Origin: Desulfolithobacter dissulfuricans
GTDB taxonomy: Bacteria; Desulfobacterota; Desulfobulbia; Desulfobulbales; Desulfobulbaceae
Direction: 5' to 3'
Length of the DNA stretch: 64,000 nucleotides
Assembly (NCBI RefSeq): GCF_025998535.1
Contig: NZ_AP024233.1
Coordinates: 3,372,001 to 3,436,000, forward strand
Both the position numbers and the translations under genes were made by a program. A model generated the notes under the pieces. It saw only the letters and a program-made list of their open reading frames with translations, was not told where the DNA came from and ran no database searches. Below are positions 1-64,000 of this stretch, one piece after another; position 1 is the first letter of the stretch; each line of letters opens with the position of its first letter.

Positions 1-240
1 CAGGAAGCCGAGCATGCCGTGCATGAGGGTGTCGTAGAAGTCAAGCCGGCCCAGCAGGTGCTGCACCTGCGCTTCCAGGGGCAGAATCCCGGCCCGACCC
101 AGGGTCAGGAGGACCAGGGAGACCGCCAGGGACATGGCCATCAGACCTATGGTCCGGGGCAAACGGAGGTAGCGGGCATTGACATAGGCAAAAATTGCTG
201 CCAAAGTAACCAGGATGACCAGAATATCGTATAAGCCCAT
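1..240 (-). CDS. Cation/proton antiporter, NhaP/CPA1-like (5' part only)
   Basis: Reading leftwards from an ATG at 240, an open frame of 80 codons runs off the window edge. It begins MGLYDILVILVTLAAIFAY and gives two hydrophobic membrane segments separated by the short basic stretch NARYLRLPRTIG, then FYDTLMHGMLGFL. This arrangement matches the N-terminus of monovalent cation:proton antiporter-1 (NhaP-type) proteins, which exchange Na+ or K+ for H+ across the inner membrane. The catalytic membrane core is outside the window, so ion specificity cannot be judged. It is divergent from bioD, with about 158 bases between. Confidence 0.72.
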   Translation of the reverse strand, partial: MGLYDILVILVTLAAIFAYVNARYLRLPRTIGLMAMSLAVSLVLLTLGRAGILPLEAQVQHLLGRLDFYDTLMHGMLGFL

Positions 241-398
241 GGCGACGCTGCTCCAGAAAGCGTTTTTTTGAGTTCCACAGAAGTTCAGCCCCAGGACAGG
301 GTCGCATCGCTATGCATCGTCAACAGCCTGGCCTGGATGGTAATCACAAAACGTTTTCCGTGATGAACCTGCCCTCTCGATAACACAGATAACGGATT

Positions 399-1088
399 AT
401 GGCCAAGATAGCTGTCTGCGCAATAGATACCGATATCGGCAAATCAGTGGTGACCGGCCTGCTGGCCAGGTTTCTCAAAACAGGTGGTGCCACCGTGACC
501 ACCATGAAACCGGTCCAGACCGGCTGTCTCGGCAAGCCGGAGGACATTCTCATGCACCGGCGGATCATGGAGTCCGACTGGGACCAGTGGGACGAACAGG
601 GGCTGACCTGCCCCTACTGCTTTCCCTTTCCCGGCTCCCCCCATCTCGCCGCCCGGCTGGCGGATACAGCCATTGACCCGCAACGGCTTGACCGGGCCAT
701 GGAAGAGCTCCAGGCCCACCACCGGTGGCTGGTGGTGGAAGGCGCCGGCGGCCTGCTGGTGCCGCTTGGCGAAGAACTGACCTGGCTGGAGTATCTCCGC
801 GGGCGCCGGATCCCGGTGATCCTGGTCACCTCGCCCCGGCTGGGCTCCATCAACCATACCCAGCTCAGCCTGGAGGCCATCAGGGCCCGCGGTGTCCACC
901 TGGCCGGCCTGGTCTACAACCTCCATGGCGACCACCCCAAAGAGATCGTCCTGGATTCCCTGCGGGTCTTCCGCCGGGCGCTTGGCCAATACGGTTTTCC
1001 CGAGAAGGTGATTCTCCTGCCAGATACCCGGGAGAGCCAGTCCACCAACTGGGGGCCCCTGCTGGAAGATATCGAAGGAGAGGGGTGA
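399..1088 (+). CDS. bioD: Dethiobiotin synthetase BioD
   Basis: ATP-dependent dethiobiotin synthase closes the ureido ring of dethiobiotin from 7,8-diaminopelargonate and CO2, the penultimate step of biotin synthesis, in the cytoplasm. The 229-residue length is normal. The P-loop is AIDTDIGKS (residues 8-16), where the family usually has GTDTxVGKT, so the first Gly-Thr pair is altered. MKPVQTG (about residues 36-42) and VEGAGG (about 113-118) are the other family signatures. Ribosome-binding site before the ATG is poor. No other bio gene is adjacent: it stands alone, convergent with the bluB remnant that starts 13 bases after its stop. Confidence 0.9.
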   Translation: MAKIAVCAIDTDIGKSVVTGLLARFLKTGGATVTTMKPVQTGCLGKPEDILMHRRIMESDWDQWDEQGLTCPYCFPFPGSPHLAARLADTAIDPQRLDRAMEELQAHHRWLVVEGAGGLLVPLGEELTWLEYLRGRRIPVILVTSPRLGSINHTQLSLEAIRARGVHLAGLVYNLHGDHPKEIVLDSLRVFRRALGQYGFPEKVILLPDTRESQSTNWGPLLEDIEGEG

Positions 1089-1101
1089 CCTGAGAGGCAG
1101 T

Positions 1102-1799
<698 letters not shown>

Positions 1800-2024
1800 T
1801 TAATGTAACAGAGCCTGTCACCCCGAAGAACAATCAGATGAAGGAACGAAGAAAAAGAAAATTCAAGTTCCTCGTGCTCCGAAAGAAAGCTGGTATTTGG
1901 CGAACCATTCCCTCTGGTTACATAAACAACATTCCATAGAATTCCCAAAAAATAAAATTCTTGTTTTGTCCGGAAAAAGGTGTTAATATTAATTATCAAT
2001 AACGCTATATCCTGGAGAAAAACC

Positions 2025-2468
2025 ATGTGCCTTGAAATACGAAAAACATGCAAATGCGGTAAGAAAAACGTACAGTTTCACATGCGTGATAACGTGATGA
2101 GCCAGGAAGTCCTGGTCGAACTCTACTGCCCGGAATGCGCCACAGGTGTGGAACTGAACCCGGAAACCATGCTCTCAGATAACGGCTGGGTCATTGAATA
2201 CGATATGGAACTGGCCACTTTTTTAGCGGTCACCAAGCTGCAGGTTGATCCGGACCTGGTCCGACCAGGATACCTGTTTGACGAAGGGTTGGCCACCTGG
2301 CTGGAAATGTATCCCGGTGAACAGCAGGACATTCTGGCAGAGCGCCAGAATATCATGGACATGCTCAAGGACAACCCCAGGAAATACCTCGAAACGATTA
2401 ACTCCTGGAATATTGCCCGGGTCGAACAGCTCAAGGCTGACGGCTGGCGCAAAGCCCAGGCTGCCTGA
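2025..2468 (+). CDS. Small protein of unknown function with N-terminal zinc-ribbon-like cysteines
   Basis: I do not recognise this gene. The start at 2025 is chosen because GGAG (2014-2017) sits 7 bases upstream. The 147-residue product opens with MCLEIRKTCKCGKK and has CPEC about 28 residues later, so CxC and CxxC pairs could bind zinc or iron. The remainder is acidic and helical (MYPGEQQDILAERQNIMDML), without signal peptide or membrane segment, so probably cytoplasmic. It is a single-gene unit closed by a strong terminator at 2519-2548. AT-rich sequence directly upstream (1940-2010) may hold its promoter. Confidence 0.7.
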   Translation: MCLEIRKTCKCGKKNVQFHMRDNVMSQEVLVELYCPECATGVELNPETMLSDNGWVIEYDMELATFLAVTKLQVDPDLVRPGYLFDEGLATWLEMYPGEQQDILAERQNIMDMLKDNPRKYLETINSWNIARVEQLKADGWRKAQAA

Positions 2469-2518
2469 TTTTCTTTTTCTCTCTCTCTTTCTTCTTCCTC
2501 CTTGTTCTCTCCCTCTCC

Positions 2519-2548
2519 GGCTGCGCCCTCGGCGCAGCCATTTTTTTT
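2519..2548 (+). terminator. Rho-independent terminator
   Basis: A perfect 9-base-pair stem GGCTGCGCC/GGCGCAGCC with a CTC loop is followed by eight T. It ends the transcript of the 2025-2468 gene. Confidence 0.93.
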
Positions 2549-2696
2549 GCTTTCTTCCACTGTTTTTTTGTCAGACAAATACTCGTAGTGGTAGTATTTA
2601 AAAAAACAGTCTATTGCCCTGATTCTTTGCTGCAACGTACGTCGACATCATACGGCAATACTTCCGACACAAATACGGTCCGCGCCGGAGAAACGA

Positions 2697-4142
2697 ATGG
2701 AACACCAGCAGGACGAAACCTTTATTGCCCGCTGTATCAGCGAAACCCTGGATGGTCTGAGTGACGGCATGTCGCATTTTTCCGGGCCCAGCCGGACAGC
2801 TGTAATATACTGCATCTCCAAGGACAGCGAGATGATGATCTGCGATCCGCAGAATCTGCTCCAGGAACATAAACCAAAGCTTAACGCACTGTTTGTACAG
2901 GATGACTCCTGGCGCGCCACGGTTCCGTGGGAACCGGACCGGACAAAATTCAGCCAGATTCATCCTCTGGAAGATCCGGAACTGACCGGACTGATCTCCT
3001 ATGGCGGCCGTTCCAGTTCGGTATTTTACCAGATGTGGTTTACCGAGCATCATCCGGACCTCTGCTCCACCGGCCCGACCCAGCGCTGGCTTGAGCATGC
3101 GGTGTGGCGCTTTTCCCACGACATGGCCAACGACAAGGAACTGTACACCGGCATTTCAGGCGCCTTCCTGCGTGAATATGCGGTTCATGCAGTGCACGAC
3201 CACATTGTCGATGAGATGAATATCCATCTCGGCTGGGATTCTCAGGTGCGGATTTATCCGGTACTGGATGCTGTTCTGGGGATCTCCCGAACGCGTGAGG
3301 AAGGGGACTGGCCGGTGGGAGAGCTGGTCATCATTGATCCGCAGCTCCTGGAAAAAATTCGCTTTGTCGCCAGGTTTATCAAAGATGAACAACCGCAGCT
3401 CGAAAACTTCAAACACGTGCGCAAGCTGCTCCTGACCGTCGAAGGATCGGATTACAAACTGGTTTCAGACGGAAAATCCATCCTGGGGATATGCGAAGAC
3501 ATCATGCCTCGTTTTTTTATCTGCGCTGATTTTCGAGGAAGACACGGTTTTCTGAAGATAAACCGGGACAAGATATGCAGCTTTTCGGAAGGCCATTTCA
3601 GCTCGACAACCCATCGGGCCAAACTGGTCCAGGTGGAAGAAGCCCTGCTGGAATCATCTCTTCCTCCGCAGGCCAGAAACAATATTTTCCGGATTGTTAC
3701 CAGCCTGGCGCACCACGCCCAGCAAAAAAAGCATGGCTGCACCCTGGTGATTGACCTGAATCCCGACCCTGTAACCATTTCAGGCCAGTCGCTCGATCCG
3801 CCTCTTGACCTGCGGCAGCCGCATCTTCTGGCGCTGAGCAAGGCCCTGGCCAGGGTGGATGGTGCCCTGCACATAGGGGCGGATCAGCATCTTCACGGTT
3901 TCGCCTGCCTGCTGGATGGCCGGACCATTCCGGGAGAGGATCGCGCCCGGGGCGCACGCTACAACTCGGCCCTGCGTTTTACGGCAGAGCATAACAATAT
4001 TATTGTGGTGGTGGTTTCTTCAGACCGACCGGTCTCCATCATCCAGGATGGCGTGGAAATCAGCGGCATCTGCCACTGGAGACCGGAAAATCGCTGCATT
4101 TTTGCCACAGAACCGCTGAACCTGTGGTGCAGCAGGTATTAG
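2697..4142 (+). CDS. Diadenylate-cyclase-domain (DisA_N/DAC) protein with large N-terminal region
   Basis: The C-terminal 150 residues of this 481-residue protein resemble the DAC domain that makes c-di-AMP from two ATP: a DGAL motif at about residues 388-391, then HGFACLLDG, and RARGARYNSALRF from about 416. Classical cyclases (DisA, CdaA) have DGA and RHR; here DGA is kept and RHR is replaced by RYN, so activity is uncertain. The first ~330 residues have no transmembrane segment and resemble the sensor-like N-terminal regions of DACNV-type proteins, though I cannot assign it firmly. GGAG lies 7 bases before the ATG. It has its own unit; no partner gene is adjacent. Confidence 0.72.
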   Translation: MEHQQDETFIARCISETLDGLSDGMSHFSGPSRTAVIYCISKDSEMMICDPQNLLQEHKPKLNALFVQDDSWRATVPWEPDRTKFSQIHPLEDPELTGLISYGGRSSSVFYQMWFTEHHPDLCSTGPTQRWLEHAVWRFSHDMANDKELYTGISGAFLREYAVHAVHDHIVDEMNIHLGWDSQVRIYPVLDAVLGISRTREEGDWPVGELVIIDPQLLEKIRFVARFIKDEQPQLENFKHVRKLLLTVEGSDYKLVSDGKSILGICEDIMPRFFICADFRGRHGFLKINRDKICSFSEGHFSSTTHRAKLVQVEEALLESSLPPQARNNIFRIVTSLAHHAQQKKHGCTLVIDLNPDPVTISGQSLDPPLDLRQPHLLALSKALARVDGALHIGADQHLHGFACLLDGRTIPGEDRARGARYNSALRFTAEHNNIIVVVVSSDRPVSIIQDGVEISGICHWRPENRCIFATEPLNLWCSRY

Positions 4143-4145
4143 AGA

Positions 4146-4180
4146 GTGTCCATCCGAAAATACCATTTCTGGATGGGCAC
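4146..4180 (+). terminator. Hairpin after the DAC gene, possible terminator or repeat part
   Basis: GTGTCCATCC pairs with GGATGGGCAC (one G-T pair) around a 15-base AT-rich loop, starting 4 bases after the stop of the DAC gene. There is no T run, so termination may be inefficient, or it may belong to the adjoining palindromic repeat. Confidence 0.5.
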
Positions 4181-4361
4181 TAGCCCGCATATTTCACAAG
4201 CGATCTACTGCAAGGCCTGAAAACACCTCGCCTGCTGCGTCACAGCTTCAAAAAGAGTCCTCGAAATATTTCAATATGTCTGCGGCTCTTTTTGAAGCTG
4301 TTCCTTTCATCCCCGGCGTTTTCAGGCCTTTCGCCACGATCATTGTGAAATATGCGGGCTA
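4181..4361. repeat. 181-bp nested palindromic element (MITE-like)
   Basis: The ends are perfect 19-base inverted repeats (TAGCCCGCATATTTCACAA at 4181-4199 and its complement at 4343-4361). Inside are further paired arms: AAGGCCTGAAAAC with GTTTTCAGGCCTT, and AGCTTCAAAAAGAG with CTCTTTTTGAAGCT. The whole element could fold into one long hairpin. No protein is encoded. The size and nested symmetry fit a miniature inverted-repeat or dispersed palindromic element. The TAG stop codon of the neighbouring ABC ATPase (4359-4361) lies in the right terminal repeat. Confidence 0.7.
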
Positions 4362-5099
4362 GAGAATCTGCTCCAGAAATTTCCGGGTCCGTTTGTGCTC
4401 AGGATTCTCGAAAAAACGGTCCGGCGGCGCCATCTCCACAATCTTTCCCTCGTCCATGAACACCACCTTATCCGCCACCTCGCGGGCAAAACCCATCTCG
4501 TGGGTTACCACCACCATGGTCATGCCCTCCCTGGCCAGATTGATCATGACATCAAGCACCTCACCGATCATCTCGGGATCAAGAGCCGAGGTCGGTTCGT
4601 CAAAAAGCATGATCTTTGGCTCCATGGCAAGGGCCCGGGCGATGGCCACCCGCTGCTGCTGGCCGCCGGAGAGCTGCACCGGATACCAATCCGCCTTCTC
4701 CCGGATACCGACCTTGTCCAGCAGCTTGAGCCCCAGCTCTTCCGCCTGAGATTTGGGCATTTTCTTCAACTTGATGGGTGCCAGGGTCAGATTTTCCAGC
4801 ACGGTCATGTGGCGGAACAGGTTGAAACTCTGGAAGACCATGCCCAGTTCCATCCGGATGCGGTTGATATCCTGGGACGGATCGTAGAGGTTGCGGCCAT
4901 CGACGATGATGGTACCGGAATCAATGGTCTCCAACCGGTTGATGGCCCGCAGCAGGGTGGATTTGCCAGAGCCGGACGGCCCCAGGACCACCACCCGCTC
5001 GCCCACGGATACATCGAGGCTCACATCATCGAGGGCCTTGAAGGTACCAAAGGTCTTGTTGATGTTCTTGATCTGGATGATCGGTTCAGCGGCGTTCAT
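4359..5099 (-). CDS. Polar amino acid ABC transporter ATP-binding protein (GlnQ/HisP type)
   Basis: The 246-residue cytoplasmic ATPase powers the importer encoded with it. Visible motifs: Walker [10 protein letters not shown], signature [15 protein letters not shown], Walker [15 protein letters not shown], and switch His in VVTHEMGFA. Length and the C-terminal FLEQIL are typical of the family. The start overlaps the end of the permease gene by 14 bases, implying translational coupling. Its stop codon is formed within the terminal repeat of the adjoining palindromic element, which abuts the gene. The family also serves Arg, His, Glu and cystine, so substrate is not decided by the ATPase. Confidence 0.93.
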
Positions 5100-5874
5100 A
5101 ATGACTGAGACGGTGCTCCATGTTGGAAATCAGCTTGGACAGAACCAGGGTGATCAGGAGATAGATCAGGGCGATCATGGTATAGGTTTCAAAATAGTTG
5201 AAACTCTCGGAAGCGTACTCCCGACCCCGACGCAGGATATCGGACACAGCGAGAATGGAAACCAGAGAGGTATCCTTCAACAGAGCGATAAACTCGTTGC
5301 CCACCGGAGGCAGGATGGTCCGCCAGGCCTGGGGCAGAATGACATAGGTCATGGTCTGGCGCTGGTTGAAGCCCAGGGAAAGCGAGGCCTCGGTCTGCCC
5401 GAAGTCGATGGACTTGATCCCGGCCCGGAAGACCTCGCCCATGTAGGCGCCATAACAGACCGACATGGCGATCACGGCGGCGACGATATCGGGTACCCGG
5501 ACAAAACGGCCCAGGGCGAAATAGATGTAGAACAGCTGCACCAGCAGCGGTACCCCGCGGATCACCTCCACGTAGAGCGAAGCCATCAGGTTGATAAACC
5601 GGTTCTTGGATATCCGGCCCAGGCCCGTGAGCAGGCCGATGACCATGGCCAGGGAGATGGACATGATGGTCACCTTGAAGGTCACCAGGATGCCGTCAGG
5701 GATGAAACGCAGGATGTCGGCGTACGGATCCGGCTTGACCATGGGGAGGATGACGATCAGCCCGATGGTACCGACAAAGGCTATCCACCAGGCGGACAAC
5801 AATCCCCTGTCTTCCGGCTTGGGAATCGCTGCGCCGTCACCGATTTCAATGACTGTGGGTTCTTGTTCTGCCAT
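5086..5874 (-). CDS. Polar amino acid ABC transporter permease (HisMQ/GlnP family)
   Basis: Inner-membrane channel subunit of 262 residues. After a cytoplasmic tail of about 30 residues there are five to six hydrophobic segments. The EAA loop that docks the ATPase appears as [20 protein letters not shown], preceded by [14 protein letters not shown] and [13 protein letters not shown], both family hallmarks. It lies between the binding protein and the ATPase; a GC-rich hairpin in the 106-base gap upstream may lower its expression relative to the binding protein. Only one permease gene is present, so it presumably forms a homodimer. Confidence 0.92.
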
Positions 5875-5934
5875 TTCAAAAGCTACTGGTTTCCAGGTCC
5901 GAAAGCGACGGAGCCCGGGATTATGAAACGAAAT

Positions 5935-5956
5935 GGCCGGACCTCACGGCCCGGCC
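5935..5956 (-). terminator. Intercistronic hairpin between binding protein and permease genes
   Basis: GGCCGG and CCGGCC pair around a 10-base loop, 24 bases after the binding-protein stop, with only a short T-rich tail in the minus-strand direction. Such hairpins often give partial termination or mRNA protection so that the binding protein is made in excess. Confidence 0.5.
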
Positions 5957-5980
5957 AGGAAACTGCTCGGCAACCAGATA

Positions 5981-6715
5981 TTACTGGCCGATCCACTTCT
6001 TCTTGAGTTCCTCGTCAATACCCTTGGCCTTGACGGCGCGGATACCCTTGTTGATCAGATCCAGCACCTTCTTGTTGCCTTTGCGTACGGCGATACCGTA
6101 ATTCTCCACCGTGCCGGTCTCGATAACCGAGGCGATCTTGAGGGTGTCCTTGTACTTGATCATGGCGTAGTTGGCCGCCACCGGATCGTCACAGACCACG
6201 GCGTCGATACGGCCGACATTGAGATCTTCCATGGCCAGGCCGATCTCATCGTAGGACTTGGGAACCACGCCCTTGGCCGCCTTGATGGCGAAATAACCGG
6301 TGGTCCCGATCTGACCGCCGACCTTCTTGCCCTTGAGATCGGCAAGACTCTTGACCGGCTCGTCCTTGCGGACGATCAGGGCCTGGCGAACGGTGAAATA
6401 GGGCTCGCTGAAATCCATGGCCTTTTTGCGCTCCTCGGTGATGGAGACCGAGGAACAGATGGCATCGTACTTGCCTGCAGCCAGCCCGGCGAAGATACCA
6501 TCCCAGGCGGTGTTCTTGAAGACCGGCTTGAATCCGGCTTCCTTGCCGGCTGCGGTCATGTAATCGATGGAATAGCCGACAAGCTCTTTGTCGCTGTTGA
6601 TGAATTCCATGGGGGGCCAGGTGGCATCGGTGGCAAAAACAATGGTGGTCTCGGCCCAGGCCGATCCGTACATGACAGCCAGCGTCACAAGGGCAAAAAC
6701 AGCGCGTTTCAACAT
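5981..6715 (-). CDS. Amino acid ABC transporter periplasmic substrate-binding protein
   Basis: The ATG at 6715 is chosen because AGGAGG (6721-6726) precedes it and the product then begins with a clean Sec signal peptide, MLKRAVFALVTLAVMYGSAWA, cleaved before ETT. The mature part is a family-3 (SBP_bac_3) binding protein: IVFATDATWPPMEF, GYSIDYM, WDGIFAGLAAGKYDAICSS and the aspartate-containing VCDDPVAANY. This class binds polar or basic amino acids in the periplasm and hands them to the permease. First gene of the three-gene operon; about 245 residues, normal for the family. Exact ligand cannot be read from the sequence. Confidence 0.9.
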   Translation of the reverse strand: MLKRAVFALVTLAVMYGSAWAETTIVFATDATWPPMEFINSDKELVGYSIDYMTAAGKEAGFKPVFKNTAWDGIFAGLAAGKYDAICSSVSITEERKKAMDFSEPYFTVRQALIVRKDEPVKSLADLKGKKVGGQIGTTGYFAIKAAKGVVPKSYDEIGLAMEDLNVGRIDAVVCDDPVAANYAMIKYKDTLKIASVIETGTVENYGIAVRKGNKKVLDLINKGIRAVKAKGIDEELKKKWIGQ

Positions 6716-6995
6716 GGTTTCCTCCTGAAATATGAGTAACAACTGAAAACAACCAGAAACTTCCTCTACCACTCTCCGCCAATCCAGGCAATAAAAACTG
6801 ACCCTGCAGCCTGATCTTTTTCCCTGGTTGAAAAAAACCACCTGATCGGCGCAAACCTTTCCTGCCCAGTGTGGAACCCGGCCAAAAAACCAGATCTTCA
6901 GGCAGGAGAGAGCCCGTTACCGAATATTTGAAAAATTCAAAGAATTCCGGGCAGCCAAGCGCGGTGTTCCAGTCCCGGGATCCCCTTGATTTTTC

Positions 6996-7025
6996 TTGAC
7001 GGTCGCTCGGGCAAACAGGTACTAT
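6996..7025 (+). promoter_or_regulatory. Sigma-70-type promoter for pal
   Basis: TTGACG (6996-7001), 18-base spacer, TACTAT (7020-7025), ending about 50 bases before the pal start. Confidence 0.62.
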
Positions 7026-7075
7026 GACGCTGTTTCAAACGACAGTTCTCCCATTCCCGCATACAAGGAGGTACC

Positions 7076-7708
7076 ATGATGCACCCCTTTCGGATTATCC
7101 CGGCTGTTCTGCTGGGCCTGCTGCTGATGGTGGCCGGTGGTTGCAGCAAGAAAACCATCATGCCTTACCCGACGGGTAACGGTGCCGGTGCCCCGGAGGC
7201 CAAGTCCATCGACTATCCTGCCGGCCAGGAGGCCGGAACCATCACCGAGGAAGATATGGCCGCACCCCAGGTTGATACCCTGGACACCACCACGGCCGCC
7301 GGTAAATCCCTGGGTGGTTTTGCCATCAGCGGTGATCAGAACAGCGAGGAGTACAAGAAACTCCATGGCCGCTCCTCGCCGCAGATGCAGCCCATTTATT
7401 TCAATTTCGACCAGGCGACCATCCGGGCCGACCAGATTCCGCGGCTGGAGGCCAATGCCGCCTACCTGAAGAACAATCCCGGAGTCAAGGTGGTGATCGA
7501 GGGGAACTGCGATGAGCGGGGCACCAACGAGTACAACCTGGCCCTGGGAGAACGGCGGGCCCTGAACGCCAAGAAATACCTGGTGGTTCTGGGGGTTGAG
7601 CCGCAGCGGATCCGGACGGTGAGTTACGGCGAGGAACGGCCCCTGTTCACCGGGGACGACGAGTTCTCCTGGTCCCAGAACCGGCGAGATGATTTTATCC
7701 TTGAGTAA
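7076..7708 (+). CDS. pal: Peptidoglycan-associated lipoprotein Pal (OmpA-like)
   Basis: Outer-membrane lipoprotein that anchors the outer membrane to peptidoglycan with the Tol complex. The N-terminus is a lipoprotein signal with lipobox VAGGC (lipidated Cys about residue 23). The C-terminal OmpA domain shows YFNFDQATIR, GNCDERGTNEYNLALGERRA and QNRRDDF, the peptidoglycan-binding signatures. AAGGAGG at 7065-7071 serves either the ATG at 7076 or the adjacent ATG at 7079, which has the better spacing. No tol genes are present next to it; it is a single-gene unit with its own promoter and terminator. 210 residues, slightly longer than usual because of a linker after the lipobox. Confidence 0.92.
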   Translation: MMHPFRIIPAVLLGLLLMVAGGCSKKTIMPYPTGNGAGAPEAKSIDYPAGQEAGTITEEDMAAPQVDTLDTTTAAGKSLGGFAISGDQNSEEYKKLHGRSSPQMQPIYFNFDQATIRADQIPRLEANAAYLKNNPGVKVVIEGNCDERGTNEYNLALGERRALNAKKYLVVLGVEPQRIRTVSYGEERPLFTGDDEFSWSQNRRDDFILE

Positions 7709-7735
7709 CTGATAGACTTTTCATCTCCTTTCTGT

Positions 7736-7774
7736 AAAGGGAGAAGGCAGCGCGACTGCCTTCTCCCTTTTTTT
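7736..7774 (+). terminator. Rho-independent terminator of pal
   Basis: GGGAGAAGGCAG pairs with CTGCCTTCTCCC around CGCGA, followed by seven T. An A-rich flank extends the stem. Confidence 0.94.
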
Positions 7775-7775
7775 A

Positions 7776-7799
7776 GTTTGCCCGGCATGGCGGGCAAAC
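7776..7799. repeat. Second hairpin, in the upstream exon of the group II intron
   Basis: GTTTGCCCG pairs perfectly with CGGGCAAAC around six bases. It starts one base after the pal terminator and ends about 8 bases before the proposed intron 5' end, so it may be part of the target recognised by the intron. Confidence 0.55.
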
Positions 7800-8503
7800 C
7801 CAGCCTGTGTTAAGCAGGCGTCACCCTGACCAGGGGGAAGACAATCCGAATCGTAAGGGCGTTGCTGGTAACGGCAGGGTCTGAAGGAAGCGATAGGAAG
7901 TGAGCGGCACATAGCGCAAGCGAACCTGATTCGGCGTATCAGGAGGGTAAGCGTCCTAAATAGCGCGAAGCCCGATACCTGGTCAGTCCTGATACGTGAT
8001 TGAGGATGTGGTCGCTCACAGGGAGTTCGCCTTAACCGGGGAAGCCTTGCACTGTTTCCGCATTAAGCGGAAAAAGAGAAGCACAAGGAGAAATCCAAGG
8101 CGGATCGAAGCGGTGTGAGGTGGCAGATGATTCCGTAGTAGTGATGAAATTCCGGCCTGTGAAGCCTGGTAACAGTGTGGAGGATAAAACCGGGATGACC
8201 CAACGGCCTGGTTCGTTGGGGGCAGTTATGAGCCAAAAGCCATATCTGTTGCGAAGGGATGAAGTTTATTTGAAGGTTTTCCGGAATCTATGGACACCTG
8301 GCAGACTGAACACAAGCCGTCCGACGGGACGGGGCACGCTATCGGCGGTATGCCGTGACAGGTCCTCTGCCGATTTTGGCCGTTCATCGGAGTAGATGGG
8401 AGTGTTGATCGTATATTGCCCATGAGGATAGAAAGCGGTCGCGCCCATTGAAGAACCGAAGTCTCCACGTGGAAATAGAGGAAGGGAAACGCAGGACAGG
8501 AGC

Positions 8504-9772
8504 ATGGTTGACGTCTGGTACAGCCTATATGATCGAATGCTGAGCCGGGAGAACCTGGTCAAGGCATTCTACAAGGTGAAATCCTCGAAAGGAGCTGCCG
8601 GTATAGACGGCCAGTCCATCGATGATTTTGCCGGATCACTTGCGACCAATATCGATCATCTCCTGACGGAACTGCAGGACAAGAGCTACCAGCCGCTGGC
8701 CGTGCGACGGGTGGAGATCCCGAAGCCGAACGGCGGGAAACGGCTACTCGGCATACCTGCAGTCCGTGACCGTGTGGTACAGCAGGCCCTGCTGGATATA
8801 CTTCAACCAATATTTGACCGCGATTTCCATCCGTCGAGCTACGGCTACCGTCCTGGTCGGAGTTGTCACCAGGCAATCAGCAAAGCCACGATGTTCATCC
8901 GGACGTACGAGCGGAAATGGGTAGTGGACATGGATCTGTCGAAATGCTTCGACACGTTGAACCATGACCTGATCCTTGCCTCGTTCCGTCGCCGGGTCAG
9001 CGATGGAAGTATTCTTGGTCTGCTGGAGAAGTTTTTGAAAAGCGGTGTTCTGACAGGAGATGGTTGGCAGGCCAGCGAGGTCGGCAGTCCGCAGGGCGGA
9101 GTTATCAGCCCGTTGATTGCCAACGTATACCTTGATTCCTTCGATCAGTTTATGAAGAATCGTGGCCACCGCATCGTCCGCTATGCGGACGACATCCTGA
9201 TCCTGTGCCAGTCAAAGAGCGCAGCCGAAAATGCACTGAACCAGGCCAGTCGTTATCTTGAAGAAGAACTGCTGTTGACCGTCAACCAGGAAAAGACCCA
9301 TATAAGCCACAGCCTCAAAGGGATTAAATTTCTTGGAGTTTGTATCCACTCCGTGATGACCCGAATACAGCGAGGCAAGGTGAGGGCCTTCAAGGCAAAG
9401 GTCAAGGCGATGACCCGGCGTAACTCCCCGGTGAACCTTGAGAAGGTGATAGCCGACCTCAACCGGTTGCTGAGGGGTTTTGCCAACTACTTTCGGATAG
9501 CGAACTGCAAGGGTGAGTTTTCTCGGCTGATGAGGTGGATCAGAAGACGGCTGCGTGCTGTTCAGTTGAAGCTGTGGAAAAAGCCGTGCAGGCTACACCG
9601 CAGACTGAGACAGCTGGGCTATAGAGGAGAGTTCAAAAGTATCAAGATGAACTCCTGGGCCAATGCAGCAAGTCCACTGAGCCATTATGCCCTTCCCAAC
9701 AGCTGCCTGCATGGGGAAATGGGGCTCTTTGACCTCGCATCTGTACAGACCGGAATTTCTGTTTCAGTATGA
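8504..9772 (+). CDS. Group II intron reverse transcriptase/maturase
   Basis: Intron-encoded protein of 422 residues that helps splicing and copies the intron into DNA. RT blocks are visible: KGAAGIDGQS, YQPLAVRRVEIPKPNGGKR, LGIPAVRDRVVQQAL, SSYGYRPGRSCHQAI, the catalytic RYADDILIL (YADD near residues 227-230) and GSPQGGVISPLIANVYL. The maturase X domain follows (about 320-400, including RRLRQLGY and HYALPN). There is no C-terminal HNH endonuclease, so target use probably depends on nicks or replication forks. AGGAG lies a few bases upstream of the ATG. It looks intact. Confidence 0.95.
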   Translation: MVDVWYSLYDRMLSRENLVKAFYKVKSSKGAAGIDGQSIDDFAGSLATNIDHLLTELQDKSYQPLAVRRVEIPKPNGGKRLLGIPAVRDRVVQQALLDILQPIFDRDFHPSSYGYRPGRSCHQAISKATMFIRTYERKWVVDMDLSKCFDTLNHDLILASFRRRVSDGSILGLLEKFLKSGVLTGDGWQASEVGSPQGGVISPLIANVYLDSFDQFMKNRGHRIVRYADDILILCQSKSAAENALNQASRYLEEELLLTVNQEKTHISHSLKGIKFLGVCIHSVMTRIQRGKVRAFKAKVKAMTRRNSPVNLEKVIADLNRLLRGFANYFRIANCKGEFSRLMRWIRRRLRAVQLKLWKKPCRLHRRLRQLGYRGEFKSIKMNSWANAASPLSHYALPNSCLHGEMGLFDLASVQTGISVSV

Positions 9773-9787
9773 AGGAAAAATAAACAG

Positions 9788-9818
9788 GAGCCGTATACGA
9801 GGCCCGTACGTACGGTTC
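9788..9818 (+). ncRNA. Group II intron domain V (catalytic core)
   Basis: GAGCCGTA at the 5' side pairs with TACGTACGGTTC at the 3' side to give the usual domain V hairpin, with the AGC catalytic triad near the base. At about 31 nt it is slightly shorter than the common 34 nt. Confidence 0.82.
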
Positions 9819-9919
9819 TGTGAGAGGGATGAGGCAAGCTTAATTACCTTGCCTCACCCTACTCGATTGCTGTTTTTACATAGAGATAAAACATAAAGGA
9901 AAAAAGTTATCATTTTTCG

Positions 9920-9948
9920 TTGACACAATAATAGTTATCAACTACATT
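9920..9948 (+). promoter_or_regulatory. Promoter of the PerR-like regulator gene, with possible operator
   Basis: TTGACA (9920-9925), 17-base spacer, TACATT (9943-9948). The spacer and flanks carry two copies of AGTTATCA (from 9906 and 9934), and the region is very AT-rich, as expected of a Fur/PerR-family operator; autoregulation is an inference. The promoter lies in the downstream exon of the intron, 53 bases past its 3' end. Confidence 0.78.
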
Positions 9949-9982
9949 CCCTGTTAAGAATAATAACCATGAAAAACAGACT

Positions 9983-10633
9983 ATGAAAAAACAGCTGCGC
10001 ATGACCCATCAGCGGGAAGTGATTCTCGATGAGCTGAGAAAATGCAAAACACATCCCACGGCCGATGAGCTGTACGAACGGGTCAAGAAAAAGCTGCCCC
10101 GGATCAGCCTGGCAACGGTGTACCGGAACCTGGAGGTTCTCTCCGGTGAAGGACTGATCCGCAAGCTGGAGATCAGCGGCAGACAGAAACGATACGACTG
10201 GGAACTCCAGGAGCATGACCATATCTACTGCATCCAGTGCCACCGGGTCGAGAATATCGATCTGAAACGGGACCGGGGCTTTGAGGTCCTGCCCGAAAAT
10301 GCCAAGGGGTATTCGGTGGAGGGATGCAGGGTTGAATTTTTCGGACTCTGTCCGAAATGCAGACAAACCAACAAGATGCAAAAGAAAGGAGAAACGACTA
10401 TGGGTTGCAAGACATGTGGAACCGGAACCTTGAGTGACAAACAGCGGGAGGTGCTTGAGGCGCTTTCAAAGTGCAATGAGCCATGCGGCAGCAAGGATAT
10501 CGCCGCTTCAACCAGCCTGGAACCCAAACAGGTCAGCTGCCAGATCACGGCACTGAAGAAAAAAGGCTATGTGGCAAGTCCTGCTCGCTGCAAATACGAA
10601 ATCACCGAAGAAGGTAAAAAAGCACTCGCATAA
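9983..10633 (+). CDS. PerR/Fur-family regulator fused in frame to a second winged-helix protein
   Basis: Residues 1 to about 130 are a Fur/PerR repressor: MTHQREVILDEL, HPTADELYERVKKKLPRISLATVYRNLEVLSGEGLI (DNA-binding helix), HDHIYCIQCHRVENID and FFGLCPKCRQ with two CxxC zinc-site pairs. Normally such proteins stop here. Instead the frame continues through a short linker into MGCKTCGTGTLSDKQREVLE and a second helix-turn-helix region (SKDIAASTSLEPKQVSCQI, YEITEEGKKAL). A full Shine-Dalgarno and ATG at 10385-10402 precede this second part, so it may also be made as a separate 77-residue protein. It heads the oxygen-defence genes and probably represses them until peroxide or iron changes. Confidence 0.85.
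   Translation: MKKQLRMTHQREVILDELRKCKTHPTADELYERVKKKLPRISLATVYRNLEVLSGEGLIRKLEISGRQKRYDWELQEHDHIYCIQCHRVENIDLKRDRGFEVLPENAKGYSVEGCRVEFFGLCPKCRQTNKMQKKGETTMGCKTCGTGTLSDKQREVLEALSKCNEPCGSKDIAASTSLEPKQVSCQITALKKKGYVASPARCKYEITEEGKKALA
10385..10402 (+). promoter_or_regulatory. Internal ribosome-binding site and start codon inside the regulator gene
   Basis: AAAGGAG (10385-10391), 8 bases, then ATG at 10400 in the same frame as the upstream Fur domain. It would yield a stand-alone C-terminal winged-helix protein with CKTCGTG at its N-terminus. Confidence 0.6.
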
Positions 10634-10646
10634 CGGAGGAAAGACC

Positions 10647-11222
10647 ATGGGATCCCTCAAGGGAACACGTACGGAAAAAAATATTCTCACCGCATTTGCC
10701 GGCGAATCACAGGCCCGCAACCGCTACTCCTTCTACGCCAAGCAGGCCAAGAAGGAAGGATATGAGCAGATTGCCGCCATCTTTGATCGCACCGCCGAAC
10801 AGGAGCGGGCCCACGCCAAGGCCCTTTTCAAGATGCTCGAAGGCGGCGAAGTGGAAGTAACCGCGGCCTTTCCCGCCGGGGTCATCGGCACCACCCTGGA
10901 AAACCTGGAAGCCGCGGCAGCCGGTGAGGAGCACGAGTTCGAGGAGATGTATCCGGAATTCGCCAAGGTTGCCGAGGAAGAGGGCTTTTCCGAGATCGCC
11001 TGTGTTTTCCGGGCCATTGCCACCTCCGAGAAACAGCATGCCAAACAGTACCGGGACTTTATCGACAACCTCAAGTCTGGCAAGGTATTCAAGCGCGAAG
11101 ATACCGTTGTCTGGTACTGCCGCAAATGCGGATACATCCACGAGGGTACCGAGCCACCGAAGAAATGCCCGGCCTGTGCCCATCCGCAAAGCTATTATGA
11201 GCTGCTGGGTGAAAACTGGTAA
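10647..11222 (+). CDS. rbr: Rubrerythrin
   Basis: Cytoplasmic non-haem iron peroxidase that reduces H2O2 to water using electrons from rubredoxin. The start at 10647 is set by GGAGGA at 10635-10640. The N-terminal ferritin-like four-helix domain carries the di-iron ligands (FAGESQARNRY, EQERAHAKAL, EEMYPEFAKVAEEEGF, ATSEKQHAKQY). The C-terminal rubredoxin domain has CRKCGYIH and CPACAHPQ for the Fe(Cys)4 centre. 191 residues, normal. It begins 13 bases after the regulator's stop, so probably co-transcribed with it and under its control. Confidence 0.96.
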   Translation: MGSLKGTRTEKNILTAFAGESQARNRYSFYAKQAKKEGYEQIAAIFDRTAEQERAHAKALFKMLEGGEVEVTAAFPAGVIGTTLENLEAAAAGEEHEFEEMYPEFAKVAEEEGFSEIACVFRAIATSEKQHAKQYRDFIDNLKSGKVFKREDTVVWYCRKCGYIHEGTEPPKKCPACAHPQSYYELLGENW

Positions 11223-11256
11223 CACTCTTTTGTCCCAGCCACTATAATATCGCTAT

Positions 11257-11281
11257 GGGGCCGGAGATCCACTCCGGTCCC
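11257..11281 (+). terminator. GC-rich hairpin after rubrerythrin, no T tract
   Basis: GGGGCCGGAG pairs with CTCCGGTCCC (one G-T pair) around five bases, 34 bases after the rbr stop. Likely an attenuating or RNA-protecting hairpin in the 250-base gap before the peroxiredoxin gene, which otherwise holds no gene. Confidence 0.5.
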
Positions 11282-11472
11282 ATGGCGGATTCCGTCAGGA
11301 ACAACTCGAAACCTGAGTCCATCATCCAAACCAGCATGGCTGGAACACGAAGCATCTTTTCCAGCCAGACTATAAAACCGGGTACCAGGGAAACAGGCCA
11401 CACCACCATACCAGTGGTTGCCATACCTGAACCGTTCAAAATAACAATACAAACATATCGAGGAGATATCCA

Positions 11473-12066
11473 ATGAGCACACTTGTTACCAAACAGGCCC
11501 CTGATTTTACCGCTGTCGCCGTTATGGGTGACAACTCTTTCAAGGAAGACTTTACCCTTTCCGACTACCGCGGCAAGTACGTCATCCTCTTCTTCTACCC
11601 CCTGGACTTCACCTTTGTCTGCCCGTCCGAGATCATCGCCTTTGACAAGGAACTGGACAAGTTCAAGGCCCTGAACTGCGAAGTGATCGGCGTCTCCATC
11701 GACTCCCAGTTCAGCCACTGGGCATGGAAAAACACCCCGGTCGAGCAGGGTGGTATCGGTCAGATCCAGTATCCGCTGGTGGCTGATCTCGACAAGTCCA
11801 TCTCCCGCCGCTACGGCGTGCTGCTCGATGCCGGTGTAGCCCTGCGCGGTACCTTCCTGATCGACCGGGAAGGCGTTGTCCGCCACTGTGTCATCAACGA
11901 CCTGCCGCTGGGCCGTAGCGTGGAGGAGGCCCTGCGGATGGTCAAGGCCCTGCAGTTCCATGAGGAGCACGGTGATGTCTGTCCGGCCAACTGGAAGGAG
12001 GGCGAAGAGGCCATGAAGCCCACCGCCGAGGGCGTGGCCGAATACCTGGCCAAGCATTCCAAATAG
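11473..12066 (+). CDS. 2-Cys peroxiredoxin (AhpC/Prx family)
   Basis: Thiol peroxidase of 197 residues that reduces H2O2 and organic peroxides in the cytoplasm. Peroxidatic Cys lies in [17 protein letters not shown] (about residue 50) and the resolving Cys in HGDVCPANW (about residue 170); the catalytic Thr and Arg of the family are present (FTFVCP, and the later ALRGTFLID). An AGGAG box just upstream supports the ATG at 11473. No AhpF or thioredoxin reductase gene is adjacent; electrons may come from rubredoxin or thioredoxin encoded elsewhere. Context places it in the peroxide/oxygen defence block. Confidence 0.95.
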
Positions 12067-12134
12067 GGAACCAACGCAAGTTCACGGAAACAACCCCACA
12101 GACTCACCCAGCTCCGTGTCGGTTCTTTCCATCC

Positions 12135-12164
12135 ACGGTGCGGGAACCCGTGTTTCCGCACCGT
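12135..12164 (+). terminator. Hairpin between peroxiredoxin and desulfoferrodoxin genes
   Basis: ACGGTGCGG pairs with CCGCACCGT, extended by AA/TT inside, 68 bases after the prx stop. No T run; probable attenuator or processing hairpin. Confidence 0.5.
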
Positions 12165-12191
12165 TCAAGCCAAAATGCAAGAGGTATCACC

Positions 12192-12566
12192 ATGACGAAG
12201 AAAAACGAGGTCTACAAATGCGCCCTTTGTGGTAATATTGTAGAAGTTCTGCATGCGGGTGCCGGTGAGCTGGTCTGCTGCGGCCAGCCCATGGACCTGG
12301 TAAGCGAGAACACCGTCGACGCGGCCCAGGAAAAGCATGTGCCGGTGGTTGAAAAAACCGATAACGGCTACAAGGTCACTGTCGGATCCGTGGCCCATCC
12401 CATGGATGAAAAACACTGGATCGAGTGGATCGAGCTGGTGGCCGACTCCATTGTGTACCGCCAGGCGCTCGTCCCGGGCGATGCACCGGAAGCCTCTTTC
12501 TGCGTGGACGCGACCGAGGTCTCTGCCCGCGCCTACTGTAACCTGCACGGACTGTGGAAAGGCTGA
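12192..12566 (+). CDS. dfx: Desulfoferrodoxin (superoxide reductase)
   Basis: Cytoplasmic enzyme that reduces superoxide to H2O2 without making O2. The start at 12192 follows AAGAGGT. The N-terminal desulforedoxin domain (about residues 9-38) has YKCALCGNI and VCCGQPM for the Fe(Cys)4 centre. The catalytic neelaredoxin domain shows [21 protein letters not shown] and [11 protein letters not shown], which supply the four His and one Cys of the active Fe site. 124 residues, typical of the two-iron class. Lies 66 bases before rubredoxin, its usual electron donor, and the product H2O2 can be removed by rubrerythrin and peroxiredoxin upstream. Confidence 0.97.
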
Positions 12567-12632
12567 GCAACCATCGCCCTGGACCGGTTTCGGCCAGGGC
12601 GGTCAGGTAAACACCATATAGGAGGCATTGCT

Positions 12633-12791
12633 GTGAAGAAATACAGATGCGTTATCTGCGGTTATGAATATGATCCCGAAGCTGGAGATCCGGCAAATGG
12701 TGTGGAGCCGGGAACCAGTTTCGAGGATATTCCCGATGACTGGACCTGCCCGGTATGCGGGGCAGGCAAGGACGACTTCGAAGAGGTCTGA
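12633..12791 (+). CDS. rub: Rubredoxin
   Basis: A 52-residue electron carrier starting at GTG 12633, with AGGAGG (12620-12625) seven bases upstream. The Fe(Cys)4 ligands are in [12 protein letters not shown] and [13 protein letters not shown], giving the standard CxxC-CxxC pattern, with the conserved Asp/Pro/Gly residues of the fold. It should donate electrons to desulfoferrodoxin, rubrerythrin and the flavodiiron oxygen reductase encoded around it. A GC-rich hairpin follows 16 bases after the stop. Confidence 0.97.
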
Positions 12792-12807
12792 TCGAAAGCC
12801 CACCGGG

Positions 12808-12833
12808 GCCCCGGGCCTTGCCAGGCCCGGGGC
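12808..12833 (+). terminator. Strong hairpin after rubredoxin
   Basis: A perfect 10-base-pair stem GCCCCGGGCC/GGCCCGGGGC with loop TTGCCA. Only a weak pyrimidine tail follows, so partial termination or mRNA stabilisation is likely. Confidence 0.6.
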
Positions 12834-12930
12834 TTCCGTCCCCTGTAAGTCTTCCCTGGAGACCTGACCGGCTTCCAGAGGACGGAAGCTCCCAAAAATA
12901 TCCCTTCACCAGAATCCACAGGAACACCCC

Positions 12931-13281
12931 ATGCAAAAGAAAACCATAATCTTTGCCTTCCGCGGCGATCCCATGTGCTTTGTCCACGTCCTGCTCAACG
13001 GCCTGGATCTGGCGTCCAGAGGAATGGAAGGAAAAATCATCGTCGAGGGCGACGCGGTCAAACTGATCCCGGAGATGGCCGATACGAAACATTTTCTGCA
13101 CCAGCTCTACACCCGGGCCCTGGAGGCAGACCTGATCGTCGGCGCCTGCCGGGCCTGTTCCACCAAGCTGGGGGTAGCCGAAGCCATCGAGGCCCTCGAC
13201 GTCGAGCTGATCGGCGAGATGTCCGGCCACCCGGCCATGTCAAAATATATGGAACAGGGCTACACCATTGTTACTTTTTAA
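12931..13281 (+). CDS. DsrE/DsrF-like family protein
   Basis: A 116-residue soluble protein with the DsrE fold pattern: IIFAFRGDPMCFVHVLLNGLDL at the start (beta strand then helix), KIIVEGDAVKL, and IVGACRACSTKLGV near residues 70-83, in which two Cys (CRAC) lie where sulfur-carrying DsrE proteins have their active Cys. Such proteins bind or pass persulfides. Here it sits 24 bases before the flavodiiron gene in an oxygen-defence block, away from the other sulfur-carrier genes at 37-38 kb. A role in thiol or persulfide repair during oxygen stress is inference only. Confidence 0.8.
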   Translation: MQKKTIIFAFRGDPMCFVHVLLNGLDLASRGMEGKIIVEGDAVKLIPEMADTKHFLHQLYTRALEADLIVGACRACSTKLGVAEAIEALDVELIGEMSGHPAMSKYMEQGYTIVTF

Positions 13282-13304
13282 AAATATTTGAGGAGGATCC
13301 AACA

Positions 13305-14525
13305 GTGCAAGCGGTCGAAATTGTAAAAAATATTTACTGGGTTGGAGCCATCGACTGGATTACGCGTGACTTTCATGGCTATTCCACCTATCGGGGGACA
13401 ACCTATAACGCCTTTTTGATCATCGATGAAAAGATCACCCTCATCGATACGGTCAAGGCAGAATACCGGAGCGAGCTGATGCACCGCATCCGCAGCATCA
13501 TCGATCCGAAAAAAATTGATTACATGGTGGTGAACCATGTGGAAATGGATCACTCAGGCTCTCTGCCGGAGGTGGTCAGGGAAATCAATCCGGAAAAGGT
13601 CATCTGTTCAAAGATGGGACACAAGGCTCTGCTCCAGCATTTCCACCAGGAAGACTGGCCCTACCACGTGGTCACCCCGGGCGAGGAGCTGAGCCTGGGC
13701 GAGCGGACCCTCTCCTTCCTGGAAACCAGAATGCTCCACTGGCCCGACTCCATGTTCACCTATGTCAAGGAAGAGGAGCTGCTCTTCTCCAGCGATGCTT
13801 TCGGCCAGCATCTGGCCACCAGCGAACGGTTTGACGACGAGGTCAACCAGGATGTGCTCATGCACGAATGCGCCAAGTACTATGCCAACATCCTGACCCT
13901 CTACTCGCCGCTGGTCAAGAAGCTCCTGGCCAAGGTGGCCGAGATGAACCCGCCCATCAAGATGATCGCCCCGGATCATGGCGTGATCTGGCGGGGCAAC
14001 CCGGGCAAGGTACTGGATGCCTATTCCAAGTGGTGTGTGCACGAGGGTCAGGGCAACGCCCTGATCATCTACGATACCATGTGGCATTCCACCGAGAAAA
14101 TGGCCAAGGCCATTGCCGGCGGCCTGCTGGAAGAGGGTATCAGCTACAAACTGCTCGACCTCCAGGTCAATCACCGCAGTGACGTGATGACCGAGGTCCT
14201 TAACGCCAGTGCCATCATCCTGGGTTGCCCGACCCTGAACAACGGCATGCTGCCGCGGATGGCCGGTTTTCTCATGTACATGCGCGGCCTGCGCCCCACC
14301 AACAAGATCGGGGCCGCCTTTGGTTCCTATGGCTGGTCAGGGGAAGCGGTCAAGCTGATGAACCAGGCCATGAAGGAGATGAAGTTCACCATCTGTCACG
14401 AAGGACTCAGGGTGCAATATGTGCCCGAGCACGACAACCTCAGGGAATGCGCCGAACTCGGTCGCCACGTGGGCCGGACCCTCAAGGATTTCATGGCCGG
14501 CAAGGAAGTGGAATCGGTTATCTGA
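13305..14525 (+). CDS. Flavodiiron protein, rubredoxin:oxygen oxidoreductase (FprA/ROO)
   Basis: Four-electron reductase of O2 to water (some members reduce NO). Start is GTG 13305, preceded by AGGAGGA at 13291. The metallo-beta-lactamase-like N-terminal domain carries the di-iron ligands in NHVEMDHSGSLPE and LHWPDSMFTY, with further His ligands later. The C-terminal flavodoxin domain binds FMN (ALIIYDTMWHSTEKMA, LGCPTLNNGMLPRM, GSYGWSGEA). 406 residues, normal for class A enzymes with no fused rubredoxin; rubredoxin is supplied by the gene at 12633. Translationally close to the DsrE-like gene. Confidence 0.96.
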   Translation: MQAVEIVKNIYWVGAIDWITRDFHGYSTYRGTTYNAFLIIDEKITLIDTVKAEYRSELMHRIRSIIDPKKIDYMVVNHVEMDHSGSLPEVVREINPEKVICSKMGHKALLQHFHQEDWPYHVVTPGEELSLGERTLSFLETRMLHWPDSMFTYVKEEELLFSSDAFGQHLATSERFDDEVNQDVLMHECAKYYANILTLYSPLVKKLLAKVAEMNPPIKMIAPDHGVIWRGNPGKVLDAYSKWCVHEGQGNALIIYDTMWHSTEKMAKAIAGGLLEEGISYKLLDLQVNHRSDVMTEVLNASAIILGCPTLNNGMLPRMAGFLMYMRGLRPTNKIGAAFGSYGWSGEAVKLMNQAMKEMKFTICHEGLRVQYVPEHDNLRECAELGRHVGRTLKDFMAGKEVESVI

Positions 14526-14613
14526 TTATCCATTCAACAAAAGGGCACCTTGAAAAATCAAGGTGGTCATAAAAGAGACAACAGTACCGGGTAGCCGGTT
14601 CAAGGAGACTACC

Positions 14614-14937
14614 ATGAAAATTACCATCGATAAGAACATCATCGAATTCCAGCCGGAAAATCCTCAGGAAACCACGGACATGGAAACCCTGTGGCGGTTA
14701 CTGGTGGACTGCGTGCAGGACAACAAGCGCATCGAACCCATAGGGGAGTTCATTCCTGCCAAGTCCAACGTGGCCCGCTTCATCATCGAAGGGATCAGCT
14801 CCAAGACCGAGTACACCGATGATCAGGTCCAGGAAGAATGTACTGTTGTCTGCACCACCTGCAACAAATACATGCACCTCAAACCCGGGGACAATGTGCC
14901 GGTCTGCTGCGGCAGGGCCATGGAAGGGGTTGACTGA
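14614..14937 (+). CDS. Small protein with desulforedoxin-like C-terminal knuckles, unknown function
   Basis: Start at 14614 is supported by AAGGAG (14602-14607). The 107-residue product has no signal peptide. Its N-terminal 75 residues are unfamiliar (MKITIDKNIIEF, WRLLVDCVQDNKRIEPIGEF). The C-terminal 30 residues, VVCTTCNKYMHLKPGD then VCCGRAMEGVD, repeat the spacing of the desulfoferrodoxin N-terminal domain (CxxC ... CCG.pM), so an Fe(Cys)4 or zinc site is likely. Last gene of the oxygen-defence block, before a strong terminator. Probably an electron-transfer or metal-sensing accessory; I cannot name it. Confidence 0.75.
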   Translation: MKITIDKNIIEFQPENPQETTDMETLWRLLVDCVQDNKRIEPIGEFIPAKSNVARFIIEGISSKTEYTDDQVQEECTVVCTTCNKYMHLKPGDNVPVCCGRAMEGVD

Positions 14938-14967
14938 GTCCCCCTCCCTCCGCCGATTCTCCCCCCC

Positions 14968-15002
14968 GCCGGGGTGTCCACCGGACACCCCGGCTTTTTT
15001 TC
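14968..15002 (+). terminator. Rho-independent terminator of the oxygen-defence operon
   Basis: A perfect 12-base-pair stem GCCGGGGTGTCC/GGACACCCCGGC with ACC loop, followed by seven T. Confidence 0.96.
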
Positions 15003-15531
15003 TCTTCCCCGCACCCCTTTTTTCATTTTTTCCACCTCACCCCTCCCGCTATCCTTTTTTTACCCAACACCTTGTTTTATCAATAATTTTCCCGACCTGT
15101 TCAAAAAAATTGATGTATTGTAACGCAATAATAGATTTTTATTTCCCCGCCAATCCCGTTACAACTAGAATCGTCAAGAGAAAGTCTACCGTACCTTTCA
15201 ACGGTATATCAGCCAATTAGACATAAATATCCATGCAACATCGTGGTCTTTGTCATCCCTGGATCGAAGGAAATCATAGAATGAACTGCTGAGAACGGAA
15301 AAAAGATTTTGCAACTTCCTGAATGTAACTATGTGGTTCTCTGACGATACCTTCGGTAACCAGACATCTGGATCTAAAGTGACAAAAAAAATCAGCAGTA
15401 TTCAGAAAAACTGATCTATACCTGCTGTTTTTGTACAGTTTCTCCGTATATCGGCCCGCAGAGAGGCCTCAACCCTGGAGACCGGACATGCCGGTAACAG
15501 GCCTGCAAGAAGAACAGCTGGAGGGAAGTTT
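15003..15531. other. Gene-free 529-bp region upstream of the Mo-oxidoreductase/nuo operon
   Basis: No credible gene on either strand. The first half is AT-rich with pyrimidine runs; it presumably holds the promoter of the large operon, but no single -35/-10 pair stands out. The last 70 bases contain a structured segment described separately. Confidence 0.6.
15464..15504 (+). promoter_or_regulatory. Possible structured 5' leader of the Mo-oxidoreductase/nuo operon
   Basis: AGGCCT at 15464-15469 can pair with AGGCCT at 15499-15504, enclosing a CCGG-ACATG-CCGG hairpin (15482-15494). It lies 27 bases before the first start codon. It could be an attenuator or protein-binding leader; it does not match a riboswitch I know. 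Confidence 0.35.
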
Positions 15532-17637
15532 ATGAAAAAATCGGTCTACAGCTTGTGTGGAATGTGTGCAGTCCGCTGTCCACTGCGGGCTGAAGTCGAA
15601 GGCGACGAAGTGACCTGGCTTGAGGGAAATCCGCACATTCTCGGAGGTGCCCTCTGTGCCAAGGGATCTGCCGGTATAGCCAGGTACCGTGACGATGAGC
15701 GGCCCCATGGACCGTTGATCCGCGAAGGAGAACGGGGCGAGGGCCGGTGGCGTCAGGTGTCCTGGGACGAGGCGATCACCTATGTGACCGACAAACTTAA
15801 GGCCATCCAGAAAAAATATGGCAAGGAATCGGTCATGGTCACCTCCAGGGGCGGCCCATTCCAGAACCAGTACAAGACCTTCTGCCACGCCATCGGATCC
15901 CCCAACTACACCAACCACGACTGCACCTGCGGCCGCAACACCCACCATGCGAGTAAGAGCCTCTATGGTCTGGGACGTAAAGGCCTGGCCTATGACTACA
16001 AAAACGCCCGGCATCTCGTCCTGTTCGGGCGCAACATCCTCACATCCCTGAAGGTGGCCGAGGCCTCCGCCGTGGTTGAGATGCTCCGCCGCGGCGGCAA
16101 AATAACGGCCGTGGATGTCAGGGTCACCCCGACATCGGGCAAGGCGAACCGGTTCTTTCTGGTCCGGCCGGGGACCGATTATGCCCTGGCACTGGGCATG
16201 GTCAACGAGATGCTCAAGCAGAAGGCCTACGACCAGAAGTTCATCAAGAAGTACGTCAAGGACTTCAGCAAGCTGCAGTCGTTTGTCAAGCCCTACACCG
16301 CAGCCTGGGCGGCCAAGGAGTGCGGGGTGGACGCTGCGACCATCAAGGCCTTTGTCACGGACATCAAGCAGGACATGCCCAGGGTCATTTTCCATCCCGG
16401 CTGGAACCTGGCCCGGTACAAGGATTCCTTTTACGTCTCGCGGATGCTCCACATCATGAACATCCTGATGGGCAACATCGAGGTCGAGGGCGGCCAGTTC
16501 TTTCCCAAGAGTCCGGCCGACTGCGGCAAAAAGGGGCTCCGTAATGTAGACTGCCCCAAGCCCGATATCGAGCGGGCCGACGGCTGCGGCTCCACCTATC
16601 CACACCTGGACAAGGGTCCGGGCCTGGAGCACCTGCTCCTGCCGCCCATGAAGACCGGCAAGCCCTATCCCATCAAGGCGCTCATCTCCAACCGGCATGA
16701 TCTCATGGCATCCCTGCCGGACAAGGAACAGCTCCTCGACTATCTCAACCACTGTGAGCTCCTGGTCTCCATGGATGCCCTCTGGGGAGAGTTCACCTGG
16801 TACTGTGACGTGGTGCTGCCCGAATCCACCTTTCTGGAACGGTCCAACCAGCTGGTTACCCAGAAAGGTCTCAAGCCACGCTTTGCCATTCGCCAGCAGG
16901 CGGTCAGCCCGCGCTACGACACCAAGCCTTCCTGGGAAATATACAAGATGCTGGCCGACAAGATGGGCGTAGGCGAATACTTCCCCTACGAAACCATAGA
17001 GGATTACTGGAACTGGCAACTGGAGCCCACCGGATACTCCATCGAGGATTTCCAGGAAAAAGGCTTTGTCGAGCTCACCGACGAGCCGGTCTGGTATGAC
17101 CGCGACAAGCTGGACGGTAAGTTCAAGACCCCGTCCGGCAAGATCGAGATCATCTCCAAGATGCTCGAAGATGCCGGTATCGAGTCCCTCAAACCCTACG
17201 AACCGCCCCAGGCGCCTGAAAAAGGTACATTCCGCCTGGTCTACGGCCGGCCAGCCTGGCTCGCCCACAACCAGTCCACCAACAACCCGATACTCAGCCA
17301 GCTGACCCCGGGAAACCGCAACAATATCTGGATCAACAGGGAGGTTGCCGAGAGCCTGGGTATCAGGAATGGCGACTGGGTGGAGGTCAAATCAGCCGGT
17401 GAATACGGCGGTCCCCTCCAGGCCTTTGTCACCGAGTATATCCATCCAGAGGCAGTGTACACCGACCATGGATTTGGCAAGGAAGTTCCCGTACAGTCCA
17501 GGGCCTACAACAAAGGTGTCAGTGACGCCAAACTTATGACCGGTCTGCTCGATGTCTGGGACAGGGCTGGCGGCGCGGTGGCTTTGTGTGAATCCTTTGT
17601 CACTCTGAGCCCATGTGAGCCGCCCGCAGACGCGTAG
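15532..17637 (+). CDS. Molybdopterin oxidoreductase catalytic subunit, PsrA/PhsA-like, cytoplasmic
   Basis: A 701-residue bis-MGD enzyme of the DMSO-reductase superfamily. The N-terminal [4Fe-4S] motif is C9, C12, C16, C42 (LCGMCAVRCPL ... ALCAKG). NHDCTCGRNTHHAS holds Cys131 and Cys133; by position Cys133 is the likely Mo ligand, as in polysulfide and thiosulfate reductases. DVRVTPTSGKANRFF and RPGTDYALALGM are MGD-binding; KFKTPSGKIEI and the C-terminal domain IV complete the fold. There is no Tat signal, so it works in the cytoplasm. No membrane-anchor gene (PsrC/NrfD) accompanies it; a four-cluster ferredoxin and nuoA-N follow in the same direction. The substrate cannot be told: formate, polysulfide and thiosulfate are all possible. 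Confidence 0.88.
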   Translation: MKKSVYSLCGMCAVRCPLRAEVEGDEVTWLEGNPHILGGALCAKGSAGIARYRDDERPHGPLIREGERGEGRWRQVSWDEAITYVTDKLKAIQKKYGKESVMVTSRGGPFQNQYKTFCHAIGSPNYTNHDCTCGRNTHHASKSLYGLGRKGLAYDYKNARHLVLFGRNILTSLKVAEASAVVEMLRRGGKITAVDVRVTPTSGKANRFFLVRPGTDYALALGMVNEMLKQKAYDQKFIKKYVKDFSKLQSFVKPYTAAWAAKECGVDAATIKAFVTDIKQDMPRVIFHPGWNLARYKDSFYVSRMLHIMNILMGNIEVEGGQFFPKSPADCGKKGLRNVDCPKPDIERADGCGSTYPHLDKGPGLEHLLLPPMKTGKPYPIKALISNRHDLMASLPDKEQLLDYLNHCELLVSMDALWGEFTWYCDVVLPESTFLERSNQLVTQKGLKPRFAIRQQAVSPRYDTKPSWEIYKMLADKMGVGEYFPYETIEDYWNWQLEPTGYSIEDFQEKGFVELTDEPVWYDRDKLDGKFKTPSGKIEIISKMLEDAGIESLKPYEPPQAPEKGTFRLVYGRPAWLAHNQSTNNPILSQLTPGNRNNIWINREVAESLGIRNGDWVEVKSAGEYGGPLQAFVTEYIHPEAVYTDHGFGKEVPVQSRAYNKGVSDAKLMTGLLDVWDRAGGAVALCESFVTLSPCEPPADA

Positions 17638-17695
17638 CAGGCGCACGTTCAAACCAACAGCCCTTCATGAATCGGGAACAAGCGGAGAGAAGGAA

Positions 17696-18202
17696 ATGAG
17701 TAAATATATCGTGACCCATGATGTGAACAGTTGTATCGGCTGCCGGGCCTGTGAAGTGCACTGCAAGGAAAAAAACGACTCTCCTCCCGGAGCGAACTAC
17801 TGCAAGATCATAACTGTCGGCCCCTATGAACGCCAGGGAATCCCCCGGTTCGACTTTGTTTACATGTCCTGTTTCCACTGCGAAAAACCGTGGTGCGTGG
17901 ACGCCTGCCCCACCGGGGCCATGCAGCGCCGGGAAAAGGACGGGATCGTCTTTGTCGACCAGGGCTCCTGTGTGGGCTGCAAGGCCTGCATCGCCGCCTG
18001 TCCCTGGGGAGTGCCACAGTGGAACGCGGATACCGGCAAGGTATCCAAATGCGACCTGTGCAAGGATCGGATCGACGAGGGACTGCGGCCGGCCTGCGTG
18101 TCCAAGTGCGTTACCGGCTGCCTGGAATTCACCACTCCCTCCGAGGCCTCTGAAAGCAGGCGCCAACATTTCGCCGAACAGATGCTTCGGGTCCAGGGCT
18201 AG
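17696..18202 (+). CDS. DmsB/PhsB-type ferredoxin subunit with four [4Fe-4S] clusters
   Basis: Start ATG 17696 follows GAGAAGGA. The 168-residue protein has four Cys groups: CIGCRACEVHC (residues 13-23), CFHCEKPWCVDACP, CVGCKACIAACP and CDLCKDRIDEGLRPACVSKC, the standard layout of iron-sulfur subunits partnering molybdopterin oxidoreductases. No signal peptide, matching the cytoplasmic catalytic subunit 58 bases upstream. Its stop is only 12 bases before nuoA, so it is very probably in the nuo transcript. It could carry electrons between the Mo site and the peripheral arm of complex I (NuoB/NuoI), which is inference from position. Confidence 0.93.
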   Translation: MSKYIVTHDVNSCIGCRACEVHCKEKNDSPPGANYCKIITVGPYERQGIPRFDFVYMSCFHCEKPWCVDACPTGAMQRREKDGIVFVDQGSCVGCKACIAACPWGVPQWNADTGKVSKCDLCKDRIDEGLRPACVSKCVTGCLEFTTPSEASESRRQHFAEQMLRVQG

Positions 18203-18214
18203 GGAGCAGCAGCC

Positions 18215-18589
18215 ATGACGCCGGCAAACCCTTTATCGGAATACGTCGGGATCCTGATCCTGCTTCTCTTCGGTATCGTCTTCGGGGTGGTCACCCTGTG
18301 GATCGGCAGATTTTTCCGGCTCCAGCGGCCCTACAGGGAAAAGCTGGTGGCCTACGAGTCGGGCAATCCGCCTACCGAGGCACCCAGGATGCGCTTCTCG
18401 GTCAAGTTCTACCTGATTGCCATCCTGTTCGTGGTCTTTGACGTGGAAGCGATCTACCTCTACCCCTGGGCCGTAACCTATGACAAACTGGGGCTGTTTG
18501 GCCTGGTGGAGATGCTGATCTTCATCTTCCTGCTCCTGGTCGGCTACATCTACGCCTGGAAAAAGGAGGCCCTGCAATGGGAGAAATAA
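18215..18589 (+). CDS. nuoA: NADH-quinone oxidoreductase-type subunit A
   Basis: Membrane subunit of complex I, 124 residues with three transmembrane helices. [20 protein letters not shown] is the conserved loop near the quinone chamber and [14 protein letters not shown] carries the conserved acidic residues of helix 2. It starts the nuo part of the operon 12 bases after the ferredoxin gene and overlaps nuoB by 13 bases. Confidence 0.96.
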
Positions 18590-19098
18590 AGGAAAAGCCA
18601 CATGTTATCGAGCAGGACGGGGTGCAGATTTTCCCTGGGGCCAACGCCATTGTCGGCCCGCTCAACAAGCTGATCAACTGGGGCCGTACCGGTTCCATCT
18701 GGCCGGTAACCTTCGGGCTCGCCTGCTGCGCCATCGAGATGATGGATGCCGGCGCCTCGACCAACGATCTGGACCGGTTCGGGGTTATCTTCCGGGCCAG
18801 CCCCCGGCAGGCGGACTGCATGGTGGTGGCCGGCACCCTGACCAAGAAGATGGCCCCGGTGCTGCGGCGGGTCTATGACCAGATGCCCGAACCGCGCTAC
18901 GTGATCGCCATGGGCAGCTGTGCCTGCAGTGGCGGCGTCTTTGACACCTACAGCGTCACCCAGGGCGTGGACCAGATCGTGCCGGTGGATGTCTTTGTCC
19001 CCGGCTGCCCGCCCCGTCCGGAAGCGCTGTTACAGGGGTTTATCCGCTTGCAGGAAAAGATAATGCAGGAGCAGTTTCGATGGAGCAAATGGAGATAG
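18577..19098 (+). CDS. nuoB: NADH-quinone oxidoreductase-type subunit B (cluster N2)
   Basis: Holds the terminal [4Fe-4S] cluster N2 that passes electrons to quinone. The four ligands are visible: Cys50-Cys51 in [11 protein letters not shown], Cys115 in [10 protein letters not shown] and Cys144 in [11 protein letters not shown]. 173 residues, normal. The ATG lies within the end of nuoA, and the end overlaps nuoC by 19 bases, showing tight coupling of the subunits of the quinone module. Confidence 0.97.
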
Positions 19099-19667
19099 CC
19101 AGACAGCTGGAGCAGAGGTTTCCCGACGAGATTCTGGAGATCTACGAATACCAGAGGCAGGTGGGTGTCCTTGTCCGCCGGCAGCGGATAGTCGAGATCT
19201 GCCGCTATCTCAAGGAGACCCCGGAACTCCGTCTGGACCACCTGATGTGCCTGTGCGGGGTGGATAACCTCAAGCGGCCCGGCAACGAAAACCTGCTCCG
19301 CTTTGAGGTGGTTTACAACCTCTACTCCGTGGGCCACCGCCACAGCATCAAGCTGCGAGCCCAGATCCCGGAAGACGAGCCGGAAATCGACTCGGTCACT
19401 CCGGTCTGGTGCGGGGCCGACTGGCCGGAACGGGAATGTTACGACCTGATGGGTATCCGGTTCAGAGGCCACCCGGACATGAGGCGCATCCTCCTGCCCG
19501 ATACCTGGGAGGGCCACCCGCTGCGCAAGGAGTACCCGTTGCGCGGAGAGGCTGAATGGCCGGAATTCGATGTCTTGCGCCAGAAGGTTGTGGAACTGAG
19601 AAAGTATGATTTCCATCCCGGTGACGGTGACCAGAATGGTTCTTGCAGCAAGGGAGACAGACAATGA
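19080..19667 (+). CDS. nuoC: NADH-quinone oxidoreductase-type subunit C (30 kDa)
   Basis: Hydrophilic 195-residue subunit of the peripheral arm. [31 protein letters not shown], and [24 protein letters not shown] are the 30-kDa family signatures, ending with [21 protein letters not shown] sits 9 bases before the ATG inside nuoB. Separate from nuoD, with which it overlaps by the 4 bases ATGA. Confidence 0.96.
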
Positions 19668-20890
19668 CCAGGCCTATGACAACAACCATGGAAATCCCGG
19701 TCGCCGACGGTGAGTCGGAGCGCTATACGGTGCGCATGGGTCCGCAGCATCCCGCTACCCACGGCGTTTTGCGGGTGGACCTGGAACTGGACGGTGAAAC
19801 CATCATGAAATGCACTCCGCACGTGGGCTACCTCCACCGGGGTTTCGACAAGCTGGCCGAACACCGCACCTACGCCCAGGCCCTGATCCTCACCGACCGT
19901 CTCGACTATATCGCGGCCATGGCCAACAATGTGGGCTACTGTGTCGCGGTGGAGCAGCTGCTCGACATCCCGGTCCCGCTGCGGGCCAAGTACATCCGCA
20001 CCATGGTCTGCGAGATGTCGCGTATCTGCTCCCACCTCCTCTGGCTTGCCACCCATGCCCTGGATATCGGGGCCATGACCGTGTTCCTCTGGTGTTTCCG
20101 CGAGCGGGAGATCCTGCTGGAACTCTTCGAGGAACTCTGTGGCGCCAGGTTGACTTTTTCCTACCCTCGCCTGGGTGGCGTCCGCCAGGACGTCACCCCC
20201 CATTTCATGGAGAAGCTGCAGCGATTCGTCAACGAATTCCCGGGTCGAATAGAGGAGTATGAAACCCTTATCGACAAGAACCGGATCTGGCTCAAGCGAA
20301 CCGTGGGCGTGGGCGTGGTCTCCGGCGAAAAGGCCCTGGAACTCGGCCTCACGGGGGCCAGCCTCCGGGGATCGGGCATCGATTATGACATCCGCAAGCA
20401 CCGGCCCTACGATGCCTACGACCTGGTGGAGTTCGAGGTACCCCTCGGTACGGACGGCGATATCTACGCCCGCTACCGGTGCCGGATGGAGGAGATGCGC
20501 CAGTCCAACCGAATCCTCCAGCAGTGCCTGGACCAGCTGGTGCCCGGACCCATTGTCAGCGAGGAGGCGCCCGACCTGGTCATGCCTCTTCAGGGACACC
20601 GCAAGCAGGAAGCCGGCGCCACCCGCTTCGGTACCGGTCTGGTCAGGCTGCTTGACGAGTACGACCAGTTTCCGGTGGGAGATCTCTACGTCTCCACCGA
20701 GGTGCCCAAGGGTGAACTTGGATTTTACTTTATCAGCGACGGCAGCGGCAGGCCATACCGCATGCACATACGCTCACCCTCCTTCATCCATGTCGGTGCG
20801 CTGCCGACTATCACCGAGGGAGGACTCATAGCCGATCTCATTGCCAATATCGGAACCCTGGACGTGGTTCTCGGCGAGTGCGACAGGTAA
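19664..20890 (+). CDS. nuoD: NADH-quinone oxidoreductase-type subunit D (49 kDa)
   Basis: The 49-kDa subunit forms the quinone-binding pocket with NuoB. Start ATG 19664 is preferred over the in-frame ATG at 19643 because AAGGGAG lies just upstream and the ATGA overlap with nuoC is typical. MGPQHPATHGVLRVDLELDGE, HVGYLHRGFDKLAEHRTY, DRLDYIAAMANN and DLYVSTEVPKGELGFY are conserved. The NiFe-site cysteines of the related hydrogenases are absent, so it is a true complex I subunit rather than a hydrogenase. A 14-bp inverted repeat follows in the 118-base gap to nuoH. Confidence 0.96.
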   Translation: MTRPMTTTMEIPVADGESERYTVRMGPQHPATHGVLRVDLELDGETIMKCTPHVGYLHRGFDKLAEHRTYAQALILTDRLDYIAAMANNVGYCVAVEQLLDIPVPLRAKYIRTMVCEMSRICSHLLWLATHALDIGAMTVFLWCFREREILLELFEELCGARLTFSYPRLGGVRQDVTPHFMEKLQRFVNEFPGRIEEYETLIDKNRIWLKRTVGVGVVSGEKALELGLTGASLRGSGIDYDIRKHRPYDAYDLVEFEVPLGTDGDIYARYRCRMEEMRQSNRILQQCLDQLVPGPIVSEEAPDLVMPLQGHRKQEAGATRFGTGLVRLLDEYDQFPVGDLYVSTEVPKGELGFYFISDGSGRPYRMHIRSPSFIHVGALPTITEGGLIADLIANIGTLDVVLGECDR

Positions 20891-20892
20891 AA

Positions 20893-20961
20893 GGTTTACG
20901 GTCCATGCAGCACTTCTCCTACCTGCAAACCACCCGTGTCCCGCTATATGGACCGTAAACC
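20893..20961. repeat. 14-bp inverted repeat in the nuoD-nuoH gap
   Basis: GGTTTACGGTCCAT (20893-20906) and its exact complement (20948-20961) flank a 41-base loop. It starts 3 bases after the nuoD stop and ends 47 bases before nuoH, the only sizeable gap inside nuoA-K. It may be an mRNA-processing or stabilising stem. Confidence 0.75.
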
Positions 20962-21008
20962 CGATACCTTATCAAGTGTGTCGAAGACAGACGAAAGGAT
21001 AAAGAAGA

Positions 21009-21977
21009 ATGCAGATCCTGATAATACTCATAGAAATACTGGTCCTGTTTGCCATCGTCATGCTGCACGTGGCCTATGCCACCTATTTCGAGCGCAAGAT
21101 CATCGGTCACATGCAGGTGCGGATGGGACCGATGCGGGTGGGCTGGCACGGTCTGCTCCAACCCATTGCCGATGGTATCAAGAGCTTTTTCAAGGAAGAT
21201 ATCATCCCGGAGCAGGCGGACCGGGTCACCTTTCTCGGGGCCCCGATCATCTGCCTGGTGGCGATGATGACCTCGCTGGCGGTTCTGCCGTTTGCCCGCG
21301 GCTGGGTGATTGCCGATATCAACATCGGTCTGCTGCTGGTCTTTGCCATGAGTTCTCTGGCCAGTTACGGGGTGGTGCTCGCCGGCTGGGCCTCCAACTC
21401 CAAGTTCACCTTCCTGGGCGGCCTGCGTTCCATGGCCCAGGTGATCAGCTATGAAATCGCCATGGGCATGAGCCTTGTGGGAGTGATGATGCTGTCAGGC
21501 ACCCTGAACCTGAGCAAGATCGTCGAGGCCCAGGGCGATTCTTTCTGGGGTATGTACCTCTTTCCGCAGATCATCGGCTTCTTTGTCTTCTTCATCGCCA
21601 TGCTGGCGGAGACCAACCGGGTCCCCTTTGACCTGCCGGAGGCGGAAACCGAACTGGTGTCGGGCTACTGTACGGAATATTCGGGCATGCGCTATGCCAT
21701 GTTCTTCATGGCCGAGTACATCGGCATGATGGTCATGGCCTCCATCGGTACCATCTGTTTTCTCGGGGGCTGGAACGGACCGTTCACCGTCTCGATTTTC
21801 CCGCCCTTCTGGTTCGTGGCCAAGGTGTACATTTTCATGTTTCTCTTCATCTGGATCCGGGCCACCATGCCCCGGTACCGGTATGACCAGCTGATGGAGC
21901 TGGGATGGAAGGTGCTCATCCCCCTGGCCCTGGCAAACATTGTACTCACCGGCATCGTCAAGGCCTTCACCGGCTGA
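21009..21977 (+). CDS. nuoH: NADH-quinone oxidoreductase-type subunit H
   Basis: Eight-helix membrane subunit at the junction of the peripheral and membrane arms, forming the quinone entrance. Recognised by ERKIIGHMQVRMGPMRVGW, QPIADGIKSFFKED, YEIAMGMSLVGV, ETNRVPFDLPEAETELVSGY and the C-terminal RATMPRYRYDQLMELGWK. 322 residues, normal length. GAAGA-type ribosome site upstream. Acidic residues of the conserved loop (EAETEL) are present, so proton coupling should be possible. Confidence 0.97.
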   Translation: MQILIILIEILVLFAIVMLHVAYATYFERKIIGHMQVRMGPMRVGWHGLLQPIADGIKSFFKEDIIPEQADRVTFLGAPIICLVAMMTSLAVLPFARGWVIADINIGLLLVFAMSSLASYGVVLAGWASNSKFTFLGGLRSMAQVISYEIAMGMSLVGVMMLSGTLNLSKIVEAQGDSFWGMYLFPQIIGFFVFFIAMLAETNRVPFDLPEAETELVSGYCTEYSGMRYAMFFMAEYIGMMVMASIGTICFLGGWNGPFTVSIFPPFWFVAKVYIFMFLFIWIRATMPRYRYDQLMELGWKVLIPLALANIVLTGIVKAFTG

Positions 21978-21990
21978 TCCGGAGGTATCC

Positions 21991-22602
21991 ATGCGCGTAC
22001 AGTATGATCTGAAAAAAAGTCTCTTTGAAACCGTCTTCCTGACCGAACTGGCCAGGGGCATGATGCTGACCCTGAAACGGCTCTTCTCCAAGCCGATCAC
22101 CAGGCAGTATCCGGACGAGAAGCCGCCTGTGGCCCTGGGGTTCCGCGGCCAGCACGCCCTGGTCCGTGATCCCCGGACCGGCGGTTCCAAGTGTGTGGCC
22201 TGCATGCGGTGCGCCACTGTCTGTCCGTCGCGCTGCATCCATATCCGTTTCCACGAGGAAGACGGCCGCCGGGTGGTGGACAGCTACGATATCGAAGCCC
22301 TGCGCTGTGTCTACTGCGGGTACTGCGAGGAAGTGTGCCCGGTCAACGCCCTGGTGCTGACCGAGGTGTTTGATTACTGCGAATATGACAGGGAATCCCT
22401 GTTTTTCACCAAGGAGGATCTGCTGGCCAACTGGGACAGGTTCCTGGAAGACAGCGGACACCGGGAAGAGACCTATGTCAATCCGTTCTGGCGTCCACGG
22501 GGACTGCCCGAATCCATGCTGCCGGCCGGCAAGCGCCTCAAGGTGCCGGACAGCTGGACAGAGGATGGACAGGTCGTGGGAACCCGTTACAGGAGGAGTT
22601 AG
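21991..22602 (+). CDS. nuoI: NADH-quinone oxidoreductase-type subunit I (2 x [4Fe-4S])
   Basis: Start ATG 21991 has GGAGG at 21981-21985. The 203-residue ferredoxin-like subunit carries clusters N6a and N6b: CVACMRCATVCPSRC and CVYCGYCEEVCPVNAL. In complexes that lack NuoEFG, NuoI is the natural docking point for the electron donor. After the ferredoxin core there is a C-terminal extension of about 60 residues (ESLFFTKEDLLANW to the end), often seen in this subunit. Lies 13 bases after nuoH and 5 bases before nuoJ. Confidence 0.96.
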   Translation: MRVQYDLKKSLFETVFLTELARGMMLTLKRLFSKPITRQYPDEKPPVALGFRGQHALVRDPRTGGSKCVACMRCATVCPSRCIHIRFHEEDGRRVVDSYDIEALRCVYCGYCEEVCPVNALVLTEVFDYCEYDRESLFFTKEDLLANWDRFLEDSGHREETYVNPFWRPRGLPESMLPAGKRLKVPDSWTEDGQVVGTRYRRS

Positions 22603-22607
22603 AAACC

Positions 22608-23180
22608 ATGTTCATGCAGCTCTTCTTTCTATACTGTGCTGTGATGATCCTGGGATGCGGCCTGCTGGCCGTGACCATGAAGAACCCGGTCCACTGCCTG
22701 CTCATGGTCCTGGTCCTGTTCTTCCACATGGCTGCGGTCTACCTGACGCTCAGTGCCGAGTTTCTCGCTGCGGTCCAGGTCATCGTTTATGCCGGCGCCA
22801 TCCTGGTCCTCTATCTCTTTGTCCTCTTCCTGGTCTCGGTCCGGGAGGAACTGACCGTGGAACGGTTTGTTGATTCGGCCTTTTTCGGCCGTACCATAGC
22901 CGGCGGCCTTGCCGTGATCCTGGTGGGGATGCTGCCCGCCTTCACCCTGGGTGCCAGGGGACTGTGGCCCCTGGAGCGGGTCATCGAGGCGACCCACACC
23001 AAGGCTCTGGCCATGGAACTCTACACCACCAACATCCTGCCCTTTGAGATCGCCGGCCTGATCCTGCTCATCGCGGTCATCGGCGGGTTGACCCTGGCAA
23101 GAAAAAACGGCGTGAACCACAACCGGAACGACGCTGCAGACAGCGTGACAGACGACTCGGCCAAGGAGGTGACCCGGTGA
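22608..23180 (+). CDS. nuoJ: NADH-quinone oxidoreductase-type subunit J
   Basis: Membrane subunit of 190 residues with five hydrophobic helices; [20 protein letters not shown] is the conserved central helix with the pi-bulge region. The hydrophilic C-terminal tail ([20 protein letters not shown]) is longer than average. It overlaps nuoK by 4 bases (GTGA). Confidence 0.95.
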
Positions 23181-23479
23181 TTCCTTTGAGCTGGTACATG
23201 ACGCTCTCGGCCCTGCTTTTCGCCATTGGCGTTCTGGGCTTCCTGACCCGGCGTAACATCATCATCATGTTTCTGTCCATCGAACTGATGCTCAACGCGG
23301 TCAACCTGAACCTGGTGGCCCTGAGCCGTTATCTGGACTCCATGCAGGGCCAGGTGTTCACCTTTTTCATTATTACCGTTGCCGCTGCCGAAGCAGCCAT
23401 TGGCCTGGGTATAGCTATTTCACTCTTTCGCAACCGGCGCACAGTCTACGTGGATGGTGCCAATCAGTTGAAGGGATAA
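23177..23479 (+). CDS. nuoK: NADH-quinone oxidoreductase-type subunit K
   Basis: GTG start at 23177 overlapping the nuoJ stop. The 100-residue product has three membrane helices; [17 protein letters not shown] contains the conserved Glu of helix 2, and [19 protein letters not shown] carries the second conserved Glu. These residues form part of the proton path linking the quinone site to the antiporter-like subunits. Ends 2 bases before nuoL. Confidence 0.96.
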
Positions 23480-23481
23480 TC

Positions 23482-25401
23482 ATGCCAAGTTATCTGCTCC
23501 TCATACCGTTTCTGCCGCTTGCCTCGTTTGTCGTCACCTTTCTCTTTGGCAAACGGATGGGCGTACGATGTCACTGGATACCGATCCTCACCGTGCTGAC
23601 CTCGTTTGTCTGCGCACTCAAGGCCCTTTTCATGGTCAAGTCCGGGACCATCATCGACCATGACATCTACACCTGGATCAGTTCCGGCAGCCTCAAGGTG
23701 TCGGTGGGCTTTCTGGTCGACCAGCTCACCGTGGTCATGCTCATCGTAGTCACCAGCGTCAGCTCGCTGGTCCATATCTACTCGGCCGGCTACATGAAAG
23801 GCGAGGACGGCTACTACCGGTTTTACTCCTACCTGAGCCTGTTCACCTTTTCCATGCTCATGCTGGTACTTGGCAACAACTTCCTCCAGCTCTTCTTCGG
23901 CTGGGAGGCGGTGGGTCTGTCCTCCTACCTGCTCATCGGTTTTTACTATGAAAAGGTCTCTGCGGCGGACGCAGGAAAAAAAGCTTTTATTGTCAACCGG
24001 TTCGGTGACTTTGGATTCAGCCTGGGACTGTTCCTTCTCTTTCTCAGCTTCGACACCCTCCATTACGGTGCGATCTTCTCCCAGGCTGAATCCATTGTTG
24101 GCGAAACGTTTTCCATCTTCGGCATGCAGTTCGACCTGCCGACCACCATCGCCCTGCTGCTCTTCTGCGGGGCCATCGGCAAGTCGGCCCAGCTGCCGCT
24201 CCATGTGTGGCTGCCCGATGCCATGGAAGGCCCGACCCCGGTCTCGGCCCTGATCCACGCCGCCACCATGGTCACCGCCGGTGTCTTTCTGGTGGCCCGC
24301 TGCAACCCGCTTTTCGAGCTCTCAACCTTTGCCCTGAACGTGGTCACCATCGTTGGCACCATCACCTGTCTGTTCGCGGCCACCATTGCCCTGGTGCAGA
24401 CCGACATCAAGCGGGTGGTCGCCTACTCCACGGTGAGCCAGCTGGCCTACATGTTCATCGGCTGCGGCGTGGGGGCCTACTCGGCCGGAGTCTTCCACCT
24501 GTTCACCCATGCCTTCTTCAAGGCGCTCCTCTTCCTGGGCTGCGGATCGATCATCATCGCCATGCACCATGAACAGGACGTCAAGTACATGGGCGGTCTC
24601 AAAAAGTACATGCCGATCACCTACTGGACCTTTCTCCTGGCCTCGCTCTCCATCTCCGGCGTACCGGGACTGGCCGGATTCTTCAGCAAGGACGAGATCC
24701 TGACCATGGCCTTTGCCTCTCACATCGGGGCCGGAAAATTCGCCTGGTTCATCGGCACCTTTGTTGCCTTCCTTACCGCCTTCTACTCCTTCAGGCTTTT
24801 CTTTCTCATCTTCCACGGAGAATTCCGCGGCACCGAAGAGCAGAAGGCGCACCTGCACGAGACACCGCTGGTCATGACCGGGCCACTGATGATACTGGCC
24901 GTGGGCGCGGTCGCAGCTGGCTGGCTGGGTATCCCGGCCATCCTCGGCGGCCATAACAGGTGGGCCCATTTCCTGGCCCCGGTTCTGGGCCATCCCGAGG
25001 TGCATCTCTCCACCTATGGTGAGTCCCTGCTCATGGGGTCGTCCATCCTGGCCGGTGGCACCGGTATCTTCCTGGCCTGGCACATGTACGTCTTCCACCC
25101 GGAGATGCCGGCGAAGATAGCCGCCCGCTGGAACCGGTTCTACACCCTGCTCAAGAACAAGTACTACGTGGACGAAATCTACATCAACTACCTGGTGGAG
25201 CCGACCAAGGCCTTCAGCAGCAACGTGCTGCTCCGGATCGTTGATCTCGGGATCATCGAAAACATCGTCAACGGCATCCCCCGGGGTATCGGTTTCCTGT
25301 CGACAAAGATCCGGAGACTGCAGGACGGGCAGGTCTCCCATTACCTGGCCTGGATGGGTGGCAGCGCCCTGTTCATCGTTGTCTGGATGTTTACCCGGTA
25401 G
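23482..25401 (+). CDS. nuoL: NADH-quinone oxidoreductase-type subunit L
   Basis: Antiporter-like proton-pumping subunit, 639 residues with about 16 transmembrane helices and the long lateral helix at the C-terminus. Hallmarks: FLQLFFGWEAVGLSSYLLIG (conserved Glu), GKSAQLPLHVWLPDAMEGPT, SALIHAATMVTAGVFLV (conserved His/Lys region), DIKRVVAYSTVSQLAYMFI and HAFFKALLFLGCGS. All charged residues expected of the proton channel are visible. Seventy-two bases separate it from nuoM. Confidence 0.97.
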   Translation: MPSYLLLIPFLPLASFVVTFLFGKRMGVRCHWIPILTVLTSFVCALKALFMVKSGTIIDHDIYTWISSGSLKVSVGFLVDQLTVVMLIVVTSVSSLVHIYSAGYMKGEDGYYRFYSYLSLFTFSMLMLVLGNNFLQLFFGWEAVGLSSYLLIGFYYEKVSAADAGKKAFIVNRFGDFGFSLGLFLLFLSFDTLHYGAIFSQAESIVGETFSIFGMQFDLPTTIALLLFCGAIGKSAQLPLHVWLPDAMEGPTPVSALIHAATMVTAGVFLVARCNPLFELSTFALNVVTIVGTITCLFAATIALVQTDIKRVVAYSTVSQLAYMFIGCGVGAYSAGVFHLFTHAFFKALLFLGCGSIIIAMHHEQDVKYMGGLKKYMPITYWTFLLASLSISGVPGLAGFFSKDEILTMAFASHIGAGKFAWFIGTFVAFLTAFYSFRLFFLIFHGEFRGTEEQKAHLHETPLVMTGPLMILAVGAVAAGWLGIPAILGGHNRWAHFLAPVLGHPEVHLSTYGESLLMGSSILAGGTGIFLAWHMYVFHPEMPAKIAARWNRFYTLLKNKYYVDEIYINYLVEPTKAFSSNVLLRIVDLGIIENIVNGIPRGIGFLSTKIRRLQDGQVSHYLAWMGGSALFIVVWMFTR

Positions 25402-25473
25402 ACGGACGTACCCGGGATACGACCGCGGACCCTGGCCCGTGCAACCCAAAACTGAACATATGGAATCTGCATC

Positions 25474-26985
25474 ATGTCAGTACCACTTTTAAGCGCACTC
25501 ATATTTTTCCCGATCATCGGCAGCCTGTCGCTGCTGTTCGTGCGGCGCGAAAACAGCCACACCATCCGGCTCATGGCGCTGATCGTCAGCCTCATCGAGC
25601 TCCTGCTCTCGCTGCCTTTGTGGTTTCTGTTCGACAAGTCCACGTACAGGATGCAGTTTACGGAATTCCACCCGTGGATCTCCGCCTTCAACATCAACTA
25701 CCACCTGGGCATCGACGGAATTTCGATCCTCTTCATCCTCCTTTCGACTCTGATCACCACCCTGTCCATCCTGGTATCCTGGAACTCCATCCAGGAAAAG
25801 GTCAAGGAGTTCTTTATCTCCCTGCTGTTCCTGGAAGGGGCGATGATCGGCGTCTTCTGCGCCCTGGACTTTTTCCTCTTCTATATCTTCTGGGAGGCCA
25901 TGCTGATCCCCATGTTCCTGATCATCGGAATCTGGGGCGGTCCCAAGCGACTCTATGCCACGGTCAAATTCTTTCTCTACACCCTGATCGGGTCCCTGCT
26001 GATGCTGATCGGCATCATCACCCTGTACCGGGCCGGTGGCAACACCTTCAACATCCTGGAACTGGCCGGCCAGAGCTACCCCCTCAAGCTGCAGATGATC
26101 CTCTTCTGGGCCTTTTTCGCTGCCTTCGCGGTCAAGGTGCCCATGTGGCCGGTCCATACCTGGCTGCCTGACGCCCACACCGAGGCCCCGGCCGCCGGAT
26201 CGGTCATCCTGGCCGGGATCCTGATCAAGATGGGGGCCTACGGGTTTCTGCGCTTCTCCATGCCCATTCTGCCTGAAGCCACCAAGGCGATGATGATCCC
26301 CATGGTGATCCTCTCCCTGATCGGCATCATCTACGGCGCCATCATCTGCGTGGCCCAGACCGACCTCAAGCGACTCATCGCCTACTCCTCGGTGAGCCAC
26401 ATGGGCTTTGTCACGCTCGGTCTCTATTCACTGAACACCCAGAGCATGGAGGGCGGCATCCTCCAGATGATCAATCACGGGGTGGTCACCGGAGCCATGT
26501 TCCTGGCCATCGGTATGATCTATGAACGAACCCATACCCGGGCCATTGCCGATTACGGCGGACTGGCCACCACCATGCCGGTCTTTGCCTCCTTTTTCCT
26601 GCTCTTTACCCTGGCCTCGGTAGGATTACCCGGAACCAACGGCTTCATCGGCGAATTTCTCATCCTGCTGGGCGGGTTCCTCAACCGGCCGTGGGCCGCC
26701 TTTTTCGCCGCCACCGGGCTGATCCTGGGGGCATGGTACATGCTGTGGCTCTACCAGCGGATCTTTTTCAATCCTGTCAATGACAAGGTTGTCGGCCTGC
26801 CGGAAATGACCGGCCGGGAAATAGCCACCCTGGTCCCCATGGTGGTGCTCATCTTCTGGATCGGGCTCTACCCGAATTCCATGCTCAGCTTCATGCATGT
26901 GTCGGTGGCCCACCTGCTCGACCAGGTGCACGGCACCACCACGGTGGCTGACGCGGTGGAAACGGTCCGCCAGCTGGCGATGTAG
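25474..26985 (+). CDS. nuoM: NADH-quinone oxidoreductase-type subunit M
   Basis: Second antiporter-like pump subunit, 503 residues, about 14 helices. FNINYHLGIDGISILFILL, FWEAMLIPMFLIIGIWGG, KVPMWPVHTWLPDAHTEAP, SVILAGILIKMGAYGFLRF, DLKRLIAYSSVSHMGFV and LPGTNGFIGEFLIL are the conserved segments. Glu and Lys residues needed for proton transfer are kept. Fifty-two bases precede nuoN. Confidence 0.97.
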   Translation: MSVPLLSALIFFPIIGSLSLLFVRRENSHTIRLMALIVSLIELLLSLPLWFLFDKSTYRMQFTEFHPWISAFNINYHLGIDGISILFILLSTLITTLSILVSWNSIQEKVKEFFISLLFLEGAMIGVFCALDFFLFYIFWEAMLIPMFLIIGIWGGPKRLYATVKFFLYTLIGSLLMLIGIITLYRAGGNTFNILELAGQSYPLKLQMILFWAFFAAFAVKVPMWPVHTWLPDAHTEAPAAGSVILAGILIKMGAYGFLRFSMPILPEATKAMMIPMVILSLIGIIYGAIICVAQTDLKRLIAYSSVSHMGFVTLGLYSLNTQSMEGGILQMINHGVVTGAMFLAIGMIYERTHTRAIADYGGLATTMPVFASFFLLFTLASVGLPGTNGFIGEFLILLGGFLNRPWAAFFAATGLILGAWYMLWLYQRIFFNPVNDKVVGLPEMTGREIATLVPMVVLIFWIGLYPNSMLSFMHVSVAHLLDQVHGTTTVADAVETVRQLAM

Positions 26986-27037
26986 GGAAGAGGCAGGATG
27001 TTAGAAACTTTTTTTACTGGCTGAGGAATAACGTATC

Positions 27038-28480
27038 ATGACGCAAACAGTTGTCACCTGGGCTGCTTTTGAACCGGTCCTGCCGGAAATGCTGCTGGTG
27101 GGGGTCGGAATCGGGCTGGTCTTCATGGACCTGTTTTTCAGGAAACAGCGGGAGCTTCTGCCCTGGCTGACCATTCTCGGCAGCCTCACTGTGCTGGGCA
27201 TGGTGCTGGGAGAGCGGTACACCAGCGGCTTTGGCGGGATGTTTCTCACTGACTCCTATGGCGTTTTTTTCAAGGTAATCTGCCTGATGGGGCTGATCAT
27301 GACCGCCCTGATGAGCGAGCACCATAACCGGGTCCAGGGCCTTCACCAGGGCGAGTACTACAGCCTGATGGTTTTTTCCGCCGTGGGCATGATGATCATG
27401 GCCTCGGCCGGCGACCTGATGGTCCTCTATCTGGGACTGGAGCTGATGGCCCTGTCGGTCTACTGCCTGGTGGGTATGCTCAAGGGGGACCAGCGGGCCA
27501 GCGAGGCAGCGGTGAAATATTTTCTCATGGGCGGCTTTGCCTCGGCGATCCTGCTCTACGGTATGTCCCTGCTCTACGGGTTGACCGGAACCACCAGTAT
27601 CACGGGAATCGCCAGCTATATCAACGATACCGGCCTGATCGCCAATCCGGTCCTTCTCGGCGCCCTTGGTCTGCTGATCGTCGGCTTCTGTTTCAAGACC
27701 GCAGTGGCCCCATTCCATTTCTGGACCCCGGATGTGTACGAGGGGGCCCCGACGACGGTGACCGCCTTCATGTCGGTGGGACCCAAGGCGGCCGGGTTTG
27801 CCGTCTTCGGCCGGGTCCTCGTCCAGGGTTTTCCGGAACTGCACGGCCAGTGGGGTACCCTGCTCGCCTTTCTCGCCCTGCTGACCATGGCAGTGGGAAA
27901 TATCACAGCCCTGTCCCAGACCTCGATCAAGCGGATGCTGGCCTACTCGGCCATTGCCCATGCCGGTTACGCCCTGCTCGGAGTCCTGGCCGGTACCCCG
28001 GAGGGTCTGTCCGCTACCATGAATTACCTGCTCATCTACGGCTTCATGAACATGGGCGCCTTTGCCATCCTGGTCCTGCTGGCCGGCAAGGATAACCGGC
28101 GGGAATCGCTCGACGATTACCGGGGTCTTGCCAGGAGCAATCCCCTGGCCGCCATGCTGATGCTCATCTTCATGTTTTCTCTCACCGGTATTCCGCCCAT
28201 GGCAGGATTCATCGGCAAGTTCTATCTCATCAAGGCGGCGCTGGGCGCCGGCTACACCGGGACGGTCATAGGCGCCGTCATCTTCAGCACCATCTCGGCC
28301 TACTATTACCTGCGGGTGGTGCGTTACATGTACATGAGTGACCCGCAGGGGACACTCGAACTCAGCTATTCTCCGGGTATCTCAGCCGTACTCGGGTTGG
28401 CACTGCTTGGGGTTATAGGTCTTGGCCTGGCCCCTGGCACAGTGATTGGCCGGGCAGCGATGTCGCTGCTTGGTCAATAG
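27038..28480 (+). CDS. nuoN: NADH-quinone oxidoreductase-type subunit N
   Basis: Third antiporter-like subunit, 480 residues and about 14 helices. LELMALSVYCLVGM, AVKYFLMGGFASAILLYG, KTAVAPFHFWTPDVYEGAPT, SIKRMLAYSAIAHAGYALLG and GIPPMAGFIGKFYLIKAALG identify it. It closes the operon: an intrinsic terminator follows 53 bases after the stop. No nuoE, nuoF or nuoG gene is present before or after the cluster within the window. Confidence 0.97.
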   Translation: MTQTVVTWAAFEPVLPEMLLVGVGIGLVFMDLFFRKQRELLPWLTILGSLTVLGMVLGERYTSGFGGMFLTDSYGVFFKVICLMGLIMTALMSEHHNRVQGLHQGEYYSLMVFSAVGMMIMASAGDLMVLYLGLELMALSVYCLVGMLKGDQRASEAAVKYFLMGGFASAILLYGMSLLYGLTGTTSITGIASYINDTGLIANPVLLGALGLLIVGFCFKTAVAPFHFWTPDVYEGAPTTVTAFMSVGPKAAGFAVFGRVLVQGFPELHGQWGTLLAFLALLTMAVGNITALSQTSIKRMLAYSAIAHAGYALLGVLAGTPEGLSATMNYLLIYGFMNMGAFAILVLLAGKDNRRESLDDYRGLARSNPLAAMLMLIFMFSLTGIPPMAGFIGKFYLIKAALGAGYTGTVIGAVIFSTISAYYYLRVVRYMYMSDPQGTLELSYSPGISAVLGLALLGVIGLGLAPGTVIGRAAMSLLGQ

Positions 28481-28533
28481 GGATGTGGATGCGTCTTGCC
28501 AGCGAGTCCACCTCTCCTTTTCCTTCTTGGGGA

Positions 28534-28566
28534 GCGGCCAGCCATAGGGGCTGGCCGCATTTTTTG
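28534..28566 (+). terminator. Rho-independent terminator of the nuo operon
   Basis: A perfect 10-base-pair stem GCGGCCAGCC/GGCTGGCCGC with loop ATAGG, followed by A and six T. Confidence 0.95.
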
Positions 28567-28648
28567 AAACAGGGAGTGAGGAACCGGAAACGGTTCAGAC
28601 AGGGCACAACAGACACCGCCAGACGCGGTGGTACGGGCGAAGGGGAGC

Positions 28649-29353
28649 TCAGACCTGCCCCGGTACTGACCGGCGGATATGGGCCAGCATAGTTTCCACC
28701 ACCTTCCCGGCATCCATGGTCGAGGAATCGATCACCACCGCATCAGGGGCCGGTTTCAGGGGCGCTATGGGCCGTTCCCGGTCGTCGCGGTCCCGCTGGA
28801 TTATCTGTTCAAGGATCTCCTTTTCATCGACCTCCACCCCCCGGGCTCTGAGCTGACCGATACGCCGCCTGGCCCGCTCTTCGGGGCTGGCATCAAGAAA
28901 GAACTTCCAGGCCGCATCGGGAAAGACTACGGTCCCGGTATCCCGTCCTTCGGCGACAACCTTTCCCTGGCGGCCGATCTCCTGCTGCATGCGGGTCAGT
29001 CTGTCCCGTACCGGCCGCAGGGCCGAAACCGTCGAGGCCAGCATCCCGGTTTCCGGGCTGCGCAGTTCCAGCCCCAGTTCTTCGCCGTTGATCAGAACCC
29101 GCACATCCCCGTCCTCTTCGTCCGGAGGCAGGAGCTGGATATCCAGGGTATCGAGTAACCGGGCCACCGGTTCTTCGTCCCGGACATCCACCCCGGCCCG
29201 CTTGCAGGCCAGGGCCACGGCCCGATACATGGCGCCGGTGTCGAGGTAGGTGTAGCCCAGTCGGGAGGCCAGCAGGCGACTGACCGTGGATTTGCCGACC
29301 CCGGAAGGGCCGTCGATGGTGACGACCTCCAGTTTCCGCTCAGCCTGCGACAT
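28649..29353 (-). CDS. cmk: Cytidylate kinase
   Basis: Phosphorylates CMP and dCMP with ATP. Start ATG 29353 is supported by AAGGAG at 29360-29365 (an upstream in-frame ATG lacks one). The 234-residue protein has P-loop IDGPSGVGKSTVSR, LDTGAMYRAVAL, VVAEGRDTGTVVFPDA and the LID-type RRRIGQLRARG with RDRDDRERPIAPLKPA, all typical. The start overlaps the end of hisC by 14 bases, so the two are translated from one message. Confidence 0.96.
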   Translation of the reverse strand: MSQAERKLEVVTIDGPSGVGKSTVSRLLASRLGYTYLDTGAMYRAVALACKRAGVDVRDEEPVARLLDTLDIQLLPPDEEDGDVRVLINGEELGLELRSPETGMLASTVSALRPVRDRLTRMQQEIGRQGKVVAEGRDTGTVVFPDAAWKFFLDASPEERARRRIGQLRARGVEVDEKEILEQIIQRDRDDRERPIAPLKPAPDAVVIDSSTMDAGKVVETMLAHIRRSVPGQV

Positions 29354-30458
29354 AGCCAAGCTCCTTGAGAGATTTGGCCAGTGCAGCGACAAAACGGTGG
29401 TTTTCCGCCTCGGTACCCACGGTGATACGGATGAAATCAGGAAAACCGTAGGCCTTCATGGAACGGACAATTACCCCCTGGCGAAGCATGGACTCGTAGA
29501 GAACGGTCGCATCACCGCGCACATCGATGAGAAAAAAATTGGTATGCGAGGGGTAGGCCCGACAGCCGAGCTCCTCCACCTGCTCACTGAGCCATTGCCG
29601 TCCCTCCCTGGTCCCGTTCAGAGTTTTTTCGTAATGGGCCGTGTCCTTGAGGGCGGCCAGGGCCCCCACCTGTCCGGGCAGGTTGATATTGAACGGCTGG
29701 CGGACCCGGTGGAGCAACTCGGCAATGTCCCGGTGCATTATCCCGAATCCCACCCGCAGCCCGGCCAGGCCAAAGGCCTTGCTGAAGGTCCTAAGCGCCA
29801 CCACTGCCGGGATACCATCGGGCTTTCGGATACGGGAAAGGACGTCTATCCGCTCGGCGGGATCGACAAAATCCACGTAGGCCTCGTCCAGGACCACTAT
29901 CACGGTCTCGGGCAGGCTGCGGAGAAAATCTTCAAAACGTTCCGGGGAAATCAACGTGCCGCAGGGATTGTTGGGGTTATCGAGAAAGATGAGCCGGGTA
30001 CGCTCCGACACTGCCCGGCTTATGGTCTCCAGATCATGGGTCATGTCCCGCAGGGGTATGACCGTGTTCTCCCCGCCCCGAACCTGGACAAACTTCTGGT
30101 ACATGAGAAATGAGGGATGACTGGTGATCACCTCGTCCCCGGCCTGGACAAAGGCCTTGACCAGGAACTCAATCACCTCGTTGGAGCCGTTGCCAAGAAC
30201 GATCTCTTCCGGCGCGCAACCCACCCAGTCGGCCACGGCCCTGGTCAGGTAATAGCTGGACCCGTCGGGATAGCGGTGCAGTCCGGTGAGGCAGCCCTGG
30301 ATCGCCTCCACGGCCAGGGGTGAAGGGCCCCAGGGGTTTTCGTTGGAGGCCAGCTTGATGGAATCGGTTATCCCATATTCCCGTTCCAGCTCGTCCAGGG
30401 GCTTTCCGGGGGGATAGGGAACGATGGCTTTAATATTATCTGCGACGTGGAGTTTCAT
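29340..30458 (-). CDS. hisC: Histidinol-phosphate aminotransferase
   Basis: PLP enzyme of histidine synthesis: imidazole-acetol phosphate plus glutamate to histidinol phosphate. 372 residues. KLASNENPWGPSPLA, LGNGSNEVIEFLVKAF, FLDNPNNPCGTLIS, VVLDEAYVDF and the PLP-binding Lys in RTFSKAFGLAGLRVGFG are diagnostic. First gene of the hisC-cmk pair; other his genes are absent here. The family can also act on aromatic amino acids, but length and motifs favour HisC. Confidence 0.94.
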   Translation of the reverse strand: MKLHVADNIKAIVPYPPGKPLDELEREYGITDSIKLASNENPWGPSPLAVEAIQGCLTGLHRYPDGSSYYLTRAVADWVGCAPEEIVLGNGSNEVIEFLVKAFVQAGDEVITSHPSFLMYQKFVQVRGGENTVIPLRDMTHDLETISRAVSERTRLIFLDNPNNPCGTLISPERFEDFLRSLPETVIVVLDEAYVDFVDPAERIDVLSRIRKPDGIPAVVALRTFSKAFGLAGLRVGFGIMHRDIAELLHRVRQPFNINLPGQVGALAALKDTAHYEKTLNGTREGRQWLSEQVEELGCRAYPSHTNFFLIDVRGDATVLYESMLRQGVIVRSMKAYGFPDFIRITVGTEAENHRFVAALAKSLKELGYVAG

Positions 30459-30543
30459 GCAAAATCGTTTTTCAAGATTGAAAGGCAGCAGGGCATTGCA
30501 AAGATCCCCGGCAATTTAATCAGCTTGTTTCTAACCAGCATAA

Positions 30544-30595
30544 CTGGACCAGGTAAGCGACCGAAGGGAGACTCCGGGTTTCGGCACTGGTCCAG
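30544..30595. repeat. Nested inverted repeat in the hisC-gatA gap
   Basis: CTGGACCAG (30544-30552) pairs with CTGGTCCAG (30587-30595), and inside it CCGAA pairs with TTCGG. Possible small structured RNA or leader of hisC on the minus strand; no gene seen. Confidence 0.4.
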
Positions 30596-30673
30596 CCACA
30601 ACAGATAGTGAAGACTTCGACCCATGAAAATCAACCTGCAATTACTTAAGGTTGTGGCGATTTTCGGATAAAC

Positions 30674-30714
30674 CACGAAGGACACGAAGAAAAAATAACT
30701 TCGTGTCCTTCGTG
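30674..30714 (-). terminator. Long hairpin, likely terminator of the gatC-gatA transcript
   Basis: CACGAAGGACACGAAG (30674-30689) and its exact complement (30699-30714) enclose an A/T loop of nine bases. This 16-bp palindrome resembles a dispersed repeat seen in many bacteria. Placed 40 bases after gatA it could end that transcript, though no T run follows. Confidence 0.55.
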
Positions 30715-30754
30715 TTGATATGATCTGTCAAGCCAATACCATTGATTGACAGGT

Positions 30755-32212
30755 CTATAACTGTGGCTTTTTCTCCCTGACTCCGGCCCGCTGTTCCAGG
30801 TTCCAGGCCGCCCGGAGCAGTACTTCCTCGTTGAAATGGGCCGCCTGCATCTGGATACCGATGGGTAATCCGTCGCTGGAAAATCCCGCCGGGACCGAGA
30901 TCCCGGGAACTCCGGCCAGATTGGCGGAGATGGTCAAAATATCCGAGAGGTAGTGGGCCAGAGGATCATCGCTCTTATAGCCAATCTTCCAGGCCGGTGT
31001 CGGGGTAACCGGTGAAACCACCAGGTCGCAGCTGGAAAAGACTTTCTGGTAATCCTCCATGATCAGTGTTCTGACCTGGGAGGCCTTTTTGTAATAGGCA
31101 TCATAGTAGCCGGCCGAGAGGGCGTAGGTTCCGATCAGAATGCGGCGCTTGACTTCATCGCCGAATCCTTCGGAACGGCTGCGGCAGTACATATCGATGA
31201 GGGAATCCGCCTCCATGTTGCGGTAGCCGTACCGGACCCCGTCGAAGCGGGCCAGGTTGGAGCTGGCCTCGGCCGGGGCGATCAGGTAGTAGACAGCCAC
31301 ACAGTACTGGGTATGGGGCAGCGAGACCTCGACGATCTCAGCCCCGGCCTCCCGGAGCATGTCGATACCGGCCCGGACCGTCTTTTCCACCTCAGGGTCC
31401 AGCCCTGCGCCGAAATATTCCACCGGCACACCGATCCGGATTCCCCCGAGTCCATCCTTGAGACTGGCGGTATAGTCGGGTACCGGACGGTTGACCGAGG
31501 TGGAGTCCCGGGGGTCGTAGCCGCTGATCACGTTCATCAGCAGGGCGCAATCGGCCACATCCCGGGCCAGGGGACCGACCTGGTCCAGGGAGGAGGCAAA
31601 GGCCACCAGCCCGAAACGGGATACCCGGCCATAGGTGGGCTTCATTCCGACCACCGAACAGAGCGAGGCCGGCTGGCGGATGGAGCCGCCGGTATCCGAA
31701 CCCAGCGAGGCCAGACACTCTCCCGCGGCCACCGAGGCGGCCGATCCACCACTGGACCCTCCAGCCACATAGCCAGGTTTCCAGGGGTTCTCCGGGACCT
31801 TGAAGGCGCAGTTCTCACTGGTGGAGCCCATGGCGAACTCATCCATGGCCACCTTGCCAAGCAGCACCGCCCCTTCCTCTTTCAGGCGCCTGATTACGGT
31901 GGCGTCATAGGGCGGAATGAAATTCTCCAGCATCCTGGAGCCGCAGGTGGTGGGCAACCCCTCAGTGCAGAGCACATCCTTGATGGAAAGGGGCAGACCG
32001 CAAAGGGCCCCTGCCCTCCCCTCCCTGCGTTCGCTGTCCGCCTCGGCGGCCCGGGCCAGAGCCCCGTCCCGGTCCAGATGCAGATAGGCCTTGACCCGGT
32101 CCTCCACCGCATCGATCCGCTCAAGCAGAGCCTCGGTGAGTTGCAGGGCTGTTATATCACCCTGTTCCAGCAGTTTCCTGGCCTGGAGCAGAGTCAGTGC
32201 ATGTAGTTCCAT
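30755..32212 (-). CDS. gatA: Aspartyl/glutamyl-tRNA amidotransferase subunit A
   Basis: Amidase subunit that makes ammonia from glutamine for converting Glu-tRNA(Gln) or Asp-tRNA(Asn). 485 residues. The amidase Ser-Ser-Lys triad is in the glycine-rich GGSSGGSAASVAAGEC region with LGSDTGGSIRQPASLCSVVG, and the catalytic Lys in LPLSIKDVLCTEG. LGKVAMDEFAMGSTSEN is also conserved. Follows gatC by 33 bases on the same strand; gatB is separate, at 59.7 kb. Confidence 0.97.
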   Translation of the reverse strand: MELHALTLLQARKLLEQGDITALQLTEALLERIDAVEDRVKAYLHLDRDGALARAAEADSERREGRAGALCGLPLSIKDVLCTEGLPTTCGSRMLENFIPPYDATVIRRLKEEGAVLLGKVAMDEFAMGSTSENCAFKVPENPWKPGYVAGGSSGGSAASVAAGECLASLGSDTGGSIRQPASLCSVVGMKPTYGRVSRFGLVAFASSLDQVGPLARDVADCALLMNVISGYDPRDSTSVNRPVPDYTASLKDGLGGIRIGVPVEYFGAGLDPEVEKTVRAGIDMLREAGAEIVEVSLPHTQYCVAVYYLIAPAEASSNLARFDGVRYGYRNMEADSLIDMYCRSRSEGFGDEVKRRILIGTYALSAGYYDAYYKKASQVRTLIMEDYQKVFSSCDLVVSPVTPTPAWKIGYKSDDPLAHYLSDILTISANLAGVPGISVPAGFSSDGLPIGIQMQAAHFNEEVLLRAAWNLEQRAGVREKKPQL

Positions 32213-32245
32213 AATCTATCCGGATTGAACTTTTTTTGAAAACAA

Positions 32246-32533
32246 CTAACTGATGATCCTGGGTACGACAAAGGACTCGCCATTATCCCGGGGCGCATTG
32301 GCCAGGGCCTTTTCCCGGGGCAGGGAGGGCTTGATCTCATCGTCGCGAAAGGCGTTGACCAGCTGCTGGGTATGGGTGGTGGGAACCACGCTCCCGGTAT
32401 CCAGCTCATCGAGCTTGGCCACGTAGCCAAGGATGGAGTCAAGTTGCCGGGTCACGCGCTCCATCTCCGCATCGGACAGCTCCAGCCGTGCAAGCCGGGC
32501 CACCTTTTCCACTTCCTGTTTTGTTATATTCAT
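32246..32533 (-). CDS. gatC: Aspartyl/glutamyl-tRNA amidotransferase subunit C
   Basis: The ATG at 32533 gives MNITKQEVEKVARLARLEL, the usual GatC beginning; an upstream in-frame extension has no family similarity. The 95-residue protein wraps around GatA and stabilises the GatAB complex. LDSILGYVAKLDELDT and the C-terminal SFVVPRIIS are conserved. The ribosome-binding site is weak. First gene of gatC-gatA. Confidence 0.94.
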   Translation of the reverse strand: MNITKQEVEKVARLARLELSDAEMERVTRQLDSILGYVAKLDELDTGSVVPTTHTQQLVNAFRDDEIKPSLPREKALANAPRDNGESFVVPRIIS

Positions 32534-32609
32534 GGCATCAAACAGCACATCTCGGGTTTCAGGTGCCACAGCACCCGGTAACTGATGGTCGTATACCACC
32601 TGATTCAGA

Positions 32610-33665
32610 TTACTGTTTATACAGCGACTGGGCAGAAAGGACAACCTCGGCAAACTCTTCGACCAGTTCCGGATCAAACTGGGTTCCGGCACAGTTTCGA
32701 AGTTCAGCCACGGCTTCCACCCGGGTGAGATTGCGACGGTAGTTTCGGCGTGAGGTCATGGCATCGTAGCTGTCGGCAATGGTGATGATCCGGGTGAGGA
32801 TATCGAGATCGTTTTCACCTATACCATCGGGATAGCCCTTGCCGTCGAGACGCTCATGGTGGTGTCTGATGATATGGCGTTCCCGCTCCATGAAGGTGAG
32901 CGGTTCGATGATACTGGCCCCCACTTCCGGATGCTTGCGGATAAGTTCCCATTCCTCGGCCGTGAGACTGCCCGGCTTCTGGATACAGGAGAGATCGATG
33001 ACCAGCTTGCCGATATCATGGAACTGGGAGGCCCGCCGGAGAATCACGTACTCCTCCTCGGGGAGCTGTATCTTTTCCGCCAGCATCATCGAGTATTCGG
33101 TTACCCGGCGGGTATGCCCGGCCGTATACTCGTCCTTCTCTTCCATGGCGGCCTGGAGACTGGACATGATCTGGACGGTGGCGTTTTCCAGGTGATGGCT
33201 GTACTTCTCAAGGAGAATATTCTTTTCCGCCAGTTCCCTTGTCTTGTCACGGACCTCCTCTTCCAGGCTCTGGCGGTAGATTTTTTCCTGGCGGACATAG
33301 TTGCGCTTTTCGATGGCCCGGCGGATCTTGACGTGGAACAGTTCCAGGTCTTCGATGGGTTTGGTCATGAAGTCATAGGCCCCCAGGTTGATGGCCTTGA
33401 CCGCATAATCCATGGAACCGGCCCCGGTCAGGAAAAGGACCGGTATATCGAGCTTTTTATTGTTGATTCCCTCCAGGGTTTCAAAACCGTCCATATCCGG
33501 CATATTGATGTCGAGCAAAATGACGTCAAAGTCGTCGTTGACCTTTTCAAGAACCTCGCGGCCGGATGAAACGGCTATCACTTCATGGTTGAACATGAGC
33601 AGGATCTTCTCCACCGCCATACGGACAAGATCATCGTCATCAGCTATGAGAATTTTGGAACCCAT
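32610..33665 (-). CDS. Response regulator with HD-GYP phosphodiesterase domain
   Basis: 351 residues. REC domain (1-125) with phospho-acceptor Asp52 in VILLDINMPDMDG and Lys102 in DFMTKPIED. A helical linker (125-165) leads to an HD-GYP domain: HTRR at 184, HD at 216-217 in FHDIGKL, and HHHERLDGKGYPDG at 268-281. HD-GYP proteins hydrolyse cyclic di-GMP; phosphorylation presumably switches it. All metal ligands are visible so it should be active. No cognate histidine kinase is adjacent, so it is an orphan regulator. Confidence 0.93.
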   Translation of the reverse strand: MGSKILIADDDDLVRMAVEKILLMFNHEVIAVSSGREVLEKVNDDFDVILLDINMPDMDGFETLEGINNKKLDIPVLFLTGAGSMDYAVKAINLGAYDFMTKPIEDLELFHVKIRRAIEKRNYVRQEKIYRQSLEEEVRDKTRELAEKNILLEKYSHHLENATVQIMSSLQAAMEEKDEYTAGHTRRVTEYSMMLAEKIQLPEEEYVILRRASQFHDIGKLVIDLSCIQKPGSLTAEEWELIRKHPEVGASIIEPLTFMERERHIIRHHHERLDGKGYPDGIGENDLDILTRIITIADSYDAMTSRRNYRRNLTRVEAVAELRNCAGTQFDPELVEEFAEVVLSAQSLYKQ

Positions 33666-33921
33666 TTTTGTCGGTCACTTCATGTAAGAGTTCATCAGGA
33701 TCAGAATACCGGTACATCTCCGGGGTGTGGATAAACCGAAGTCCGTCATCCAGACACGAACCGGTTCGAGAACATGATTGCTCGAAAAAAACGTTTTTTT
33801 TCACCTGAATCCAAGCGTGACGCACTTGCAACAGGTGTAGCGACTTTCAACACCTGCTACGTGCAGTGTCGCATAAATTTGTCCCGGTGCAAAACAAAAA
33901 AACCACCGGTCGGCCTCCCGC

Positions 33922-34980
33922 TTATATTTTCCAGTATGATCTGGTCACATTCATGGCCTGATCCAGAGAGGCGAGCTGGACCGCCGAACTGGACAGATTC
34001 TCGGCCGTGGTCGGATCAAGCCATGGCTTTGCTCCGAGCTGTTCACCGCAAAGCTCCTCAAGGACCGCCAGGGCGCCGTCCCGCATACCCCGCAGATTGT
34101 AACCTCCCTCCAGGGTAACCAGCAGCCGGCCTTCGCAGAGTTTTTCAGCCAGGTTGACCATAACCCTGGTCAGGTAGGCAAAACCGGCCGGGGTGACCTT
34201 CATGGCTCCCAGGGGGTCGCCATCATAGATATCGAATCCGCAGGAGACAAGGATAAGCTGCGGCTCGAACCTCCGGGCCACCGGTGCTATCAGCTCGTTG
34301 AATATGCGGGCATACTCCATATCCCCCTGTCCTCCCGACAGGGGGACGTTAACCGTAAATCCCTCGCCACTCTCCCGGCCAGTCTCCATCACCGCCCCGG
34401 TGCCGGGATAATAGGGAAACTGGTGGGTCGAGCAGTACAGAACCCTGTCGGTTTCATAAAAGCTGTGTTGGGTCCCGTTGCCGTGATGGAGATCCCAGTC
34501 GACTATAAATATCCGTTCCAGGCCCAGGTTGGCCTGGGCCCAGCGGGCACCAACCGCCACGTTGTTAAACAGGCAAAAGCCCATGGAGCGGTCCTTTTCC
34601 GCATGGTGGCCCGGCGGACGAACCAGGCAGAAACCATTATCCATCTCGCCGTCGTGTAGCCGCCTGATACCATCGATCACCGCTCCGGCGGCCAGCATGG
34701 CCGCGTCATAGGAACGGGCCGAGGTCTGGGTATCGGCGTCCAGGTAATCGTGACTCCTGCCGGCGGTCTCGGCCACCCGCTCATAGAGCTCCCGATCATG
34801 GTTGCGGATAATATCCCCGGCTGTTGCCGGTGCAAACTCGGGATAGAAGAAACGGGAGCCGATCTCGTCCCGATCCAGTTGTTCATAGATGACCCGCAGA
34901 CGGTCCGGTGATTCTGGATGGCTGATGCCGGGTTCATGTTCCAGAAAGAGATCGTCTCGGTAAACTGCTGTCTTGCGCAT
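33922..34980 (-). CDS. Histone deacetylase/acetoin utilisation family deacetylase
   Basis: Start set at ATG 34980 because AGGAG lies 8 bases upstream; an ATG at 34998 lies inside the neighbouring gene. Zinc amidohydrolase of about 352 residues: VRPPGHHAEKDRSMGFCLFNN (paired His), IVDWDLHHGNGTQHSFY (zinc-binding Asp/His), STHQFPYYPGTG, and SCGFDIYDGDPLG (zinc Asp), TLEGGYNL. Bacterial members remove acetyl groups from polyamines, acetoin pathway enzymes or other small amides; the substrate here is unknown. Begins 5 bases after the stop of the cyclo-ligase gene, so co-expressed with it. Confidence 0.92.
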   Translation of the reverse strand: MRKTAVYRDDLFLEHEPGISHPESPDRLRVIYEQLDRDEIGSRFFYPEFAPATAGDIIRNHDRELYERVAETAGRSHDYLDADTQTSARSYDAAMLAAGAVIDGIRRLHDGEMDNGFCLVRPPGHHAEKDRSMGFCLFNNVAVGARWAQANLGLERIFIVDWDLHHGNGTQHSFYETDRVLYCSTHQFPYYPGTGAVMETGRESGEGFTVNVPLSGGQGDMEYARIFNELIAPVARRFEPQLILVSCGFDIYDGDPLGAMKVTPAGFAYLTRVMVNLAEKLCEGRLLVTLEGGYNLRGMRDGALAVLEELCGEQLGAKPWLDPTTAENLSSSAVQLASLDQAMNVTRSYWKI

Positions 34981-34985
34981 GGGAT

Positions 34986-35588
34986 TTAGCTCCTGCATGT
35001 AAGAATCCGCTTCTCGGTGACCACCATGTCCATCAGTTGATCATGGGGTTCCACCGGTACCCTGTCCACCACCTGCAGCTCATAGGCAAGCCCTATCCGC
35101 TTCGCCCGGGGAGCCTGATGGCAGAGAAACCGGTCATAGAAGCCACCTCCGTAACCAAGCCGCCCTCCCCGACTGTCAAAAACCGAACCAGGCACCAGGA
35201 CCAGATCAATGGCGGCCGGATCCACACTCTGGCGGACTGCCAGTTCGGGCAGTGGTTCCGGTATCCCACAGTAACCGGGCGTAAGATCCCCGGCCGGATC
35301 GGTTATCCGGACCGCGAGCAGTCCCGGCGGCCGGACAATGGTCAGCGGTACGGACACCACCTTGCCCATAGCCAGACATCGGTCGATAAACCCTGTGGTC
35401 CGGACCTCGTCACGGAAATTGACATAGGCAAATATGGTTTCTGCCTGGTCAGTTTCGGGCAGGCTGAGAAGATTTTCCATAATGCGGCGACTCTTCTCTT
35501 CCTGTTCCTCCGGGCTCTGGGAACGGCGCCGTTCAAGCACCTGCCTGCGCAGCGTCTGTCGATCCGGGCCTGTATGGTTCACAGACAT
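34986..35588 (-). CDS. 5-formyltetrahydrofolate cyclo-ligase
   Basis: Converts 5-formyl-THF to 5,10-methenyl-THF with ATP, returning a dead-end folate to the active pool. 200 residues; LRRQVLERRRSQSPEEQ with later VLVPGSVFDSRGGRLGYGGG and FYDRFL are the ATP- and folate-binding signatures. Upstream gene of a two-gene unit with the deacetylase. In many proteobacteria this gene follows 6S RNA, but no such RNA was seen upstream here. Confidence 0.93.
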   Translation of the reverse strand: MSVNHTGPDRQTLRRQVLERRRSQSPEEQEEKSRRIMENLLSLPETDQAETIFAYVNFRDEVRTTGFIDRCLAMGKVVSVPLTIVRPPGLLAVRITDPAGDLTPGYCGIPEPLPELAVRQSVDPAAIDLVLVPGSVFDSRGGRLGYGGGFYDRFLCHQAPRAKRIGLAYELQVVDRVPVEPHDQLMDMVVTEKRILTCRS

Positions 35589-35645
35589 ACCTCCTGCCTT
35601 TTTCCTTATCCACCAAGTGTACCTTTTTTTGACCGGTGGGAGGAC

Positions 35646-35685
35646 AAAAAAAATCGCGGTACCCTGGAAAACCGGGCACCGCGAT
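35646..35685 (-). terminator. Rho-independent terminator of the yedE-like gene
   Basis: In the minus-strand sense ATCGCGGTGCCC pairs with GGGTACCGCGAT (one mismatch) around a T-rich loop, followed by eight T. Confidence 0.9.
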
Positions 35686-35718
35686 CCTGACGTTTTGTAG
35701 TGGTTATCAGTATTCCGA

Positions 35719-36990
35719 TCACATGGGTACGATCAGCTTATTGCTGTCCTCGTTCCAGGTAACGACCACATACCACAGGGCCATGACAAGTCCGATAAGA
35801 AGCAGGGTCGGTCCGTATCCCATGACATCGGGCAGGTAGACATACTTTCCGAGAACACCGTCGGCCTCGAAATCCATATCCTTGAACCAGGCGGTCATAA
35901 TGGAGTTGGAGATACCGAAGAAAGGTACCACCAGCCACAGTTTGATCTGCCCTTCACCCACACGCCACAGGGTTCCGGAACCGCAACCACCGGCAAACAT
36001 GGCACCGAGACCGAAAATAAAACCACCGACAACGCCGCCCCAGCCAAAGGTGCCGCGGACATAGTTCGCGGGATCGAGTACCGGATCGCCATCAAAACGC
36101 ATGGCCACACCATACTTGAGAACAGCAGCGCCAACGGCAACAATAAAAATGGACAGAGCAACGGATTTCGCCAGGGTACAGTCACCGGTCATATGCGGCT
36201 CCCTGAAACCCTGAACCATGCACCAGCGGCCGCGCTGCATGGCATAACCCAGGCCGGCGGATATGATCAGGATACCGGAAAGGGAGTTGATGTAATCGCT
36301 GTAGTCATCTCCGTCGAAACTGGTGTAGTTGTAGGCGCCCCAGACCAGAACAGCCAGAGCGATGAGACCGAGGATGAACTGGACCGCCATGGGAAATTCA
36401 ATGGTCTTGGCACCACCGGATCCCCAGGTTATGTATTCCATTTCCTTGTACAACAACCACAGTCCAAGTACGACACCAAGCACAAGCCCGAGCCACATGG
36501 CAAAACCGTTGGCAGCCAGGTTACCGATGGCATTGTACATGCCACCTACATTACAACCGCCTGCCAGGGCTGACCCGATACCCATCAGGATACCGGCTAT
36601 AACCGCCTTGACCAGCTCACGTATCGGGGGGAAGCGCAGAGCAAACTGACCGCCCAGACAGGCGGAAAGAAAGGCACCACCGACAAAGCCAAGACCGATG
36701 ACCGAGCCGGAATTGTACCATATGGACTTGGTAAGCACCCTGCTGCCTTCATCATTAATAAAACCGACGAGTTCCTGCATGTCGGTGTCCGAATACCATC
36801 CCACCATGTAGAGTATCCAGTCACCCCAGTTGCGGATGGCGCCAACCGCACCCCAGGGCCTCCACCAGGCCATGATCATGACACTCAGAAAGGCGACAAT
36901 GATACCTGTGACGGTGGCATTCCACTCATCCTTACAGAGTACCTTATACAACTGCTTGATTTTCTGAGCAAACAAGCTCTCGCTACTCAT
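35719..36990 (-). CDS. YeeE/YedE-family sulfur transporter (YTD cluster)
   Basis: Membrane protein of 423 residues with about ten helices. GGCNVGGMYNAIG, RGRWCMVQGF and FAGGCGSGTLWRVGEG hold the conserved Cys residues that, in the thiosulfate transporter TsuA/YeeE, relay thiosulfate through the membrane. It faces tusA, dsrE and two small genes across a 404-base control region. This gene set (YedE-like, TusA, DsrE-like and two hypotheticals) has been described as the YTD cluster characteristic of sulfur-disproportionating bacteria. Its probable role is import of thiosulfate or another sulfane-sulfur compound and delivery to TusA. Confidence 0.9.
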   Translation of the reverse strand: MSSESLFAQKIKQLYKVLCKDEWNATVTGIIVAFLSVMIMAWWRPWGAVGAIRNWGDWILYMVGWYSDTDMQELVGFINDEGSRVLTKSIWYNSGSVIGLGFVGGAFLSACLGGQFALRFPPIRELVKAVIAGILMGIGSALAGGCNVGGMYNAIGNLAANGFAMWLGLVLGVVLGLWLLYKEMEYITWGSGGAKTIEFPMAVQFILGLIALAVLVWGAYNYTSFDGDDYSDYINSLSGILIISAGLGYAMQRGRWCMVQGFREPHMTGDCTLAKSVALSIFIVAVGAAVLKYGVAMRFDGDPVLDPANYVRGTFGWGGVVGGFIFGLGAMFAGGCGSGTLWRVGEGQIKLWLVVPFFGISNSIMTAWFKDMDFEADGVLGKYVYLPDVMGYGPTLLLIGLVMALWYVVVTWNEDSNKLIVPM

Positions 36991-37116
36991 AAACTCCCCT
37001 CCTCTCTGTTCCTTGAATTTCCGATGAAGGCCGAAGCGCTCCGGGAACCTGAAACCCCTTTCAGCTCATCGTTTTTCCGACATGAGATCCTCTCAATATT
37101 CTCTTCCTCGCGTAAT

Positions 37117-37145
37117 TCTTTACCGTTGCCCACTATATTTGTCAA
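37117..37145 (-). promoter_or_regulatory. Promoter of the yedE-like gene
   Basis: Minus-strand TTGACA (37140-37145), 17-base spacer, TAAAGA (37117-37122), about 125 bases before the start codon. Confidence 0.55.
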
Positions 37146-37230
37146 GGTCGTTGACCATTCAGGCGGCAAAGAGCCACTTTTTTATTTAATTTTCTTTAAA
37201 GGAATTAATACGTTAAGGCCAATTACAATT

Positions 37231-37246
37231 TTGAATCACGATTCAA
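37231..37246. promoter_or_regulatory. Operator palindrome in the divergent YTD control region
   Basis: TTGAATCACGATTCAA: perfect 6-base arms around CACG, 7 bases upstream of the tusA -35 box. Position suggests an activator site for tusA or a regulator serving both directions. Confidence 0.6.
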
Positions 37247-37253
37247 TTATAAC

Positions 37254-37282
37254 TTGACAGACAAAGTGGTTTTCTGTATACA
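37254..37282 (+). promoter_or_regulatory. Strong sigma-70 promoter of tusA operon
   Basis: Consensus TTGACA (37254-37259), 17-base spacer, TATACA (37277-37282). It leaves an untranslated leader of about 105 bases before tusA. Confidence 0.85.
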
Positions 37283-37394
37283 AAGCAATGCCGTATTATC
37301 TCTGCAGTCTTTCCGGGGAACAGCATACGGCAATTCAATGAAAACATTCCTGTTTTCATCCCTTTCATCATTATTTCTTAGGTAGGAGGATCAA

Positions 37395-37652
37395 ATGAGT
37401 GATTTCAAAGTAGCTCCTGATGGACTGGAGGTAGCAGCAGTACTGGATGCCAAGGGCCTGAGCTGTCCCATGCCCCTGCTTCGCACTAAGAAGGAAATCG
37501 GCAAACTGAAGTCCGGGGAAATTCTGCAGGTCGATGGTACCGATCCAGGTTCCCGTAACGACATACCTGGCTGGTGTGAGCGTGCGGGCCACGAGTATCT
37601 GGGCGAGAAGGAAGAGTCCGGCTACATCAGCTTCTTTATCAAAAAAGGCTGA
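37395..37652 (+). CDS. tusA: TusA-family sulfur carrier protein (YTD cluster)
   Basis: 85-residue sulfur-transfer protein. DAKGLSCPMPLLRTKKEI holds the persulfide-forming Cys24 in the invariant CPxP motif. Residues 1-15 form a short N-terminal extension compared with E. coli TusA. GGAGGA precedes the ATG. In this cluster it likely receives sulfane sulfur from the YedE-like importer or DsrE and delivers it to cytoplasmic sulfur metabolism. First of four closely spaced genes with a clear promoter. Confidence 0.95.
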   Translation: MSDFKVAPDGLEVAAVLDAKGLSCPMPLLRTKKEIGKLKSGEILQVDGTDPGSRNDIPGWCERAGHEYLGEKEESGYISFFIKKG

Positions 37653-37692
37653 TTCCTTACGCTGTTAACTTCACCCAAGGAGGAAAAAGCCA

Positions 37693-38025
37693 ATGGCTGC
37701 TGACCCGAATAAACTCGGTATATTTGTTACCTCTCCGCAGAATATGCGGCATATTCTCGGCCTCACCAAGGCTGCAAAACGTGCCGGAAAGAAGGTTATG
37801 GTATTTTTTACCTACAAATCCATCCATCTGACCAAGAGCCCTGAATTTGTCGAACTTTCCGAACTCATCGATGTAGAGGATCTTGCAATCTGCGCTGACA
37901 GCTACACCTGTGAGGGCTATGACACGGTCAAAGATATTCCCCGTGGTCTCATCGACAAGCAGATGCGTACGCAGGCCTTCCATGGCGCCATTCTTGAAGA
38001 ATGCGGCAAGTACATCGTAATGTAA
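37693..38025 (+). CDS. DsrE-like sulfur-transfer protein (YTD cluster)
   Basis: 110 residues with DsrE/F fold: GIFVTSPQNMRHILGLTKAAKRAGKK, then KVMVFFTYKSIHL, and Cys residues in LAICADSYTCEGYD where DsrE proteins carry the reactive Cys. AAGGAGG upstream. It follows tusA by 40 bases and probably exchanges persulfide with it. It is distinct from the DsrE-like protein at 12931, which has a CRAC motif. Soluble and cytoplasmic. Confidence 0.88.
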   Translation: MAADPNKLGIFVTSPQNMRHILGLTKAAKRAGKKVMVFFTYKSIHLTKSPEFVELSELIDVEDLAICADSYTCEGYDTVKDIPRGLIDKQMRTQAFHGAILEECGKYIVM

Positions 38026-38035
38026 GGAGAGAACA

Positions 38036-38383
38036 ATGGAATCTTTGAAAGTATACATCCTGATTGCCAACCGGACCTACAACGACGGCATCCGTTCCGG
38101 ACTGGGTCTTGCGGTTGAAAATCATTATGCCTATCCGGTTGTCATGAATGGTGAGTTCCCAACCATGTCCGAGTACATGTCCGAGAATATCGCCTGGATC
38201 TATGATATGGAAGGCGAAGTCCTGACCTGCGGTGCCCCTGCTCCTGAAAACCTGCCCGAGGGTGTGGAGTTCAAGGAAGTAAGCCTTGAGGAGCTTGGAG
38301 AGAGAATGCGGGAAGCCGATGTAATCATTCCCTACGGCCTGCCCAAGCAAACCAACGAACCGCCGCCAGCCTGTGCTGAATAG
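38036..38383 (+). CDS. Hypothetical protein of the YTD cluster (115 aa)
   Basis: Not recognised as a named family. Starts 10 bases after the DsrE-like gene with AAGGAGAG. The sequence alternates strands and helices (VYILIANRTYNDGIRSGLGL, AYPVVMNGEFP, IAWIYDME, GVEFKEVSLEEL) in a way that recalls the DsrE/DsrF alpha-beta fold, with a single internal Cys (LTCGAPAP) and one near the C-terminus (PPACAE). Likely one of the two conserved hypotheticals of the YTD set; may form a hetero-oligomer with the DsrE-like protein, by analogy with DsrEFH. Confidence 0.8.
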   Translation: MESLKVYILIANRTYNDGIRSGLGLAVENHYAYPVVMNGEFPTMSEYMSENIAWIYDMEGEVLTCGAPAPENLPEGVEFKEVSLEELGERMREADVIIPYGLPKQTNEPPPACAE

Positions 38384-38398
38384 GAAAGGAGACCAGCC

Positions 38399-38590
38399 AT
38401 GAGTGATGAAGCAAAAATGAAGATCCTGCAGGTATACCGGTCCGAGCCCAATGACGATGTCAAAAAGCTGGTTGAGATCCTCAACCGCGACCGGGACGCC
38501 GATGAGTTCAAACTCTATATTGATAATCCCAATTACGATATCCTGGTACAGAAGATTTTTGCCGCAGATAAAACCGTCTGCTGGTGGTAA
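38399..38590 (+). CDS. Small hypothetical protein of the YTD cluster (63 aa)
   Basis: AAAGGAG precedes the ATG, 15 bases after the previous gene. The product MSDEAKMKILQVYRSEPNDD... is charged and helical, ending in KTVCWW with one Cys three residues from the C-terminus, a placement that recalls DsrH/TusB, whose reactive Cys lies near the end; however it is shorter (63 against about 95 residues) and similarity is weak. Last gene of the tusA unit, closed by a terminator. Confidence 0.78.
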   Translation: MSDEAKMKILQVYRSEPNDDVKKLVEILNRDRDADEFKLYIDNPNYDILVQKIFAADKTVCWW

Positions 38591-38620
38591 TCTACCAGAG
38601 AAACAGATGTTGTATGCAGA

Positions 38621-38653
38621 AAAAACCTCTGTCCAGGCGGCAGGGGTTTTTTT
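38621..38653 (+). terminator. Rho-independent terminator of the tusA operon
   Basis: AACCTCTG pairs with CAGGGGTT (one G-T pair) around nine bases, preceded by A5 and followed by T run to 38653. Confidence 0.85.
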
Positions 38654-38727
38654 GTGTCATTCTTCGATCATGAAAAGGCCCGGGCAGTGGGCCTGATCCC
38701 CTCCTTTTTTACCCCTGCCTATTCCTG

Positions 38728-39851
38728 CTACTCACATTCCTGCAGAGCAGTGATGACCCGGTCGTGAAACCAGGGTCTGAACTGCCTGATCTTTTCGTTT
38801 TTCCTCGAAGGATGCACCCTGTTGGTGAGCAGGACGATAATCGACTCCTTTTCCGGATCTATCCAGAAGGAGGTTCCTGTATAGCCCAGGTGTCCCACAC
38901 TGGCCGGTGAAAGGAATCTTCCCCCGGAGGATCCTCCCGGGGTCGGGGTGTCAAAACCAAGACACCAGGTAGTCTCCTGCCCTGCCCTGCTCAAGGCCTC
39001 CCGCAACAGATCAGGAGCAAAGGGCAACACCCTGGCCTGGCCGCACCAGTGACTCAGAATTGCCATACATAGCCCCAACACCCCCTGACGGTTCCGAAGA
39101 GACCGGCATGCCCACTGACCCCACCCATGAGGTAGCAATGCTCGTCATGGACCTCTCCCCGCAGCACCCTGCCCCGCCAGAGACATTTTTCTGTCGAGGC
39201 AAAGCGGCCGCTGTCCTCCGTTCGGAATGGACCGGGCCGGAAAAAGAGAACTCTTTCCAGACCCAGAGGACTGCTCAGCCTTTTCCGGAAGAAGTTATCC
39301 AGGGAGCTGGAACTGCACTGTTCAACCACTTCGCCAAGGAGCATGAAGCCAAGATCAGAGTAGCAAAAATCCTGTCCTGGAGGATGGAGGAGCGGTTCAT
39401 TGGCAACCAGGCGCAACAGCCTTTCTCGCCCCTCCCGGCTGCAGTACGGTCTGAAACCTTTGAAAAAGGGTTTATACGGAGCCATTCCTGAACAATGGGA
39501 TACCAGATACCTCAGGGGTATATCTTTTTTATCAGCCGGTATTCTGGCCCCCAGATGGTCGCCAAGCAAAGTATCCCAGGTAGTCTTCTGTTCGCCGATG
39601 AGTGTGAGTAGACTCAGGGTGATAACCAGTGGTTTGGTCAGCGAGGCCAGATCAAAAACCGTGTTCTGATCTACCTCTTGCTCCCTCTCTCCATATCCCG
39701 TTGAACCAGCCCAGGAAAATACCTTTATATTTCCAGAAGTTAATCTCCTGAAAATCCCGGCAGCCGCTCCGGGAAACACTCCATCGGCAACACCACGTTC
39801 AAGCAGCTGTTTCAACAGGCTGGTAAGTTGTCTATCTGGTCGATTTTCCAT
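38728..39851 (-). pseudogene. Serine hydrolase, beta-lactamase/class C family, frameshifted
   Basis: Begins at ATG 39851. FDLASLTKPLVITLSLL holds the catalytic SxxK (Ser-Leu-Thr-Lys), and YSDLGFMLLGEVVE supplies the Tyr-Ser-x motif. After MGGVSGHAGLFGTVRG the frame is lost; the C-terminal third (LGLCMAILSHW to GHLGYTGTSFWIDPEK, with the family HTG-like GYTG motif) continues in another frame to 38728. One extra G in the run of five G at 39081-39085 (minus-strand sense) would rejoin them into about 375 residues. Such proteins act on peptidoglycan peptides, esters or unknown substrates. No signal peptide is obvious. Confidence 0.82.
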
Positions 39852-40132
39852 TTTTTTAAAAATGTTAAAAAGTTGTAAAAAAGGGTGTTTTCTGCTATAA
39901 TATTCCCATTATGGAAAAACATGTGCAAAATTGTGTGTACAGCCTGTTCAAACCTATGTTGAAAACTTGTACAAAGAGAGGAAAAACCGGTTATACACAA
40001 AATGCCAAGAAAGTATCCATACGATGCTGTTAAAATAAATTTATAATGATTTTAACATGTTAAACACTATATCCACAAACTAACACCCCTAATAGAAACA
40101 ACAAGGTTTTTAATATAATCAAGGAATTTATT
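39852..40132. other. Candidate replication-origin (oriC) region upstream of dnaN
   Basis: AT-rich 281-base gap. DnaA-box-like 9-mers: TTATACACA (39991-39999, exact to TTATNCACA), ATATCCACA (40069-40077, one mismatch) and, reversed, TGTGCAAAA (39922-39930, one mismatch). A perfect 14-bp palindrome TTTAACATGTTAAA lies at 40051-40064. The location next to dnaN, with gyrB, gyrA and parAB nearby, is typical of bacterial origins, but dnaA itself is absent here and the boxes are few. Confidence 0.45.
39873..39901 (+). promoter_or_regulatory. Promoter for dnaN
   Basis: TTGTAA (39873-39878), 17-base spacer, TATAAT (39896-39901). It would give a leader of about 225 bases containing the DnaA-like boxes, so DnaA could act as a repressor. 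Confidence 0.7.
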
Positions 40133-41266
40133 ATGGCGTTTCATTTTAACATCTCCCGGACAGATCTCCTCAGGGCCATCGGCGCCCAGCAGAACATCAC
40201 GAGCAAGAAAGGTACGCTGGCCATTTTGTCCAACGTTCTGCTCAAGGTGGAGCAGAACCGCATCATCTTCACCGGCACCGACCTGGAAATAGGACTCAAA
40301 CAGACCGTCCCTGCCGAAGTGTTCGAGGAAGGAGTACTGACCCTGCCGGCTAAAAAACTCTTTGAAATAACCAGAGAATCTGCCTCTGACACCCTCAGCT
40401 TTGTCGAAAAGGAGAACAACTGGGTGGAAATCAGCGCCGGTCCGGCCCGCTATAAACTGGCCGGCATGGTTTCAGATGAATTCCCCGCCTTTCCTGAATT
40501 CAATGAAGAGACACTGGTGGACATGGAAGGCGATGTACTCGGTGATCTGATTGACAAGACCATCTTTTCCATAGCCCATGACAAGGAAAATATGTACAGC
40601 CTCACCGCCGGACTCCTGGAAAAGGAGGAGGTGGACGGGAAAAAATACCTGAAAATAATCTCCTCGGATGGACATCGGCTCACCATTATGAGCAAGGAGG
40701 TTGATGGAGCCACCTTTGACGGTCTGACCCTCAATCCGGTCACTCTTATTCCACGTAAGGGTGTGCAGGAGATGCGTAAATTCTGTGAAGAGAATCCCAC
40801 CTTCAAGATGGGGATCGAGGAAAAGCAGGCTGTACTGAAAAGTGATGAATCCCTGCTGATCGTCCGGCTTATGGAAGGCGAATTTCCCGATTACCGCGGT
40901 ATTCTCAATGTGATCAGCCGGGATAATATTATTAATATCAACAGAGTACGATTCCTTGAATCACTCAAGAGAATAAATCTGTTTACCGAGGATATGTTCC
41001 ATGCCATCAAAATGGAAATACAGGATAATAACCTGGTGCTCACCTCGCAGAATGCGGATTTCGGCTCAGCCAAGGATGAATTTGAAGTAGGCTATGCCGG
41101 GGATCCACTCTTTCTGGGTTTCAACTGCCGCTACTTTATCGATACCCTGCAGGTCATGGAAGGCGATATTATCCAGGCCGCCATCAGCTCCGATGAAAGT
41201 CCCTGTCTGATAACGTCTCCTGATGACGAAGGGTTTCTGTCCATCATCATGCCGATGAAGCTGTAA
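40133..41266 (+). CDS. dnaN: DNA polymerase III beta sliding clamp
   Basis: The ring-shaped clamp that tethers the replicative polymerase. 377 residues: TKKGTLAILSNVLLK-type start (SKKGTLAILSNVLLKVEQN), TGTDLEIGL, ISAGPARYKLAGM, SSDGHRLTIM, and the C-terminal IIMPMKL characteristic of the protein-binding groove. Upstream lies the candidate origin. dnaA does not precede it, and recF does not follow it, unlike the usual dnaA-dnaN-recF-gyrB order. Confidence 0.97.
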   Translation: MAFHFNISRTDLLRAIGAQQNITSKKGTLAILSNVLLKVEQNRIIFTGTDLEIGLKQTVPAEVFEEGVLTLPAKKLFEITRESASDTLSFVEKENNWVEISAGPARYKLAGMVSDEFPAFPEFNEETLVDMEGDVLGDLIDKTIFSIAHDKENMYSLTAGLLEKEEVDGKKYLKIISSDGHRLTIMSKEVDGATFDGLTLNPVTLIPRKGVQEMRKFCEENPTFKMGIEEKQAVLKSDESLLIVRLMEGEFPDYRGILNVISRDNIININRVRFLESLKRINLFTEDMFHAIKMEIQDNNLVLTSQNADFGSAKDEFEVGYAGDPLFLGFNCRYFIDTLQVMEGDIIQAAISSDESPCLITSPDDEGFLSIIMPMKL

Positions 41267-41412
41267 CCTGCCAGCTGCCCTGAAACAGAACCGGACCCTG
41301 TTATCCGTACGGCCCCTCAGAATGCGCCGGCTCCGGATAGTTCTCTGCAAAAAAGTCATATCATTTAGCAGGGAAACACATCGGGTGGAATGTCTGTAAC
41401 CACGACGTTATT

Positions 41413-41904
41413 ATGCGGAACATAAGAACATTCAGGGAAGAGGACTGGACGTCTGTCTGGCCGATGCTCAGGCAGGTCTTCCGAGCTGGAGAAACCTATG
41501 CCCTGCCTCCGGATATATCCGAACAGCAGGCCCGCAGGGTCTGGATAGACGTACCGGTAGAGACCTTTGTTATGACCGGTTCCGGAGGCGAGATTCTGGG
41601 GACATACTATCTGAAGGTAAATCATCCCGGTCCCGGTTCCCATGTCTGTAACTGCGGCTATGTTGTGGCCGCAGAGGCCAGGGGACAGGGAGTGGGCAGA
41701 GCTCTGGGTAGCCATTCCCTGCGTGAGGCGAAGGAGCGCGGTTTTCGGGCCATGCAGTTCAATCTGGTGGTGTCGACCAACGTGGTTGCCCTACGGTTAT
41801 GGAAAAAACTGGGTTTTAGGACAATAGGAACAGTACCAGGAGCATTCAATAGTCCAAAGTACGGATATGTTGATGCTTTTGTAATGTATAGAGAATTAAC
41901 TTAA
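41413..41904 (+). CDS. GNAT-family N-acetyltransferase
   Basis: 163 residues. The acetyl-CoA-binding motif A is CGYVVAAEARGQGVGRALGSHS (RGQGVGRAL), followed by RAMQFNLVVSTNVVALRLWKKLGF and FNSPKYGYVDAFVMYREL, which matches the phosphinothricin/RimI-like acetyltransferases that act on amines. The substrate is unknown. ATG at 41413 follows GTTATT, so the ribosome site is poor. It sits with the HPP protein between dnaN and gyrB. Confidence 0.88.
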   Translation: MRNIRTFREEDWTSVWPMLRQVFRAGETYALPPDISEQQARRVWIDVPVETFVMTGSGGEILGTYYLKVNHPGPGSHVCNCGYVVAAEARGQGVGRALGSHSLREAKERGFRAMQFNLVVSTNVVALRLWKKLGFRTIGTVPGAFNSPKYGYVDAFVMYRELT

Positions 41905-41918
41905 AAAATGATATAGTT

Positions 41919-42485
41919 ATGAATAACAACAAAGATAAAAAAATATTTAGTGAATATTTTTCAAAAATGAAAACCACGTCGAAAAGTCCGCCTATGGTTA
42001 GTTTTTCTGAAATTTTATGGTCATGGATAGGTGCTTTTCTTGGTATTGCTGCAGTATCGTTTATCCATTACAATATTCTTGATAAAACAGATCTTGTCAT
42101 GGTTATAGGTTCTTTTGGCGCATCTGCAGTTCTCATATATGGTGCCATTAAAAGTCCCTTAGCGCAGCCGAGAAATCTCGTTGGCGGCCATATCATATCA
42201 GCGATTATTGGCGTTACCTGTTATAAGCTGTTCCATTCCCAGATGTGGCTGGCATCCTCGCTGGCCGTTGCCACGGCTATTGCCGTCATGCATGCCACCA
42301 AGACCCTACATCCTCCCGGCGGCGCCACCTCGCTGATTGCGGTTATCGGGAGCCAGAAGATCCATAACCTGGGCTACCTCTATGCTCTGATGCCGGCAGG
42401 ACTGGGGGCGCTTATCATGCTCGCAGTCGCCCTGCTGGTAAACAACATACCCAGAAGCCGCAGATATCCTGATTTCTGGGTTTGA
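41919..42485 (+). CDS. HPP-family integral membrane protein
   Basis: 188 residues with four or five transmembrane helices. SPLAQPRNLVGGHIISA and TLHPPGGATSLIAVIG are the family signatures (the His-Pro-Pro gives the name). Members are linked to nitrite transport in plastids and cyanobacteria; the role in anaerobes is not known. The first 60 codons are noticeably AT-rich (NNNKDKKIFSEYF) against their surroundings. Fifteen bases follow the GNAT gene, so both may be co-transcribed. No CBS domain is fused here. Confidence 0.88.
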   Translation: MNNNKDKKIFSEYFSKMKTTSKSPPMVSFSEILWSWIGAFLGIAAVSFIHYNILDKTDLVMVIGSFGASAVLIYGAIKSPLAQPRNLVGGHIISAIIGVTCYKLFHSQMWLASSLAVATAIAVMHATKTLHPPGGATSLIAVIGSQKIHNLGYLYALMPAGLGALIMLAVALLVNNIPRSRRYPDFWV

Positions 42486-42583
42486 CAGGAAAACTCATTT
42501 TGGTCCGGAAGTAACCCCGGTTGAAACAGGTATTTGTTACAGTTTTTTTATTAAGTTGTACCGTGTTTATATTGAATGGATGA

Positions 42584-45055
<2,472 letters not shown>

Positions 45056-45148
45056 TGGGACTGGTGGGTCGGTGGGTTTCGTCCAGGATTGCCGTTCAGA
45101 GGCAGCGGATGGAATATATTATCTTTTATTTGTAATTAGCGTACTGAT

Positions 45149-47638
45149 ATGACGACAGAAATAGAACAAAATCAACAAAAGAACCCAACCATTGCCATTG
45201 AAAAAGAACTGCGCAAATCCTACCTGGATTATGCCATGTCGGTCATTGTCGGCCGGGCCCTGCCCGATGTACGCGATGGCCTAAAACCGGTGCACAGGCG
45301 CACGCTCTTTGCCATGCGTGAGCTGGGAGTCACCTATAACCGGCCCTTTGTCAAATCGGCCCGGATCGTCGGTGATGTCATAGGTAAGTATCATCCCCAC
45401 GGCGATACCGCAGTCTATGATACCCTGGTCCGCATGGCCCAGGACTTCTCCCTGCGCTATCCCCTGGTGGACGGTCAGGGTAACTTCGGTTCCATGGACG
45501 GGGATGCGCCGGCGGCCATGCGGTATACCGAAGCGCGCATGACCAAACTCGACCAGGAGATAGTCGCCGATCTGGACAAGGAAACCGTTGACTTTATACC
45601 TAACTATGACAATTCACTTCTGGAGCCGTCGGTATTACCTTCCAGGATACCAAATATCCTGATCAACGGATCCGAAGGTATTGCGGTGGGCATGGCCACC
45701 AAGATTCCGCCCCATAATCTGACCGAGGTTATTGACGGCCTCATCGCCCTGATTGAAGATCCCAACATCACGGTTCACCAGTTGATGGAAATCATCACTG
45801 GTCCGGATTTTCCCACCGGTGGTTTTATCTGCGGCCGGGCCGGGATCCGGGAGGCGTACGAGACCGGACGCGGCGTGGTGATCATGCGTTCACGCACCCA
45901 CGTGGAACAGCGTAAAAATGGTCACGAATCCATAGTCATCACCGAAATTCCTTATCAGCAGAATAAGGCTTCGCTGGTGGAGAAGATCGCCCTGCTGATC
46001 AAGGAAAAGAGGATTACCTCCATATCCGAGGTCCGGGACGAATCCGACCGCCATGGGCTGCGGATCGTGCTCGAACTTAAAAAAGATGAAATGCCGGAAA
46101 TCGTCATTAACCAGCTCTACAAGATGACTCCGCTGCAGAAGAGTTTCGGAATCATCCTGCTCTGTATTGTCAATAACAGGCCGGAGATTCTCAATCTCAA
46201 GCAGATGCTTGAGCATTTTATAGCCCACCGTAAGACCGTGGTCTATCGGCGCACAGCCTATGAACTGCGCAAAGCCGAAGAAAAGGCCCATCTGCTGGAA
46301 GGCCTCAAGATAGCCATATCCAATCTCGACGAGGTGGTACAGCTCATCAAATCCTCGGCAAGCCCGGCCGAAGCAAAGGCCGAGCTGATTCGTCGTTTTG
46401 AACTGTCAGAGCTGCAGGCCCAGGTTATTCTCGATATGCGCCTGCAACGGCTCACCGGCCTGGAACGTGATAAGATAATTCAGGATTACGAAGAGATCCA
46501 GGAGAGGATCGCCTGGTACAAAAAGGTATTAGCCGACGATAACCTGGTGATGCAGATAATCCGGGAAGAATTTGAAAAAATTCGCGAAGAATATGGCGAC
46601 GAGCGGCGGACAGAGATAATAGATGCGCCGGATGAGATCCTGCCCGAGGACCTGATTGCGCCCGAGGAGATGGTGGTTACCGTATCCCATGCCGGATACA
46701 TCAAGCGTAACCCCATTACCCTGTACCGGGCCCAGCGGCGTGGCGGTAAAGGGGTCAAGGCAATGACCACGCTGGAAGAGGATTTTGTCACCAAACTCTA
46801 TATTGCCTCCACGCTTGATACCTTCCTCTTCTTCACCAATCACGGCAAGGTTTTCTGGCGCAAGGTATATGAGCTGCCGCTGGCTGGACGCACCGCCCGG
46901 GGAAAAGCCATTGTCAACCTGCTGGAACTGGCTGAAGGCGAGAAGGTCATGGCTATCCTGCCGGTGTCCAATCTGGCTGAGGCCGGTGAATCCCAGACAG
47001 TATTCATGGTTACCAGAAAGGGAAGAATCAAGAAAACCAGTCTGGCCGAATTCAAGCGGCCGCTCAGGAAAGGAAAGATAGCGCTGACCATCCGTGAGGA
47101 TGACGAGATCCTGTCTGCTGCAATTACTTCCGGTAACGACGAGATATTCCTGGTAACCAGGAACGGTATGTCTATCCGCTTCCATGAATCTGACGTACGG
47201 ACCATGGGCCGGACCGCAGCCGGGGTCAAGGGTATCACCCTTGGCGAAGGCGACGAAGTGGTTGGCATGGTGGTGCTGCAGGGTGAGGCGTCCATTCTCA
47301 CGGTGACGGAAAACGGGTATGGTAAACGGACGGCTGTTTCAGAATACAAGCTGCAGAACCGCGGTGGCAAGGGTGTCTTTGCCATCAAGACCAGTGAGCG
47401 AAACGGGAAGGTCGTTGGCGCGCTTCAGGTTGAGGATACGGATCAGGTCATGCTGATTGCCAATTCAGGCAAGGTTATCCGTATCCCGGTGGATACCATC
47501 CGCATTATCGGGCGAAACACCCAGGGTGTGCGTCTGATTAACCTGGATGATGGTGAAAAGGTTGTTGCCATGTCCATGCTGGCCCGGGAAGAAGAAGTGG
47601 ATGAAACGGACGAGACCGATGGAGATAGCGAAAATTAA
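45149..47638 (+). CDS. gyrA: DNA gyrase subunit A
   Basis: 829 residues. Catalytic Tyr is in [13 protein letters not shown] (about residue 125). The quinolone-resistance region is conserved as [21 protein letters not shown]: Ser83 of E. coli is Thr here (GDTAVY), a naturally less susceptible form. The C-terminal beta-pinwheel contains the GyrA-box [11 protein letters not shown] (and a QNRGGKGVF repeat), so it is gyrase rather than topoisomerase IV. Partner of the upstream gyrB. Ends 20 bases inside gpsA. Confidence 0.98.
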
Positions 47639-48650
47639 AAAAACCGCTGTAATCGGGGCTGGCAGCTGGGGTACGGCCCTGGCCAAGTTGCTCGGAGACA
47701 AGGGCGAACAGGTATATCTCTGGTCGCACCGCTCTGAGCACGCGGCAGCACTTCTCCGTGACCGGGAAAACAAAAAATACCTGCCCGGTGCCAGGTTGCC
47801 GGAAAACGTACAGCCAACAGATGATATTAGAGTGGTCAGCCGGTGTCAATGCGTGCTCATGGTGGTGCCTTCCCATGGTTATAGAGACGTTTTTGCCCGG
47901 CTGGCTCCCCTGCTCGTTGAGGATACGTCCCTGGTTTCTGCGGTCAAAGGTATTGAAATCGGTACACGCCATACCATGACTCAAGTCATGGCCGATGAAC
48001 TGCAAAAGATTGGAACGGGAAAAAAACTCTATTTAGGGGTTCTTTCGGGACCGAGTTTTGCCGAAGAGGTGGCGGCTGGTCAACCCACAGCGGTTACAGT
48101 GGCCTTTAAAGAGCAGCATGCAGCCCGATCCGTGCAGCATCTGCTTTCCACTGCATTCTTCCGCGTTTATTCCAGCACCGATGTGATCGGGCTGGAGATT
48201 TCCGCGTCCATGAAAAATGTCATTGCCATTGCCGCCGGTATCGCCGACGGACTGGGCTATGGCCTGAATACCAGGGCTGCGCTTATAACCCGCGGCCTGG
48301 CTGAAATAACCCGTCTCGGGGTCAAACTGGGCGCTCATCCTCTCACCTTTTCCGGTCTTGGGGGGCTGGGCGATCTGGTTTTGACCTGTACGGGCAGCTT
48401 GAGCCGCAACCGGACAGTTGGTTTGAAACTTGGCCAGGGAAAGAGTTTGCCACAGGCATTGGCCGAAATGACCATGGTGGCTGAAGGTGTGAAAACCACC
48501 AAGTCCTGCTTTAATCTGGCAAAGGAATTAGGCGTGGAAATGCCCATTCTGGAACAGACCTACCAGGTACTGTATGAGGGCAAGGACTGCAAATTGGCGG
48601 TGGAAGAGCTCTTTAAGCGTAGTCTCAAGGAAGAAATGGAAATGGGGTGA
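47619..48650 (+). CDS. gpsA: Glycerol-3-phosphate dehydrogenase [NAD(P)+]
   Basis: Reduces dihydroxyacetone phosphate to sn-glycerol 3-phosphate for phospholipid synthesis. The ATG at 47619 is chosen because GpsA starts near [19 protein letters not shown] (Rossmann GxGxxG); a longer in-frame start has no similarity. [47 protein letters not shown] (catalytic Lys) and [14 protein letters not shown] are characteristic. 343 residues. It overlaps gyrA by 20 bases, so translation is probably coupled. Confidence 0.95.
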
Positions 48651-48705
48651 GTATGGGCGACACAGTAGCCCGTCGCCTCGTACCCACCCCGATATTTTCT
48701 CTACC

Positions 48706-49368
48706 CTACTCTTCTTTTTCCCATTCCGAGTGATCCGGTTTGGGCGGTTTCTGTTCCATGAGACGCTGCTTCAGCCAGACCAGAACCTTGTCAAACTCGG
48801 CGGCAAATTCGGCCATGGCTTTGCCCCGGTGACTGACCTTGTTTTTCTCTTCCATGGGAATCTCTGCAAAGGTCTTGCCCAGTGGCGGATAGAAAAAAAC
48901 CGGATCATAACCAAAACCCGATTCACCACGCCGCTCCGTGGTTATCTCCCCCTCGCAGCTTGCCTCCCAGGTCAAGGCCGGACCGCCTGGCGTGGCCAGG
49001 GACAGCACACACATAAACCTGGCACTGCGGTCCTTTTTCCCTTCCATTTCCTTGAGTAGCTTTTCGCAGTTATCCCAGTCGGTGGCATTTTCCCCGGCCC
49101 AGCGGGCGGAATAGACGCCGGGCGCTCCGTCCAGGGCATCAACCACCAGGCCAGAATCGTCGGCCAGACAGGGCAGACCGAGTACCCTGGCGTAATGGGA
49201 TGATTTTTTGTATGCATTGTCATCAAAGGTCGCTCCGTCTTCCACTACCCCGGGCAGTGGCCCGTAATCCTTGAGACATTTTATCTCCACCGGGAAATCC
49301 TTGAGCAATTCCTTAAATTCCCTGACTTTGTTCTGGTTGTTGGTTGCCAGGACAATGATATTGACCAT
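48706..49368 (-). CDS. rdgB: XTP/dITP pyrophosphatase (RdgB/HAM1)
   Basis: House-cleaning nucleotidase that removes ITP, dITP and XTP. VLATNNQNKVREFKELL, FDDNAYKKSSHYA, LADDSGLVVDALDGAPGVYSARW and ESGFGYDPVFF are the conserved blocks. 220 residues, with a short Pro/Lys-rich C-terminal tail (QKPPKPDHSEWEKEE) beyond the core. Transcribed after queH and the NifA-like gene on the minus strand; convergent with gpsA. Confidence 0.95.
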   Translation of the reverse strand: MVNIIVLATNNQNKVREFKELLKDFPVEIKCLKDYGPLPGVVEDGATFDDNAYKKSSHYARVLGLPCLADDSGLVVDALDGAPGVYSARWAGENATDWDNCEKLLKEMEGKKDRSARFMCVLSLATPGGPALTWEASCEGEITTERRGESGFGYDPVFFYPPLGKTFAEIPMEEKNKVSHRGKAMAEFAAEFDKVLVWLKQRLMEQKPPKPDHSEWEKEE

Positions 49369-49386
49369 GTTGTGACTCCTGCGTGG

Positions 49387-49938
49387 TTATCTTCGTTTCT
49401 TTTTACGCAATTTTTTGTCGTACCGTTCCTGCTCACTGTAGATACATCCGCAGTATGGCTGCCGGTATAACCCCATGGCTATGGAGCCGTCAATGCCTAC
49501 CTGCCATCCTTCCCGGAAATCTTCATAATAGAAGGCCACTCCATATTTTTCAGCCAGGGCCTCGCATTTCTTTTTCAGCAGATCATGGTTTTGATACCGG
49601 GAATAGAGCAGGGTCGAGGTGAATGCGTCAGCCCCCTGCTCTGCCGCTCTTTTCACGGTTGGTTCCAGGCGCATGTCGTAACAGATCTGGCATCGCTGCT
49701 GTTCATGGAACACCACCTGGCGCAGGTATTTTGTGAGGCCGTAGTTGCGGTCGATTTCCACCGGTAGCCCGGTTTTATCGGCCAGTTCCACAAGGGCACC
49801 GATTCGCCGTTTGAACTCCCGGTAGGGATGGATATTCGGGTTAAAAAAATAGCCTTCGACAACATGTCCCTGCTCCCTGAGCCTTGAGAGCGGATAGATG
49901 GTACAGGGACCGCAGCATACATGCAGCAGGATATCCAT
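49387..49938 (-). CDS. queH: Epoxyqueuosine reductase QueH
   Basis: Non-B12 enzyme that performs the last step of queuosine synthesis in tRNA. The ATG at 49938 overlaps the TAA of the upstream gene by one base (TAATG), with the product beginning [13 protein letters not shown]. Other signatures: GYFFNPNIHPYREFKRR, RCQICYDMRLEPTVKRA and QPYCGCIYSEQERY; these Cys form the metal centres typical of QueH, and a Lys-rich tail ends the protein. 183 residues. No other que gene is near. Confidence 0.93.
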   Translation of the reverse strand: MDILLHVCCGPCTIYPLSRLREQGHVVEGYFFNPNIHPYREFKRRIGALVELADKTGLPVEIDRNYGLTKYLRQVVFHEQQRCQICYDMRLEPTVKRAAEQGADAFTSTLLYSRYQNHDLLKKKCEALAEKYGVAFYYEDFREGWQVGIDGSIAMGLYRQPYCGCIYSEQERYDKKLRKKKRR

Positions 49939-51509
49939 TATCTGGTCTTGAACTGTTTGGGATCGATCCTGTAATTGTGGATCTTGTAGTTGATGATGCG
50001 CAGGCTGGTGTCCAGGTATTTGGCTGCCCGAGTCTGGTTGCCCTTGCATTTCTTCAGGGCGTCGATAATCAGCTCACGCTCAAAATTTTCCACAGCCGTG
50101 GCCAGGGAGAGCGGTTTGTCCGAGTTGACCGTCTCCGCACTCTGGAGTGTGGGCGGCAGGTGGATGGACTTGATGGTCTCGCCGTCGCAGATTAGAACGG
50201 CCCTTTCCATGCAGTTCTGCAGTTCCCGGACATTGCCCGGCCAGTGGTACTGGATGAGCAGGTCGATGGCCGAGGTGGAAATCCTGCGAATGACCTTGTT
50301 ATTTTCCCGGGCGTACTTGTCGAGAAAGTATTCGGCCAGCAGCAGGATATCGGTGCGCCGTTCCCGCAGGGGCGGGAGATAGACCGGAAAGACATTGAGG
50401 CGGTAGTAGAGATCCTCACGGAAGTGACCTTCCTGGACCGCTTTTTCCAGATCCCGGTTGGTGGCCGCCACCAGCCGGATGTCCGCCTTGAGGATCTCGC
50501 TACCCCCGAGACGCTGAAAGGTGCGCTCCTGGATCACCCCCAGCAGCTTGACCTGCACAGCCGGGCTTATTTCGCCGATTTCATCTAAAAACAGGGTACC
50601 CCCCTTGGCCACCTCAAATCGTCCTTTCTTGCGCGAGTTTGCCCCGGTAAAGGCCCCTTTCTCATGACCGAAGAGCTCACTTTCCAACAGTGTTTCCGGC
50701 AGGGCCGAGCAGTTGACCACCACAAAGGGGCCGTTGCGGCGTCCCGAGTTATAGTGCAGAGCCTTGGCCACCAGGGTCTTGCCTGTACCCGATTCGCCCC
50801 GCAACAGTACGGTGGCGCCGGAATCAGCGACCCGGTGCACCATATCAAAGACCTCCTGCATGCGCGATGAATTGCCGATGATTTCTTCGATCCGGTTGCG
50901 GGCCGAGAGCTCGCGACGCAATTTGGAATTTTCCTGGCGCAGGGCTTCTTTTTCTTCATTGACCTTCTGTACCCGTTGTACGGTCTGGGCAATGAGCCCG
51001 GAAACCACGGTGAGAAAGCGCAGGTCATTTTCCGACTGGCTGCCAAACCCATCCGGGTACTCCCGGTCGATGGACAGGGCGCCTATGGACTGGCCGTCAA
51101 CCTTGATGGGAACACAGAGAAAAGAAGCCTTTTTCTTGCGTTCATCGCCCCGGGTTCTGGTCCGGTTGAGAAAGAGCGGTTCGTCGCCTATCTGGGGAAC
51201 CAGGATGGGTTCGCCGGTGGCCACCACCTTGCCGGTTATCCCCTCCCCCAGCTTGTAACGCCCGCGGCGACGGGCCTCGGCGGTGATGTTATGGGCCACC
51301 TCGATCTCCAGTTCGCCGGTGGTCGGGTTGACAATGGTCACTGTACCATTCTCCATACCCTTTTCCGCCGCCAGGGTTGCCACCACCTTTTCCAGGCAGT
51401 CCTGGAGGTTGGAGGCCGAGGCGAGATGTTTGGTTATTTCGTAGAGACAGCTCAGGTTTTTGAGTTCGTTTTCCTGCTCTGTAACTGGCAATTGTTTATT
51501 CGTATTCAT
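49938..51509 (-). CDS. NifA-like sigma-54-dependent transcriptional activator
   Basis: 523 residues. N-terminal GAF sensor (about 25-190), then AAA+ domain with Walker [21 protein letters not shown] sigma-54 contact loop, and Walker [13 protein letters not shown], and a Fis-type helix-turn-helix at the C-terminus ([21 protein letters not shown]). Architecture and length match NifA, but no nif genes are nearby and GAF ligands are unknown, so it could regulate other sigma-54 genes. No Cys-rich linker (as in alpha-proteobacterial NifA) is present. First gene of the unit with queH and rdgB. Confidence 0.9.
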
Positions 51510-51533
51510 AAACCTTCAAGCACGAGGAGAATA

Positions 51534-51562
51534 TTGACAGTCTCCCTGTGAAATGGTATTTA
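51534..51562 (+). promoter_or_regulatory. Promoter of the tRNA-Ser pair
   Basis: TTGACA (51534-51539), 17-base spacer, TATTTA (51557-51562), ending 11 bases before the tRNA. It lies in the divergent gap between the NifA-like gene and the tRNAs. Confidence 0.82.
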
Positions 51563-51573
51563 GCTCCATGTCT

Positions 51574-51659
51574 GGAGGGATGGCCGAGTGGTTTAAGGCG
51601 GCGGTCTTGAAAACCGTTGTACGAAAGTACCGTGGGTTCGAATCCTACTCCCTCCGCCA
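51574..51659 (+). tRNA. tRNA-Ser (anticodon TGA)
   Basis: Acceptor GGAGGGA pairs with TCCCTCC; D-arm GGCCGAGTGGTTTAAGG; anticodon loop CTTGAAA with TGA at 51608-51610; long variable arm typical of tRNA-Ser; T-loop GGGTTCGAATCC; encoded CCA end at 51657-51659. 86 nt. Confidence 0.96.
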
Positions 51660-51677
51660 AACAATTACTTGTATTTC

Positions 51678-51770
51678 GGAGAGATGACCGAGTTGGCCGA
51701 TGGTGCTCGCCTGCTAAGCGAGTGTGGGGGTTATACTCCACCGAGGGTTCGAATCCCTCTCTCTCCGCCA
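51678..51770 (+). tRNA. tRNA-Ser (anticodon GCT)
   Basis: Acceptor GGAGAGA pairs with TCTCTCC; anticodon stem CTCGC/GCGAG with GCT at 51713-51715; long variable arm; T-arm GAGGGTTCGAATCCCTC; CCA encoded. 93 nt. It begins 18 bases after the first tRNA-Ser, so both share one transcript. Confidence 0.96.
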
Positions 51771-51778
51771 TGATATCC

Positions 51779-51812
51779 AAACCCGCTTTTCGTTCTCGAG
51801 GAGCGGGTTTTT
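51779..51812 (+). terminator. Terminator of the tRNA-Ser pair
   Basis: AAACCCGCT pairs with AGCGGGTTT around a 14-base loop and runs into T5. Confidence 0.85.
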
Positions 51813-51888
51813 GTATTTTGTTCGCTCTTCCCGGTGCCAGGTCCTTTTTTCCCGGCAGGTCGTCCATGTCGCCATGGCGCTAGGCGGG

Positions 51889-52344
51889 CTAAAATCCCCA
51901 CAACAGACTGCGCTTGATCCAGCCGGTCACCCCCTTGGGATGTTCGACCTTGACCCAGCCGTCCTTGCGGTCCAGCGTCTTAAATACCACTCCGTAGTAA
52001 GCTTTTGCAACAATTCGATACTTGGTACCCGGTCCACTGCGGACATTGATCCTTTTCTTTGAATTCTTGTGGACCTTGACGATCATGTGCGGGGTTCGAT
52101 TCACCAGTTTTTTGTTCACCCAGCCAATGGTGCCCTCAAAGTCCTTGACCCGGAGCCAGTTGCCGGACCGTTTAAGCACCTTCAGGGGAAAGCCTTCCCC
52201 AAGGATCCACAGGACCCGGTATCTTGTTCCCGGTCCGGAACGCATGTTCACATTGTTGCCGCTGATAGCCACCATTTCGGCCATGGCCGCGGTGCTCCCT
52301 GAAGCTACCAGAAGAAAGAGAATGATACAGAGCAGTCGTCGCAT
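51889..52344 (-). CDS. Exported protein with two bacterial SH3 domains
   Basis: 151 residues. Sec signal peptide MRRLLCIILFLLVASGSTA then AMAEMV. Two SH3b repeats of about 60 residues follow: NVNMRSGPGTRYRVLWILGE ... GWVNKKLV and INVRSGPGTKYRIVAKAYYG ... GWIKRSLLWGF. Such domains bind peptidoglycan peptides or act as envelope targeting modules; no catalytic domain is fused. It lies 91 bases after the NapH-like gene. Confidence 0.9.
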   Translation of the reverse strand: MRRLLCIILFLLVASGSTAAMAEMVAISGNNVNMRSGPGTRYRVLWILGEGFPLKVLKRSGNWLRVKDFEGTIGWVNKKLVNRTPHMIVKVHKNSKKRINVRSGPGTKYRIVAKAYYGVVFKTLDRKDGWVKVEHPKGVTGWIKRSLLWGF

Positions 52345-52435
52345 GGGTATAAAATGTGTCAGAAGGTATTTTCCGGTCCGGAGAGATTCCTGGACCGCTC
52401 TCTTTAAACCGGAGGTGGTCCTGTTCTTTTTTCTC

Positions 52436-53344
52436 TCAGTTATCCCCCACAGAGGTGTGGGTGGACGCCTTTTTTCGACTGGTTTTGCCGCTCACCGGGA
52501 AGCCGGCCACTTCCAGGGAAATGGCGTTGAAGCTGCACGCCCCGGTCAGACATTTCATGCAGCTGATACATTCCGGGCTGTCCGGGGTCTCGTTGAACCT
52601 GATTTCCACCGGACAAACTGTATGACAGGCCCCGCATTTTGTACAGGCATCCGGGTCTAATTGCAACTTAATCAGCCGGAAGCGGTTGAACAGGCCGTAA
52701 AAGGCGCCCAGGGGACAGGTGGTTCGGCAAAATGGGCGCGAGGAGACCACAGACCAGAATATGAAGCCGGCGAGGATGGCCATCTTGTTGACGTAGAGCC
52801 ATCCCAGGGTCGAGCGCAGGTCAGGCTGGAGGATGATCATGGGAATCCCTGCCTCCAGCGAGCCGGCCGGACAGACGTATTTACAGAACCACGGTTGTCC
52901 CAGGCCGAACTGATCCACCAGGACCAGGGGAAAGACAACCACAAAGAAGACCAGAAAGAGATACTTTCCCCAGTTGAGTATGGGTGGAATACCATACTTC
53001 GGTGACGGTATCTTATGCAGCAGTTCCTGTATCATCCCGAACGGACAGGCCCAGCCGCATATGAATCGCCCAAAGACCGCTCCCAGAAGACCGATGGAGC
53101 CGACCACAAAGGTTCCCACATAGTACTGGCCGGTCTGCAGAGAAAACCGGACTCCAAGCAACAGCTGCTGAATACTGCCGATGGGACAGTAGGTGGTGGC
53201 GGCAGGACAGGAATAACAGTTGAGCCCCGGGGAACAGATGACCTTGAGTGGTCCCTGGTAAATATTCCCTGTGCTCGGGAAGCCCAGGAAGCCATTGACC
53301 AGCATGGCCCAGAGCAGCTGGACCCATATGCGTATCTTTTCCAT
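52436..53344 (-). CDS. NapH-like membrane ferredoxin (4Fe-4S binding)
   Basis: 302 residues with about five transmembrane segments. Membrane-side Cys motifs LNCYSCPAATTYCPIG, CGWACPFGMIQELLHK, CKYVCPAGSLE and CRTTCPLGAFYGLFN (CxxxCP type, as in NapH/NosR), then a C-terminal soluble pair of [4Fe-4S] sites CTKCGACHTVCP and CISCMKCLTGAC. Such proteins move electrons between the quinone pool and periplasmic enzymes. No nap or nos gene is present. Upstream partners are a tiny CXXC membrane protein (4-base gap) and an MTH1187-type protein. Confidence 0.9.
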   Translation of the reverse strand: MEKIRIWVQLLWAMLVNGFLGFPSTGNIYQGPLKVICSPGLNCYSCPAATTYCPIGSIQQLLLGVRFSLQTGQYYVGTFVVGSIGLLGAVFGRFICGWACPFGMIQELLHKIPSPKYGIPPILNWGKYLFLVFFVVVFPLVLVDQFGLGQPWFCKYVCPAGSLEAGIPMIILQPDLRSTLGWLYVNKMAILAGFIFWSVVSSRPFCRTTCPLGAFYGLFNRFRLIKLQLDPDACTKCGACHTVCPVEIRFNETPDSPECISCMKCLTGACSFNAISLEVAGFPVSGKTSRKKASTHTSVGDN

Positions 53345-53348
53345 CGGT

Positions 53349-53498
53349 CTACCCTATGCCGATACAGGCCAGGCAGATGGACCAGGCCTGTTCCAGCACC
53401 CTGGTCGGTTCTCCCAGGCTGACCCCTATCAGCCACATGAAGAGAAACAGGGTAATCAGGATAAAGGGACTCTTGCGTACTTGGGATTTTTTCTTCAC
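53349..53498 (-). CDS. Tiny CXXC-motif membrane protein (CD1871A-like)
   Basis: A 49-residue product starting at GTG 53498, whose start overlaps the stop of the upstream gene (GTGA). One membrane helix (PFILITLFLFMWLIGVSL), then GEPTRVLEQAWSICLACIGIG with CLAC at the very C-terminus. This short anchor-plus-CxxC layout matches CD1871A-type small proteins found next to NapH-like ferredoxins. The Cys pair may ligate a cluster or form a disulfide. It was found by reading the gap between its neighbours. Confidence 0.75.
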   Translation of the reverse strand: MKKKSQVRKSPFILITLFLFMWLIGVSLGEPTRVLEQAWSICLACIGIG

Positions 53499-53806
53499 CT
53501 TGATCGTTCCTCCAGTCGCCTGCGCACGGCCCGCTGTTTATCGCCGAGAGTCCGCTGCACATCCCGCCGATCATCAAGGACGATCTGGGTAACCACCCTT
53601 TCCACGCCACTGATAAACGGCAGCTCATGGAGCTGGCCGGCCAGTTCCAGGAGTTCATGCACCTCCCCCTTGATGACCGTGCCCATGTCGTTCAGCACAT
53701 AGGGTATCTCCTTGTCCTCCAGCAGCTGCACCACATCGGCCACATAATCGCCCACGCTCGGAGTTCCGGTGCCAAGGGGAATGATGGTTATCTGCATGAG
53801 GGCCAT
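53495..53806 (-). CDS. MTH1187-family (thiamine-binding YkoF-like) protein
   Basis: 103 residues, ferredoxin-like alpha-beta fold: MQITIIPLGTGTPSVGDYVADVV, VLNDMGTVIKGEVHELLELAG and VERVVTQIVLDDRRDVQRT. The family binds thiamine or related small molecules as dimers; the physiological role is unknown. Translationally coupled with the CXXC protein and the NapH-like ferredoxin. Ends with an Arg-rich tail. Confidence 0.88.
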   Translation of the reverse strand: MALMQITIIPLGTGTPSVGDYVADVVQLLEDKEIPYVLNDMGTVIKGEVHELLELAGQLHELPFISGVERVVTQIVLDDRRDVQRTLGDKQRAVRRRLEERSR

Positions 53807-54054
53807 AACATCACCTCATCGTCCGAAGGTTGTTGAAGGTCCGGATCGTTCAATCTCTCCAGACCAATATTGCACTTATCTAGCTGTTTTTTGAAAATTA
53901 TTCAAGAATTCCAAACAAGAATCATGGTTGGTTAAAACCCGGAATCCCTGAAGACTGGTACCAGCCTTTCGTCTCATCCGGATCGCTTCGCTCCGACTGA
54001 CCTGAGCCGGGATCGAGAGACCACCTACCTCCACTTCTACTCTTCCCCTTTGGA

Positions 54055-54933
54055 TCAGCCGGTGAGCATGCTCACCAGTCTGTCCAGGTCATCGCTTGAG
54101 TAGTATTCAATTTCCAGCTTGCCCCGGGTCCCGTTCTGAATGATCCGAACCTTGGTGTTGAGGTGGTTGGTCAACTGGGTCGCCAGGGCCTTGCAATAGG
54201 TCTGCGGCAGCTCATCACCGGATTGCCTGGGTTTACTTGGGGTGGACCTGGGTGTCTTCTTGACCTTTTTCTGGCGACATATCTTCTCGGATTCACGAAC
54301 CGAGAGTTTCTCCGAAACGATCCGGTTCCTGACTTCCTGCAGTTTCTCCGGATCATCCTTGATCCGCAGCAGAACCCTGGCATGCCCTTCTGACAGTATT
54401 CCCTGGGCCACATCCAGCTGGATGGATTCAGGAAGGTTGAGCAGCCGCAGGACATTGGTAATGGTCGACCTCTTGCGCCCCACTTTCCTGGCCACCTCAT
54501 CCTGGGTCAGGTCGAACTCGTCGATCAGCCGGGCATAGGCCGTGGCCTCCTCGATGGGATTGAGATCATGGCGCTGGATGTTCTCGATCAGGGCCAGTTC
54601 CAGGCTTTCATTGTCTGTGCCCGAATCCATGACCACCACCGGGACCTCATCCACACCGGCCATCCGCGCTGCCCGCAGCCGCCGCTCCCCGGCGATCAGG
54701 ATGTACCTGTTGCCCTTGCCCGGGCTGACCAGCAGGGGTTGAATCACCCCCCTCTCCCGGATGGAATCGGCCAGTTTCTCCAGTTTTTCCTCGTCAAAGT
54801 ACTTGCGTGGCTGGTTTGGGTTTGGTTCTATCTTGTCAATATCACAAAGAAAAAATTTATCTCCCTCTTCCTGAAAAGGGTCGTCGGATAACAGCGCCTC
54901 CACTCCCCTGCCCAGTACGCTCTTGCTGCTCAT
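54055..54933 (-). CDS. parB: Chromosome-partitioning protein ParB
   Basis: 292 residues. N-terminal CTP-binding and spreading motif PNPNQPRKYFDEEKLEKLADS, GERRLRAARMAG (box II), then helix-turn-helix TQDEVARKVGRKRSTITNVLRLL that recognises parS, and C-terminal dimer domain. A basic Lys/Arg linker (KVKKTPRSTPSKPRQS) precedes it. ParB loads at parS sites to segregate the chromosome. Starts 3 bases after the parA stop. Confidence 0.97.
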   Translation of the reverse strand: MSSKSVLGRGVEALLSDDPFQEEGDKFFLCDIDKIEPNPNQPRKYFDEEKLEKLADSIRERGVIQPLLVSPGKGNRYILIAGERRLRAARMAGVDEVPVVVMDSGTDNESLELALIENIQRHDLNPIEEATAYARLIDEFDLTQDEVARKVGRKRSTITNVLRLLNLPESIQLDVAQGILSEGHARVLLRIKDDPEKLQEVRNRIVSEKLSVRESEKICRQKKVKKTPRSTPSKPRQSGDELPQTYCKALATQLTNHLNTKVRIIQNGTRGKLEIEYYSSDDLDRLVSMLTG

Positions 54934-54936
54934 GGT

Positions 54937-55713
54937 CTATTTACTCCGTCGCAGAAATTCATTTGCCAGCTTCATGTAGGCCTTGGCGCCGGTGCTTGAT
55001 TTGTCATATTCAAGAATGGTCTTGCCGTGGCTCGGGCTTTCACTGAGACGTACATTTCTCGGGATCACGGTCTTGAAAACCAGGTCTCCGAAATGTTTCT
55101 GTATCTCGCTGGCCACCTGGTGGGTGAGCCGGTTACGGCGGTCATACATGGTCATCAGGAGACCTTCGATAAAAAGACCCCTGTTAAGACCCTTCTTGAC
55201 CTTGCGGATGGTCTCCACCAGCAGGGCCAGTCCCTCGAGGGCAAAGTATTCGCACTGCAGAGGGATCAGAACTGAATCCGCCGCAGTCAGACCGTTGATG
55301 GTCAACAGTCCGAGAGATGGCGGGCAGTCTATAAAGATGAAGTGATACCTGTCCTTTACCGGCCTGAGGATTCTAGCAAGTTGTTTTTCACGGTTTTTCA
55401 CCGAGATAAGTTCCACTTCCACCCCGACAAGATCGATGGAACCCGGCAGGATATCCATATTTTTCTGACCGGTCGCCATGATACAGCTTGCCGCCTCTCT
55501 GTCATTCATGAAGCAGTGGTAGAGATGTTTGTCTCCACTGGACTTAAAGACCCCTACCCCGCTGGAGGCGTTACCCTGGGGATCGGAATCCACCAGCAAG
55601 ACCTTTTTACCCTTGGCGGCCACTGCTGCGGCCAGGTTCAGTGCTGTAGTGGTCTTCCCCACCCCACCTTTCTGGTTGGCCAGGGCAACGATTTTGGTTT
55701 GCAGTTTTTTCAT
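54937..55713 (-). CDS. parA: Chromosome-partitioning ATPase ParA (Soj)
   Basis: 258 residues. Deviant Walker A KGGVGKTTTALNLAA, Walker B FIFIDCPPSLGLL, DSDPQGNASSGVGV and the C-terminal FLRRSK. ParA-ATP binds DNA and is released by ParB at parS. Short N-terminus (no extra helix-turn-helix), typical of chromosomal ParA. A perfect parS is 80 bases upstream of the start, in the divergent gap to nadB. Confidence 0.97.
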   Translation of the reverse strand: MKKLQTKIVALANQKGGVGKTTTALNLAAAVAAKGKKVLLVDSDPQGNASSGVGVFKSSGDKHLYHCFMNDREAASCIMATGQKNMDILPGSIDLVGVEVELISVKNREKQLARILRPVKDRYHFIFIDCPPSLGLLTINGLTAADSVLIPLQCEYFALEGLALLVETIRKVKKGLNRGLFIEGLLMTMYDRRNRLTHQVASEIQKHFGDLVFKTVIPRNVRLSESPSHGKTILEYDKSSTGAKAYMKLANEFLRRSK

Positions 55714-55792
55714 GGACTAATACCGTAGACTTGTTGACTGTGTTTGCCGGGAGTATACTATACTCTCTTTTTCGGGTGAACCCTTTTCTCGA

Positions 55793-55808
55793 TGTTTCAC
55801 GTGAAACA
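55793..55808. other. parS centromere site (perfect)
   Basis: TGTTTCACGTGAAACA, the exact 16-bp consensus ParB binding palindrome, lies between parA and nadB. It is flanked by GA/TC, extending the symmetry. Confidence 0.93.
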
Positions 55809-55843
55809 TCGGTTCTTTTCCATGAAACATACGGGATACCTTT

Positions 55844-57469
55844 ATGTATAGAGCAGATGTGCTGGTCATCGGCAGTGGAGTGGCAGGGCTCTCTTTTGCC
55901 CTCAAGGTGGCGGATCGTTGCAGGGTGACGCTGATAACCAAGAAGGCCAGGGCGGACACGGCCACCAATCTGGCCCAGGGTGGGGTGGCGGCCGTCCTGT
56001 CCGGAGTGGATTCAACCGAGTTGCATGTGGCTGATACGATGCGCTCCGGTGACGGACTCTGTAACGAGGAAGTGGTGCGGTTGGTGGTGGAAGAGGGACC
56101 GGAACGGGTCCGGGAGCTGGTGGATTTCGGGGTCGCATTCCAGAAGGGAGAGGGTGGTGAGGAATTTGATCTGGGTATGGAAGGGGGGCATTCGGCCCGC
56201 CGGGTGGCCCATGCTTTTGATCTCACCGGTCGGGAAATTGAACGGGCGCTGCTGACCAGGGTTGAGGAAAATCCAAATATTCAAGTTCTGGAAGATCACC
56301 TCGCCATTGACCTGCTGCTGGAGTCCAAGGCCAAGGGGCAATCGGCGGATGGTCGGGATCGGTGCCTGGGGGCGTACGTCCTGAATCGATGCACCATGGA
56401 GGTGGAGACCTGGCAGGCTGCTGTGACAGTGCTCTGTACCGGCGGCTGTGGCAAGGTCTATCTCTATACCACCAATCCCGATATTGCCACCGGTGATGGT
56501 TTGGCCATGGCCTACCGGGCCGGGGCCGAGGTGGCCAACCTGGAGTTTGTTCAGTTTCATCCAACCTGTTTTTTTAACCGCCGGGCCAAGAATTTTCTTA
56601 TTTCCGAGGCAGTGCGAGGTGAAGGAGGCATCCTTATCAATGAAAAGGGTGAGCCCTTCATGCACCGGTACGATGCCCGGGGAGATCTTGCCACCAGGGA
56701 TGCGGTGGCCAGGGGTATTGACGCGGAAATGAAGGCCTCGGGAGCGGACTGCGTCTATCTGGATATTAGCCATAAACCAGCCGATTTTGTCCGTGAGCGG
56801 TTTCCCACCATCTATGCCACCTGTAAGAAGTATGGGGTGGATATAACCCGGGAACCCATACCCGTGGTCCCGGCCGCCCATTACATGTGCGGCGGCGTAC
56901 GGGTGGATGTGTGGGGAAGGACCACTGTGGATAACCTCCTGGCCCTGGGGGAAGTGGCCTGTACAGGCCTGCATGGCGCCAACCGGCTGGCCTCTAATTC
57001 CCTGCTCGAGGCCGTGGTTTTTGCCCATCGCTCGGCTCTCTGGCTGCGAGACCAGTGGGAGAATATTGTCGGAAAGGGCGGGGAGGTACAGGTGGCAGAC
57101 TGGCGGACCGGCAAGGCCCGGTCCATCGAGGAAAATGTCCTCATCAGTCACAACTGGGATCAGATACGGCGCTTGATGTGGAACTACGTGGGAATTGTCC
57201 GGCGGGAGAAAAGGCTGAAACTGGTCCGGCGGCGTCTTGGTCCGATTCTGGAAGAGATCCAGGAACATTTCCATGACTATCTCCTTACTCCTGACCTGGT
57301 AGAGCTCCGCAATATTGCCGTGGTGGCCGAACTGATCATCCGCTGTGCCGGGCGGCGAAAGGAATCACGCGGCCTGCACTACATGGTGGATTATCCTGAA
57401 AGGGATGATTTCCATTTCCGCCAGGATACCGTGCTCCAGCGGGAGCGGGACGGGGAAGGGTGGTGGTAG
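55844..57469 (+). CDS. nadB: L-aspartate oxidase
   Basis: Flavoenzyme that makes iminoaspartate from aspartate, first step of NAD synthesis; in anaerobes fumarate is the electron acceptor. 541 residues. FAD-binding DVLVIGSGVAGLSFAL, TNLAQGGVAAVLS, GGHSARRVAHAFDLTGREIE, FVQFHPTCFFN, HYMCGGVRVDVWGRT and LHGANRLASNSLLEAVVFA match. Active-site Arg residues are kept. It is the only NAD-synthesis gene here; nadA and nadC are elsewhere. Confidence 0.95.
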   Translation: MYRADVLVIGSGVAGLSFALKVADRCRVTLITKKARADTATNLAQGGVAAVLSGVDSTELHVADTMRSGDGLCNEEVVRLVVEEGPERVRELVDFGVAFQKGEGGEEFDLGMEGGHSARRVAHAFDLTGREIERALLTRVEENPNIQVLEDHLAIDLLLESKAKGQSADGRDRCLGAYVLNRCTMEVETWQAAVTVLCTGGCGKVYLYTTNPDIATGDGLAMAYRAGAEVANLEFVQFHPTCFFNRRAKNFLISEAVRGEGGILINEKGEPFMHRYDARGDLATRDAVARGIDAEMKASGADCVYLDISHKPADFVRERFPTIYATCKKYGVDITREPIPVVPAAHYMCGGVRVDVWGRTTVDNLLALGEVACTGLHGANRLASNSLLEAVVFAHRSALWLRDQWENIVGKGGEVQVADWRTGKARSIEENVLISHNWDQIRRLMWNYVGIVRREKRLKLVRRRLGPILEEIQEHFHDYLLTPDLVELRNIAVVAELIIRCAGRRKESRGLHYMVDYPERDDFHFRQDTVLQRERDGEGWW

Positions 57470-57853
57470 GTAACTATTTGATATAATAACTATTTATTGG
57501 TTTTGCAGGAGCTATTTCAGGGCAGGTCCGGTGATGAACACCTTGACCATCACAGACGGTGCCTGACCATGTGGCCGAAAATCACCGGACTCTATTCAGG
57601 GGATGGATTGTGACACCGGGAACGGGGGAGGACGTTCTCGGGTTAAACCGCGTTCTACACTGATTGGTAACAGACCGTTGTGGCAGTACTCCCGTGGTGC
57701 ACCTGTCAGTCTGGCTTCCGGCCATGGCTGAAAACAGAGAAACACTAGGCATGTCATGCCCAGTGGAAGCAAGCCTGTACGGGCTCTTTTTGGATTCGGA
57801 TGGGGTAGACTGACAGGGAAGGGCAGGGGATACGCGGTATTCTGGAGCGCCTT
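57470..57853. other. Gene-free gap between nadB and the tRNA cluster
   Basis: 384 bases without a credible gene. It contains an inverted repeat GTCCGGTGAT (57526-57535) / ATCACCGGAC (57581-57590); otherwise nothing recognised. Confidence 0.5.
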
Positions 57854-57890
57854 AAAAAAAACCGGTTATGACACTGGTCATAACCGGTTT
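57854..57890 (-). terminator. Terminator of the tRNA-Lys/tRNA-Glu transcript
   Basis: A perfect 14-base-pair stem AAACCGGTTATGAC/GTCATAACCGGTTT with ACTG loop; in the minus-strand direction it is followed by T7, right after the tRNA-Glu gene. Confidence 0.93.
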
Positions 57891-57897
57891 AAACGAA

Positions 57898-57975
57898 TGG
57901 CGTCCCCAACCGGATTTGAACCGGTGTTGCCGGCGTGAAAGGCCGGTGTCCTGGACCTGACTAGACGATGGGGAC
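57898..57975 (-). tRNA. tRNA-Glu (anticodon TTC)
   Basis: Minus-strand GTCCCCATCGTCTAG start, anticodon loop CTTTCAC (TTC), T-loop GGTTCAAATCC, and CCA encoded at 57898-57900. 78 nt. Confidence 0.95.
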
Positions 57976-57994
57976 GTGTTCCGCAATGTCTTTT

Positions 57995-58070
57995 TGGTGG
58001 GTCGTGCTGGGCTCGAACCAGCGACTCTCTGCTTAAAAGGCAGATACTCTACCGACTGAGTTAACGACCC
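57995..58070 (-). tRNA. tRNA-Lys (anticodon TTT)
   Basis: Minus-strand GGGTCGTTAACTCAG start, anticodon loop CTTTTAA (TTT), T-loop GGTTCGAGCCC, and CCA encoded at 57995-57997. 76 nt. It precedes tRNA-Glu by 19 bases in the same transcript. Confidence 0.96.
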
Positions 58071-58088
58071 CCTATTCAGAGAGTAGAC

Positions 58089-58117
58089 TCTGTACCCTTT
58101 TCTGTTAAATCTGTCAA
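58089..58117 (-). promoter_or_regulatory. Promoter of the tRNA-Lys/tRNA-Glu transcript
   Basis: Minus-strand TTGACA (58112-58117), 17-base spacer, TACAGA (58089-58094), 18 bases before the tRNA-Lys. Confidence 0.75.
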
Positions 58118-58145
58118 CAGAAAAGAACCTGTTTTTTTTCTTTTC

Positions 58146-58193
58146 AAATCCGCACCTGCCAGCTCTGACCGTCGACCCGGCCAGTGCGGATTT
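58146..58193. repeat. Inverted repeat upstream of the first RdgC-like gene
   Basis: AAATCCGCAC (58146-58155) and its exact complement (58184-58193) with a 28-base loop. It may be an mRNA hairpin or operator; no gene lies in the 276 bases between tRNA-Lys and 58347 otherwise. Confidence 0.5.
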
Positions 58194-58346
58194 GCCTTGT
58201 TGGCTGGACAGGCGTTTGCTATATCAGGACGTCAGAATACAAAGTATTGGCGAAATATGCAACTGTTCCGATTTCCCAGGTACTCCTGCTGTCGTGTTGG
58301 CAGGGGGAAGGCTGGTGGGACGGAACTCCACGGAGTGGTATAAGTT

Positions 58347-58955
58347 ATGGGTTTTATAACAGGATCCGCATCGTTTATGCGGTTTTCAGTGGAAGGAGAG
58401 CCACCACCTGGGAATTTCTGGGATTTTGTCGCTGAACGGGTGGCAGCCCATTCCTTTCGTGATATCGACGATACCCTGGATGAATATTCCATTGGCTGGG
58501 TATCGGTGGCCAACATGTTTGACAGTGATTTTGCCTATGGTTCCTATGCAGCCGGTGATTATGTGGTCCTGTCCATGCGGATCGATGAACGCAAGGTGTC
58601 GTCGGCAGTGCTGAAGAAGTATGTTCTCAAGGAGGAGGAGCGGGTACGGGCCGAACGCCAGGTTCCTAAACTGAGCCGGTCGGTACGTCTGGAGATAAAG
58701 GAGCGGGTCCGCACCGAGCTGGTGCGCAAGGCGCCGCCCATCCCGGTGGTCTACGACCTTTGCTGGAACCTGGCCAACTCCACCCTGCTGTTCTTTTCCA
58801 CCTCCAAGAAGGCCATGGTTCTGCTCGAGGAGCTGTTCCGCGACACCTTTGACATGTCCATCGTCCTGCAGATCCCGTGGAATACGGCCCTGCACCTGCT
58901 CGATGAGGACCGGGCGGCGAGACTCGATGATGTCCGGCCGGCCATCCTCATGTAG
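58347..58955 (+). CDS. RdgC-like recombination-associated protein, N-terminal-half gene
   Basis: 202 residues. The layout follows the N-terminal half of RdgC, a ring-shaped DNA-binding protein that affects RecA: GSASFMRFSVEG, YSIGWVSVANMF, VVLSMRIDERKVSSAVLKKYV, then an alternating basic helix and STSKKAMVLLEELFRDTF, IPWNTALHLL. RdgC of E. coli is about 300 residues in one chain; here the second half is a separate gene 177 bases later. Soluble, no signal peptide. GGAG precedes the ATG at a slightly long spacing. Confidence 0.75.
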   Translation: MGFITGSASFMRFSVEGEPPPGNFWDFVAERVAAHSFRDIDDTLDEYSIGWVSVANMFDSDFAYGSYAAGDYVVLSMRIDERKVSSAVLKKYVLKEEERVRAERQVPKLSRSVRLEIKERVRTELVRKAPPIPVVYDLCWNLANSTLLFFSTSKKAMVLLEELFRDTFDMSIVLQIPWNTALHLLDEDRAARLDDVRPAILM

Positions 58956-59100
58956 GGGCGTTTCTGGAGGCCAGACAGGGGGCGGGCAGAGTTGCATAGA
59001 GCTTCGTATTGTACGGACGATACGTGCCGGCTCCTCCCGAGGGGCCTAGCTCTTTTTTCATGCGGAAGGACCATTCGATGCGGCACGAAAAATTCACCCA

Positions 59101-59116
59101 TGTTTCACGTGGAACC
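59101..59116. other. parS-like site
   Basis: TGTTTCACGTGGAACC matches 14 of 16 positions of the parS consensus (mismatches at 12 and 16), including the central CACGTG. It lies in the 177-base gap between the two RdgC-like genes, 3.3 kb from the perfect site. Confidence 0.75.
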
Positions 59117-59131
59117 GGATAAGGGAAACCA

Positions 59132-59671
59132 ATGGATTTAGTTGATCTCATACAGGAAAAAAGATTTCTGGGCCAGGAATTCCTGGCCTGGCTCTGGTAC
59201 AAGTCCGAGGAGCGCGGCGGCAGCGTCGAGATTCCGGGCCGCGGCGATATTCTCGTGGTCTTTGAAAAACATATGCTTCTGGAGTATGGTGAGGGTGAGG
59301 CCAGCGAGAAGGTGATCTGCCGGGGATTGCAGACCGAACTGCGCGAGGCGCGGGCCGGTCTGCTCATGGGCAAGAAACCGGAACAGGCGAGAATACGCCT
59401 GGCCAGTGGCGACAATGAATTCAGTGTCACCCTGACCGCCGCGACCATGGAGTTTCGCAATGTACGGTTGCCCAAAACTGTGGCCGCCAGCGATGAGGGT
59501 GATGACCCGGAGTCCCTGGAAGGACGCATCCTGGAGCGGATCAGCCTCCTGGAAGAACTGACAGGGCTCATCGACGAGCTCTACCGTATGTTTCTTGAAA
59601 TCCGGGTCTCGGACCTGTGGCCCGCTGAACTGAAAAATATCCGTGACTGGGTGAACCAGGCCACAGCGTGA
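59132..59671 (+). CDS. RdgC-like protein, C-terminal-half gene
   Basis: 179 residues. [19 protein letters not shown] (the FLTWLW motif of this family), [47 protein letters not shown] and [19 protein letters not shown] match the C-terminal part of RdgC-type proteins. Starts with AAGGGA upstream of ATG 59132. Probably assembles with the product of the preceding gene; both may be transcribed together though parS lies between. Alternative: an independent DNA-binding protein of unknown function. Confidence 0.65.
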
Positions 59672-59723
59672 TCCTGGCCCCCCGGCCATTTTGCCCACAA
59701 CAGTCAACCTGCAATCTGGATTT

Positions 59724-61145
59724 ATGGACTTTGAAACCGTAATCGGGCTGGAAATCCACGCCCAGATGAAGACCAAGAGCAAAATTTTCTGTTCCTGTTC
59801 CACCGAGTTCGGCGCTCCACCCAACACCCACGTCTGCCCGGTATGTCTGGGAATGCCCGGGGTGCTGCCGGTCCTGAACAGGGAGGTGGTTGCTTCGGCC
59901 ATCAAGCTGGCCCTGGCCACCGATTCGGCTATCAACCGGGAAAACCGGTTTGCGCGGAAAAATTACTTCTATCCGGACCTGCCCAAGGGGTACCAGATCT
60001 CCCAGTTCGAACTGCCCATCGCCGAGCACGGACGCATCGAGATCGAGGTGGACGGGGTCCGCAAATCCATCGGTATCACCCGGATCCACATGGAAGAGGA
60101 TGCGGGCAAGCTGGTCCACGACGAGGTGGAGCCGGTCAGCTACGTGGATCTCAACCGGACCGGAACCCCGCTGCTGGAGATCGTCTCCGAACCGGATATC
60201 CGCTCACCGGAAGAGGCGGCCGCCTACCTGCGCAAACTGCACGCCATTGTCCGCTATCTCGATATCTGCGACGGCAACATGCAGGAGGGCTCGTTCCGCT
60301 GTGACGCCAATATCTCCCTGCGTCCGGTGGGGCAGGAGGAATTCGGTACCCGCACCGAGCTCAAGAACATGAATTCCTTTCGCAATGTCCAGTTGGCCCT
60401 GGAGTACGAGGTTCGTCGCCAGCGCGATATCCTCCTGGACGGTGGCGAGGTGATCCAGCAGACCCTGTTGTGGGACCCGGACCGGGGTCGAACCGAGCCC
60501 ATGCGCGGCAAGGAGGAGGCCCACGATTACCGTTATTTCCCTGATCCGGACCTGGTTCCGGTCCAGGTGGACGAGGCCTGGATCGAGGAGATACGGGAGA
60601 ATATGCCGGAGCTGCCCGATGCCCGGCGGCTGCGGTTCATGGAGACCATGGGGCTGCCGGAATACGATGCGACTCTCCTTACCGCCTCCAGGGAGCTGGC
60701 TGATTTTTTCGAGGCCGCCCTGGCCGTGTTTGCCAATGCCAAGAAGCTCAGTAACTTCATCGGTACCGAACTGCTCCGGGAATACGGACCGGAGCGCATC
60801 GGCTCCTGCCCGGTGGATCCGGCCCATCTCGGCCGGTTGCTGGCCATGGTGGACGAGGGGACCATCTCCGGCAAGATAGCCAAGACCGTCTTTGGTGACA
60901 TGCTCGAGTCCGGAGGCGACCCTGAGGTGATCGTCAGGGAAAAGGGACTGGCGCAGATGAGCGACGAGGGTGAGCTCCTGACCTATGTCCGGGAGATCAT
61001 CGAGGCCAACCCGGCCCAGGCCCAGCAGTTCCGGGAGGGCAAGACCAAGGTGATCGGCTTTTTTGTTGGCCAGCTCATGAAAAAGACCAAGGGCCAGGCC
61101 AATCCGCAGCTGGCCAACAAACTTTTCCAGCAGGAACTGTCGTAA
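59724..61145 (+). CDS. gatB: Aspartyl/glutamyl-tRNA amidotransferase subunit B
   Basis: The ATG at 59724 gives [20 protein letters not shown], the standard start; a TTG 33 bases upstream also fits the frame. 473 residues: [15 protein letters not shown] (with CxxC zinc ligands earlier: FCSCSTEFG), [28 protein letters not shown] and the tRNA-binding YqeY-like tail. It transfers ammonia to the tRNA-bound Glu or Asp; gatA and gatC are at 30.8-32.5 kb, so the complex is split between loci. Confidence 0.97.
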
Positions 61146-61237
61146 CCCGGCCGGGACAGCTGGTAGAGAACCCGGCGGGCTCTGGCCGATCCGTCATCCC
61201 GGAACACCATAAAGATCATAACACGACACTGGAGCCC

Positions 61238-61975
61238 TTGGACAAGAAAGACTGGCAGGAGAGGGGAGCAGGCCACCGGCAGCGGCTGCGGGACAAGTTC
61301 CTTGACCAGGGTATCGAGGCCTTTTCCGACTCCGAGATTATCGAGCTGCTACTCACCTTCGGCACTCCGCGCCGGGACTGCAAGGAACCGGCCCGGGCGG
61401 CGCTGGAGGAACTGGGCTCTCTGCCCGCGGTCCTGGACGCTCCCTATGAACGTCTCCGCCGGATCAGGGGAATTGGTCCGAAAAACATCTTTGCCCTGCA
61501 CTTTATCCAGGGCGTAGCCCGGCGCTATCTTAAACAGCGGATCAAGGGCAGGAACTATATCTCCTCATCCAGGGAGGTGGCCGATTACCTGATCCATTCC
61601 ATGCGGGGCCTCTCCCGCGAGATCTTTACCGTCCTCTACCTCGATGCGGCCCATGGTATCATTGACACCGAGGTGCTCTCGGAGGGCACCCTGACTGTCA
61701 ATACCGTCTACCCCCGCGAGGTGGTCAAGGCGGCCCTGGACCGCAACGCCGCCGCCCTGGTGATCGCCCACAACCATCCTTCGGGCAATCTCAGGCCATC
61801 CAGTCAGGATGAACAGCTCACCCGGACCCTGTACCTGATCTGTTCCTTCATGCATATCCGGCTGCTGGATCATCTGATTATCGGCCAGGGGGACCAGGTG
61901 TACAGTTTTGCCGACCGCGGTCTGATGGATAGCATACGGGATGAATGCCAAAAGCTCACCAGCTCCCTTGTCTGA
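61238..61975 (+). CDS. radC: RadC-family JAB/MPN domain protein
   Basis: TTG start at 61238 with GGAG at 61231-61234. 245 residues: helix-hairpin-helix DNA-binding region (LRRIRGIGPKNIFALHF), then a JAMM metalloprotease-like domain with LVIAHNHPSGNLRPSSQDEQ (HxH...SxxD zinc motif). Earlier a role in DNA repair was assumed but is now considered unproven. The end overlaps hemW by 35 bases. Confidence 0.95.
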   Translation: MDKKDWQERGAGHRQRLRDKFLDQGIEAFSDSEIIELLLTFGTPRRDCKEPARAALEELGSLPAVLDAPYERLRRIRGIGPKNIFALHFIQGVARRYLKQRIKGRNYISSSREVADYLIHSMRGLSREIFTVLYLDAAHGIIDTEVLSEGTLTVNTVYPREVVKAALDRNAAALVIAHNHPSGNLRPSSQDEQLTRTLYLICSFMHIRLLDHLIIGQGDQVYSFADRGLMDSIRDECQKLTSSLV

Positions 61976-63158
61976 ACCAGTCCAGGCCGCCGGGCTCTAT
62001 GTCCATGTGCCGTTTTGCGAGCGCAAGTGTCCCTATTGCAGTTTTTTTTCCATTGCCGAAGGCGGCAACAGGGAGCTGCAGCAACGCTATGTCCGCGCAG
62101 CCCGAATCCAGATGGAGCGTCTTGCGGCCGGGGCAGGGGAGGAGGAGATATCCCGGCCCCGCACGGTGGACACCATCTTTTTCGGTGGCGGGACACCGGC
62201 GGTCCTGCCTGTCCATCTCCTGGCCGACCTGCTCTCCACCAGCCTGGAACTGTTCGATACGCCCGGGGAATCGCTGGAAGTTTCCCTCGAGGTCAATCCC
62301 GGCACCGTGGATCGCGACGACCTCCTCTCCCTGCGACGGGCCGGGTTCAACCGCATCTCCATCGGAGTCCAGTCCCTGGACGACGGCGAACTCCGGCGCC
62401 TGGGCCGCATCCACGACCGGGCTCAGGCGGAGCAGACGGTGACCTGGGCCCGGCAGGCCGGTTTTTCCAACCTGAGCCTGGACCTGATGTTCGGTCTTCC
62501 GGGGCAGGACCTCTGTTCCTGGCGCCGGACCCTGGAGCAGGCCCTGGCACTGAAACCAGACCATCTCTCCATCTATGAGCTGACCCTGGAGGAGAACACG
62601 TCCTTTTATCTCCGGGCCAGGCAGGGGGACTTGCATCTGCCCCCGGAAGAGATCATCTGTGAGATGATGGAGTGGACACAAGAGCAAACCGCGGCCGCCG
62701 GGTTGCGCCGCTACGAGATATCCAATTATGCCCGGCCTGGTGTTGCCTGTCGCCATAACCTGAAGTACTGGGACAACTCCAGCTATATCGGCATCGGACC
62801 CGGGGCGGTATCGTTTCTCGCCAACACCCGGATGGCCGCTATCGAGGACGTGGCCGCCTACTGCCGCCTCCTGCTGGACGGGGGAACCGGAGACGGGTGG
62901 CGCCGGGTGTGGGTGGACAGCGAGACCCTGGACCGGCAGGGCCGCTTCCGGGAAACCGTGATCATGGGGCTGCGCCTGGTGCGGGGGGTCTCGCGGACCA
63001 GGTTGCAGGAGCGTTTCGGCCTGGATATCGAGACGTTCTACGGGCCGGTGCTTGAACGGCTCAGGGAGGCCGGCCTGGTGGAATGGGCCGGAGAGTATCT
63101 CCGCCTGACCCCGGCAGGTCTGCGGCTTGCCAACACTGTTATGGCCGAGTTGGTCTAA
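61941..63158 (+). CDS. hemW: Radical SAM heme chaperone HemW-like protein
   Basis: 405 residues. Radical-SAM cluster motif CERKCPYCSF, GGGTPAVLP, VSLEVNPGTVDRD, GFNRISIGVQSLDDGELRRLGR and SNLSLDLMFGLPGQ match HemW/HemN-like proteins; the HemN-specific N-terminal tail is absent, which favours HemW (heme delivery) over coproporphyrinogen oxidase. The ATG lies in the end of radC, so translation is coupled. Confidence 0.92.
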   Translation: MNAKSSPAPLSEPVQAAGLYVHVPFCERKCPYCSFFSIAEGGNRELQQRYVRAARIQMERLAAGAGEEEISRPRTVDTIFFGGGTPAVLPVHLLADLLSTSLELFDTPGESLEVSLEVNPGTVDRDDLLSLRRAGFNRISIGVQSLDDGELRRLGRIHDRAQAEQTVTWARQAGFSNLSLDLMFGLPGQDLCSWRRTLEQALALKPDHLSIYELTLEENTSFYLRARQGDLHLPPEEIICEMMEWTQEQTAAAGLRRYEISNYARPGVACRHNLKYWDNSSYIGIGPGAVSFLANTRMAAIEDVAAYCRLLLDGGTGDGWRRVWVDSETLDRQGRFRETVIMGLRLVRGVSRTRLQERFGLDIETFYGPVLERLREAGLVEWAGEYLRLTPAGLRLANTVMAELV

Positions 63159-63388
63159 ATCGGGTACAACCTCAAGTCAGGTGTTTCTGCAGTCGGTACC
63201 TTGCAAAAGGTATATGATTACAGGTAGTTTTTCTTATGGCGTGTTGCCTGTGGCGATATGAAACGCGCCCGGTTTGAGTTACAACAGTTCAATATAGAAA
63301 AAAAATCCAACGGAGAAAAAACGGTCACAGCCGTGGCTCCGGTACCAGGGAAAAAGAATTTCGGGTTCACCACCAAAGGAAAGGGATC

Positions 63389-64000
63389 ATGGGTAGTATT
63401 GTCAGTCAGCTGTATAGAAAAATTGATAGGGATTTCGAATACTGTTTCAACGTGGAGTCCAGTCGCGCTCTTGGCGAAGACGAGCTTGACCGGTTGCGAC
63501 TGCTGCTGGCCGAGGGTTTTCTGCCCGAAACCGTGACCGACATGCCGACCCTGACCGGCGAACGGGTGGTGGAGGTGGGGCCACGGCTCAACTTTGCCAC
63601 TGCCTGGTCCTCCAACATGGTCTCCATCTGCCGGGCCACCGGCCTGGACTGCATCACCAGGATGGAGCGTTCCCGCCGCTACCTGGTCCCGGAGGGCGAG
63701 GATATGGAGGCCTTTGTCCAGGCCCACCACGACCGGATGACCGAGTGCCCTTATCCCGAGCCGCTGACCACCTTCGAGACAGGCATAGAACCGGAACCGG
63801 TCTATGAGGTGGATCTCATGGGCAAGGGACCCGATGCGCTCCTGGAGATCCCGGGCATATCCATGGATGAGCGGGACCGGAATTTCTACTACGACTATTT
63901 TGTCAACAAGCACCACCGCAATCCCACCATTGTCGAGATCATGGATCTCAACAATGCCAATTCCGAGCACTCCCGGCACGGTTTTTTCCGCGGACGCCAG
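63389..64000 (+). CDS. purL: Phosphoribosylformylglycinamidine synthase, PurL (5' part only)
   Basis: Opens at ATG 63389 with AAAGGGA upstream and runs past the window edge; the first 204 codons are seen. EYCFNVESSRALGEDELDRL and the strongly conserved NSEHSRHGFFRGRQ identify the large, single-chain FGAM synthase of purine synthesis (normally about 1,000-1,300 residues). The synthase and glutaminase domains are outside the window. The gap 63159-63388 between hemW and this gene holds nothing recognised. Confidence 0.85.
   Translation, partial: MGSIVSQLYRKIDRDFEYCFNVESSRALGEDELDRLRLLLAEGFLPETVTDMPTLTGERVVEVGPRLNFATAWSSNMVSICRATGLDCITRMERSRRYLVPEGEDMEAFVQAHHDRMTECPYPEPLTTFETGIEPEPVYEVDLMGKGPDALLEIPGISMDERDRNFYYDYFVNKHHRNPTIVEIMDLNNANSEHSRHGFFRGRQ

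Follow-up and report, generated by a model that had tools for sequence, protein, structure and literature searches.

The window analysed in this work, a stretch of 64,000 nucleotides from the genome of Desulfolithobacter dissulfuricans GF1T (a single contig of 3,596,428 bases), contains a small cluster of sulfur-related genes. A preliminary description of this DNA had noted a yedE-like gene divergent from a tusA-dsrE-hypothetical-hypothetical series, and all five of these open reading frames were recovered. The features of this region, together with the evidence upon which each of them is based, are as follows:

35719..36990, minus strand: yedE/yeeE-like gene for a sulfur-compound permease (Sulf_transp) of 423 aa (open reading frame, Pfam match, conservation of Cys residues)
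37232..37245, no strand assigned: conserved palindrome TGAATCACGATTCA between yedE and tusA, a putative operator common to dsrA and the dsrM operon (site scans of named loci)
37395..37652, plus strand: tusA, sulfur carrier of 85 aa, with Cys24 as the expected sulfane-sulfur site (open reading frame, Pfam match, conservation of Cys24)
37693..38025, plus strand: dsrE type II, 110 aa, active-site Cys67 (open reading frame, conservation of Cys67, identity to Electronema aureum)
38036..38383, plus strand: dsrF type II (CHP), 115 aa (identity to E. aureum, AlphaFold2 model, Foldseek, VIA)
38399..38590, plus strand: dsrH type II (CHP), 63 aa, with a C-terminal [C/S]WW, here CWW (identity to E. aureum)
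38620..38654, plus strand: stem-loop followed by a T run, which probably serves the tusA-dsrEFH operon as intrinsic terminator (folding; position read by eye)

The region surrounding the likely terminator (38600-38665) has a minimum free energy of -21.7 kcal/mol with a z score of -2.84, and the stem-loop and T run at 38620-38654 were not listed by the consensus scan. A sigma-70-like sequence (TTGACA-N17-TATACA, 37254-37282) that was read by eye is also absent from the consensus-scan list and it was given no weight.

The cluster at positions 35719-38590 is the YTD cluster of D. dissulfuricans GF1T, consisting of the genes GF1_30690-30730. Its recognition as such in the preliminary description is correct and agrees with the published record, so that this observation is already in print. 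The name YTD is credited to Umezawa et al. (2020) in PMC9751629, where the two small proteins are labelled Chp1 and Chp2. The yedE-like, tusA and dsrE-like genes are co-located here with conserved hypothetical genes, of which such clusters have two or three, and the contiguous dsrE-dsrF-dsrH genes are syntenic with tusA and yeeE/yedE, the arrangement that characterizes DsrEFH type II.

Of the five proteins, YedE matched the Pfam Sulf_transp model (E 3.4e-45) and TusA matched PF01206 (E 9.1e-25), while for the dsrE-like, 115-aa and 63-aa proteins no Pfam or NCBIfam model scored above its cut-off. The PF02635 and PF04077 matches expected of a canonical (type I) DsrEFH were thus not observed, and a search of the GF1T genome with the DsrH model PF04077 gave nothing at E values up to 1. 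When profiles of these proteins were compared with the PDB, that of the DsrE-like protein gave one weak DsrE/F-like row (2qs7, E 0.74), placed beneath an unrelated row with E 0.21, and those of the 115-aa and 63-aa proteins gave no DsrE/F/H-like row. Sequence identity to the proteins of Ca. Electronema aureum GS is high, amounting to 67% for YedE, 83.5% for TusA, 74.5% for DsrE, 82.6% for DsrF and, over residues 3-63, 82.0% for DsrH-II, and the GF1T proteins are orthologues of these biochemically tested proteins. By analogy with them, DsrEFH type II is made up here of the DsrE-like protein together with the two "hypotheticals".

The preliminary description had also suggested structure prediction for the genes at 38036 and 38399. 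The AlphaFold2 model of the 115-aa protein (pLDDT 85.9) was placed by Foldseek closest to 2hy5_B (DsrEFH, E 1.5e-3) and then to 2d1p_B (TusBCD, E 4.5e-3), with no match at E 0.001 or better. With VIA, DsrE/F/H-type chains likewise came first. The nine best rows had Z scores of 7.8-9.7 over 91-100 residues with rmsd values of 2.7-3.5, the next row having a Z score of 5.9; five of these nine are titled DsrE, DsrE/DsrF-like, DsrEFH or TusBCD, and the other four consist of YchN, a designed cage and two proteins to which no function is attached by name. Both comparisons indicate that the modelled protein has the DsrE/F/H fold. As Foldseek ranked chain B of 2hy5 first and VIA ranked chain C as best, the fold comparison does not single out DsrF as against DsrE or DsrH. 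For the 63-aa model, which is confident (pLDDT 89.3), no DsrH chain was present among the best 50 rows each of Foldseek and VIA-align, which is not evidence against the published DsrH assignment.

A homolog of the 115-aa protein was detected in 52 of the 57 genomes searched, with that of GF1T counted, which puts the observed cluster far beyond chance. Among the best 80 of 213 confirmed named loci, which were retained for this purpose, tusA and dsrE were present in all 80, the 115-aa gene in 79 and a complete 63-aa gene in 77. Within the same set, Cys146, Cys257 and Cys336 of YedE were found in each of the 74 loci that aligned there, and both Cys24 of TusA and the Cys aligned with Cys67 of DsrE were present in 80/80; Cys67 was also seen in 18/18 rows of a further alignment (A1), at identities down to 55%. 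The 63-aa protein ends in WW in all 77 loci, but the preceding Cys is replaced by Ser in 23 of them. This Cys (residue 61) is the only one in the protein, and the preliminary description had likened the CWW end to a C-terminal Cys of DsrH/TusB. That likeness does not hold, as canonical DsrH has its conserved Cys at residue 20, a position that is not C-terminal, and Cys20 is missing in the type II DsrH-like proteins (PMC13047784); in view of the replacement of Cys61 by Ser, a role for it as the DsrH-type catalytic residue was rejected. Similarly, Cys113 near the C-terminus of the 115-aa protein is retained in 79/79 close loci, but the tail carrying it is absent in all 11 divergent relatives that were read (L023-L033). 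It was thus rejected as a universal second relay site and, judged from these alignments, would at most be a subfamily feature. In the E. aureum study, persulfidation of DsrF was ascribed to a nonspecific, exposed Cys (PMC13293266).

Based upon these results and published work, it is highly probable that the cluster encodes a relay from TusA through DsrEFH type II to DsrC, fed by YedE, that serves the oxidative branch of disproportionation in GF1T. In this relay YedE would import a sulfur compound, either thiosulfate or sulfane sulfur, across the membrane, and Cys24 of TusA would accept the sulfane sulfur and transfer it to Cys67 of DsrE in a DsrE-DsrF-DsrH heterotrimer. From this complex the sulfur would pass to DsrC, and a reductive-type DsrAB acting in reverse would oxidise it to sulfite. 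In GF1T the relay most likely supplies the oxidative branch of sulfur or thiosulfate disproportionation. We infer the substrate of YedE, the direction of the flux within the cell and the reversal of DsrAB; the GF1T genome contains DsrC, dsrA (Pfam NIR_SIR) and ATP sulfurylase. Formation of the complex and transfer along TusA-DsrE-DsrC have been shown for the E. aureum orthologues rather than the GF1T proteins and are applied to the latter by analogy. The E. aureum proteins form a 1:1:1 complex and carry out this transfer in vitro, with a Cys67Ser variant as control. Against the relay, this variant too supported transfer to DsrC, TusA passed sulfur to DsrC without DsrEFH, and thiosulfate as a donor did not persulfidate the E. 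aureum proteins (PMC13293266). The TusA plus DsrEFH-like relay envisaged in the preliminary description is backed both by published work and by the fold of the 115-aa model. Of the experiments that it had proposed, several have an answer in print: for growth, GF1T disproportionates S0, thiosulfate and tetrathionate; for expression, all five GF1_30690-30730 proteins are more abundant during thiosulfate disproportionation in the published proteomics of GF1T; and for interaction with TusA, the in vitro work on E. aureum has shown that the orthologous complex receives sulfur from TusA.

It has also been suggested that YedE and TusA could form a YeeE/YeeD-type pair for thiosulfate uptake and decomposition, with DsrEFH type II merely accepting the products (PMC13047784). 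The biochemistry of the Spirochaeta YeeE/YeeD proteins, as it is cited in that paper, and a partial match of YedE to the TsuA/YeeE models speak for such a pair. However, the scores of YedE are far under the TsuA cut-offs, TusA fits the TusA model PRK00299 (E 2.5e-16) far better than the YeeD model (E 9.1e-4), both being under their cut-offs, and the E. aureum proteins are not persulfidated by thiosulfate (PMC13293266). We therefore regard this explanation as rather unlikely in comparison with the YedE-fed relay to DsrC. Somewhat less likely still is the view that the YTD cluster serves disproportionation specifically and is for that reason diagnostic of this metabolism. The increase of all five proteins in thiosulfate disproportionation accords with it, and a comparative study from 2026 retains YTD among the best candidate markers for the Desulfobacterota and Nitrospirota. 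However, published counts place dsrEFH type II in just 25 of the 63 disproportionators in culture, and sulfate or sulfite reducers make up 35 of the 46 characterised carriers, 14 of these 35 being also disproportionators. Further, cable bacteria, which are reported sulfide oxidisers, carry DsrEFH type II, and the 115-aa gene is as widespread as noted above. The description of the cluster as a marker of disproportionation is thus disputed: its standing as a best candidate comes from the 2026 study, whereas its limited presence in disproportionators and the many sulfate-reducing carriers speak against it. DsrEFH type II may mark sulfate reducers that are also able to oxidise sulfur, a case that has already been published.

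The palindrome TGAAT-N4-ATTCA at 37232-37245 recurs when the named loci are compared: of 50 regions between divergent yedE and tusA genes, 24 contain it. It was also found upstream of dsrA in 21/30 loci and of the dsrM operon in 22/30, with GF1T included in all three counts. In two genera, one of which contains E. aureum, it is missing at yedE-tusA, dsrA and the dsrM operon alike. These scans point to a putative operator, possibly new, that is common to YTD, dsrA and the dsrM operon and is seemingly missing in cable bacteria. We tentatively propose, giving it a little less than an even chance, that YTD/DsrEFH-II, dsrAB and dsrMKJOP form one sulfur-energy regulon of the Desulfobulbales, in which a factor undescribed for these genes binds TGAAT-N4-ATTCA, and that this control was lost at the three promoters in cable bacteria. 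Of the dsrC locus (L184) and the two sat loci, the first sat locus (L185) has one site at 9/10 identity, whereas L184 and the second sat locus (L186) have none at this level. In GF1T the palindrome also precedes a torD-molybdopterin oxidoreductase operon, but as it was conserved there in only 2/19 loci, GF1T being one of the two, this operon was left out of the regulon. An ArsR/SmtB-type repressor was initially suspected as the regulator, on account of the operator geometry. However, 12 of the 13 PF01022 loci in the GF1T genome have no site at 9/10 or above; at the remaining locus (L178) the site lies several hundred bases away. Repeats of the 12-2-12 type with TGA...TCA cores are described in PMC8790569. 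A TetR-type factor, such as that described for sulP clusters of Desulfobacteraceae in PMC11887813, would fit the palindrome equally well and is a candidate.

The palindrome that the cluster shares in many relatives with dsrA and the dsrM operon also bears upon a further reading, in which the cluster would act like TusBCD and relay sulfur for the 2-thiolation of tRNA or for sulfur assimilation in general. The 115-aa model matches 2d1p_B too, but besides this palindrome, the linkage of the cluster to a permease, the greater abundance of its proteins in one dissimilatory growth mode and the transfer to DsrC by the E. aureum orthologue all argue against this function, which we consider very improbable. 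The common operator, if true, would mean that in free-living Desulfobulbales the relay is tied to the central dsr genes. Loss of control would then let cable bacteria run the sulfate-reduction pathway permanently for sulfide oxidation, and the coordinated absence of the operator would offer a simple explanation of how the reductive sulfur pathway was rewired for this purpose.

Among known systems, the cluster in the window is alike to the YTD cluster published for GF1T (PMC9751629) in gene content and order, and no difference was seen between them. It resembles the canonical type I DsrEFH known from Allochromatium vinosum and the E. coli TusBCD in the fold class of its 115-aa protein and in the active-site Cys of DsrE, but differs from them in that its proteins have no Pfam DsrE or DsrH match and its H subunit is of 63 aa with a sole Cys at residue 61. 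In the HcpR regulons, a palindromic operator likewise precedes sulfate-reduction genes, but its consensus is TTGTGAN6TCACAA or ATTTGACC-N2-GGTCAAAT as against the TGAAT-N4-ATTCA of GF1T, and DsrAB lies outside the predicted Desulfovibrio HcpR regulon whereas the GF1T site precedes dsrA, the dsrM operon and YTD (PMC545781). For the sulP clusters (sulfate uptake) of Desulfobacteraceae, which are another family, PMC11887813 reports a repressor of the TetR type with a 16 bp palindromic operator before sulfate-metabolism genes of Desulfobacterota; this operator may or may not equal the GF1T site. A close likeness is also seen to DsrEFH type II of E. aureum (PMC13293266), where all five genes are orthologous with 67-84% identity, Cys67 is retained and yedE is divergent, but the intergenic region is without the TGAAT-N4-ATTCA palindrome that GF1T possesses.

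The YTD cluster comprises a yedE-like gene directed leftward and four genes directed rightward (tusA, a dsrE-like gene and genes for 115-aa and 63-aa proteins), with a 404-bp intergenic region between them. The coordinates of the five ORFs in the preliminary description were all exact on re-reading of the window, and the features are as follows.

35719-36990, minus strand, yedE-like gene
37232-37245, palindrome core TGAAT-N4-ATTCA, putative operator
37395-37652, plus strand, tusA
37693-38025, plus strand, dsrE-like gene
38036-38383, plus strand, gene for the 115-aa protein
38399-38590, plus strand, gene for the 63-aa protein
about 38620-38654, stem-loop and T run closing the tusA-to-63-aa operon (-21.7 kcal/mol, z -2.84)

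Purine stretches resembling ribosome-binding sites were read by eye 5' of all four rightward genes. The molybdopterin oxidoreductase ORF and nuo-like ORFs found upstream of the cluster in the window (named by eye) agree with the published account of strain GF1T, in which GF1_30490 (PhsA-1) and GF1_30520 (NADH-quinone oxidoreductase subunit B) precede the YTD cluster GF1_30690-30730 on a single circular chromosome of 3,596,428 bases (PMC9751629).

The yedE-tusA region carries TTGAATCACGATTCAA, the sole exact match of its 7-2-7 pattern genome-wide. Its core was found 10 times in the genome, where 1.35 occurrences are expected from base composition and the reversed control gave 0. The neighbours of these sites, assigned through Pfam matches and visual inspection, are listed below.

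Site 1, YTD yedE-tusA intergenic region
Site 2, upstream of dsrA
Site 3, 5' of a gene with an RsbRD domain; next in order are a dsrM-like gene and ORFs resembling dsrKJOP
Site 4, flanked by a PAS-domain gene on one side and an Fe-S / cytochrome c7 pair on the other
Site 5, 5' of a torD-like gene paired with a molybdopterin oxidoreductase gene
Site 6, a short distance 5' of where a class III cytochrome c probably starts
Site 7, 5' end of a DHH/DHHA2 protein frame
Sites 8-10, with no clear role as promoter elements: one close to genes resembling ftsH and nrfD; one at a PP-loop ORF end; one within an aminotransferase ORF

The PAS-domain gene beside its core site (L133:5535-7933, about 1,079,034-1,081,432 of the genome) is apparently split into overlapping frames (7136-7933 and 5535-7403), reflecting either a frameshift or two genes. 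A second TusA domain (L002, 3,006,147-3,006,347) lies some 2.7 kb away from the dsrM-operon palindrome, inside a 243-codon open frame that may encode a YedF-type protein; a weak DsrE-like match (L037, 3,005,752; E 0.22) is close to it. Elsewhere (L178 / L035, 649,633-650,769), an ArsR-family HTH gene and a second DsrE-family gene lie <1 kb apart on one strand, possibly forming a sulfane-sulfur responsive pair. Reverse transcriptase ORFs of the group II intron type were recognised by eye at several genomic places (window 8504-9772; L133:10769-12001; L138:3-1073; L139:3703-5028), and thus such an intron seems to have spread in this genome.

The distribution of the core was examined in promoter sets from related genomes, the YTD sets partly overlapping, and the counts that follow do not represent independent events. 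A search with a DsrE profile yielded 213 confirmed YTD loci, of which the best 80 were kept. In 50 of these 80 yedE is divergent, and among them the exact core is present in 24/50 and at least 9/10 of its bases in 33/50 (shuffles 0.24% and 3.5%, respectively), the exact cores lying 116-191 bases 5' of tusA. Where yedE is upstream and co-directional, no core was found within 700 bases of tusA (0/24), this stretch being largely yedE itself and not the region upstream of it; loci of the best 80 having no yedE match contained the core in 2/6 cases. In a second set, made up of the 30 genomes (our own included) whose YTD locus was recovered by a genome search, 12/30 have the exact core no more than 350 bases from tusA. 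In the best 30 loci for each of the other two promoters, own genome included, the exact core was observed upstream of dsrA in 21 (shuffles 0.07%) and upstream of the RsbRD gene in 22 (shuffles 0.17%), with dsrM following the RsbRD gene in 30/30. Among all 13,312 five-base inverted-repeat patterns (gaps 0-12), TGAAT-N4-ATTCA took the top rank in all three promoter sets. That the shared palindrome is a conserved element is well supported, and as a putative operator common to YTD, dsrA and the dsrM operon it is possibly new. The core string had no literature match in open-licence papers, from which absence from print does not follow, and the words "promoter", "repressor" and "regulon" do not occur in the main texts of the three 2026 YTD papers considered here. 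A link to the torD-molybdopterin oxidoreductase pair was unsupported, as the core was upstream of torD in only 2/19 loci.

Two genera, g9 (four genomes) and g14 (three), had no site even at 9/10 at either the dsrM operon or dsrA in 7/7 genomes, nor at YTD in 6/6 tested, whereas in genomes outside them a site of at least 9/10 was present at the dsrM operon in 23/23 and at dsrA in 22/23. In Fisher tests that were restricted to genomes for which both promoters were available, and that ignore kinship, co-occurrence of 9/10 sites gave p = 9e-6 for dsrM-dsrA and 0.011 each for YTD-dsrM and YTD-dsrA; exact sites, with kinship likewise ignored, gave 4e-5 for dsrM-dsrA, 0.003 for YTD-dsrA and only 0.057 for YTD-dsrM. 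Both genera are probably cable bacteria, judging from locus sequences: g9 holds Ca. Electronema aureum (L010 is identical to its YTD locus L097 across 3,345 bases), and the named species whose locus fits g14 best is Ca. Electrothrix gigas (78-81% across some 2.1 kb of L104). The absence of the site in both may therefore reflect a single loss. Since four genomes (G005, G007, G016 and G022) keep the site at the dsrM operon while lacking it at YTD, YTD is the loosest member of the three promoters.

Of the encoded proteins, YedE matched Pfam Sulf_transp and TusA was also recognised; for the DsrE-like, 115-aa and 63-aa proteins, no model of either Pfam or NCBIfam scored above its cut-off. Genome-wide, the Pfam DsrE model found four other places (two above cut-off) and not the YTD DsrE, and the DsrH model had zero matches at E up to 1. 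Against known structures, the DsrE-like sequence profile reached a DsrE/F-like row (2qs7) at a weak E of 0.74, and those of the 115-aa and 63-aa proteins no Dsr row. The structure prediction proposed earlier for the 115-aa protein (42 sequences, pLDDT 85.9) supports its placement in the DsrE/F/H fold class. No Foldseek match reached E 0.001, the two best being 2hy5_B (DsrEFH, E 1.5e-3) and 2d1p_B (TusBCD, E 4.5e-3). By VIA-align, the nine best rows had Z of 7.8-9.7 over 91-100 residues (rmsd 2.7-3.5), the next having 5.9. Five of these nine carry the titles DsrE, DsrE/DsrF-like, DsrEFH or TusBCD, and the others are YchN, which we take to be a DsrE-family protein, two proteins without named function and one designed cage. 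As the best 2hy5 chain by VIA-align was C (presumably DsrH) and not B (presumably DsrF), the model does not single out DsrF. The C-terminal Cys113 of this protein is Cys in 79/79 close loci (L053-L132, within the best 80 of 213), and the C-terminal tail is missing in 11/11 divergent relatives read (L023-L033).

For the 63-aa protein, the suggested likeness of its CWW end to a C-terminal DsrH/TusB Cys did not hold. Residue 61 is its sole Cys in the window, and across 77 loci (within the best 80 of 213) the terminus is CWW in 54 and SWW in 23, meaning that the Cys can be replaced and that both Trp residues are invariant; moreover, the conserved Cys of canonical DsrH is at position 20 and is reported as absent from YTD-type DsrH-like proteins (PMC13047784). 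Among the 50 rows listed by each of Foldseek and VIA-align, its model (pLDDT 89.3) matched unrelated chains (Z up to 5.1) and no DsrH chain, and hence its DsrH identity rests on published papers.

The proteins of GF1T are similar to those of Ca. Electronema aureum GS (YedE 67%, TusA 84%, DsrE 75%, 115-aa 83% and 63-aa 82% identity), the organism of the biochemistry on DsrEFH type II, as the DsrE-like and two small proteins have been named (PMC13293266). DsrE Cys67 and TusA Cys24 are each Cys in 80/80 YTD loci (best 80 of 213), the former also in 18/18 rows of an alignment of DsrE-like relatives. With the E. aureum proteins, DsrE was reported from mass spectrometry to be persulfidated by TusA, whereas its Cys67Ser variant was not; DsrEFH-II hands sulfur to DsrC, as does this variant, for which the authors credit other cysteines (PMC13293266). 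The DsrE-like/Chp1/Chp2 proteins have also been modelled as a DsrEFH-like double heterotrimer (PMC13047784). The relay of TusA and DsrEFH-like proteins proposed in the preliminary description was right in outline, and it has been independently published. In the presence of ferrihydrite, GF1T can grow by disproportionation of S0, thiosulfate and tetrathionate. All five YTD proteins are reported as more abundant during thiosulfate disproportionation than sulfate reduction (PMC9751629). DsrEFH type II genes, reported in 985/202,601 genomes, have been argued to indicate sulfur oxidation capacity rather than disproportionation (PMC13293266), although YTD and MOLY are still ranked as the best candidate markers of disproportionation (PMC12998232). 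The YTD cluster is real and, in view of the GF1T proteomics and the DsrEFH type II papers, already characterised in print, GF1T included, and the interest of this locus lies in the shared palindrome.
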